39,304 nucleotides of DNA from NCBI GenBank assembly GCA_903914955.1, contig CAIWRB010000232.1, forward strand, positions 1 to 39,304, written 5' to 3'. Origin of the DNA: an uncultured Chloroflexota bacterium (lineage in GTDB: Bacteria; Chloroflexota; Anaerolineae; Anaerolineales; Villigracilaceae). How positions within the stretch are numbered: the first letter of the stretch is position 1; each line of letters starts with the position of its first letter. Positions 1 through 39,304 of this stretch are shown here, one piece after another. The notes under the pieces were generated by a model. That model ran no database searches, was not told the origin of the DNA, and saw nothing but the letters and a program-made list of their open reading frames with translations. The position numbers and the translations under genes are program-made.

Positions 1-1039
<1,039 letters not shown>

Positions 1040-1040
1040 A

Positions 1041-1067
1041 AACTTCACTCTTGCGAGTGTAAAAGTT
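1041..1067 (-). other. Leader hairpin abutting 16S 5' end
   Basis: On the minus strand CACTC/GAGTG closes a GCAA (GNRA-type) tetraloop, flanked by an outer AACTT/AAGTT stem. It ends two bases before the inferred mature 16S 5' end, so it may act in pre-16S folding or processing (inference). Confidence 0.6.
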
Positions 1068-1115
1068 ACGGATTTACTGGTTCAACAAAAATTTTGTTTC
1101 CTATCACTTTTCAGT

Positions 1116-1127
1116 TGTTAAGGTGCT
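1116..1127 (-). promoter_or_regulatory. boxA-like rRNA antitermination element
   Basis: The minus strand reads AGCACCTTAACA, close to the rRNA boxA consensus TGCTCTTTAACA, and lies in the transcribed 16S leader about 80 nt before the mature end, where NusB/S10-binding boxA elements normally occur. Confidence 0.6.
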
Positions 1128-1196
1128 TGCCATTTGAGCGAGCGGTATTCTACCCGCTTCCATAACCGCCGTCAAGTCTTTTTACAGACTAAAATA

Positions 1197-1220
1197 CCGA
1201 TGCTTTTCTTTTTGCATCGG
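1197..1220 (-). other. Leader hairpin CCGATGC/GCATCGG
   Basis: A perfect 7-bp stem with a 10-nt A/G-rich loop (minus strand) lies in the 16S leader, followed by a smaller AGTCT/AGACT stem at about 1175-1190. The leader is clearly structured; the role is unknown. Confidence 0.5.
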
Positions 1221-1329
1221 CTGTCAGGCTTCAAAACTTTTGCTCTGGGTCTCTGACGGGAGACGGTTACTCAGTTGTAATCGATTTGTCTTTGCGACGA
1301 AATCTTTTCGTTTCTACTGGCGAAGTGCA

Positions 1330-1357
1330 ATTATATGCATATCTTTGTCTTTGTCAA
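1330..1357 (-). promoter_or_regulatory. rRNA operon promoter (sigma-70 type)
   Basis: On the minus strand there is a perfect TTGACA (1352-1357), a 16-bp spacer and a perfect TATAAT (1330-1335). Predicted transcription start is near 1323, giving a leader of about 285 nt before 16S. Both hexamers match consensus, as expected for a strong rRNA promoter. Confidence 0.85.
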
Positions 1358-1523
1358 TAGATTGCATGGCTTTTCAACCTTAAAAAATCTGGCTGATTTA
1401 CTTTCTTTTTTTGGACAAGGAGCACTACAAATCCCTCAAAATCAGGTTGACCATACTTTCGATTCTTTTCTCATAATTTAAATTTTTTATTTGCTTACGA
1501 ACAGAATTCTCATTGCCCCAGCG

Positions 1524-2129
1524 TTAGTTCATTGCCTGTCTTCCAGATAAAGCGCGCAACAATGTATTTTGATCTGCGTATTCAAGATCACCTCCAACGG
1601 GCAGACCGCGCGCCAGGCGCGTGACCTTCACACCCATTGGCTCCAACTGTTGACTCAAATAAATAGCGGTCGTATCCCCTTCCATACTTGGATTGGTGGC
1701 GAGAATAACTTCCTGAATCCCTCCTCGCGCGACGCGCTCCACCAATTGTTTGATCTTCAAGTCGTCAGGGCCAACGCCTTCGATGGGAGATAAGACTCCC
1801 TGCAAGACATGATACTTGCCATGAAAACCAGCGGTTCGTTCAAGCGCCACTACATCCAACGCTTCTTCTACAACGCAGATCAATGAATTTTCACGTTTGG
1901 AAGATTCGCAAATTTCGCAGCGTTCACGGCCTGCTTCGGTAATATTGAAACATTCCTTGCAAAACGCGGTATTGACTTTTAAGTTCGCCAGCGCCGCGGA
2001 CAAATCTAGCGAAACATCTTCAGATGCACGCAATAAATAAAAAGCCAGTCGTGAAGCAGACTTTGGCCCAATACCTGGCAGACGCTCGAGGGCGGTGATT
2101 AAACTTTGAATAGATTCTGGAAGAAGCAT
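1524..2129 (-). CDS. recR: Recombination mediator RecR
   Basis: RecR acts with RecO (and RecF) to load RecA on SSB-coated single-stranded DNA in gap repair. The 201-aa product has the N-terminal helix-hairpin-helix (ERLPGIGPKSASRLA), a four-cysteine zinc finger (two CxxC pairs: CKEC and CEIC), and a Toprim domain beginning LICVVEE, ending with the conserved ARGLPVGGDLEYAD segment. The frame is open upstream to 2228, but that start would overlap ybaB by 65 nt and add a non-conserved 33-residue leader. The ATG at 2129 gives the family length (about 200 aa) and the normal MLLPESIQ-type N terminus. It is the last gene of dnaX-ybaB-recR, an order conserved across bacteria, with no strong Shine-Dalgarno. 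Confidence 0.96.
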   Translation of the reverse strand: MLLPESIQSLITALERLPGIGPKSASRLAFYLLRASEDVSLDLSAALANLKVNTAFCKECFNITEAGRERCEICESSKRENSLICVVEEALDVVALERTAGFHGKYHVLQGVLSPIEGVGPDDLKIKQLVERVARGGIQEVILATNPSMEGDTTAIYLSQQLEPMGVKVTRLARGLPVGGDLEYADQNTLLRALSGRQAMN

Positions 2130-2136
2130 AGGTTTT

Positions 2137-2168
2137 ATGTTTGAACGTTGAAACGTGAAAAAGTTAAA
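2137..2168. repeat. Degenerate octamer array (ybaB-recR gap)
   Basis: Four consecutive 8-mers, ATGTTTGA, ACGTTGAA, ACGTGAAA, AAGTTAAA, span the short gap and overlap the ybaB stop codon at 2164-2166. The same periodicity occurs in the dnaK-dnaJ and grpE-dnaK gaps. Confidence 0.6.
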
Positions 2169-2502
2169 ACGGCAACCCACCCGAGAGCGGACCCAATCTC
2201 TGGTTGGCGAGTTCGCGTGATTGATCAAGCGCCATATTTACAACAGAGAGGACAAGATCTTGCAGCATCTCGGCATCTGCATCTTTTAACAACTCAGGGT
2301 CAATAATTACTTCACGACATTTCTGGTCGCCGGTCATGGTGACTTTGATCGCTCCGCCGCCAGCCGTTGCAGTGACCGTCTCATCCGCAAGTTTGATTTG
2401 CGCTTCCTCCATCTGCTTTTGCACGCGCTGTAATTGCTGCATCATGCCTGATTGTGATTGCCCACCGCCCATCGATGAGCCTTTGTTAAATCCTTTTGCC
2501 AT
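2164..2502 (-). CDS. YbaB/EbfC family nucleoid-associated protein
   Basis: Small DNA-binding dimer of the YbaB/EbfC family, thought to act as a nucleoid-associated protein and often linked to RecR function. The 112-aa protein has a Gly/Ser/Gln-rich N-terminal tail (residues 1-20), a coiled helix MMQQLQRVQKQMEEAQ, the conserved beta core (TAGGGAIKVTMTGDQ, REVIIDPE) and the C-terminal helical dimer region ending GGLPF. Length is typical (about 100-115 aa). It sits between dnaX and recR, the classic arrangement. Confidence 0.95.
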   Translation of the reverse strand: MAKGFNKGSSMGGGQSQSGMMQQLQRVQKQMEEAQIKLADETVTATAGGGAIKVTMTGDQKCREVIIDPELLKDADAEMLQDLVLSVVNMALDQSRELANQRLGPLSGGLPF

Positions 2503-2526
2503 ATGAACCTCTATATTTTAAAACTG

Positions 2527-2554
2527 AGATTCGATATTCGATTAACGAATATCG
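2527..2554. repeat. Heptamer array forming a 9-bp hairpin
   Basis: Four 7-mers AGATTCG, ATATTCG, ATTAACG, AATATCG follow each other exactly. The last units form a perfect inverted repeat, CGATATTCG (2532-2540) and CGAATATCG (2546-2554), around a 5-nt loop, in the dnaX-ybaB gap. No T-run follows, so a terminator is unlikely. Confidence 0.6.
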
Positions 2555-2563
2555 GTCTTTCAC

Positions 2564-4096
2564 TTACATGTCCACGATTTCCCCGCCATGATGAATAGCT
2601 GCGGCGACCATACCGTCTTGTGCCACATTCGCGGGGACTTTGCCTTTGGCGTTTGTGACGATACAACGAACAGACAATTCCACATTGAAATTATCTTTGA
2701 TCATTTTTTTGATGGCTTCGATCTGATCTGGCTTATCGATCTTAGAGACAAGCACATCACTGGCTAATCCAAGCACGAGCGTTTTGCCCTGCACGTCGAT
2801 CATCTTGACCGAGTTTAACAACGCGGAAAGATTCGCCTGTGACTTTGGGAGAGATGCCGCCAAATGTTTCCACGAATTGGTGATGTCACTTGCGCTGATG
2901 ATGGATTTATCATCGGATGCGGATGCTTCGTTCTTAGCCTCGATCTTGGATACTGCTTGTTGAGTTAGAGCAAGCTTGGGCAGAGTCTGACGCGGCGCGG
3001 CGACTTGCGGGGATTCTGTCGGAGAGTCCAGTACTTCTGCTAAAGCGAGTTCAATGCTCAAGGATGGCTGCCAACCGCCGCGTAAATCCACAGCGGCGTT
3101 GTTAAATATTTTCATCATCCGCAGAACTTCGGACGTGTTGAATGATTTCGCGTGCTCATCCATTTGCTGCTTGACTTCGCGCGTAGCTTCGACTTGATCG
3201 ATGTTGCCCATTTGAATGAGCATGAGACCGCGCAGATATTCGACGATCTGACGGGCAAGCGAGCGCGGGTCGGCGCCAGAGTCGAGGGCACGGTGAATAG
3301 TTTCGAGTCCGCGCGCAGGCTGATGATCGAGAATGGACCCGATGATGTCGAGGACAGTTTTACTTGTGGCGGTGCCAAGAACGGTTTGCGCGAGAGCCAG
3401 CGTTATCTTCGTGCCTGTTGAAGAAAGTTGATCGAGCAGAGATTGCGCGTCGCGCATCCCGCCCGCAGACTGACGCGCAATGAGTATGAGCGCTTCGTCG
3501 TCGGCGGAGAGTTTCTCCTCGGCGACGATATGCTTAAGGTTGGCGACGATCTCATCCACTGGCACACGGCGGAACTCATGGCGCTGACAGCGGGATAAAA
3601 CAGTGGCGGGAATTTTATGAATTTCAGTCGTAGCTAAAACGAAGATGGCATGCGGCGGCGGTTCTTCGAGTGTTTTGAGAAGCGCGTTAAATGCGCCGCC
3701 AGACAGCATGTGAACTTCATCCACAACGTAAACTTTATACTTTCCCTGTGAAGGCGAAAAATTTATTTTTTCACGCAGATCACGAATATCGTCAACCCCA
3801 TTATTTGACGCCGCATCGATTTCTATCATATCCATAAAACGGTTTTCATTAACCGCTTCACAATTTCTGCAGGTATTATCGGGTCTTTGCGCGGGGTCTT
3901 CGTTGAGACAATTAACAGCCTTCGCCAGCAAACGCGCGACGGTCGTTTTACCCGTTCCGCGCGGACCCGCGAAAAGATAGGCGTGACCGACACGGTCCGC
4001 TTTGATGGAATTGGTCAGCGTCTGGACGACATGATCTTGTCCAACGACGGCGTCCCATCCTTTGGGGCGATATTTACGGTAAAGGGCTTGGGTCAT
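2564..4096 (-). CDS. dnaX: DNA polymerase III subunit gamma/tau
   Basis: Clamp-loader ATPase of the replicative polymerase. The 510-aa protein shows the AAA+ core: Walker A GPRGTGKT (44-51), Walker B VYVVDEVHM (about 122-130), sensor-1 region VLATTE and arginine finger SRC (168-170). The zinc module has C63, C76 and C79, but the position expected to hold the fourth cysteine is D73. Residues from about 380 form a divergent tau-like C terminus. No convincing programmed-frameshift site was seen; the only A7 run is near the C terminus and out of register. First gene of dnaX-ybaB-recR. No clear Shine-Dalgarno precedes the ATG. Confidence 0.97.
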   Translation of the reverse strand: MTQALYRKYRPKGWDAVVGQDHVVQTLTNSIKADRVGHAYLFAGPRGTGKTTVARLLAKAVNCLNEDPAQRPDNTCRNCEAVNENRFMDMIEIDAASNNGVDDIRDLREKINFSPSQGKYKVYVVDEVHMLSGGAFNALLKTLEEPPPHAIFVLATTEIHKIPATVLSRCQRHEFRRVPVDEIVANLKHIVAEEKLSADDEALILIARQSAGGMRDAQSLLDQLSSTGTKITLALAQTVLGTATSKTVLDIIGSILDHQPARGLETIHRALDSGADPRSLARQIVEYLRGLMLIQMGNIDQVEATREVKQQMDEHAKSFNTSEVLRMMKIFNNAAVDLRGGWQPSLSIELALAEVLDSPTESPQVAAPRQTLPKLALTQQAVSKIEAKNEASASDDKSIISASDITNSWKHLAASLPKSQANLSALLNSVKMIDVQGKTLVLGLASDVLVSKIDKPDQIEAIKKMIKDNFNVELSVRCIVTNAKGKVPANVAQDGMVAAAIHHGGEIVDM

Positions 4097-4180
4097 GTGG
4101 TTAGTTTCAGGTTACAAGTTTAAATTGACGGTTAAATAGTGATAAACGAAGTGAGAAGCTTGATGATACCAACAGAATTT

Positions 4181-4663
4181 TTACGGTACTCGATAAACCG
4201 CTCTCAAATTGCCTTGCGAATCAAATAAGCGGGCATTTTCACCAGAACTCCAAACAGCGTCGCTTATGCCCCAATACAGGTCAATGACAGTGTCGGTTCC
4301 TGTTGTGGTATGTATCTGCGCTGCGCCGTTCGGGTAAAGTATAAGTTTTGGAAACTTGAACGTATTTCCATTTTCATCTTTCAATTGCCAGCTTGCCAAA
4401 TCCAACTGACCTTCGCCTTCAAACTTCACAACCACGATCTCGGCGTCTTTTGAGCCCGCCCCCACCACGCTGCTAATCTTCACGGCGATATCTGTCTGCG
4501 GATTGACTGTAGATACTGCCGTATCACCGCTTGCAAACTGCTGTACCGAGGGCTGATTCACGGCGCGATAGTTGCGGTCATACCAAAACAGAATTGTCCC
4601 AGTCACACAGGCTGAGACGAAGACATTCAAGAGCAGGTAAAAAAACAGTTTGCGACGATCCAT
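4181..4663 (-). CDS. Membrane-anchored lamin-tail-domain protein
   Basis: The 160-aa protein starts with two basic residues (DRRK) and one hydrophobic helix (LFFYLLLNVFVSACVTGTIL, residues 6-25), then a polar linker and a beta-rich domain from about residue 60. That domain has the lamin tail (LTD) pattern: a W-x-L-x-D segment (WQLKDENGN), F-x-F/P, L-x-PNG, then LYWG, VW, GE and LFD-x-GNL near the end. LTD domains in bacteria are exported adhesive or binding modules; the exact role is unknown. It follows hepT by 3 nt, so it is probably in the same transcript as mntA-hepT. The cysteine at the end of the helix (residue 19) is not in a good lipobox. Confidence 0.75.
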   Translation of the reverse strand: MDRRKLFFYLLLNVFVSACVTGTILFWYDRNYRAVNQPSVQQFASGDTAVSTVNPQTDIAVKISSVVGAGSKDAEIVVVKFEGEGQLDLASWQLKDENGNTFKFPKLILYPNGAAQIHTTTGTDTVIDLYWGISDAVWSSGENARLFDSQGNLRAVYRVP

Positions 4664-4666
4664 GTG

Positions 4667-5095
4667 CTAATGCGCCTGTAAATATTTTTCGATCAACTGA
4701 AAATACTTGTGATAATCCTTTAACATTTTACCGGCGCTAAGATAAACAATTTTATGCTCAATGTCTTCATAATGATGTACCAGGCGATTTCGTAAACCCG
4801 TAGTGGAAGCAAGACGGTCGGATAACTTCTTTGAAAGAATTTTCAATTCTCCCAATTGCGAGAACGTGCTGAAATAAGACGTGGCTGGTTCGCTTTGCTC
4901 CGCTTCAATAATGGCTCTGTTTATATCGCTTGCAATTTCAACGATCAATTCAACCAATTTCTCTACAGCATGACGTTTTACATAATCTTTTTGATATTCG
5001 GCAACTCCAACAGAAGTCAAAGGCTCAAGTTCGCCAAGGTATTGAGCAAGGTTTTTCATTTTCAAGAAAATCACAGCTTTATTCAACCGCAACAT
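4667..5095 (-). CDS. hepT: HepT-like toxin (HEPN domain, DUF86)
   Basis: HEPN-family toxin of the MntA-HepT type; such toxins are RNases or translation inhibitors neutralised when MntA adds AMP to a tyrosine. The 142-aa all-helical protein has the hallmark R-x4-H-x-Y: R102, H107 and Y109 within RNRLVHHYEDI, where Y109 is the expected AMP-acceptor. All key residues are present, so the toxin looks intact. The ATG at 5095 overlaps the mntA end by 17 nt (translational coupling); an alternative ATG at 5059 would remove the first helix turns. It is an accessory module between housekeeping genes and probably horizontally mobile. Confidence 0.85.
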   Translation of the reverse strand: MLRLNKAVIFLKMKNLAQYLGELEPLTSVGVAEYQKDYVKRHAVEKLVELIVEIASDINRAIIEAEQSEPATSYFSTFSQLGELKILSKKLSDRLASTTGLRNRLVHHYEDIEHKIVYLSAGKMLKDYHKYFQLIEKYLQAH

Positions 5096-5507
5096 GAGGC
5101 ATCTCCTTAGCGCGGCGGGTGATAAACCTTCTTAAGTCATGACGAAATTTTTCTGTATCCCAATATTGCCGAAAGCTGAATGATTTCCAGGCATCCCAAG
5201 TATTCGACTTATCTTCAAACAACAGATTCCCCGTCGAAGCAACTTCAAATGCGAGGACTGGATTCGCATGATTCAAAACCACAAGATCAACTTCAGTGTT
5301 AAATAATGGAGACAATGCACCCCACAACTTCAATCGCTGATTGAAACTTAGAGGGTGATTTATCAATACTCCCAGATCAACGTCACTGTTTGCATTTGCC
5401 GTGCCACCAGCAACCGAGCCAAACAGCACAATCAACCGAATACCAAATTTTTGGACAATCGGCTTTAATACTTCTTTCGACGGAAGGGAAACGAGGATGG
5501 ATGTCAT
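5079..5507 (-). CDS. mntA: MntA-like antitoxin, minimal nucleotidyltransferase
   Basis: Minimal nucleotidyltransferase that, in the characterised MntA-HepT systems, AMPylates the HEPN toxin. The 142-aa protein has the signature G-S-x10-D-x-D: G30, S31, D42 and D44 in the segment FGSVAGGT...SDVDLGV, and the third acidic residue D74 in TEVDLVVLN. The catalytic triad is complete. It is followed by hepT with a 17-nt overlap, the standard order in this family. The C-terminal 40 residues are basic and aromatic. Paired expression with hepT is expected. Confidence 0.88.
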   Translation of the reverse strand: MTSILVSLPSKEVLKPIVQKFGIRLIVLFGSVAGGTANANSDVDLGVLINHPLSFNQRLKLWGALSPLFNTEVDLVVLNHANPVLAFEVASTGNLLFEDKSNTWDAWKSFSFRQYWDTEKFRHDLRRFITRRAKEMPHVAVE

Positions 5508-5544
5508 CTTTATTCATAAAAATTGTATCACGAATACAGTTCTA

Positions 5545-6477
5545 CTATTCAGCTTTTTGAAGCGCCAACGCAACCCAATCACCGATCTGACGTTGATCGA
5601 TTTTCTTCATCCCTTTCGCCTGCCCGGCCTCAATGACATGTTCCGCCTGATGAGCAAGGATTCCACTCAGGATGATCTCGCCAGTAGGATCGACCAAGTC
5701 TGCGAGTCCCGCGTCAAACAAGCGGATGATGATGGGCGCAAGAATATTCGCAACGACCAGCGGCGCGGATTTAATCTGGAAACTGCCATTCAAAACCTCA
5801 GTCACAGAACCCTGCCCGAGCATTAGTTCCGCCCCCACTCCGTTCGTATCCGCATTCTCGCGCGAGTTTTTGACAGACTCAATGTCAATATCCACACCGA
5901 GGACTTTTGTTGCGCCAAGTTTCAATGCAGCGATGGAAAGAATTCCAGAACCGCAGCCGACATCTATTACGATTTCCGCTTTACGATTTATGATTTGTGA
6001 TTGGTCAAAATAAACCTCCATCAACTCCAAACATAACTGTGTTGTCGGATGTGTGCCTGTGCCAAATGCCATGCCAGGGTCAATTTTAATCGGGATCCTT
6101 TCTGGCTCTGGCGACTCCAGCCACGCGGGCAGGATGAGGAGTCTCTGTCCGATGAGGATCGGCTTATAGTGTTGCTTCCAGGCTTCCATCCAGTTTTGAT
6201 CCGCGATCTGCTTGTAGGCAGGAGTCGGCACAGGCGTGATCATTCCCAAATAGAAAAGGCACTCTTCAAGTTTTTGCCGCGTTTCTTCCAATTGCTCGTT
6301 GACTTCCAAATAAGCGCGGACGGTGATCGGACCCGTTGCCGTGCCTTCATCTTCATCGTCTAAAAACTTTACGCCTTGCTCGGTCATCACACCATTGGGC
6401 GCGAAACGGGCAAAAACATCCGCAACGGATTCGGCGAGTTCGCCATTAACTGTCAGTGAAACTTCAAGCCAATTCAT
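5545..6477 (-). CDS. prmA: Ribosomal protein L11 methyltransferase
   Basis: PrmA uses S-adenosylmethionine to trimethylate ribosomal protein L11. The 310-aa protein starts with the substrate-recognition domain (MNWLEVSL), then a DPGMAFGTGTHPTT loop (133-146), SAM motif I DVGCGSG (172-178), the acidic VLGVDID strand and motif IV NILA. Length and order match the family (about 290-310 aa). Its ATG overlaps the stop of the DUF190 gene by 4 nt, indicating coupled translation in a crcB-DUF190-prmA unit. Confidence 0.95.
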   Translation of the reverse strand: MNWLEVSLTVNGELAESVADVFARFAPNGVMTEQGVKFLDDEDEGTATGPITVRAYLEVNEQLEETRQKLEECLFYLGMITPVPTPAYKQIADQNWMEAWKQHYKPILIGQRLLILPAWLESPEPERIPIKIDPGMAFGTGTHPTTQLCLELMEVYFDQSQIINRKAEIVIDVGCGSGILSIAALKLGATKVLGVDIDIESVKNSRENADTNGVGAELMLGQGSVTEVLNGSFQIKSAPLVVANILAPIIIRLFDAGLADLVDPTGEIILSGILAHQAEHVIEAGQAKGMKKIDQRQIGDWVALALQKAE

Positions 6478-6815
6478 TTTTTATCTGCCTTATAAAATCG
6501 GATTTGCGCCTTCTCCAGAGTGACCAAACCCGCCTGAAGATGTTCATCGATTGCTTCAAGAAAGGCTTCGAGTTTTTCTTTTGTATCCACGATCTCAACC
6601 ACGATCGGCATATCTTCGGAGAGACGCTCGATCTTGAAAGTATGAATGACGCGCGTGTTTGCACCAAAGCCCATGACGCCGCGTAAAACAGTCGCGCCTG
6701 CAAGTTCATGTTCGCGGGCTTGCAATACAAGCCATTCATACAACGATTTACCGTCATGGCGATCTGACTCGCCGATGAAAATACGAAGTAAATATCCTTC
6801 TTCAGGCAGGTGCAT
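6474..6815 (-). CDS. DUF190 PII-like protein
   Basis: DUF190 proteins have a PII-like (ferredoxin-fold) trimeric structure and are often encoded next to fluoride channels, where a regulatory role is suspected but unproven. The 113-aa protein shows the family pattern: LLRIFIGESD near the start, LYEWLV, then GATVLRGVMGFG and, later, MPIVVEIVD. It lies 3 nt after fluC and overlaps prmA by 4 nt. GGAG precedes the ATG at a good distance. Confidence 0.9.
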   Translation of the reverse strand: MHLPEEGYLLRIFIGESDRHDGKSLYEWLVLQAREHELAGATVLRGVMGFGANTRVIHTFKIERLSEDMPIVVEIVDTKEKLEAFLEAIDEHLQAGLVTLEKAQIRFYKADKK

Positions 6816-6818
6816 ATT

Positions 6819-7202
6819 TTATCTCCAGATCAAATATGAAACGGTGCGACCAAGCCAAACAGCGAACAGACCGAGGATCACATTCGCGCCGACATTCGCG
6901 AGCGCATTCATTATTTGGCTGTCACGCGCCAGGTTGAGCGTTTCATTTCCAAACGATGAGAATGTTGTGAATCCGCCCAATATACCAACAAACACAAACG
7001 ATCTTGATTCACTGGTAAACATGCCGCGCGCTTCCGCCAATTGGGCGAGGAAACCGATCACAAAGCATCCGATCAGATTGACGGCCAGTGTGCCAAAGGG
7101 GAAATCTATGCTTTTCGTGGACTGTTGGATGTATCCGCTAACAAGATAGCGCAGGATGGAGCCCATAAATCCACCAGCGCCGACGAGAAGGATGTTAGTC
7201 AA
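6819..7202 (-). CDS. crcB: Fluoride ion channel Fluc/CrcB
   Basis: Fluc channels export fluoride as dual-topology dimers. The 127-aa product has four hydrophobic segments and the family motifs: GAGGFMGSILRY (8-19), FPFGTLAVNLIGCF (34-47) and GGFTTFSSFGNE (76-87) with the pore phenylalanines and TTFSSF signature. The start is TTG at 7202, preceded by GGAG at 5-nt spacing, which gives the standard N terminus MTNILLVG. A single-gene Fluc implies a homodimer unless another copy exists elsewhere. No fluoride riboswitch was recognised in the short upstream gap. Confidence 0.93.
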   Translation of the reverse strand: MTNILLVGAGGFMGSILRYLVSGYIQQSTKSIDFPFGTLAVNLIGCFVIGFLAQLAEARGMFTSESRSFVFVGILGGFTTFSSFGNETLNLARDSQIMNALANVGANVILGLFAVWLGRTVSYLIWR

Positions 7203-7226
7203 AGCAACTCCATAAAATGTTTCAGA

Positions 7227-7685
7227 CTATTTTTCTTTCAAGTTTTTCACGACCAGATGAATTAGATTTTTTTCAGCAAATAACATGGACGGTAAATCGC
7301 TCACGTCAAAGTATTTCATTCCGGAAATCTCTGGGCTTTCCTTGAAGGTTCCGCTGGTGATCTTGCACAGATAAATCAAACTAATGTTGTGGTCTTCCTT
7401 TGAGCTTTCGGCCAGCAGTATTTTTTCAACTTTTATCTGCAAGCCTGTCTCTTCAAAGAACTCGCGGACAATTGCATTCTCTGGTTGTTCATTATATTCA
7501 AGGCCGCCGGCCGGGATTCCCCATTCCAATTTTCGATACGTATGTTTGAACAACAGAATGCGTCCATACTCATCAAAGATCATCGCGGCAACTGCCGCTC
7601 GAAATTTGGGACGGAGCATGCGCATGACAAGAACGTGCATCCACATAGGGAGCGTACGCCAGATTCGTAAAAAAATTCTCTTCAT
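7227..7685 (-). CDS. Nudix hydrolase
   Basis: Hydrolase of nucleoside diphosphates linked to other moieties; substrate unknown. The 152-aa protein has a complete Nudix box, G-x5-E-x7-REUxEExGU, with G60, E66, R74, E75, E78, E79 and G81 (REFFEETGL). The N terminus (residues 1-25) is hydrophobic and basic and looks like an amphipathic or membrane-associated helix, absent in minimal Nudix proteins. It lies 24 nt upstream of crcB on the same strand, so co-transcription is possible. Confidence 0.9.
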   Translation of the reverse strand: MKRIFLRIWRTLPMWMHVLVMRMLRPKFRAAVAAMIFDEYGRILLFKHTYRKLEWGIPAGGLEYNEQPENAIVREFFEETGLQIKVEKILLAESSKEDHNISLIYLCKITSGTFKESPEISGMKYFDVSDLPSMLFAEKNLIHLVVKNLKEK

Positions 7686-7745
7686 AAGTTTGAAACATTA
7701 TAAAGCAATCAACCGCACCGAATCAAAAACGAGCAGGCTCTCATC

Positions 7746-7787
7746 CACTCGTCACTGATCACTAATACCTATTCACTGCCACTATCC
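7746..7787. repeat. Degenerate heptamer array downstream of dnaJ
   Basis: Six consecutive 7-mers: CACTCGT, CACTGAT, CACTAAT, ACCTATT, CACTGCC, ACTATCC. They resemble the ATCAGTG-type heptameric wobble repeats known from some cyanobacterial and other filamentous bacterial intergenic DNA, and run into the dnaJ stop codon at 7782-7784. Confidence 0.6.
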
Positions 7788-8903
7788 CCCAAATGCATCA
7801 TTCAGCCAATCAAGAAATCCTTTTTCCTGCGGCTTGACCGATGTTCCCAGACTCTCCGCCAACTTCTCGAACAGCTCATGCTGTTCCTTTGTCAACTTGG
7901 ATGGGATGGCAACATTGATCATCACCATTTGATCACCACGGTTTTTACTGCGGACGTGCGGTACGCCCTTGCCTCTAAGATGAAATATTTTTCCAGGCTG
8001 TGTGCCGGCTGGGATCTTCAATTTTTCATCGCCATCGATCGTTGGCACCTGTACTTCTGCACCGAGCACAGCCTGTGCCACATTGATATCAAGGTTTAAC
8101 AAAATATCGTTCTCACGACGTTTGAAGAATTGATGTGGTTTCACATCCAGGACGACAAACAAACTTCCATTCGGTCCGCCAAATGCACCGGGACCGCCTT
8201 CGTTATTCAAGCGGATCTGTGTGCCCGCATCCACACCAGCCGGGATCTGTACTTTCTTCTTTATATTCTTGCGTTCCAAACCAGCGCCGCGACAAGTTTT
8301 ACATGGCGACGAAATTATTTGACCGCGCCCATTGCAGGTTGGGCAAGCCCCAGTCTGCACCATCTGACCTAAAAAGGTCTGACGCACCTGGCGAACTTCA
8401 CCCTGCCCATTACAAGTGGAACATTTTGTGGGCGTTGTACCGGGCTGTGCGCCGTTTCCTTTACACATGGAACAAGTCTCTTCACGTTGAAATTCGATCT
8501 CCTTTTCAACACCGAAGACTGCTTCTTCAAACTTCAAAGATACTTGCATTTGCAAGTCACGACCGCGGCGTGGAGCATTGCGTGAGCGGCGGCCAGTGGA
8601 GAATCCAAATCCACCGAGGATCTCCTCGAACAAGTCGCCGAAATCGGTAGAGTAATCGTGGAAGCCGCCGCTGCCCATGCCGCCAAGCCCTTCCTTGCCA
8701 AAGCGGTCATAGCGCGCGCGCTTATCAGAATCGGAAAGCACACCATAGGCTTCATTGATCTCTTTAAATTTTTCCTCGGCGTCAGTCTCCTTGCTTACAT
8801 CAGGATGAAACTGACGCGCAAGTTTACGGAATGCGCCTTTAAGTTCATCATCCGACGCGCCCTTGCCAACACCAAGAATTTCATAATAATCGCGATTGCT
8901 CAT
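7782..8903 (-). CDS. dnaJ: Chaperone DnaJ (Hsp40)
   Basis: J-domain co-chaperone that stimulates DnaK ATPase and delivers unfolded clients. The 373-aa protein has the J domain with HPD (33-35), a Gly/Phe-rich linker ([12 protein letters not shown] region), four CxxCxGxG zinc repeats ([32 protein letters not shown]) and two C-terminal beta domains. It is a full type-I DnaJ. Last gene of hrcA-grpE-dnaK-dnaJ. No Shine-Dalgarno is visible: the spacer before its ATG is wholly made of octamer repeats, so translation may depend on the upstream gene. Confidence 0.97.
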
Positions 8904-8959
8904 TCGTTTACACGCTTACAGGTTTGCAGGTTAACGTTCGAACCTATCAACTTGTGAAC
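8904..8959. repeat. Seven-unit octamer array filling the dnaK-dnaJ gap
   Basis: The 57-bp gap is almost exactly 7 x 8 bp: TCGTTTAC, ACGCTTAC, AGGTTTGC, AGGTTAAC, GTTCGAAC, CTATCAAC, TTGTGAAC. Units mostly end in AAC or TAC. The array abuts the dnaJ start codon on one side and the dnaK stop on the other. Confidence 0.65.
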
Positions 8960-8960
8960 G

Positions 8961-10856
8961 TTACTCCTGCACTTCACCATCAACAACGTCAGGACCCGCA
9001 CCCTCATTATTGGATGAAGAACCTTCGGCCGCTTCGCCCGCACCCGCGGCTTGACCTTGCTCATAGACAGATGCGCCTATCTTTTGAATGACCAGCCCCA
9101 ACGCTTCCGTAGCGGCTTTGATCTTGTCCACATCCTCACTCAACGCGGCAGACTTTGCCTCCGCGATCTTTGCTTCAACGTCACTGCGAACTTCAGCGGG
9201 GATTTTATCCCCAAATTCACGCAAAGCTTTCTCTCCAGCATAAACCATATTATCGGCATTGTTGCGGGTCTCGATCAATTCCTTGCGCTTGCGATCTTCG
9301 TCAGCGTGTGTTTCCGCGTCTTTGCGCATTTTTTCAATTTCGCCATCGCTCAACCCAGAGGAAGCGGTGATGGTGATGTGTTGTGTATTCCCCGAGGCTT
9401 TGTCTTTCGCGCTGACTTTCATGATGCCGTTCGCGTCCACATCAAAGGTCACTTCAACCTGCGGAACACCGCGCGGTGACGGGGGGATTCCATCCAAAGT
9501 AAATCTGCCTAATGATTTGTTGTCACTCGCCATGGATCGTTCACCTTGCAGAACATGGATCTCGACCTGCGTTTGATTATCAGACGCGGTGGAAAATACC
9601 TGTGATCGGCGTGTAGGGATGGTTGTATTTCGTTCAATTTGAGCGGTGGCAACACCGCCCATGGTTTCAATGGAAAGTGTCAACGGCGTAACATCCAAAA
9701 GTAGAATATCTTTTACTTCTCCACCGAGAACACCAGCCTGGATCGCCGCGCCGATAGCGACCACTTCATCGGGGTTGACTCCTTTGTGCGGGTCTTTGCC
9801 AAAAAATGCGCGGACGCGGTCTTGAATTGCGGGCATACGAGTCATGCCACCCACCAGAACTATTTCATCAATGTTGCCTGCATTTAATCCAGCGTCAGAT
9901 AATGCCTGCTTGACAGGGGCAATGGTTCGGTCGACCAGGTCCGCTGTTAGTTGCTCCAACTTGGCGCGGGACATCGTCATCACCAAATGTTTGGGGCCGC
10001 TTGTGTTCGCAGTCAGATAAGGCAGGTTGATCTCGGTCTGCATCATGGTTGAAAGTTCGATCTTGGCTTTTTCAGAAGCTTCTTTCAAACGCTGTAATGC
10101 CTGACGGTCATTTTGCAGATCGATGCCATTGTCTTTTTTGAATGTCTCGATCAAATGATCCATGATGCGCAGATCAAAATCGTCACCGCCGAGAAAGGTA
10201 TCTCCGCTTGTGGCGCGTACCTGAAAGACTCCATCGCCTACATCCAAAATGGAGACATCGAAAGTGCCTCCGCCCAGGTCATATACGACGATGACTTCAT
10301 TCTTCTTTTTATCCAGACCATACGCGAGGGATGAAGCGGTTGGTTCATTGATGATACGCAAAACTTCAAGACCCGCGATCTTGCCCGCGTCTTTCGTGGC
10401 GTTTCGCTGTGCGTCATTGAAATAGGCGGGGACGGTGATGACGGCTTGCGTGACGGGTTCGCCGAGATAGGCTTCCGCGTCGGCTTTTATTTTCGCGAGG
10501 ATCATCGCTGAAACTTCGGGCGGCGAATAATCTTTTTCATCGAGTGTCACTCGCACATCGCCGTTATCAGCGGCGGTCACGGCATACGGCACGCGTTTCT
10601 TGGTATGCACCACTTGCGCGTCATCGGCTTTGCGTCCCATAAAACGCTTGACTGAAAAAATGGTGTTGTTCGGATTCGTGATGGCTTGATTGCGTGCTAC
10701 ACGCCCCACCAAACGTTCGTGGTTTTTATTGACAGCCACCACAGAAGGGACGAGTCGTTCTCCTTCCGCAGATGGGATCACGATCGGTTCGCCACCCGAC
10801 ATAACGGCGGCCACTGAATTGGTTGTGCCTAGATCTATTCCAATAATTTTGCCCAT
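8961..10856 (-). CDS. dnaK: Chaperone DnaK (Hsp70)
   Basis: ATP-dependent Hsp70 chaperone. The 631-aa protein has the N-terminal nucleotide-binding domain starting [14 protein letters not shown], the phosphate-2 region [14 protein letters not shown], the adenosine motif [10 protein letters not shown], the linker [12 protein letters not shown], the substrate-binding domain and a C-terminal lid. It ends with a Gly/Ser-rich tail and the DVVDGEVQE type motif that contacts DnaJ. Length is typical (about 610-640). A GAGG Shine-Dalgarno lies 5 nt before the ATG. Between grpE and dnaJ in the hrcA operon. Confidence 0.98.
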
Positions 10857-10870
10857 GAATTCCTCGTAAT

Positions 10871-10910
10871 TTTTAACGTTTGCACGTTCGAACGTTTAAA
10901 CATCCAGACG
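10871..10910. repeat. Five-unit octamer array in grpE-dnaK gap
   Basis: Consecutive 8-mers TTTTAACG, TTTGCACG, TTCGAACG, TTTAAACA, TCCAGACG run up to the grpE stop codon (10911-10913). Same ACGTT-rich family as in the dnaK-dnaJ and ybaB-recR gaps. Confidence 0.62.
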
Positions 10911-11465
10911 TTACTGTGCCACCCTCACGAGGGCAGGTCGTATTACACGTTCCCCAAACATGTATCCATTTTGCACGACCGCGATCACGTGTTCGCTTTC
11001 AACGTCAGCATTCGGTTCGTGCGAGATCGCTTCGTGGAAGTTCGGGTCAAATGCGGCGCCTTCCGCCGCAATGCGTTTCACGCCTTCAGCATCCAAAATA
11101 TTTTGGAGTTTACGCGCGATGAGTTCAATGCCGCTGGCCCATGCGTCATCCGGCGGGCGGTTTTGCAACGCACGTTCCAGATCGTCGAGCGCAGGCAAAA
11201 CTTTTTTGATAATGTCGCCTTTCATCGAAGCGTACATCATTTCGTTATCGCGTGCCACACGGTTTTTATAATTCTGAAACTCCGCCTGAGACCTTTGCCA
11301 GCCATCTTTATATTCAGACGCCTTGGAGTGTGCTTCTGCCAACTGACTGAGCAACGCATCCAACTTAGCGACAGGCTGCTCATCCACAACTGGCGTTTCT
11401 TCCGCTGCAGGGGGTTGAGTTGCATCAATTTCTTCTTCGTATATGTCTTTCTTTTTATCAGTCAT
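10911..11465 (-). CDS. grpE: Nucleotide exchange factor GrpE
   Basis: GrpE releases ADP from DnaK. The 184-aa product has an acidic, disordered N-terminal tail (about 1-50), a long coiled-coil helix (DALLSQLAEAHSKASEYKDG onward, with RSQAEFQNYKNRVARD) and the C-terminal beta wing with HEAISHEPN and GYMFGERVIRPALVRVA. The frame is open to a GTG at 11513, but the ATG at 11465 (MTDKKKD) gives the usual N terminus and has a purine-rich GAGAGTGAG segment just upstream. Operon member between hrcA and dnaK. Confidence 0.94.
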   Translation of the reverse strand: MTDKKKDIYEEEIDATQPPAAEETPVVDEQPVAKLDALLSQLAEAHSKASEYKDGWQRSQAEFQNYKNRVARDNEMMYASMKGDIIKKVLPALDDLERALQNRPPDDAWASGIELIARKLQNILDAEGVKRIAAEGAAFDPNFHEAISHEPNADVESEHVIAVVQNGYMFGERVIRPALVRVAQ

Positions 11466-11530
11466 GCTCTCACTCTCAAAAAATAATTTCAAGGAATACG
11501 GACATAAATCCACATTCCAAAATCTAATGT

Positions 11531-12571
11531 TTACTCACTCTCAATACTATCATTCACCAGATTACTTAACAGGCTTGCGACATATCGAACCGTTGGGATC
11601 GTGCGCGCGTAGGACATGCGCATGGGACCTAAAACACCCAAAGTGCCTGTTGCCAGACCGGGCGCGCCATATCTTGCGATGACCATTGAACATTGACGGA
11701 GTTCCTGCCACCCGCCCGCGCCTCCGATCAGAACCTGCAATCCGCCGACACTGCTGTGGGTGGATGCGCGTGCAAGAAAATCCTGCAGATTTGATCTTTC
11801 TTCAAATAGCCGCATGGCCCAACGCGCGTCATCTGAAGACTCTGCGAATTCAGGTTCGCTCAAAACATTGGTCAATCCGTCTGTGTAGATTTCGCCTGAA
11901 GCGCTTTCGGACGTGCGCTTCATATCCTGCACCAGAAGCGTGATGATATCCTGTTCGAGCGCGTCAGTGCGGGATGCCTGGGCCGCGATCGCTTCTCCAG
12001 AAAGGCCAACCAACAGCGAGTTCAGATGTGTTGCGGCCTGACTAAGTCGATCTTGAGTAACGGGTTCGGCCAATGTCAAAACTTGCTGGTCAACTTCACC
12101 GCCATCCAGTACCAAAACCATCAAGACTTGCCGTCCCTGCGTGGAGATCAGCTCAATATGCTTGAAGCGGATCGTTTCGGCGTGCGGTGCTGTGACCAGT
12201 GATACACCCTGTGATTGATGCGCGAGAACTGAAGCGGCCAGAGTCATCCATTGTTCAACATCAGGGCGCACCTGAAAGAATTGATGTGAGATGGTATTTT
12301 GTACCGAGGCTGGCAATTCCGCTTTTTGCATCATCTGTCCGACAAAAATGCGATAGCCTTCTTCGGCTGGCACACGACCGGCGGATGTGTGTGGCTGCCT
12401 GAGGTAGCCCATCTCTGTCAGCGCGGACATTTCATTTCGGACGGTGGCCGTACTCAGGTCAAGGTGAAAGCGCTCTACCAGTCGCTTTGAGCCAACGGGC
12501 TGCGCCGTCTCAATGTAATCACGAATGAGGAGCAATAGAATTGTACGCTGTCTTTCGGTAAGTTCAGGCAT
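11531..12571 (-). CDS. hrcA: Heat-inducible transcription repressor HrcA
   Basis: HrcA represses class I heat-shock operons by binding the CIRCE operator, with GroEL as co-regulator. The 346-aa protein starts MPELTERQRTILLLLIRDYI, then the winged helix with TAQPVGSKRL and STATVRNEM, followed by the GAF-like dimer domain and the C-terminal segment VLGPMRMSYARTIP. Length matches the family. It heads hrcA-grpE-dnaK-dnaJ. No intact CIRCE is visible upstream, and the best promoter would give an almost leaderless mRNA. Confidence 0.95.
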   Translation of the reverse strand: MPELTERQRTILLLLIRDYIETAQPVGSKRLVERFHLDLSTATVRNEMSALTEMGYLRQPHTSAGRVPAEEGYRIFVGQMMQKAELPASVQNTISHQFFQVRPDVEQWMTLAASVLAHQSQGVSLVTAPHAETIRFKHIELISTQGRQVLMVLVLDGGEVDQQVLTLAEPVTQDRLSQAATHLNSLLVGLSGEAIAAQASRTDALEQDIITLLVQDMKRTSESASGEIYTDGLTNVLSEPEFAESSDDARWAMRLFEERSNLQDFLARASTHSSVGGLQVLIGGAGGWQELRQCSMVIARYGAPGLATGTLGVLGPMRMSYARTIPTVRYVASLLSNLVNDSIESE

Positions 12572-12581
12572 GACGGCTCAT

Positions 12582-12611
12582 AGTCTAACATGCAAAAATG
12601 AAGAGCGTCAA
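12582..12611 (-). promoter_or_regulatory. Candidate promoter of the hrcA operon
   Basis: Minus-strand TTGACG (12606-12611), an 18-bp spacer and TAGACT (12582-12587). The predicted start near 12575 is only about 4 nt from the hrcA ATG and no Shine-Dalgarno is present. Confidence 0.5.
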
Positions 12612-12630
12612 TAAGAGGAGTGTAAGAGTT

Positions 12631-12671
12631 TATAAAAAATATTCCTGCTGTATGCGGGAATATTTTTTATA
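12631..12671 (-). terminator. Rho-independent terminator after glpX
   Basis: A perfect 15-bp inverted repeat (12631-12645 with 12657-12671), ATATTCC core, 11-nt loop and A/T tracts on both sides. It ends the frr-uppS-cdsA-glpX unit before hrcA and could work in both directions. Confidence 0.88.
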
Positions 12672-12711
12672 CAAAAGACAACTGCCTCAGCAAGCCGAGG
12701 CCATCCAGAAT

Positions 12712-13704
12712 TTAATAATGGATCGAGCTTAGATTATCCAATTTGTCGGTGCTGTGCGTGGCGTGGATGCGGCGGATGGTGCCAGTTAGTCCGCGCACCA
12801 CGAGACTTTCCGTTGTGATGTGATCGCCGTAATAGCGGACTCCTTGAAGCAATTCGCCATCTGTGATGCCGGTTGTTGCAAAGAACACATCTTCAGAGGA
12901 GACGAGATCGTTCATAGTAAGGATCTTATCGAAATCATAACCTGCTTCACGACCGCGTCTTAATTCATCTTCATCACGCGCAAATAACTTGCCTTGAATT
13001 TCTCCGCCCATTGCGCGTAACGCACAGGCTGTGATCACGCCTTCCGGCGTGCCTCCGATACCGAATAAAACGTCTACACCTGAGTTTGGCTGGGCAGTCA
13101 TTAAGGCCGCAGCTACGTCACCATCGGGAATTTCGCGGATGCGCGCACCGGCTTTGCGAATCTCTGCGATCATGTCATCATGTCTTGGGCGGTCAAGGAT
13201 GATCGTAGTTAGATCTTCCACCGCCCTGCCTTTTGCTCTGGCAATGGCGATCAGATTTTCGGTGATCGACTTTTCAATATTAATGACGCCTTTGGCTTCG
13301 GGGCCGACCGCGATCTTGTTCATATATAAAAATGGGCCGGGGTCGAACATCGTCCCGCGCGGAGCAACCGCCACCATCGCGAGCGAATTTGAGCGGCCAA
13401 ATGCCAGGGGGCGGGTCCCATCAATCGGGTCCACTGCAACATCCACGTCAGGTTGTGAACCGTTACCCACTATTTCACCATTGAATAACATCGGCGCTTT
13501 ATCCTTTTCCCCTTCCCCGATGACGATGACGCCGTTCATATCCACAGTGCCGAGGACTAAGCGCATCGCGTTGACTGCGGCTTGATCAGCCCCTTCTTTA
13601 TCACCGCGCCCCATAAAGCGGCCCGCCAGCATGGCCGCGGCTTCGGTGACGCGCGCCAATTCTAGCGCGAGATTTCGAGTAGGAGTAGCGCCAAGAACGA
13701 CCAT
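12712..13704 (-). CDS. glpX: Fructose-1,6-bisphosphatase class II (GlpX)
   Basis: Dephosphorylates fructose-1,6-bisphosphate in gluconeogenesis. The 330-aa protein has GlpX features: GEGEKDKAPML metal-binding segment, DPIDGTRPLAFG, an IGGTPEGVITA glycine loop and an ATTGITDGELL region. The frame extends to 13773, but the ATG at 13704 (MVVLGATPTRNLALE) is preceded by GGAG at 6-nt spacing, avoids overlap with cdsA and matches the usual GlpX N terminus. It follows cdsA by 14 nt, so it is likely co-transcribed with the lipid genes. Confidence 0.95.
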   Translation of the reverse strand: MVVLGATPTRNLALELARVTEAAAMLAGRFMGRGDKEGADQAAVNAMRLVLGTVDMNGVIVIGEGEKDKAPMLFNGEIVGNGSQPDVDVAVDPIDGTRPLAFGRSNSLAMVAVAPRGTMFDPGPFLYMNKIAVGPEAKGVINIEKSITENLIAIARAKGRAVEDLTTIILDRPRHDDMIAEIRKAGARIREIPDGDVAAALMTAQPNSGVDVLFGIGGTPEGVITACALRAMGGEIQGKLFARDEDELRRGREAGYDFDKILTMNDLVSSEDVFFATTGITDGELLQGVRYYGDHITTESLVVRGLTGTIRRIHATHSTDKLDNLSSIHY

Positions 13705-13718
13705 TTGAATCTCCGAAT

Positions 13719-14531
13719 TTATAGGATGAAGAACACGAGAAAATAATAACCGATCAGCGCGCCCCATAACCACGAATCAATGCGGTCGAAGAAACCACCG
13801 TGACCGGGAATAATATCGCTTGAATCTTTGATGCCCGATTGACGTTTGATCATGCTTTCGCCAAGATCGCCCAGGGTGGGCAGGGTGCCGAGCAATAATC
13901 CAAGGATCGCGCCCTGCCAGATGGTAATATCGCTTGTCAGATTTCCAAAAGTTTTAAACACCCAGACATAAAACCCGCCTGTGATCAACCCCGTGAAAAC
14001 ACTGGCGGCATAGCCTTCCCAGCTTTTCTTTGGACTGAGGCGCGGCGCCATTTTATGTTTGCCGTACGCCCTGCCAATGGAGTACGCGCCCGAATCCGCT
14101 GCCCAGACGCAGAACATCACCAGCATGAACCACCAGCCGCCTTCAGGCAGGTTTCGAAGTTCGAAAAGGTATGATCCGATCCAGCCGATGTAGGTAATGC
14201 CGGTCACGGTGATGGCAAAATCAAGCGCGGCTTGATCACGGCCGCGCTCATAAATAATTAGATGGTACGCCAATGCTACAAGTATGCTTGCAGCAAACGC
14301 GGGCTGCGCAAATGCGGGAAAGAACATGCGCGTGATGGTAACCAACGCCACGCCTCCCACGGTAACATGCATCTGCGGTTCGAATTTCACTGCCTGAAAA
14401 AGGTGAACATATTCCCAAGCCGCGCCTATCAGGAATGTACCCAATAATAAATAATAAAAGATGCCGCCTAACAGGATGGCGGGTACGCCAATTAGAGCAA
14501 GTCCGAGAGAAGTGATCAGTCTTTTACGCAT
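13719..14531 (-). CDS. cdsA: Phosphatidate cytidylyltransferase
   Basis: Membrane enzyme making CDP-diacylglycerol from phosphatidate and CTP, the branch point of phospholipid synthesis. The 270-aa protein is hydrophobic with about seven to eight predicted membrane segments and carries the family signature near the C terminus: [34 protein letters not shown] and FDRIDS. It overlaps uppS by 8 nt, the conserved uppS-cdsA arrangement. Confidence 0.96.
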
Positions 14532-15270
14532 TTGATTCCTGAAGTTCCCCCGAAGCTACCTTCCCGTAGCGCCTATCGCGATGGGCGAACGACTCCAATG
14601 CCTGGCGATATTCTTCCTTATTAAAATCAGGCCAATAGGTCGGCGTGACATACCATTCTGAATAGGCGGCCTGCCAGATCAGAAAATTACTTACGCGCAA
14701 CTCACCTGATGTGCGGATGATAAGATCAGGGTCAGGGACACCCGCAGTATATAGATATTTACTGACCATTTCATCTGTCACTTTTTCAGGAGGCACGCCA
14801 TCTTTCATGATGCGCTGGATGGCCTGCACAATTTCGTCACGCCCGCCATAGTTGAAGGCGATGTTCAAGATCAAACGGTCGTTATTCTTGGTGACCTCAA
14901 TGGCATCCAGTACTTTTTTCTGAAGAGATGGAGCGAGCCGTTCCAGTCGTCCGATGTGACGTAACTGTACGCCTTCCTTATTTAATTCATTAAGCTCACG
15001 GTCAATCACATCTTCGAGAATATACATCAGCCCTTTTACTTCCTCGGGCGGGCGGCCCCAATTCTCGGTGGAAAAAGCATAGATCGTGAGATATTTAACC
15101 CCAAATTCAACACTGGCGCGGATCACGCGGCGCAGGTTTTCAGTCCCCGCTTTATGCCCAGCCAGACGCGGCAAACCGCGTTGCAAAGCCCAGCGCCCGT
15201 TACCATCCATGATCATGGCAACGTGCTGAGGAAATTTTTCAAGAGGAATTGCAGAGGGGGTTTCAGTCAT
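14524..15270 (-). CDS. uppS: Undecaprenyl diphosphate synthase
   Basis: Cis-prenyltransferase making the lipid carrier for cell-wall synthesis. The 248-aa protein shows motif [11 protein letters not shown] with catalytic D22, the STENWGRP segment, FNYGGRDEI, and the C-terminal [20 protein letters not shown] and WPDF motifs. Length matches the family. The ATG has no visible Shine-Dalgarno. Downstream of frr and upstream of cdsA, as in many bacteria. Confidence 0.97.
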
Positions 15271-15321
15271 GTATTAGGTACTCTTTTAATGCCGCGCACG
15301 ACATCTCAAAAGAAAATACAA

Positions 15322-15891
15322 CTACACTTCCATGATTTCCAATTCTTTGTTGTAACCATGTTTTCCAATATCTTCAATAAATTTATCGGTCAACTTTTGA
15401 AGGTCTTCTTCGCCGCGTTTGAGGTCATCTTCAGTGATCAATCTTTCTTTTTCATAATCACGGATGTCATTGTGCAGGTCGCGCCGAATATTTCGTACCG
15501 CAACACGGGCTTCTTCAAGACGGTGGTGCATTTGCTTGACCAGATCACGGCGGCGTTCTTCATCCAGGGGAGGCAGATTCAGATGGATGACTTTGCCGTC
15601 AGAATTGGGATTCAACCCAAGGTTTGAGGCACGGATCGCTTTTTCTATATCTTTGATGGATCCTAAATCGAACGGCTTGATCATCAACGAGCGCGGTTCA
15701 GGCGCGCTGATGGTGGCTAGCTGTATAAGGTGAGTGGGCGTCCCGTAATAATCCACAGAGAGTCTTTCCACCAGCGCAGGACTGGCCCGCCCAGTACGGA
15801 CGCCAGCGAGATCCTCCGAAAGGGATTGGATCGCTCCACGCATACGGGAGTCTGCATCTTTCAAAAGATCTTTTATTTCATCGGTACTCAC
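15322..15891 (-). CDS. frr: Ribosome recycling factor
   Basis: RRF splits post-termination ribosomes with EF-G. The 189-aa product has the typical helices: ADSRMRGAIQSLSEDLAGVRTGRASPALVE, the PEPRSLMIKPFD segment, ASNLGLNPNSDGKVIHLNLPPL and the RRDLVKQMHHRLEEARVAVR helix (given here in part). The start is the GTG at 15891, preceded by AGGAGG at 6-nt spacing; an upstream in-frame start at 15927 lacks this and would add 12 non-family residues. Separated from pyrH by a terminator, so it needs its own promoter in 15892-16097. Confidence 0.96.
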   Translation of the reverse strand: MSTDEIKDLLKDADSRMRGAIQSLSEDLAGVRTGRASPALVERLSVDYYGTPTHLIQLATISAPEPRSLMIKPFDLGSIKDIEKAIRASNLGLNPNSDGKVIHLNLPPLDEERRRDLVKQMHHRLEEARVAVRNIRRDLHNDIRDYEKERLITEDDLKRGEEDLQKLTDKFIEDIGKHGYNKELEIMEV

Positions 15892-15917
15892 TGTATTCCT
15901 CCTACCGCTTGTTAAAT

Positions 15918-15957
15918 AAATTACCAAACTTACTAACTGAAATTACGAAAATACGAA
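15918..15957. repeat. Weak octamer periodicity upstream of frr
   Basis: On the minus strand 8-mers TTCGTATT, TTCGTAAT, TTCAGTTA follow each other, with a looser continuation. It resembles the octamer arrays of the dnaK operon but is less regular. Confidence 0.35.
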
Positions 15958-16097
15958 CATAATTTTGGTCTGGTTATTTACTTGGCACTTTGTGAAAAAT
16001 GATTACGCTTCAAGGATACCTTAAAACAAGAATTTATGCTATGGGAGCACATCAAAACGATAGAAAATGGAAAAAGTTGAGAGGCTCTCAACAAAAA

Positions 16098-16134
16098 ATC
16101 CTCTTTCTGTCCCGAAAACAAGAAGAAAGAGGAT
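16098..16134 (-). terminator. Rho-independent terminator after pyrH
   Basis: Perfect 11-bp stem ATCCTCTTTCT/AGAAAGAGGAT with a 15-nt loop and a run of six T on the minus strand immediately after it, 18 nt past the pyrH stop. Confidence 0.88.
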
Positions 16135-16152
16135 CGCTGCTAAAACGAAAAC

Positions 16153-16869
<717 letters not shown>

Positions 16870-16904
16870 TTATGCCTCCAAATTAATTCTCTGCCGTTTA
16901 TAAA

Positions 16905-16930
16905 AAAAGCCAACCCGAAGGCTGGCTTTT
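16905..16930 (-). terminator. Rho-independent terminator after tsf
   Basis: AAAAGCCA/TGGCTTTT stem with an inner CC/GG pair and CGAA loop, symmetric A and T tracts, 12 nt after the tsf stop. Read-through into pyrH remains possible, since the pyrH promoter was not identified. Confidence 0.85.
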
Positions 16931-16941
16931 AAAACTAATTA

Positions 16942-17544
16942 TTAATTTGTGCTTTCGCCCAGTTCCCAGCGCTGGAAGCGGCGCACGATCACACTCTCGC
17001 CGATGGCTGCAATATTTTGCAGGATCAGCTTTTCGATCGTGAGCGTTTCATCGCGGATGTAGGTCTGGCGCAGCAAGCAGGCTTCATCTTTGAATTTCTC
17101 AACGCGGCCTTCCACGATCTTGTCCATCATTTTTTCGGGCTTGCCTTCTTCGATCGCGCGCGCGCGCGCGATCTCAGCTTCGTGCTCAAGTTCTGCAGCA
17201 GGGATATCATCCGCAGAGACGTATTTAGGCGCGCTAGCTGCGATCTGTAAGGCGATCTCATGCGCGAGTGTACGGAATTTTTCAGCGCGAGCTACAAAAT
17301 CGGTTTCGCAATTTACTTCCACCATCACGCCCACGCGTCCGCCGCCGTGTGAATACATTTCCACAATACCATTGGAGGCAGTACGGTCAGCGCGCTTGGC
17401 GGCTGTTGCCATGCCTTTTTCACGCAGCCAATCAACAGCCTTTTGATAATCTCCATCGGCTTCCTGCAAGGCTTTGCGGCAATCCAACATGGGAGCGCTG
17501 GTCGCAGCACGCAATTCCTTGATCATTTGTGTTGTTATTTCCAT
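16942..17544 (-). CDS. tsf: Elongation factor Ts
   Basis: Nucleotide exchange factor for EF-Tu. The 200-aa protein has the UBA-like N-terminal domain (TTQMIKELRAATSAPMLDCR), the core with VEVNCETDFVAR (76-86) and a short second subdomain. It is the short form, about 200 aa as in Thermus, rather than the about 280-aa form of E. coli. AAGGAT precedes the ATG by 6 nt. It follows rpsB by 32 nt in the conserved order. Confidence 0.97.
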   Translation of the reverse strand: MEITTQMIKELRAATSAPMLDCRKALQEADGDYQKAVDWLREKGMATAAKRADRTASNGIVEMYSHGGGRVGVMVEVNCETDFVARAEKFRTLAHEIALQIAASAPKYVSADDIPAAELEHEAEIARARAIEEGKPEKMMDKIVEGRVEKFKDEACLLRQTYIRDETLTIEKLILQNIAAIGESVIVRRFQRWELGESTN

Positions 17545-17576
17545 TTCAATATCCTTAACTTTTTTATTCTGATCGA

Positions 17577-18500
17577 CTATTCCGCGTTTGCGGATACCTC
17601 AGCAGAATCATCTTCTGCTTTTGCGGCAGGCGCATCGCTTACAATGGGAGCTTCCTCCACTTTACGACTGACACTCAACTTTGCCAGAGTGGATTCTCCC
17701 AGCAAGGAAGATTCGCCCTCATCCTGGTCGGTATCAACAACAGGTTTGCGAGGTCCGCGAGTTCTGGGTTTGGCTTCAGTTTTGGCATCATCAACTTGTT
17801 CGGGTTCTTCTTCTTTGCGCATCGCCTTGCCTTCAAGGACTGCATCCGCGACTTTGGCAACGAGCAACTTGATGGCGCGAATGGCGTCATCATTGGATGG
17901 GATGACATAATCCACATTAAGCGGATTGCAATTCGTATCCACCAAAGCGACGATCGGTATCTTGAGCAGATTGGCTTCTTTCACTGCGGCATCTTCACGT
18001 CCGACATCAATGATGAAAAGCATATCGGGGCGGCGTTTCATAATACGCGCACCCGATAAGCGGGTCGTCAATCGCAGGATTTCCCGTTCAATGAGCAAGC
18101 CTTCCTTTTTGGTGAGGTGGCTAATTTCATCAGTGTCACGCAACTTTTCAAGGCGTTCCAATTCCTGGATACGTTTGTACATGGTTGCCCAGTTCGTGAG
18201 CATACCACCCATCCAACGCTCGGTGACGTAGGGCATACCGCAGCGGGCAGCTTCTTCAGCCACCGTCTCCTGGGCCTGGCGCTTGGTACCAACGAAAAGA
18301 ATATTGCCACCATTGACAACTGTGTCGCGAATAACGTTATAGCCCTGATTCAACAACTTGACAGTCTGTTGCAGGTCAATAATATGAATACCGTTTCGCT
18401 CAGTGAAGATGTACGGTTTCATGCGCGGATCCCACTTATTCGTACGATGTCCAAAATGGACGCCGCTCTCAAGCAGGGCCTTCATAGATACTACAGCCAT
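17577..18500 (-). CDS. rpsB: 30S ribosomal protein S2 with acidic C-terminal extension
   Basis: Ribosomal protein S2. The 307-aa product has the normal S2 body (MALLESGVHFGHRTNKWDP region, MLTNW, PDMLFIIDVG, VDTNCNP) ending near residue 225. It is followed by an extra tail of about 75-80 residues, rich in Glu, Asp, Lys, Pro and Ala, that looks disordered; usual S2 is 230-255 aa. AAGGAG lies 5 nt before the ATG. A structured leader of about 150 nt precedes the gene. Confidence 0.96.
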   Translation of the reverse strand: MAVVSMKALLESGVHFGHRTNKWDPRMKPYIFTERNGIHIIDLQQTVKLLNQGYNVIRDTVVNGGNILFVGTKRQAQETVAEEAARCGMPYVTERWMGGMLTNWATMYKRIQELERLEKLRDTDEISHLTKKEGLLIEREILRLTTRLSGARIMKRRPDMLFIIDVGREDAAVKEANLLKIPIVALVDTNCNPLNVDYVIPSNDDAIRAIKLLVAKVADAVLEGKAMRKEEEPEQVDDAKTEAKPRTRGPRKPVVDTDQDEGESSLLGESTLAKLSVSRKVEEAPIVSDAPAAKAEDDSAEVSANAE

Positions 18501-18662
18501 TATTACTCCTTAACTTGCGCCGTTCTCCAACGTGCAGCAAAAAACTGACGTGGAACGGAATGAGTTTAGCGGGAATATAGTCTTTCGACCTAACCCGCTC
18601 AGGGACGCTTATTGCCCGTCCCGGGCAAGATGTGCTTTTTTCAAAGCGACGCGATTATATCA
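18501..18662 (-). promoter_or_regulatory. rpsB promoter and structured mRNA leader
   Basis: An extended -10 promoter, TGATATAAT (TATAAT at 18654-18659), has only a weak -35. The predicted leader of about 147 nt holds two hairpins on the minus strand: TTGCCCG/CGGGCAA with a 3-nt loop (18612-18628), and GCGGG/CCCGC enclosing GTC-GAAA-GAC (18569-18598). Such a leader upstream of S2 could be an autoregulatory site (inference). Confidence 0.6.
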
Positions 18663-18770
18663 CAGGAATTTTGACAGAAAATTTTACGCTACTTTTCTGA
18701 CCCGCAAATTGGTTGCAAAAACGAAATACCTTTCCACCCACCTGAAATCCATCTTGAATATACTGTCAAG

Positions 18771-18807
18771 AAAACAAACAGCCCCGTTTTCCGGGGCTGT
18801 TTGTTTT
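18771..18807 (-). terminator. Rho-independent terminator of dnaA
   Basis: Perfect 16-bp stem (18771-18786 with 18792-18807) with CAGCCCCG core, 5-nt loop and A/T tracts on both sides. The stem overlaps the dnaA stop codon (18806-18808). Confidence 0.9.
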
Positions 18808-20164
18808 ATGCCACTGCAGCTTGATCGTACAATTGGTGTCTGAGAAAATCAATATCTTTTTGCACACGACCATCACCGCTTCTGATCTGTTCTTTTATCT
18901 TTTCTATGGCCGACATAACCGTTGAATGATCCCGCCCGCCCAAGACTTCACCAATTTGAGGGAAGGATATTTTGGCTTCTTCACGCAGTAAATACATCGC
19001 GATCTGACGCGGATGTGCCACATCTTTGGTGCGGTCACGGCCTAAAAGCTTTTCGACAGTAAGGTTAAATTTTCGGGCAACAAGATCTACTACACGGGCA
19101 GGTTCAACATCACCGTGTACGGGTAAAAGATCGGATAATGCGACTTCCACAAGTCTGGGCGTGAGGGGCGAGCCGCTTAGATCAGCAAACGCGATGATTC
19201 GATTTAGAGCACCTTCTAATTCGCGGATATTGGAGTTTACCTGCTTGGCAACACTTTCCAAAATTTCATCAGAAATATGCCGTCCTGTTCGTTCAGCCTT
19301 AGAGCGCAGGATCGCGAGGCGGGTTTCAAAATCAGGCGCTTGAATATCTGCGGTTAAGCCCCACTCAAAACGCGAGCGCAGGCGTTCTTCCAATGTGACC
19401 AATGACTTGGGCGGGCGATCAGATGAAACGATGATCTGCTTATCCTGTCCGTGCAGGGTGTTGAAAGTGTGGAAGAATTCCTCTTGCGTGGATTCTTTGC
19501 CCGCGATGAATTGGATGTCATCAACCAGAAGTACATCCGCTGAGCGGTATTTTTCGCGAAAAGCTTGGGTCGTATGCGTTCGAATGGCGCCGATCATGTC
19601 ATTCGTGAATTCTTCAGAGGAAACGTATAAAACATTCAAGCCATCGGCGTAACAGGCGTTGCCAATGGCATGTAATAAGTGAGTTTTTCCAAGTCCCACA
19701 CCGCCATACAAGAAAAGCGGATTATAAGCACGGGCTGGTTTTTCTGCCACAGCCTGACAAGCCGCGTGCGCCAGCCGATTGCCAGAACCGACAACGTAAG
19801 TATCAAAGGTATAACGCGGATTTAGGTTTACGTGGCGGGGTTTTGGCTCGGGCGAGGTAATTTCAATTGGCGCAGAATCGCGTTCCGCGTCGAGATCGGC
19901 ATGTGAATCATTATCATCTGCTTGAGTGACGACGAAACTGACGGCTACATTGGAATTCAGTATTCCGATCAGCATTCGACTGACAGTATTTGCAAGGCGG
20001 CTTTCCAACCAGTCGCGCGCATAAGCGTTGCGAACACCAACGGTGATCAAACCATTATCGTAGGATATGGGACGTGTATCACGCACCCAGGTATCGTAGG
20101 ATGCGCGCGGCATTTCCATTTGAAGTTGTGCAAGCACAGAGTGCCAGGCCTGTTCTGCGTTCAT
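18806..20164 (-). CDS. dnaA: Chromosomal replication initiator DnaA
   Basis: AAA+ initiator that melts the origin. The 452-aa protein has domain I (MNAEQAWHSVLAQLQ), a short acidic linker, Walker A GGVGLGKT (154-161), Walker B VLLVDDIQFI, and the C-terminal DNA-binding domain with VAHPRQIAMYLLRE and the LGGRDHSTVMSAIEKI signature. The frame extends to 20200, but the ATG at 20164 has GAGG 7 nt upstream and gives the family N terminus. It is followed by rpsB rather than by dnaN, an unusual context. Confidence 0.97.
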   Translation of the reverse strand: MNAEQAWHSVLAQLQMEMPRASYDTWVRDTRPISYDNGLITVGVRNAYARDWLESRLANTVSRMLIGILNSNVAVSFVVTQADDNDSHADLDAERDSAPIEITSPEPKPRHVNLNPRYTFDTYVVGSGNRLAHAACQAVAEKPARAYNPLFLYGGVGLGKTHLLHAIGNACYADGLNVLYVSSEEFTNDMIGAIRTHTTQAFREKYRSADVLLVDDIQFIAGKESTQEEFFHTFNTLHGQDKQIIVSSDRPPKSLVTLEERLRSRFEWGLTADIQAPDFETRLAILRSKAERTGRHISDEILESVAKQVNSNIRELEGALNRIIAFADLSGSPLTPRLVEVALSDLLPVHGDVEPARVVDLVARKFNLTVEKLLGRDRTKDVAHPRQIAMYLLREEAKISFPQIGEVLGGRDHSTVMSAIEKIKEQIRSGDGRVQKDIDFLRHQLYDQAAVA

Positions 20165-20750
20165 AAAATTTCCTCGGTTTGGATGATAGGGTACATTCAA
20201 TAGCCCGCCTTCTTCCCGCGGCTCAGTAATATGGGTATTCTATTTTTAATAACTTCTTGCAGGGTATTAGATGCATGAGTGTTAAACGTGCATCCTTCGT
20301 ATCAGCGTGAATACATTCTAGCAGATACTTGCATTAGATAACAGTCGCCAGCCCTACGGTAGGTTAAAAAGATTTGTTTTTTTAAGGTTGACTTTTGTTA
20401 AAGAAACATCCCGCAGTCGTTGATAATCAGGCTTCGAGATAGAACAGGCGTTTCAGCCAAGCGCACCTGCCCGCACCTTCTTGCCCCCCATATATGGGCA
20501 TAAATGACCATTTTGGAACAAGTGGCATATATCTATCTTAAAAAATCATGACACACAATACTTTCGATTCATATTAATTGAGACTCGAGTTCCTGTGATT
20601 CGTTTTGCAATGATTCAAGATTCGCAGACTTTAGCCTTATATTGCGCAAGATTTCCAATAAGAATGCTGTTTGTAAGAGCGCTTTTTCGTGCGAAGGCTG
20701 AAGTAATTCGCGCAAAATCATAGCATCACCATTTTAAAACAAAACTTCAA
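20165..20750. other. Non-coding region between SNF2 gene and dnaA
   Basis: A 586-bp stretch with no convincing gene. On the minus strand a TGCTAGAAT extended -10 (20315-20323) is the best dnaA promoter candidate. A GATGCA/TGCATC inverted repeat (20270-20294) lies just downstream of it, and a CCCATATATGGG palindrome sits at 20487-20498. No DnaA boxes within one mismatch of TTATCCACA were seen, so it is not called as oriC. No terminator for the SNF2 gene was recognised. Confidence 0.5.
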
Positions 20751-23700
20751 CTAACTAAAAAGCGCCTTCACATCATCCCTGGTCAAAGACTTAAAGAAAC
20801 TGGCTTCATTGGAGATGATACTTTTCACCAGAGCGCGTTTCTTCTCTTGTAATTGCAAAATTTTCTCTTCCACGGTGTCTCGCGCAATGATCTTATATAT
20901 GAAGACGGGCTTCGTCTGCCCGATGCGATGGGCGCGGTCGCTGGCTTGCATCTCCACTGCAGGATTCCACCACGGGTCGAGATGGATGACATATTCAGCG
21001 GCGGTCAGATTCAGCCCTACACCGCCCGCTTTCAAGCTGATCAGGAAGAATGGAAATGATGGATCATTCTGGAACAAGTCTACGCGGGATTGGCGGTCGG
21101 GGGTGCGCCCATCGAGATAAACATATTTGATATTGCGTTTATCGAGATCATATCTGACAAGCCTGAGAGTCTCCACAAATTGTGAGAAGATGAGCGCCTT
21201 GTGATTCTCGGCCTGCAAAGTCTCAAGCGTTTCGAGCAGGATCTCAAACTTTGGCGCTTCGCCTATATAGTTTTTATCCACCAGCGCGGGATGAATGGCG
21301 ATCTGCCGCAGGCGCAGTAAACCTTCCAAAATCTTAAAGCGCGCGTCGTTCATGCCTTCGCTTTCGATCAGGCCGAGCAGTTCAGCACGGAATTTTTCGC
21401 GGGTCTGTGTGTATAACTTTTTCTGTGCAGGCACCATGTCGGTGTAGACGATGCGCTCGGTGCGCGGCGGCAATTCGGGCGCAACCTGTTCCTTTGTGCG
21501 GCGCAGTATGAACGGGTACACCAAACTTTTCAATGTCGCCATTGCTTTTTCATCTCCGCCGCTTTCGATGGGAGTGGCAAACGCGTGCTTAAAATAATCC
21601 ATGTTCCCGAGCAAACCAGGATTTAAAAACGCGAACTGCGACCATAACTCGAAGGTATTATTCTCAACGGGCGTGCCGGTCATCACGAGGCGGTGATCTG
21701 CCTTCAACAAGCGCGCCGCCTTCGCGCTCTTCGCAAGCGGATTTTTGATGGCCTGCGATTCATCCAGAATAATGTGGCTGAAATGATAACCGTGCAAAAT
21801 TTCAATGTCTCGCAGCATGGTGCCATAGGTGGTCAGCACAATATCATAGTCATCGAAGATGGCGGTATCCTTGCTGCGGAAATTTCCCATATATTCAAGA
21901 AAGCGCAGCGTGGGTGTAAACTTTTCAGATTCTCTTTGCCAGTTGGTAATTAAACTTTTGGGGACGATGAGCAGCGTGGCTGACTCCGCCTTAGCCTGCT
22001 CCTGCAATGACTGGAGATAGCTCAACACCTGGACAGTTTTCCCCAAGCCCATGTCGTCGGCGAGGATGCCGCCGAAATTATATTCACGCAGAAAGTGCAG
22101 CCAGTCAAATCCGTGTTTTTGGTAGGGGCGCAGTTCACCGATGAAACCTGTGGGAAGCGCATGTGGCGCGATCCGCTCGAAGGCACGCAGCCGCTCTCGG
22201 CGCTGATCCAGGTCCGAGGGCGGTTGGAGTGTTTCATCTTCTTCAAGAAGTTTATCCAGCAGGGGCAGATGAAAGTCGCTGATGCGAAATCCATCTTCAG
22301 TTTCTTCCGCCAGATTCCATAGATGCTTATATTTCTCCATCCACTCTGAAGGGATCTGCCCGATGGAGCCGTCCGCAAGTTTGATGTAATGCTCCTTGCG
22401 TCTGAGCGCTTTGCGAACATCGTGAAATGAAATTTGCTGATCGCCAAATTCAACAAAAGTTTTGAGATCGAACCAGTCAATGCCTGAAGTGATGCTGACG
22501 CGCAGGGTGGCGGTGTTGCGATTGATCTTGCCGAGCTTTAGATTGTCTTCACCGTAAATTTCAAAACCCGCCTGCGTGAGTTGTGGGATGGAGTGCAAAA
22601 GAAAATCAAAGGGATGAGCGCGGGCTCTCAGTTCGAGCGTGCCATATGGAAAATTTGGACCTGCGCGTTTAAGTCGATAACTTGGATCGGTAAGCAGTTG
22701 ATAAAAATATTGTTCACGCTCAAGTTGACGATGAACGCGGATCAAGTCCCATGATTCTGGGACGGTTTCCAGAGAAAAATTTTCTCCCAGTTTTGTGAGA
22801 GGCAATTCGTGTTCGCCGTATCCAAAGCGCAAGTCGGCGCGCATGGTTTTGTCTTTATCGTCGTGAAGATACAGGCGTGGAGCCGGGTCAGCGTTTACAT
22901 CATGCCAGTGAATAATGTCACTTCTGATCGGGAGTATTTGCGCGATCTGCGCGAAATATTGTTCACGGAAAATATCCATCTGTTGGGCGGGGATCACGAT
23001 CGGAAAAGATGGAAGGATGGAAAGCGCCTGTGTGTTGTTAATTTGAGCAACATGATCGTCCAGTAAAACCCAGGTTGGGTTGTTTGCAACAACTTCAATT
23101 TTTGTATTTATAAGCGTGAATTTTTCTTCATGTTCAAAACCCGCCTGTAACATGAGTTTATTTTTATCGCTTTGCAGGTCGATTTTTATGTCGACTGGGG
23201 CTGGCTGGATATACAGGCGACGTTCGATTTTCTCGGGGTAGGAACTTTTTCCAAGGAAAATAGGGATATCCAGTTTTGCAAGCATGGAAAGATACATGGA
23301 CATACCGCTGGTGATGCTTCCATAAATATGAGTGATATTTTGCAGGATATTGAGGAAGGCTACGGCATCATGAGTGAGATTCAGGCAACCTAGAGGGTTT
23401 ACCTGTTGATACATTTTATTGCCTGCCTTAATCCATTTTGGAGTTGAATCCAATAGTTTGTTGATCTCCTGAGGAGTAGCGGGCAGTTTGTCTCCCTGAA
23501 GAAGGTCCCATTCATTTGTTTTGATCATGAATGGCTCAAGCGAATAAGAGTAAGAAACCCGGTTTGCGCTTCCATACACATACCCATACTGCAGGGAACG
23601 CTCCATGATCACAAGCGCAACATAACGATTGTAATTAGACACAGGGGCAGACGCACGACGCGGAATTAATGAGAATGTTTCTTTAAGTTTGTTTTGCCAG

Positions 23701-24074
23701 CTGCCAGTGGGTGGTGGATTTTGGGGAATAATGGAGACTTCCTCTTCCTCCTCCTCCTCAAAGTCAGCTTCTTCTTTAAGGATCGCCCTGACTTCCAGCG
23801 CAGCGGCAACCATATGTTTACAAAAATGGTCTTCAGCATATGGGCAGTCGCAGTCAAAGCCAAGTCTGCCGGATTCCTGATCCACTTCGATCTCGACTGT
23901 GTAGAAGGCTGATTGACCTTCCACTTCGCAGACTGCTCTGCTATTATTTCGGGATAAGATCGCATCCAGCACGTGGCCTTCTTTATAATAAATATGTCCA
24001 CGTTGGATCGATTGAGCGTCGGCGTACTTGGAGTAAGGGAAGTTGTCGAGGAGTTGGGCAGTAAGGCTGTGCAT
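20751..24074 (-). CDS. SWIM zinc finger SNF2-family DNA helicase/ATPase
   Basis: Large (1107 aa) ATP-dependent DNA translocase of the bacterial SNF2 group; likely remodels protein-DNA complexes, exact role unknown. A SWIM zinc finger lies near the N terminus (C75-x-C77-x7-C85-x-H87), followed by a run of Glu residues and a divergent middle region. The C-terminal helicase half has Walker A with DDMGLGKT (about 670-677), a DESQ box (about 768), TGTPVENN, and motifs V/VI with LKAGGVGLNLTAAEYV and DRAHRIGQ. Architecture is complete. It diverges from hutH across 57 bp. Confidence 0.93.
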   Translation of the reverse strand: MHSLTAQLLDNFPYSKYADAQSIQRGHIYYKEGHVLDAILSRNNSRAVCEVEGQSAFYTVEIEVDQESGRLGFDCDCPYAEDHFCKHMVAAALEVRAILKEEADFEEEEEEEVSIIPQNPPPTGSWQNKLKETFSLIPRRASAPVSNYNRYVALVIMERSLQYGYVYGSANRVSYSYSLEPFMIKTNEWDLLQGDKLPATPQEINKLLDSTPKWIKAGNKMYQQVNPLGCLNLTHDAVAFLNILQNITHIYGSITSGMSMYLSMLAKLDIPIFLGKSSYPEKIERRLYIQPAPVDIKIDLQSDKNKLMLQAGFEHEEKFTLINTKIEVVANNPTWVLLDDHVAQINNTQALSILPSFPIVIPAQQMDIFREQYFAQIAQILPIRSDIIHWHDVNADPAPRLYLHDDKDKTMRADLRFGYGEHELPLTKLGENFSLETVPESWDLIRVHRQLEREQYFYQLLTDPSYRLKRAGPNFPYGTLELRARAHPFDFLLHSIPQLTQAGFEIYGEDNLKLGKINRNTATLRVSITSGIDWFDLKTFVEFGDQQISFHDVRKALRRKEHYIKLADGSIGQIPSEWMEKYKHLWNLAEETEDGFRISDFHLPLLDKLLEEDETLQPPSDLDQRRERLRAFERIAPHALPTGFIGELRPYQKHGFDWLHFLREYNFGGILADDMGLGKTVQVLSYLQSLQEQAKAESATLLIVPKSLITNWQRESEKFTPTLRFLEYMGNFRSKDTAIFDDYDIVLTTYGTMLRDIEILHGYHFSHIILDESQAIKNPLAKSAKAARLLKADHRLVMTGTPVENNTFELWSQFAFLNPGLLGNMDYFKHAFATPIESGGDEKAMATLKSLVYPFILRRTKEQVAPELPPRTERIVYTDMVPAQKKLYTQTREKFRAELLGLIESEGMNDARFKILEGLLRLRQIAIHPALVDKNYIGEAPKFEILLETLETLQAENHKALIFSQFVETLRLVRYDLDKRNIKYVYLDGRTPDRQSRVDLFQNDPSFPFFLISLKAGGVGLNLTAAEYVIHLDPWWNPAVEMQASDRAHRIGQTKPVFIYKIIARDTVEEKILQLQEKKRALVKSIISNEASFFKSLTRDDVKALFS

Positions 24075-24131
24075 GGGGCAGATTATATTACACGCGCCTG
24101 ATATGGTACACTGCCACCGAAAGGATCAACT

Positions 24132-25706
24132 ATGATTGAGTTAAATATTATCCAATTGGACGGAGCCAGTCTGACTTTCGATCAGGTTCAAGCCGTGGCC
24201 TATGGTCAGCCCAACACACCGCATGTGCAGATCGGAGCGGAGGCCGCCCAACGGGTCGCACGAGCGGCGGATGCGGTCCAGACTCTGCTTAAACGCGGAG
24301 TCATCGCTTATGGAATCACAACTGGTTTTGGTGCGTTCAAAGACCGCATCATCCCCCCCGATCAGGTGGAACGACTCCAGCACAATATTCTGGTGAGTCA
24401 TGCAGTGGGCGTTGGCGATCCTTTTGATATTCCCACGACTCGCGCCATCATGCTCATTCGCGCCAACACACTTGCACGCGGACATTCAGGCATTCGCCCC
24501 TCCACTTTACAATTATTGATCGATATGCTGAATGCGGGCATTCATCCTGTGATCCCAGAAAAAGGTTCACTGGGAGCAAGCGGCGACCTCGCCCCCCTCG
24601 CGCACATGAGCCTGCCTATTATTGGTGAAGGCCTTGTGGAATATGAGGGTAATGTTTTATCTGGCAATGAGGCATTCAAACGCGCAGGGCTAGCTCCGAT
24701 CAAACTGGCCGCAAAGGAAGGTCTGGCGCTAACAAATGGGACTTCCGTGATGACCGCGCTTGGCGTGCTGGAAACCCTGCGCGCCGAGCGTTACAGCCAG
24801 ACCGCCGATATTGCCGGATGCCTGAGCCTCGAGGCCTTGAACGGGACTGACCTCGCCTTCGATGAGCGAATTCACAACCTGCGTCCCTATCCACGACAAA
24901 AGGAGTGTGCGGGATACTTGCGCAGTGTGCTAAAGGATAGTCAATTTACGCGCGAACATAGCTCGTTAAATGTTCAGGATGCATACACTTTGCGCTGTAT
25001 TCCTCAGGTGCATGGCGCGGTGCGAGATGCAATTGCATACTCACGCTGGGTCTTCGAGATCGAATTGAATGCGGTCACGGACAATCCATTAATATTTATA
25101 GATGATACGACTGGCGAAATTTCCGTGCTGTCTGGCGGCAACTTCCACGGTGAGCCGCTGGCTATTGCGATGGATTACATGGCTTTTGCTGTAAGCGAAT
25201 TAGGCAATATCTCCGAACGGCGTATCATGCGCTTGACGGATGAATGTTCCAACACTCACACATTACCCGCCTTTCTCACCCCTGACGGCGGGTTGAACTC
25301 TGGTTTTATGATCATGCAATACACCGCTGCCGCACTTGCCACCGAAAACAAGGTCCTTTCACATCCGGCCAGCGTGGATACGATCCCGACATCCGCAAAC
25401 GTGGAGGATCATGTCAGCATGGGCGTGACTGCCGGCCTCAAGCTGCGGGATATACTAGGCAACGTGGAACGGATTCTCGCCATCGAGTTGATGTCTGCCG
25501 CCCAGGGAATTGACTTCCGCAGACAGGCCATCGGTGCTGAAAAACAGCTTGGACGGGGCACGCGTGGAGCATACACGCTAATGCGTAAGCATATTCCATT
25601 CATTGATGCGGACACAATTATGTCGGGATTCATTGAACAATCCCGCTTATTGGTTGCGAATGGAGAAATCGTTGAGAGCGTCGAACGCGCACTGGCTTCT
25701 CTTTAA
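24132..25706 (+). CDS. hutH: Histidine ammonia-lyase
   Basis: Deaminates L-histidine to urocanate. The 524-aa protein has the MIO-forming triad A149-S150-G151 in GSLGASGDLAPLAH, the catalytic Y60 in GITTGFGAF context, and the downstream QDAYTLRCIPQVHG and NPL segments typical of HAL. Length is normal (about 500-525). AAAGGA lies 6 nt before the ATG. No hutU, hutI or hutG is near, so the rest of the degradation pathway, if present, is elsewhere. A tyrosine ammonia-lyase or aminomutase activity cannot be fully excluded from sequence alone. Confidence 0.9.
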   Translation: MIELNIIQLDGASLTFDQVQAVAYGQPNTPHVQIGAEAAQRVARAADAVQTLLKRGVIAYGITTGFGAFKDRIIPPDQVERLQHNILVSHAVGVGDPFDIPTTRAIMLIRANTLARGHSGIRPSTLQLLIDMLNAGIHPVIPEKGSLGASGDLAPLAHMSLPIIGEGLVEYEGNVLSGNEAFKRAGLAPIKLAAKEGLALTNGTSVMTALGVLETLRAERYSQTADIAGCLSLEALNGTDLAFDERIHNLRPYPRQKECAGYLRSVLKDSQFTREHSSLNVQDAYTLRCIPQVHGAVRDAIAYSRWVFEIELNAVTDNPLIFIDDTTGEISVLSGGNFHGEPLAIAMDYMAFAVSELGNISERRIMRLTDECSNTHTLPAFLTPDGGLNSGFMIMQYTAAALATENKVLSHPASVDTIPTSANVEDHVSMGVTAGLKLRDILGNVERILAIELMSAAQGIDFRRQAIGAEKQLGRGTRGAYTLMRKHIPFIDADTIMSGFIEQSRLLVANGEIVESVERALASL

Positions 25707-25997
25707 ATCAAATCTTCGGTTAGCTGATCGGATTCAGATATTAATGCCCGTGAATCTTGTCTAAAAATGGGCTCCGTGTGACCCATCCGCCTTGAAATAT
25801 TTGATCCGTCCACTTTTATTAACCTTTCAAGGAAAAGCCTCATAACGAATTGCTCAAATTATCGCGTCTTTTGCGCTACAAATGAAAAGCTCTAGCATTG
25901 AGAAATTCATATTTAGAATTTCTGGTGCGTCATTCAATTCCATCTCTCCGGAATACCCTTTGTGGTATCATGTGTCGAACAGAGAAGGTCAGAAACT
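25707..25997 (+). promoter_or_regulatory. Intergenic with response-regulator promoter
   Basis: AT-rich 291-bp gap. An extended -10, TGGTATCAT (25963-25971), lies about 27 nt upstream of the response-regulator ATG, with AGAAGG as possible ribosome site. No convincing hutH terminator hairpin was seen. Confidence 0.4.
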
Positions 25998-26771
25998 ATG
26001 CAACCATACAATATACTAATTATTGAAGATGATACTATCGTCGCAAGAACAATTGAGCGCTGCCTGCGCGGGAACGAGTACCGCGTACAAGTAACGAATA
26101 CTGGGGTGGCCGGGCTGCGGGCTGCCCGACGTAAACTACCAGACCTGGTGTTACTGGATGTGATGATGCCTGGAATGGACGGTTATACAGTGTGCAAGGA
26201 AATGAGGGAAGATGCGTTTCTTAAAGAAGTCCCCATTATTTTCTTAACAGCAAAAAACAAAGTCGAAGATAAAATCATCGGTTTAAGTGTAGGTGCGGAC
26301 GATTATTTGGGAAAACCTTTTAATCTTGATGAGTTACTCCTGCGCGTAAAGGCAATTTTACGCCGAAGTGTACATTCCAATAAGCAGTCAGATCAAGCTG
26401 GATCAGTCACTTCCGGCACCGATCATAAAACCCACCCAACTACCCCGTCTGAAGTTGATCCAATTATTCGGATCGGCGAATATTCGCTAAATACACGCAC
26501 GTATGTGTTTACCAGCCCAAAGAAGGGGAAATTCCGCCTAACGCCAGTCCAATATACTTTGCTATATCATTTAATGACACACCCCAATAAAATTTTCTCG
26601 CCTTCCCTACTCCTCGATGAAGTTTGGGATTACCCGTCTGACACCGGCAGCGCGGATTTGGTCCGGGTCCATATAAAAAATATTCGCGAAAGCATTGAAG
26701 AAGACCCCAAGAACCCGGTATTTATAAAAACAGTCCAGGGATATGGATACACCATTCAAACAGATGAATAG
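25998..26771 (+). CDS. OmpR/PhoB-type response regulator
   Basis: Two-component transcription regulator. The 257-aa protein has an N-terminal receiver domain (acidic pocket E10-D11-D12, phospho-acceptor D54 in LVLLDVMMPG, conserved K in GKPFN), then a Ser/Thr/Gln-rich linker of about 30 residues and a C-terminal winged helix ending VHIKNIRESIEEDPKNP and VQGYGY. The ATG at 25998 was chosen over an upstream in-frame start at 25962 because MQPYNILIIEDD is the normal receiver N terminus. The kinase gene lies 351 bp downstream on the same strand, so the two are probable partners. Confidence 0.9.
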   Translation: MQPYNILIIEDDTIVARTIERCLRGNEYRVQVTNTGVAGLRAARRKLPDLVLLDVMMPGMDGYTVCKEMREDAFLKEVPIIFLTAKNKVEDKIIGLSVGADDYLGKPFNLDELLLRVKAILRRSVHSNKQSDQAGSVTSGTDHKTHPTTPSEVDPIIRIGEYSLNTRTYVFTSPKKGKFRLTPVQYTLLYHLMTHPNKIFSPSLLLDEVWDYPSDTGSADLVRVHIKNIRESIEEDPKNPVFIKTVQGYGYTIQTDE

Positions 26772-27122
26772 GGCGTCACTCTCTCGCGCATTTTGTAATC
26801 ATGCAGAACAGCCTGACATGAACTTTTTCAAGCCGCTAATCAGCCGGAAGTAAAAACATATTACGCATAAATAATTGAGGCTCCATTGAACAGCAATTCG
26901 GAGCCGGTCTGCGATTAAGGGTATCCATCACCACTTGTTTGTTATTCTTACCAACGTCATTTATTCCTTGATCGCCATTTTTTCAAGGACACATAAAATA
27001 AAATTGTCCTGTTCCTACTTGTCGACAAAACCGGAAAACAAATATTGCAACACAACAAGATCAAAGACAATAAAACAACTCAATTTGAAATAATATACTA
27101 AATTTATTCGTGGAGAATTGCA
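26772..27122 (+). other. Intergenic between response regulator and kinase
   Basis: This 351-bp AT-rich gap has a hairpin GGCTCC/GGAGCC (26879-26905) with an inner ATTG/CAAT pair but no T-run, so it is a doubtful terminator. A TATACT -10-like box (27094-27099) and GGAG (27112-27115) precede the kinase ATG. No gene recognised. Confidence 0.45.
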
Positions 27123-28754
27123 ATGCAAGAGATTTTATATGATTCAATTGAGCTCACGTTCCTAGAAACTTTAATCAATGAAGAGAACAGGCAGAGTGAT
27201 CAAAACACGATACAACTGGATGCCATCAACAGTATCAGCGAATATGTCGAAGCTGACGAAGCCCTGTTTGTTCTGTTTGATTTTGAAAACCCCGATCTCG
27301 CAACAAAAAAACTGCTCGGCTCTGAACATTCCTGGAGATCAGAGAGTACTTTTTTAGTTAATAGCAGCAGCCTCTGCAGCGCAATGCCGGAGACGGTATC
27401 AACGATCGACTACACTAACCGGTCTGTTCTTGAACTTGACCCCGCCATTTTTGACGTCTTCACCAGGCCGATCAGGAACATAATTCTGACTCCCATAAGT
27501 ATTGATAAAACCATTTTGGGCGCCATGATATTTACCAATCCTTTATTTAACTTTAATGATGAACGGCGGAGTAAATTTTTACAGATTATGGTTAAAGGAT
27601 TGTCAAATGCGATATTTGCAGTGGAACATAATCGCCAATTGATAGTCAGCAAGGCGGACCTCGAGGCTAGTCAGTGGGAAATCCTGAATTCGCGTAATAC
27701 GCTGCGAACTTTTTTTGACAATATCCCATCCTGTGTGTACATCGTAGACCATTCGTACACCATTCTGGCAATTAACAGCCGTCGCAGTGACCGCATCAAT
27801 AAGGCACCGAATGAACTTGTCGGGGGAAAATGTTATGAAAGACTATTTGGAAGTTCCACGCCATGCGCTCTTTGCAGGGTTACAGAGGCATTTAACGGGG
27901 TACCCGCAGTTCGAAATTTAAGGGAATGGGGGCCGAAGGAAACATTCATACACTGGGAAATAACTACTATTCCAATTCGAGAGAATACCAACTTAATCAA
28001 TCGAGCCATCGTCTTTGATGAAGACATCACTGAAAAGTGGGTGCTGGAAGCTGGCCTGATCCAATCAGAAAAAATGGCCTCCATCGGACAGCTGGCCGCC
28101 AACGTTGCGCATGAGATCAACAATCCGCTATCGGCAATTATTGCCAATGCTCAATTAATGATGCGCGACCTGCCCGAAGCCAGTGAAGATACGGTCGAGG
28201 CGCTTAAGTTGATAGAAACAGCCGGCATCCGCGCAGCAAAAATAGTGGGCGGGCTTCTGGAAAGCGCACGCAGGGAAAAACGTGAAGAATTCGAAGAGAT
28301 CTCATTAAACGAAACCATTCAAAATGCGATTTCAATGGTTAACTTTGAGATCAAAAATCGTTCCATCACCATCCGGCTCGAATTAGACAACGATATGCCG
28401 AATATTTTTGCCCACAAAAATAAATTAATGGGGATTTGGATCAATTTGATAAACAACGCCCTGGGGGCGATAGAAACATCCACAGGAGTCATAACGATTT
28501 CAACCCGCTACGAAAAGAACGAATATCGCATTGCTTTTTCTGACAATGGAAAAGGTATTGCTCCGGAACACCAGGAGCAAATTTTCAAACCTTTCTTTAC
28601 CACAAAAGGAGTCGGCAAAGGTACTGGTTTAGGTCTATATGTCAGCCTTCAGGTTATCAAGGAACACCATGGAGAAATGCACTTTGAGACGAAAGCAGAC
28701 AAAGGCACGAAGTTTATTATCATCCTGCCCGACATCAAAAGGAATGAAGAATGA
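27123..28754 (+). CDS. Soluble GAF-PAS sensor histidine kinase
   Basis: The 543-aa kinase has no membrane segment, so it senses a cytoplasmic signal. Order: GAF-like domain (about 25-170), a PAS domain (about 195-300) with C237, C248 and C251 in a KCY...PCALC pattern seen in many PAS sensors, a HisKA helix with phospho-acceptor H330 (VAHEINNPL), then HATPase_c with N445 (NLINNALGAIE), DNGKGI (474-479) and GKGTGLGL (498-505). All catalytic motifs are intact. Probable partner of the upstream OmpR-type regulator. Its stop is 15 bp from the convergent FGE-fold gene, with no terminator between. Confidence 0.9.
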   Translation: MQEILYDSIELTFLETLINEENRQSDQNTIQLDAINSISEYVEADEALFVLFDFENPDLATKKLLGSEHSWRSESTFLVNSSSLCSAMPETVSTIDYTNRSVLELDPAIFDVFTRPIRNIILTPISIDKTILGAMIFTNPLFNFNDERRSKFLQIMVKGLSNAIFAVEHNRQLIVSKADLEASQWEILNSRNTLRTFFDNIPSCVYIVDHSYTILAINSRRSDRINKAPNELVGGKCYERLFGSSTPCALCRVTEAFNGVPAVRNLREWGPKETFIHWEITTIPIRENTNLINRAIVFDEDITEKWVLEAGLIQSEKMASIGQLAANVAHEINNPLSAIIANAQLMMRDLPEASEDTVEALKLIETAGIRAAKIVGGLLESARREKREEFEEISLNETIQNAISMVNFEIKNRSITIRLELDNDMPNIFAHKNKLMGIWINLINNALGAIETSTGVITISTRYEKNEYRIAFSDNGKGIAPEHQEQIFKPFFTTKGVGKGTGLGLYVSLQVIKEHHGEMHFETKADKGTKFIIILPDIKRNEE

Positions 28755-28769
28755 TCTTAATGGTTCTTG

Positions 28770-29591
28770 TCATCTAAGAGATCGCGCTAGACGAAATCCG
28801 ATGGAAGGCGAAAGATGGTCAGGCAAGACCCCCTCTCGGACTGCGCAACGAGCCAATTTGCGCGTGTAGTACCAGGCTCCGCCCCGTACCACATAGCGTC
28901 CTTTGGGTTTTACTTCCTCCCGATTCGTATTAGGGCGGTAGGGGTATGGCATGAACAGAGATTGTGTCCATTCCCAAACATTGCCAACCATATCTGCCGC
29001 ACCATACACACTGTCACCACTGGGAGAATAAAAACCAACTGAAGTCGTCCCTTTCTTGGCACTTTCGGATGTGTTGCACCGCCAAGGGTCGAAGGTGTTT
29101 CCCCAGGGATAGATCCGTCCATCTTCTCCGCGGGCAGCTCGTTCCCATTCCGCTTCGGTGGGAAGCCTGTAATTCATTTCTGTTTTCGTGTTGTACCATT
29201 GGATGTAAGCCTCGACGTCAATTTTGGATACTCCGACCACGGGATGATCATCCGTCCCTTCGGGGAAGGTATACCCGGGCCAATTTCGGGGAATGCGGTG
29301 GCCCAGATCCCAGATAAAAGTGTAATATTCCGCGTTTGTTATAAGAAATTGAGAAATTTCAAAAGCAGGCAGGCTGACAAGATGCTGCGGTTGTTCGGCT
29401 ATAAACAGATCATTATCCGACCATTCATAAGCCCAGTCTGATTCCTTTAACTGGAGCTGTTTGATATTTTCATCGCTGGTACCCATCAAGAAATTTCCAG
29501 CAGGGACGGCGATCAATACAGAGGGTTTGATCTTATGAGGAGTTCGGGGGGCGGTCTCCCATCCTTCAGCATTCATTTTCGAGTCTGTCAT
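28770..29591 (-). CDS. FGE-sulfatase (SUMF1)-fold protein, catalytic Cys absent
   Basis: The 273-aa protein has the formylglycine-generating-enzyme fold: GNFLMGTSDE, FEISQFLITNAEY, NYRLPTEAEWERAARG, YPWGNTF, DMVGNVWEWT, YVVRGGAWYY and the terminal IGFRLAR. The positions of the two copper-binding cysteines of true FGE are occupied by other residues near RGGAWYYTRKLARCAVR. It is therefore more likely a non-FGE member of the family (binding or EgtB-like/unknown) than a sulfatase activator. The ATG at 29591 was chosen; the open frame to 29660 would overlap the upstream glycosyltransferase. No export signal is visible. It lies 13 nt downstream of that gene, so the two may be co-transcribed. Confidence 0.88.
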   Translation of the reverse strand: MTDSKMNAEGWETAPRTPHKIKPSVLIAVPAGNFLMGTSDENIKQLQLKESDWAYEWSDNDLFIAEQPQHLVSLPAFEISQFLITNAEYYTFIWDLGHRIPRNWPGYTFPEGTDDHPVVGVSKIDVEAYIQWYNTKTEMNYRLPTEAEWERAARGEDGRIYPWGNTFDPWRCNTSESAKKGTTSVGFYSPSGDSVYGAADMVGNVWEWTQSLFMPYPYRPNTNREEVKPKGRYVVRGGAWYYTRKLARCAVREGVLPDHLSPSIGFRLARSLR

Positions 29592-29604
29592 GCTACACCT
29601 TTTC

Positions 29605-30678
29605 CTATGATAGATTAATAATGGAAGCGTATATCTTAAGCACTTTATCAATATTTGCACTTACATCCTTGCTTATTGCAAATAGAAATGGATCCTTGGC
29701 CGCCTTTTTTTTATATACATCTAGTTGGTCCACAGTAATTAGAATGGCCGCTTCCCAATCGTTGGATGTGTTTTTCACCCATTGCCCATATTGTGACCAT
29801 TCTTGAAAAGCCGGTTGTTCGCTGGCGATCCATGGGATTTTTGATATCATATATTCAAGCAACCTGCCCGAGCCCAGGCGAAGATCGAAATTTCCATAGG
29901 TTGGTACAAGTCCAATATCCAATTTAAGTAGAATACTTACCCACTCCTCAAAAAAGCGCGGAGTATAGATCTTCATTTGGGCCGGATCAATATCCAAGCT
30001 CACATCCGAATGATTTTCCAAACTGCATAATATTAACTTTACCTGTGGATGCTTCTGACAAACATTTTCCAACGCGGCAAGTAAACCGCTATTTTTTAAA
30101 CCAGCATAATTCACATTACTCCCCAAACCGATCCATACTTCATTTTCAAGATTTTGGTTCAAACCAGGGTACTGGTATGTATTTATATAATCCGGCACCT
30201 GATAAACATCAGTTGTTTGCGACCAGTCGTCGGCCAGGCGGCCAGACGGAACAGTGGCCGCATCCACCATGCCAAGCCCCCACTTAAACTGATCCAATGG
30301 GATCGGGTCAATCAGGCTCCCGCTTCCAAGTGTGGGATCTTCCAAAGGCACTCCCTCAAACCAAAATGAATATTCCGGCATATCCTTCGTCAGAAAATTT
30401 ACAGCCTGATCGAAATCGACGATCACCTTCTTGTCACGCGCTTTCCAATATTGAACAGCAGCAAGGATCGGACCGTATAAATAACGATAAATAACAAGAA
30501 TATCCGATTCACTGCAGACCTTTTGTACATCCGCTGTATTTTGGATAAACAAATTCATATCCAGCGAATTCGCACGATGAAGACCTGTCCTATTAATCGC
30601 ATCCACTAAATTACGGCACCTAAATTGAGCCCTGATTTGGTCAGCGAAATAACTTGAATAAATATATGTAACGATCAC
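29605..30678 (-). CDS. GT-B fold glycosyltransferase
   Basis: The 357-aa protein begins MIVTYIYSSYFADQIR and has a GT-B pattern: an N-terminal Rossmann half with VIVDFDQAVNFL, a central VWIGLGSNVNY strand-turn that opens the donor half, and a C-terminal region with LDIGLVP, LGSGRLLEYMI and KIPWIASE that resembles the sugar-nucleotide binding loop of family GT1/GT4 enzymes. The start is GTG with GGAG 7 nt upstream. Donor and acceptor are unknown. The C-terminal half resembles that of the next gene, suggesting they are paralogues. Polysaccharide or flagellin glycosylation is possible (inference from location). Confidence 0.8.
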   Translation of the reverse strand: MIVTYIYSSYFADQIRAQFRCRNLVDAINRTGLHRANSLDMNLFIQNTADVQKVCSESDILVIYRYLYGPILAAVQYWKARDKKVIVDFDQAVNFLTKDMPEYSFWFEGVPLEDPTLGSGSLIDPIPLDQFKWGLGMVDAATVPSGRLADDWSQTTDVYQVPDYINTYQYPGLNQNLENEVWIGLGSNVNYAGLKNSGLLAALENVCQKHPQVKLILCSLENHSDVSLDIDPAQMKIYTPRFFEEWVSILLKLDIGLVPTYGNFDLRLGSGRLLEYMISKIPWIASEQPAFQEWSQYGQWVKNTSNDWEAAILITVDQLDVYKKKAAKDPFLFAISKDVSANIDKVLKIYASIINLS

Positions 30679-30708
30679 TGTATCACTCCGAGTTCAGAAA
30701 AACTACCG

Positions 30709-32400
30709 TTATTTTTTTGTATCAGTTACCTGGCGAATCACGTCCAGCCACAATCTTCCCAAATTATTCATTTCCCTGGATCTGGCGGCTTGTTTCCCCG
30801 CCTCTCCAAGGCTACGGCGGAATTCATCATCCATGATCAGATGTCTCAGGTTGAGATGCCATTCATCAAGCGACTCTGAGATTATTCCTCCCGCCTGCCA
30901 GCTGCGAAACGATGAAATTGGAGATGCGATCCAAGGAATTCCCTTTGCCCCCGCTTCAACCAATATCGTGTCGGGAAGCGAGGAGTTAAAAGGCAGGGTT
31001 CGCAACGGCACCAATAAGACATCGATCTGGCTGAGGAGATAAGGAAATTCTTCATGGGCTACAACAGGCAAATATTGACGCCGATTTTCCGGCAAATTCT
31101 CAAACAAACGATAAGCCTGCGGGTTACCAATAATAACGATCCGCGTATTGGAAAACTCACGGACGATCCGTATGATAAAACGGCGAATGAACAGCAGGTC
31201 TTCCAATTGACCGCTTGTACCCACCCAGCCAATATTAATGGTTTTGCGGGGATGCGAGCTTTTGTCCCAGAGTTTGTTCTGTTGAGACCAGCCATCCGGT
31301 ATAACGCAGACGGTTTCGGATGAATTATGCAAGGACGCAACTTGTATCTCAGATGGAGCTGTGACGATGCTGGCCATTGAGACAGCCGAGGTATAGTCAT
31401 CGCTTCTGGCTTGATTCCCCAAACCCTTGGAATTATATTCAGGATGAGAGACGGGCTGTTTCTCAAAATCTGTATCCAAATCCATGATGATTGGAACATC
31501 ATCAACCGACAAAGCTGACATGCTTTCAAGAAGCATCGGATTTGTATGCGGATTACTAGTAATCACAACATCCGGCTTAGCGTCCCTGCCAGAAACATAC
31601 TCGCCCTTTTCGGTAACGCGGCAGCCTAAAGATTCCAATGTCGATCTGAGCAACGTCATCCGATTCGACTTTTTCTCCAAGTCCGGTAAAAGCAAAAAGA
31701 TGTCGCCAATAAATTGAAGCTGCGGCAAATCAACAACATTCTTCATGGGACTAGCTGATTCTTTTGACCCCAACTGATAATCAATATTAACCTGAAGGCT
31801 GCGCAAAGATTCTGCCAGGTCGGACCGTCCATCGACATGCGCCTGTCGAATATTTAATTCGATTAAAGCAGGCAGGAGTTCATCGATCTCATCCAAATAT
31901 TTGGAAACCAATTCCGCCGGACTTTCACTATTAATGATCTTTTCAAGTAACAACGCGGCCCGCAGAATATCATTTTCATTAATTATTTGTGTTGTGCCAA
32001 TCAAGCGTTGAAGTAATCGCGCCACGGCTGGAAGGTCAGTCGGGATAGGTTCTTCAAACCCAAGCGGGTCCTCAATCTCTTCAGCCAAGCCGATCTGGTG
32101 CTGAATGGTTTTATTTTCCAGATCCAGTTTTTGAGCCTGCAAATAAATATTTTTGGCGGTTTTTCCGTCACCACTTGCCAGATAAAAGTTACCAAGGGTT
32201 AGAAGGGTCTCAAGGTCATCCGGGTAATCCACAAGAATCTTGCTGAAAACATCCAGCGCATCAGCGAGACGATTTTCATTCAGATATGTTTTGCCTAAAA
32301 TTTTCCTGACTTTTAATTCTGGTTGCATCAGTTTCACCAATTTAGCCCGTTGCCGTTCGAGTTCATGATCGTGAATTTTTAACCACAAACTTTTAATCAC
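30709..32400 (-). CDS. TPR-containing GT-B glycosyltransferase
   Basis: About 563 aa. The N terminus carries at least two tetratricopeptide repeats (residues about 25-100: ILGKTYLNENRLADALDVF and TLLTLGNFYLASGDGKTA), then a helical spacer, a Rossmann-like half and a C-terminal GT-B half with NIGWVGTSGQ, VIIGNPQAY, IDVLLVPLR and AKGIPWIAS. Substrate unknown; TPR-glycosyltransferase fusions often modify proteins or surface polymers. Start is uncertain: the frame is open to a TTG at 32445, a GTG at 32400 is used here, and an ATG at 32328 is also possible; none has a strong ribosome site. Upstream of its apparent paralogue by 30 nt. Confidence 0.78.
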   Translation of the reverse strand: MIKSLWLKIHDHELERQRAKLVKLMQPELKVRKILGKTYLNENRLADALDVFSKILVDYPDDLETLLTLGNFYLASGDGKTAKNIYLQAQKLDLENKTIQHQIGLAEEIEDPLGFEEPIPTDLPAVARLLQRLIGTTQIINENDILRAALLLEKIINSESPAELVSKYLDEIDELLPALIELNIRQAHVDGRSDLAESLRSLQVNIDYQLGSKESASPMKNVVDLPQLQFIGDIFLLLPDLEKKSNRMTLLRSTLESLGCRVTEKGEYVSGRDAKPDVVITSNPHTNPMLLESMSALSVDDVPIIMDLDTDFEKQPVSHPEYNSKGLGNQARSDDYTSAVSMASIVTAPSEIQVASLHNSSETVCVIPDGWSQQNKLWDKSSHPRKTINIGWVGTSGQLEDLLFIRRFIIRIVREFSNTRIVIIGNPQAYRLFENLPENRRQYLPVVAHEEFPYLLSQIDVLLVPLRTLPFNSSLPDTILVEAGAKGIPWIASPISSFRSWQAGGIISESLDEWHLNLRHLIMDDEFRRSLGEAGKQAARSREMNNLGRLWLDVIRQVTDTKK

Positions 32401-32747
32401 CTGTACAGACCCAACGAAAGAGCACCACCCAAAACAACTTTTCAAGCAATCAGGTAATGCGCAAACCGAATTGAAAATCCAAATCCAACCGCCTTAAATG
32501 CGGAATGATTGCCTGACCAGTTGCCCGTTATTTATGGTGATCGATCACAAGACCGTCATCCACGTTTTTCCGTCAACATTTTTGGGGCCTGTTTTTTCAA
32601 ATAGTATAGTTTATTAATAAAAGATATCCTATAAAGCCCTTCTGAAAATCGCGTAAAGATGGGATAAAACAATTTATGCGCAAAATATATCGATTTTATG
32701 CGCCATTTACTTACAATTTCAGGCATCAACTATAAAATTGATGCACT
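32401..32747. other. Divergent regulatory region before flagellar genes
   Basis: AT-rich 347-bp region. It holds a perfect 12-bp palindrome GTGATCGATCAC (32537-32548), a near-inverted GCGCAAAAT/ATTTTATGCGC pair (32678-32703) and a 7-bp hairpin GCATCAA/TTGATGC (32723-32744) whose 3' arm ends 3 nt before the ATG of the M23 peptidase gene. TATACT/TATAGT-like boxes occur near 32600. No clear sigma-28 promoter was found. The start codon at 32748 has no Shine-Dalgarno. Confidence 0.45.
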
Positions 32748-33395
32748 ATGATAAATAATCTCAGCCAAATTCCTTCCACCTATGGCATTTCAGAAATAAA
32801 CGCTCAGCCAAAAACGGCGGAGTCATCGACGGCGGATATTCTCTCTTCTTTCAAAGAGATCCTGTCAGCTATGACGCTGACGAGCAACGAATCATCCACT
32901 GACCAACCAATCAGCTCTGGCATGAATGATATGATGGCGCCCTTGATGATGATCCTGCTCGAAAAGTTAGTGGCAGCACAGATGGAACAAGCGACGCCAA
33001 CCAGCGCTCTTCAAAATGATATTTTATCCAATCAAGAACCGTCCGACCGCCCGGTGGGAGGGGTATTAACACAAAATTATCACCCGGGACATAACGGTCT
33101 GGATTTTGGCGTTGTTGTGGGCACACCGATCGAGTCCACCATGAGTGGCAAGGTTGTGCATGCAGGCTGGAATGACCAGGGCTATGGAAACCTGGTCATT
33201 GTAGAGAACGGATCCTATCGAACCTACTATGCACATCTCTCGAGTATCCCGGTATCTGTCGGAGATACCGTGTCCAAAGGAACCACGATTGGCCTATCAG
33301 GGAACACCGGAAATTCAACCGGCCCGCATCTTCATTATGAGATCCGCAAGGACAATGTACCCATCGATCCCACCTCAATGACTTTAGGCGCGTAG
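32748..33395 (+). CDS. M23-family peptidase (LytM-type) in flagellar locus
   Basis: The 215-aa protein has an N-terminal hydrophilic region (1-100) with a Met-rich hydrophobic patch (MNDMMAPLMMILLEKLV, about 59-75) and a C-terminal LytM/M23 domain: H115-x3-D119 (HNGLDFGV), H163 in YYAHLSS, and H194-x-H196 in GPHLHYE. All four metal/catalytic residues are present, so an active peptidoglycan endopeptidase is likely. There is no Sec signal or clear N-terminal membrane helix, so it may be exported by the flagellar type III apparatus like FlgJ (inference). First gene of the plus-strand flagellar group, next to a PilZ protein. Confidence 0.85.
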   Translation: MINNLSQIPSTYGISEINAQPKTAESSTADILSSFKEILSAMTLTSNESSTDQPISSGMNDMMAPLMMILLEKLVAAQMEQATPTSALQNDILSNQEPSDRPVGGVLTQNYHPGHNGLDFGVVVGTPIESTMSGKVVHAGWNDQGYGNLVIVENGSYRTYYAHLSSIPVSVGDTVSKGTTIGLSGNTGNSTGPHLHYEIRKDNVPIDPTSMTLGA

Positions 33396-33439
33396 AGATG
33401 CGCCAATTAAATGTATTCAGCTGCTAAGCCACGAGAGAC

Positions 33440-34246
33440 ATGTTGATATCCAGTCCAGATTTAATCCAAGTATTAAGGCAAATCGCCAAAGACAAATCTG
33501 AGATCAAACTGTTGAATATCTATAAGGGATTGCCGATCTCTTATGATGCCAGCATTGATTCTGTGGACGATTCTGAGATTCAAATCCATGGTAATAAACA
33601 TCAGCTCGCCTGTCTTTATTATCAGGGCGAATCCTACCTTCAATCTACAGGATTACCTTTTATCATTCGGTCTCAAGTCATCAGCATGAATCTGGCCAAG
33701 GAAAATGTAATATTTTCAAATTTTGAGGCGGTAAAAAATAATATCGGAAACAGAACAGAAATACGAGTGGAACCCGATGAACAACTGGTGGTTACCATCC
33801 AGTTTAATGGATCTGCGGCCGATATTTTTGCGCCCCTGACTAATATTTCAGCGGGCGGAGCCAGTGTCATTTTTGAAGCTTACATGTTCCCCACCAGGTT
33901 ATGCCAGCCCGGAAATGACCTGACCATGACCATTTCACTCCCGGATTCTGCATCAAACAAATCAAAAAAACTTTCACAGAAACCGACGATCGATAACAGG
34001 AAATTAAACTCGTATTCCCGTACTAATTCGACCGAAGGACAGGATGGAAAAATCGTCATCACTGCCCGCGGAAAAGTTATCGCCGTGCAGCCTGAGTTTC
34101 AATTGAAACGTTACCGGGTAAGTGTTAAATTATATTTCAAAGATCTGAGCCGTATCGTGATCTTACAATACATATCACAACGCCAGTCAGAAATCATCCA
34201 GGATCTACGAATATTATCCGACGAGTTGTATAACCTCAAAAGATAG
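33440..34246 (+). CDS. YcgR-like PilZ c-di-GMP-binding protein
   Basis: The 268-aa protein has an N-terminal beta-rich domain (about 1-95) like the flagellar-brake N domain of YcgR proteins, then a PilZ domain starting RTEIR (R105-x3-R109) with NISAGG (N135-x-S137-x2-G140), the two motifs that bind cyclic di-GMP. A polar insert of about 45 residues (150-200) interrupts the PilZ barrel. Location between two flagellar-associated genes supports control of motility by c-di-GMP. It is 6 bp upstream of the YlqG-like gene. Confidence 0.85.
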   Translation: MLISSPDLIQVLRQIAKDKSEIKLLNIYKGLPISYDASIDSVDDSEIQIHGNKHQLACLYYQGESYLQSTGLPFIIRSQVISMNLAKENVIFSNFEAVKNNIGNRTEIRVEPDEQLVVTIQFNGSAADIFAPLTNISAGGASVIFEAYMFPTRLCQPGNDLTMTISLPDSASNKSKKLSQKPTIDNRKLNSYSRTNSTEGQDGKIVITARGKVIAVQPEFQLKRYRVSVKLYFKDLSRIVILQYISQRQSEIIQDLRILSDELYNLKR

Positions 34247-34252
34247 TGATCC

Positions 34253-35596
34253 ATGAGTTTTTCCGGTCCCCTTCCAGTTTTACCGATCACCCCTACAGCT
34301 GGCCAGGATATCGGCCTTCGTGTTTTTCAGCGAGTCACAGCCCAGATCCTTTCGGTGGCTGGCACCACTGCCATCCTGTCGATCGATGGGCATCCCGTTG
34401 TTGCTCAACTCACATCCGCAGATCAAGCGGCTACCATGCTCTCCCAGCGCAGCGCTCAATTTATTGTTACACAATTAACCGATCAGGGGATCACGCTTAA
34501 GCTCGTAAAGAACGAGCAAGCTCAGCTCTCGCAACCCGGCAATGTTTTCAATGGTCCCGAACTGGCGACGCGCCTTCTCCAACAAAATAACATACCCGCG
34601 ACGGCTAACACCTTAATGATGGCGCGATCCATCTTAAAACAGCATTTGCCAGTTACATCCGCTTTACTTAATGAACTGCTTGGCGCCCTTTCAGAATATG
34701 GCCCATGGGGCGAAGGCGAGGCGGAATTGGCGGCCGCCTTGAAAGCTGCCGGTCTTCCCGTAACTGCGGAAAGCCTTAAGCTGGCATCCCGTCAGGCGGT
34801 TCAGACAGGCAACAGCCTGTCTCAGCTGATCGCCATGCTTTCCCAATCGAACCGGCAGGAGCTGCCTGCTGAAATAATGAAGCAGATCAATCAGAATTTA
34901 CAGATCCTGAACACAGTGGTTTTAAAAGGAGATGGAGATACTTCCCAATTGGCCGAACAGCTCAAGGCTTCAGTCGAGTTATTGGGCAGATCATTGGAAA
35001 ACATATTATTGGAGCAATCCCAAAACCCCAATTCTATTCTTCCCGAAAAAAGCCTGACAAGCCTGGTGCGGTTACAACAAATGCTCGAACAGTTAGGGAA
35101 AAAAGAAAACGCACAGGCGGTTAAAGAATTTCTTACTGATATTCATCAAAGCCAGTTCATGAACGTTAAACCAGACCCAATTCCCGGGAGCGGTGTTTGG
35201 TCTGAGATCGGTTTTATGATCCAGAGCGCGCAACAAAAAGCGGATGAAAAGTTTTCATCCGCGCGCCTGCGAGTCGCACACGAAGCCAGAGCAGATTCAA
35301 ATGGAATTAACCCAGCTTATACCCGTTTGGTCATTCAGGTGGATTTGAAACCCGGCGAAACGGTCGAAGTGGATCTTTCACTGGTCGGTAAACAGATCCG
35401 AAGTTCGGTGATCGCACCGGATCCGGAATGGTGTGATCAGGCTCAGAATGAATTAGCTTCGTTTGAAGCGGCACTTCAATCGCTTGGTTTTACACTTAAA
35501 GATATGCAGATCGGGATCGGGGAGCCACAGCCCGTGAATGGGATTACGATGGCCGCTGGAAGCACCAATTTGACGGCCGTAAATATCGAGGTCTGA
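34253..35596 (+). CDS. YlqG/FliK-like flagellar hook-length control-related protein
   Basis: The 447-aa protein is recognised mainly by context and a FliK-like C terminus (LVIQVDLKPGETVEVDLSLV and SFEAALQSLGFTLKDM, about 350-440), with a long Gln/Leu/Ser-rich helical N-terminal part. In Bacillus subtilis ylqG lies directly before ylqH in the same order as here, and the downstream gene (1-nt gap) is the ylqH homologue. This suggests a type III export-related role, possibly a second FliK-like ruler or export substrate. Function not proven. Confidence 0.7.
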   Translation: MSFSGPLPVLPITPTAGQDIGLRVFQRVTAQILSVAGTTAILSIDGHPVVAQLTSADQAATMLSQRSAQFIVTQLTDQGITLKLVKNEQAQLSQPGNVFNGPELATRLLQQNNIPATANTLMMARSILKQHLPVTSALLNELLGALSEYGPWGEGEAELAAALKAAGLPVTAESLKLASRQAVQTGNSLSQLIAMLSQSNRQELPAEIMKQINQNLQILNTVVLKGDGDTSQLAEQLKASVELLGRSLENILLEQSQNPNSILPEKSLTSLVRLQQMLEQLGKKENAQAVKEFLTDIHQSQFMNVKPDPIPGSGVWSEIGFMIQSAQQKADEKFSSARLRVAHEARADSNGINPAYTRLVIQVDLKPGETVEVDLSLVGKQIRSSVIAPDPEWCDQAQNELASFEAALQSLGFTLKDMQIGIGEPQPVNGITMAAGSTNLTAVNIEV

Positions 35597-35597
35597 C

Positions 35598-35906
35598 ATG
35601 AGCTCCAAACATCTTAAATTTACACGCCATATTGAAAATGAAGCCAGGCCTTTGATGGCAACCGCTCTGCGGTATGACCCTGAAAAAGGAGGTGCTCCAA
35701 GGGTGATCGCGAGTGGTCAACGAAAGGTTGCGGAACAAATACTGGCTGAAGCCAGAAAGCACAATATTTCGATCTTTGAAGACCCTGCGCTCACTGCCGC
35801 GTTATCCAGTGTTAACCTGGGTGAAGAAATACCCACTGAACTTTACCGGGTGGTGGCCGAAGTATTGGCCTACATTTACCGGGTCACCGATAATTATCAC
35901 AAATGA
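35598..35906 (+). CDS. FlhB C-terminal domain protein (YlqH/FlhB2 family)
   Basis: A 102-aa stand-alone homologue of the cytoplasmic domain of FlhB/EscU. It shows TALRYDPEKGGAPRVIASG, VAEQILAEARKHNISIFEDP and GEEIPTELYRVVAEVLAYIY, matching FlhB residues after the autocleavage site. The NPTH motif itself is replaced (PLMAT precedes ALRYD), so it cannot self-cleave. The family may assist or modulate the flagellar export switch; the role is not well defined. Ends before a perfect bidirectional terminator. Confidence 0.88.
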   Translation: MSSKHLKFTRHIENEARPLMATALRYDPEKGGAPRVIASGQRKVAEQILAEARKHNISIFEDPALTAALSSVNLGEEIPTELYRVVAEVLAYIYRVTDNYHK

Positions 35907-35975
35907 TCGGCGCTGGCCGATGTTTTGAACTTTGAACGAAACCCCCATTCCGGTTCAAATAATAATTCTGAACTT

Positions 35976-36019
35976 AAAAAAATAATCCGACGCTGAAAGC
36001 TGCGTCGGATTATTTTTTT
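35976..36019. terminator. Bidirectional terminator between convergent flagellar units
   Basis: Perfect 18-bp stem (35976-35993 with 36002-36019), core AATCCGACGC, 8-nt loop, A7/T7 tracts on both sides. It lies between the plus-strand ylqH-like gene and the minus-strand flgE stop (36032). Confidence 0.93.
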
Positions 36020-36031
36020 CCTTATACTATA

Positions 36032-37273
36032 CTAGCGTTTCAAATTGACCAACTCTTGCAGGATCTCATCTGAGGTGGTGATCACACGGGATGAAGCTTG
36101 AAAACCACGCTGAGCCAGGATCATATTGGTGAATTCCTGAGCCATGTCCACGTTTGAGGCTTCGAGATAGCTGGCGGCGATCGATCCGCGCCCACCGGTG
36201 GAGGCGGCGCCAATTTGAGCATCACCTGAGTTCAGTCCCGCCAGGAAGCTGGTATCTTCACCTTTCATTAAACCAGAAGGATTATTAAAGCGGGCGAGCG
36301 CCACCTGACCAACCTGCTCTGACATACCATTCGAATACATCAGGGAAATTATTCCGTCATTTGGAGAAATGTAAACATCTGTTACATTCCCGGCCGGCAG
36401 ACCATCCTGGCTGGTGACAGTGGCGCTATTGGCAGATGCCAACTGTGTCAGCTTGGTAAAGTCGATTATCGGTTTAAGCACCGCTGAACCAGCCGAGCCC
36501 AGAATAGTAACTGGGGTGCCTGCACCGACAGTAGATCCCGTCACCTGGCCACCAGCATCAAAAGTAACTGTACCAGCGCCCGACGCACCGGTCGGGCTGG
36601 ATGTGACCGCCCAGTTCCATGTATTCGTCGGAAGGACAGGTGCCGCAGAACTTCCACGAGTAAAAGTAATCGAAGCTGTTTGCAAGGCACCCAAAGAGTC
36701 GTAGACTCCCATGGAGATTACATTTGTACCTGCCGCAGCGGTTGTAGAACTCAGGTTTCCACCCAGAATAACATTTGCCGTAGCCTGAGCTAAAGTTTTA
36801 TCAGTAACGATATTGATATCGTCCACCGGAAGATCAGTATCAATAACGCCAGAGGCCGCCATCCAACCTTGAGTTCGCAAACCAGAAGCGGAATTGACAA
36901 GGTTACCTTCCATATCGAGACTCATGGAACCTTCACGCGAATATCGGCGGTTTTGATTGCCGTAGATGAAAAAGCCGTCGCCTTGTACGCCCAAATCCAT
37001 ATTGCGACCGGTGCTTTGCAGTACGCCCTGGGTGAAGTTAGCGGAGATGTAGCCCAGATTCACACCGAGACCGATCTGAGTGGGGTTGACGCCGCCTTGA
37101 GTTGCAGTAGGAGCCGAGCCCGGGCTCATCATTTGAGAGAACTGGTCCTGAGAAAGTACGCGGCTGGCTTTAAAGCCCATCGTATTGGCGTTCGCGAGAT
37201 TATTGGAAACGACATCGAGATATTTCTGTTGAAGATTTAAAGAACTAATTGCGGTAAACATAGAGCGAATCAT
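36032..37273 (-). CDS. flgE: Flagellar hook protein FlgE
   Basis: Hook subunit. The 413-aa protein has the N-terminal helix MIRSMFTAISSLNLQQKYLD with the VVSNNLANANTMGFK rod/hook signature, a central LGVQGDGFFIYG strand and SREGSMSLDMEGNLV, a variable Ala/Ser/Thr/Gly-rich middle (D1/D2), and the C-terminal helix NVDMAQEFTNMILAQRGFQAS with SDEILQELVNL. Length is typical for short hooks. AGGAG lies 8 nt before the ATG, inside an mRNA hairpin context. Part of fliK-flgD-TIGR02530-flgE on the minus strand. Confidence 0.96.
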   Translation of the reverse strand: MIRSMFTAISSLNLQQKYLDVVSNNLANANTMGFKASRVLSQDQFSQMMSPGSAPTATQGGVNPTQIGLGVNLGYISANFTQGVLQSTGRNMDLGVQGDGFFIYGNQNRRYSREGSMSLDMEGNLVNSASGLRTQGWMAASGVIDTDLPVDDINIVTDKTLAQATANVILGGNLSSTTAAAGTNVISMGVYDSLGALQTASITFTRGSSAAPVLPTNTWNWAVTSSPTGASGAGTVTFDAGGQVTGSTVGAGTPVTILGSAGSAVLKPIIDFTKLTQLASANSATVTSQDGLPAGNVTDVYISPNDGIISLMYSNGMSEQVGQVALARFNNPSGLMKGEDTSFLAGLNSGDAQIGAASTGGRGSIAASYLEASNVDMAQEFTNMILAQRGFQASSRVITTSDEILQELVNLKR

Positions 37274-37299
37274 TTTATTTTCTCCTATAGGTTGATCTT

Positions 37300-37326
37300 C
37301 AGGCTTCCTCCAGGAGGGCCAGCCTG
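37300..37326 (-). other. Intra-operonic hairpin upstream of flgE
   Basis: CAGGCT/AGCCTG closes a stem containing a CCTCC/GGAGG element in the gap between the TIGR02530 gene and flgE. The GGAGG here is a decoy-like Shine-Dalgarno 30-50 nt before the true AGGAG. A translational-control or processing role is possible (inference). Confidence 0.4.
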
Positions 37327-37344
37327 TTGAATTTTGAAAAGGAA

Positions 37345-37767
37345 TTATCCTTTTAGATCGATCGAAGACTTCTGGCTGTCATCAGCGGGATCGGCAAAGA
37401 CGACACTGTCAATTTGGGTAAACACTCCTTCACCGCGCTGGTCCTTATCCAGTGCTGTGACAACTGTACGACTCTGGATATTCACAATGAAAGCCAGATC
37501 ATCGACCATGACCAGCGAAGATTTTCCACCGCGTTTTTCAGCCTTATCAATAGCATTTGAAAGACGGCTTACATTTTCGCTGCTCATATTAATATCGCGG
37601 CTTTGTAAGCGGCTTTGCGCATGGTTGGAAAACCGAACGCCCTGAACGTTTTCAAGCGTCTGCAGGAAACTCGCCCCTTGTACCGTACTGACGGAGCTGG
37701 CTGGTTTTGCAGGTTGTGCACCGCCGCCATTTACCCGTCCAAGCTGAACATGAAATGGATCTGCCAT
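37345..37767 (-). CDS. Flagellar operon protein TIGR02530
   Basis: The 140-aa protein fits the flagellar-operon family TIGR02530, found between flgD and flgE in Firmicutes: a loose N terminus, then FSNHAQSRLQSRDI, IDKAEKRGGKSSLVMVDDLAF, IVNIQSRTVVTALD and VFTQIDSVVF. The family is usually described only as a flagellar operon protein; it may help hook assembly. AAAGGA lies upstream of the ATG. Its stop is 72 nt from the flgE ATG. Confidence 0.88.
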   Translation of the reverse strand: MADPFHVQLGRVNGGGAQPAKPASSVSTVQGASFLQTLENVQGVRFSNHAQSRLQSRDINMSSENVSRLSNAIDKAEKRGGKSSLVMVDDLAFIVNIQSRTVVTALDKDQRGEGVFTQIDSVVFADPADDSQKSSIDLKG

Positions 37768-37769
37768 AT

Positions 37770-38189
37770 TTAATTTCCTTTTATCTCGAGGACATCACTC
37801 AGATCCACTCTTTCGTCGCCGATGAGAACTTGAGGGTTATCTTTATCGGCAATAACTCCGTCCACTACGCCTTCGAGAAGTTTTCCATCAGGACGGTTGA
37901 CCTTGACCCTTTTACCGATCAAGCTTGCCAGATAAGTGGTCTGGTTCGAAACGGATACTTTATCCATTGAAGTATGGATATCCCGCAGCTCTTGAAGCGA
38001 ATTAAGTTGAGAAAATTGACTCATCATCTCATTGTTGTCCATCGGCTCCAGTGGATTCTGATGAGTTAACTGCGCCATCAAGATCTGCATGAACTGGGCG
38101 GCATCAAGCGCGTTGCCGGCAGAACCGCTCGCTTTGGCGATACTGTCTGCAGGCAGCTGATTGAGGCTTGAAATACTGGTTACTTGCAT
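37770..38189 (-). CDS. flgD: Flagellar hook-capping protein FlgD
   Basis: FlgD caps the growing hook and guides FlgE assembly. The 139-aa protein is a short form: the conserved N-terminal region has FMQILMAQLTHQNPLEPMDN and SQFSQLNSLQEL, then GKRVKVNRPDGKLLEGVVDG and VLIGDERVDLSDVLEI. It lacks the longer C-terminal FlgD domain of enterics (about 230 aa), as do many Firmicutes FlgD. AAGGAG precedes the ATG. 2-nt gap to the TIGR02530 gene. Confidence 0.93.
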   Translation of the reverse strand: MQVTSISSLNQLPADSIAKASGSAGNALDAAQFMQILMAQLTHQNPLEPMDNNEMMSQFSQLNSLQELRDIHTSMDKVSVSNQTTYLASLIGKRVKVNRPDGKLLEGVVDGVIADKDNPQVLIGDERVDLSDVLEIKGN

Positions 38190-38228
38190 TTGTTTTCTCC
38201 TTTTTTATTGAATTGATATTGCCATCGG

Positions 38229-39304
38229 TCAGATCAAATAGTCAATTTCGCTGGATGATCCGCCAATTCGTTGCGGGCGCTCCCTTTCCACAATTACCGA
38301 TTCAGCCTGTTGAGCGCCGCGTTGAGAATATTGGCTGAAATGCGGGTCATGCTTTAAGAATCCTCCTTCCTGTTTGGGTTGATCGTACTGGCTAATATTT
38401 AAGCCTGTGAGGTTTACGCCAGCATCCTTCAATGACTGACGCAATTGGTTTATTTGAGTTTCAAGCAATTGCCCGGTCGCGGCTTGCTCTGCAAAAAAAG
38501 TCACACTGACGCCCTGCGTATTTTTGATCATCTGCACATCGATCGTGCCTAGATCCCTGGGATTCAACTGCAGGTGCATCGTTGTGTTTCCGCTTTTAAT
38601 CCTAACCTTCATCTGACTTGTGACTTGCTGGATCACATCCGCGGCCAGGGCATTAGCTTTGGCGCTGGATAATTTCCCGGGCTCCTTGATGACAACTGTT
38701 TCTTTGGCTGCGCTGGTGGCGACGACCGTCGGGTCAATGTCTGCTTTGGCCTCTAGTTTTGTTTTCTCATCTACAGGCTGGATTTGACTGGCCTGCAACC
38801 CTTCCTGGGCAGCCATTGTTACAGAAGAAGCAGATTGAACAACCAGAGCCGGTTGTACAACAGTGCCCAAGCGGGTTTCTTTTATTGCCTTGTTAACATC
38901 CAATTGCATCTGACCTTGACTCTCATCAATATTCAAATTAGTTTCAGATGCGCGGGAACCAGTCGAGACGATCTTTTCGGCATCCGGGTTTGTTTGGATA
39001 AGAGTTTGCGTAACAGCTTTTTCACTATCACTACCAGAGAGAACAGTTATTAAAGGTGTTGAAGTTTCAACATCAGATTGTTTTATATTTTGGGCTGCTT
39101 GTTGCTGGTTTTCAGCAGAGGTCGTTCTACCTACAGCCTGCGATTCAACTGCTCCTGCTTGAACAGAAGAAGTCATCTTCACAGTTGAGCTTTGAATCTC
39201 AACCACAGGTTCAACAGCTACAGGTTGTGATTGAGCAGCGACCTTTTTATCTTCTGATCCAGCTTGAGCTGAAACAGGTTTTGGCACAGATGAAAATAAT
39301 GCAG
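38229..39304 (-). CDS. fliK: Flagellar hook-length control protein FliK, 5' end cut by window
   Basis: FliK measures hook length and switches export specificity. The visible part (about 358 aa) is open at the window edge, so the N terminus is missing; an in-frame GTG at 39287 is not taken as the start. The long Gln/Ser/Thr/Val-rich region resembles the disordered ruler part, and the C-terminal domain (QLNPRDLGTIDVQMIKN, ETQINQLRQSLKDAGVNLT) is the Flg_hook domain. It precedes flgD by 39 nt. Confidence 0.9.
   Translation of the reverse strand, partial: ALFSSVPKPVSAQAGSEDKKVAAQSQPVAVEPVVEIQSSTVKMTSSVQAGAVESQAVGRTTSAENQQQAAQNIKQSDVETSTPLITVLSGSDSEKAVTQTLIQTNPDAEKIVSTGSRASETNLNIDESQGQMQLDVNKAIKETRLGTVVQPALVVQSASSVTMAAQEGLQASQIQPVDEKTKLEAKADIDPTVVATSAAKETVVIKEPGKLSSAKANALAADVIQQVTSQMKVRIKSGNTTMHLQLNPRDLGTIDVQMIKNTQGVSVTFFAEQAATGQLLETQINQLRQSLKDAGVNLTGLNISQYDQPKQEGGFLKHDPHFSQYSQRGAQQAESVIVERERPQRIGGSSSEIDYLI

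Follow-up and report, generated by a model that had tools for sequence, protein, structure and literature searches.

The dnaK-dnaJ spacer of a Chloroflexi genome is a worn octamer version of a palindromic repeat that is built mostly of heptamers in its genus

The window, that is, the whole stretch of 39,304 nucleotides analysed here, is contig C232 of a 4.4-Mb draft genome in 470 contigs (G000). Its minus strand carries, in this order, hrcA (11531..12571), grpE (10911..11513), dnaK (8961..10856), dnaJ (7782..8903) and a nudix gene, followed further along by dnaX, ybaB (2164..2502) and recR (1524..2129). All of these genes except grpE and the nudix gene score above the NCBIfam cut-off (TIGR00331 for hrcA, TIGR02350 for dnaK, TIGR02349 for dnaJ, TIGR00103 for ybaB and TIGR00615 for recR); grpE is recognized by GrpE models, the best of which, PRK14140, falls just under its cut-off, and its start is uncertain (11465 according to the gene finder). 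The nearest named record is a Chloroflexi MAG from LacPavin (L006), the DnaJ of which is 99% identical to that of the window, and the next-nearest DnaJ relatives belong to Anaerolineales and other Chloroflexi MAGs. A search against Rfam 15 at the gathering score gave no match in the dnaK-dnaJ spacer and, in the entire window, yielded only a partial 16S rRNA on the minus strand (positions 1-1039), which is truncated by the contig end.

The spacer between dnaK and dnaJ (8904..8960, minus strand) is 57 bp long and consists of an imperfect palindrome of degenerate 8-bp units. The original prediction described it as a run of octamers, an observation that is real and incomplete. The identity at lag 8 is 0.59, compared with 0.30 at lag 7 and at most 0.23 at the remaining lags from 5 to 12, and none of 4000 dinucleotide shuffles reached the lag-8 score, even when the best of lags 5-12 was taken for each shuffle. 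Tandem Repeats Finder reported no array at 8904-8960, so that the spacer does not qualify as a tandem repeat of near-identical units. Two features had been overlooked: the spacer is an imperfect inverted repeat, and the final dnaK codons, CAG GAG TAA, contain the Shine-Dalgarno-like sequence AGGAG (8964..8968, minus strand). In the mRNA sense, a 20-nt 5' arm adjoining the dnaK stop codon (8941..8960) is followed by a 16-nt loop, a 20-nt 3' arm (8905..8924), a single base and the ATG of dnaJ, and the two arms, when aligned, pair by Watson-Crick rules at 15 of 20 positions. The inverted repeat, which extends from one coding sequence to the other, has a p value of 0.0085 (2000 shuffles); both the 8-bp period and the inverted repeat exceed chance, the latter less strongly. 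Inspection of the sequence also bore out the claim that dnaJ has no Shine-Dalgarno (SD) sequence between its ATG and the array. The spacer does not have the form of an intrinsic terminator, a GC-rich stem with a T run behind it on the mRNA strand, as a single base separates the 3' arm from the ATG.

Related octamers had been announced for two other gaps, and this was confirmed for the first of them and remained marginal for the second. The grpE-dnaK spacer (10857..10910, minus strand) is written in the same octamer dialect as the dnaK-dnaJ spacer, with a lag-8 identity of 0.50 (p 0.00025, or 0.003 with lags 5-12 left open), 10-nt arms at 10891-10900 and 10871-10880, and a GAGG between the array and dnaK; Tandem Repeats Finder returned one weak row, with a score of 30, at 10875-10896. 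The ybaB-recR spacer (2130..2163, minus strand) has the same dialect and is short and marginally periodic (lag 8 0.62, lag 7 0.59; p 0.012, or 0.075 with lags left open). At the window's spacers the arrays do abut the upstream stop codons. When folded as RNA, the mRNA strand of the dnaK-dnaJ spacer gives a z of -1.42 (17 of 200 shuffles; -1.08 and 12 of 100 in a rerun) and the opposite strand -2.34. The grpE-dnaK gap (z -0.12) and the ybaB-recR gap, scored at 2136-2180 (z -0.04), fold no better than shuffled sequence; given these values, the spacers of the window are weak as RNA hairpins. The dnaX-ybaB spacer (2503-2563) contains a 9-nt inverted repeat, CGATATTCG, with an RNA fold z of -3.15, and this dialect recurs at the same junction in L165, L171, L173 and L183.

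The 8-bp period is a local dialect; across the genus, 7-nt units prevail. The expectation that an octamer period would emerge across the genome was not borne out: in 130 sampled intergenic regions of the window's genome, autocorrelation against shuffles gave a z of 0.4 at lag 8 and of 3.8 at lag 7, in a sample that includes five contigs chosen for an octamer match, which should favour lag 8. With this lag-8 value, octamers as a genome-wide rule were discarded for this genome. The corresponding values for lags 8 and 7 are -0.1 and 6.1 in 181 regions of the same-genus genome G025, and 7.5 and 19.4 in 167 regions of 17 same-genus dnaJ neighbourhoods (L007-L023). Because controls also reach high values at lag 7 (z 4.1 for Firmicutes loci and 4.3 for L024-L042), the lag-7 signal of the two genomes is unspecific by itself, and that of 19.4 is specific. 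Inside the arms of 161 palindromes, the identity is 0.55/0.54 at lag 7, 0.34/0.35 at lag 8 and at most 0.27 at the other lags from 2 to 12. The sequence AACGTTNNAACGTT is present at five places in the window's genome, versus one for its reversed control.

For the comparison of the dnaK-dnaJ junction among relatives, a full-length dnaJ was found in 32 of 36 same-genus genomes (it was absent from G009, G021, G022 and G034). Together with the window, 18 named loci and nine genomes from other families, these genomes provided 60 spacers from 60 loci, of which 55 are distinct; the 46 of these with a DnaJ of more than 70% identity constitute the same-genus set. In this set, the fold z is below -2 for 42 spacers, with a median of -4.8; those of the window, L006, G011 and G025 miss this threshold. 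Lag 7 scores best in 32 spacers, lag 8 in nine and another lag in five, and 38 of the 45 spacers of up to 130 nt are palindromic at p ≤0.01. Measured from its base, the stem is separated from the dnaK stop by a median of 2 nt and from the dnaJ ATG by a median of 9 nt. The window's spacer is a worn, octamer-dialect copy of this class of palindromic repeats, which is mostly heptameric in the genus. The original interpretation is partly supported: variable letters within a fixed period, placement at gene ends and a potential influence on the mRNA between chaperone genes all agree with hairpins that start so close to the upstream stop codon.

Hairpins at this junction extend beyond the genus. The fold z is below -2 in five of nine dnaK-dnaJ spacers from other families of the order. 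A wider set of 62 loci (L024-L085) provided 39 spacers of 20-400 nt that were scored, four spacers falling outside this range and 19 loci having no dnaK-dnaJ pair with a spacer; z is below -2 in 15 of 16 spacers from L025-L042, which bear mostly Chloroflexi or Anaerolineales labels, and in 14 of 23 from the more distant loci. Many of these hairpins have no 7/8 repeats visible by eye and several precede an ordinary SD, so that they are like those of the genus in place and not in make. At the outgroup loci L024 and L026, the dnaK stop and the dnaJ start overlap and there is no spacer. The dnaK-dnaJ spacer of L083 (Nitrospirae label) looks like a heptamer-type palindrome (z -5.5). In Salmonella, the dnaK-dnaJ intergenic region is also long, at 85 nt, and the transcripts of the two genes diverge when Mg2+ is scarce (PMC12077118).

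The distribution of the repeats over junctions is uneven. Among sampled spacers 32-130 bp long, 18 of 64 co-directional ones in the window's genome, 23 of 97 in G025 and 131 of 226 in L156-L186 have a 7/8 period at z above 2, versus 0 of 7, 2 of 12 and 1 of 9 divergent spacers, respectively; none of these divergent spacers is both periodic and folded (0/7, 0/12 and 0/9). L156-L186 are dnaK-dnaJ neighbourhoods, which are unusually rich in period, and their numbers are therefore not genome-wide. Occupancy by folded spacers (24-250 nt) differs over ten junctions of the neighbourhood (chi-square p 7e-10), being 30/33 at dnaK-dnaJ, 25/27 at grpE-dnaK, 15/23 at ybaB-recR, 15/26 at hrcA-grpE and, at the low end, 1/21 upstream of a gene labelled kinase-like from its sequence by eye, which is a co-directional junction of similar length. 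The dnaK-dnaJ occupancy also differs from that of sampled co-directional spacers of G000 and G025 (57/161, p 2e-9), a sample that itself contains two dnaK-dnaJ spacers. At an eleventh junction, upstream of hrcA, 17 of 17 spacers are folded and one of 17 is periodic; a CIRCE element as the source of these hairpins was ruled out, with 0 of 17 matching. Palindromes with a 9-nt period (ACCGCGAAG and CACAGATTT types) were also seen in co-directional spacers (L022:13342-13429, L022:16223-16324 and L148:6414-6479).

The letters that build the hairpins vary by species, and a single shared sequence family at dnaK-dnaJ was rejected for this reason. The spacer is not conserved base by base, a pattern that the original prediction had named as speaking against its own reading; the letters differ across the genus, and only sub-groups picked by dialect can be aligned, at grpE-dnaK as at dnaK-dnaJ. 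The same-genus spacers comprise six or more dialects, whose units measure 7 or 8 nt and have cores such as GTC, GTT, ACGTT, TTAG/TTGG, AGAG and AAGTGG, plus unrelated palindromes: four of the 46 dnaK-dnaJ spacers, 93-104 bp long, hold a palindrome of the TTGCGAGG / TGTCATTGCGAGG type, and two hold a short GC-rich hairpin of 32 bp. The TGTCATTGCGAGG ... CCTCGCAATGACA palindrome was observed at numerous junctions in the genus, dnaK-dnaJ and grpE-dnaK among them, in spacers of ~93-146 bp (L172, L173, L179, L183 and L186), and short palindromes, GTAGGGGC...GCCCCTAC or variants, in the grpE-dnaK and ybaB-recR spacers of L163, L164 and L174. The dnaK-dnaJ spacer of G005 (L160) reaches 211 bp and by eye is made of 7-mers in its 5' arm and 8-mers in its 3' arm, as if each arm had expanded independently.

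Dialect tracks phylogeny only weakly. On a tree of DnaK and DnaJ, parsimony gives at least 29 changes of dialect label over the 46 spacers, compared with 32.0 on average when the labels are shuffled (38 of 500 shuffles are as low); the labels were set by rule and eight of the 46 were then corrected by eye, with 29 changes either way. By our own count, the tree contains 12 sister pairs, six with the same label and six with different ones. Since some spacers mix GTC and GTT units (L163 and L166 at grpE-dnaK), the dialects may partly interconvert by paired substitutions and not by replacement; together with the six agreeing sister pairs, these mixed spacers suggest that part of the dialect change may be gradual.

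Dialects are also shared within genomes. The junctions of one genome have 5-, 6- and 7-mers in common (z 4.0 to 4.8), a signal reached by 0 of 500 label shuffles in each of six tests and to which the base composition of the genome could add. These tests covered eight of the eleven junctions, with all 170 spacers or with the 108 periodic ones, the dnaJ-nudix junction and those preceding hrcA and the kinase-like gene being left out. The GTT heptamer pattern, with overlapping matches within one array counted singly, matches 254 times in G030, 198 times in G005 and twice in the window's genome, and has zero matches in G012, G022, G025 and G026. Its reversed control is lower in same-genus genomes, except for G006 (12 vs 6), G008 (1 vs 1) and the genomes with zero matches, and exceeds the pattern in G038, G052, G054 and G056 of other families. 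The GTC heptamer pattern matches in four of 120 genomes of the class (G000, G025, G032 and, from another family, G067) and gives no match in G169, a fourth same-genus genome, and its reversed control gives more matches in G084, G118, G122, G150 and G170. Because of these few genomes and the commoner control in five others, the exact pattern is considered narrow and a class-wide GTC heptamer pattern was rejected.

These data bear on the simplest explanation, namely that the spacer is an array of octamers created by slippage, with no function or structure. The 8-bp period found in two of the three gaps, and marginally in the third, agrees with it, and the difference in unit length between the G005 arms, as judged by eye, indicates that slippage probably shapes the arms. 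However, slippage alone is insufficient because it accounts neither for two complementary arms nor for dialects common to the junctions of one genome. Moreover, 7-nt units dominate elsewhere, and the difference in copy number expected between close relatives was not seen, the spacers of the window and of L006 both measuring 57 bp. As a complete account, a plain slippage array is thus very improbable.

The trait retained at dnaK-dnaJ is most likely the stem-loop, because a stem-loop is usually present there while the letters vary. We assign a probability of about 0.4 to the reading that the palindromic repeat is kept as such, as a putative intercistronic hairpin in the mRNA between dnaK and dnaJ. 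The genomes of the genus would hold a pool of fold-back repeats of degenerate 7- or 8-nt units, in a mix of dialects peculiar to each genome, and these repeats would sit at co-directional junctions, from the upstream stop codon onwards, sparing little beyond the ribosome-binding stretch. Presumably the junction is transcribed across and the RNA folds in the cell, in which case the hairpin would shield the upstream portion of the mRNA at its 3' end or limit read-through, thereby lowering dnaJ relative to dnaK and affecting the DnaK:DnaJ ratio, and would place the stop codon of dnaK near the start codon of dnaJ. The dialects themselves may change by copying between loci, slippage and paired substitutions. 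In favour of this reading are the folds and palindromes that recur in the same-genus spacers, the site-specific occupancy, the unrelated palindromes in one slot, the weak fit of dialect to the tree, the sharing of dialects within a genome, the hairpins of other taxa and the compensatory changes described below. Against it count the weak fold of the window's own copy, the mismatch and covariation results given below, the five of nine spacers from other families, the agreeing sister pairs and mixed spacers, and the two outgroup loci in which the genes overlap.

Selection for pairing at the level of the mRNA should tolerate G-U mismatches and not A-C mismatches, whereas a process acting on DNA treats both alike. 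In alignments that score all mismatches equally, periodic palindromes have 106 G-U and 103 A-C, the TTGCGAGG type (27 spacers) has 12 and 37, and terminator-like hairpins, used as a control, have 9 and 1. With the TTGCGAGG type excluded, the G-U:A-C counts are 38:26 at dnaK-dnaJ (p 0.17), 22:16 at grpE-dnaK, 7:17 at ybaB-recR and 69:46 in 100 other co-directional spacers with palindromes, terminators among them. The pair counts of RNAalifold were set aside for this question, as the program rewards G-U. Changes on both sides, that is, compensatory ones, affect 5/22, 4/19 and 2/18 predicted pairs, but the covariation contributes little or counts against the fold in RNAalifold (terms of -0.33, 0.06 and 0.56 kcal/mol). 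Selection on the RNA strand at dnaK-dnaJ is possible but unproven.

Because the comparison of G-U with A-C reveals no clear selection on the RNA strand, it is nearly as likely that the repeats are neutral or selfish palindromic DNA, spread by template switching between arms, slippage and copying between loci. Such elements would persist where they are harmless, which in operons is the stretch from the stop codon to the ribosome-binding site, and dnaK-dnaJ would be a tolerant or preferred site. The balanced mismatches of the periodic palindromes and the A-C excess of the TTGCGAGG type fit this explanation, as does the genome specificity of the dialects, and the absence of periodic and folded repeats from the divergent spacers is as expected if promoters exclude them. 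Further support is provided by the 5' arm, which is purine-rich in 110 of 139 palindromes (palindrome score ≥12) and pyrimidine-rich in 15: since the 5' arm of an inverted repeat reads alike on either strand, this bias points to the making of the element and not to the transcript. Nevertheless, an occupancy of 30/33 at one junction versus 1/21 at another, along with unrelated palindromes in the same slot, exceeds what tolerance predicts, unless insertion is guided. Other taxa, too, have hairpins of unrelated sequence in this slot, and G-U does exceed A-C in the 100 other co-directional spacers, terminators included.

It is possible, although rather unlikely, that the junctions are sockets for interchangeable hairpins, into which a genome-specific pool of 7/8-mers swaps new letters while selection keeps the stem-loop. 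Palindromes would then be made and swapped at the DNA level, and structure would be conserved without conserved sequence.

A different role, which is unlikely, would be to loop out the spacer so that the AGGAG or AAGGA at the dnaK end serves the SD-less start codon of dnaJ. This arrangement fits the loop-out model for phage T4 genes. An SD of at least 4 nt lies between the hairpin and the dnaJ ATG in three of 33 genomes, versus 27 of 27 for dnaK, and AGGA is present within the last two dnaK codons at 36 of the 46 same-genus dnaK ends. In addition, AAGGAG encodes 14 of 42 Lys-Glu dnaK ends, compared with 55 of 537 Lys-Glu pairs in the neighbourhood, with a p value of 1e-4 that is too small because the species are related; the last Lys codon changes nine times on the tree. 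Among Lys-Glu pairs in the last 16 codons of genes, AAGGAG accounts for 3/20 in G000 and 4/33 in G025. Without the predicted stems, the median distance from this SD to the ATG is 13 nt (10th-90th percentile 8-18), versus 69 nt in linear sequence, but any hairpin that fills the spacer leaves a short residual distance. The same layout at ybaB-recR also argues against this role, as an SD is found at the ybaB end in 0 of 23 cases and before recR in 4 of 23, and in the outgroup G043, too, the hairpin is strong and neither position shows an SD. By the same measure, 22-55% of genes are without an SD, a share that varies with genome and spacing class. A broader count, in which 32 of 33 dnaK ends appeared SD-like, was discarded, as its score accepts GTGA, which is held by conserved codons anyway.

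If it is the stem-loop that is retained, routine screens for intergenic sequence conservation miss such elements, and these orthologous junctions, with at least 29 label changes over 46 spacers, would amount to a natural experiment on the requirements of an intercistronic hairpin. If instead the repeats are neutral, they make it feasible to study how heptamer palindromes, which were described for cyanobacteria, spread in a further phylum. Among the papers listed in a literature search light on subscription journals, no title or abstract opening described such spacers in Chloroflexota.

Similar elements are known from other bacteria, and the comparisons below draw on portions of the cited papers. 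The STRR (short tandemly repeated repetitive sequences) of filamentous cyanobacteria are usually 7-bp repeats that form hairpins and lie in intergenic regions at many places, including a hairpin between hupS and hupL, and they have been proposed to stabilise transcripts or to couple translation (PMC2670836); the spacers of the Nostoc hyp operon likewise contain repeats and palindromic hairpins (PMC2408588). As far as these portions go, the repeats of the genus resemble STRR in being mostly 7 nt long, hairpin-forming and located in spacers between genes, and differ in their Anaerolineales host, their degenerate units and the several dialects per genome. The window's spacer departs from the 7-bp unit (lag 8 0.59, lag 7 0.30), whereas the genus conforms to it, lag 7 being best in 32 of 46 spacers. 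Dispersal is comparable, with periodic co-directional spacers at 18/64 in G000 and 23/97 in G025, and so is hairpin formation (42/46 same-genus spacers with z below -2), the window's own copy being weak (z -1.42). The host is not a filamentous cyanobacterium, as the nearest DnaJ relatives are Chloroflexi/Anaerolineales MAG records. Variable but structured intergenic regions in cyanobacteria were reportedly described by Jackman and Mulligan in 1995.

The TAACTGA repeats of Beggiatoaceae, Cyanobacteria and Bacteroidetes are intergenic heptamers near start codons, where canonical ribosome-binding sites are rare (PMC4679880, which also cites Mrazek 2007). In the portion consulted they are exact direct repeats with no predicted hairpin, whereas the spacers of the genus have two complementary arms. 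REP sequences and REPINs are short, high-copy palindromes with a hypothesised role in termination or mRNA stability (PMC3733652), but a REP family shares one sequence, while the palindromes of the genus differ between species. With regard to a possible function, stem-loops at 3' ends inside the cip-cel operon of Clostridium cellulolyticum set the ratios of its transcripts (PMC4423207, in part). The spacers of the genus, known from sequence alone, are like this selective RNA processing and stabilisation system in having predicted stem-loops between cistrons. Finally, in the P6b stem of the Nostoc trnL intron, one class of 7-nt motifs replaces another and the structure stays similar (PMC4476775, in part). 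The P6b stem lies inside a group I intron and has two motif classes, unlike the spacers of the genus, which nevertheless resemble it, with its Class I and Class II motifs, in that their repeat letters vary and a stem is usually present.
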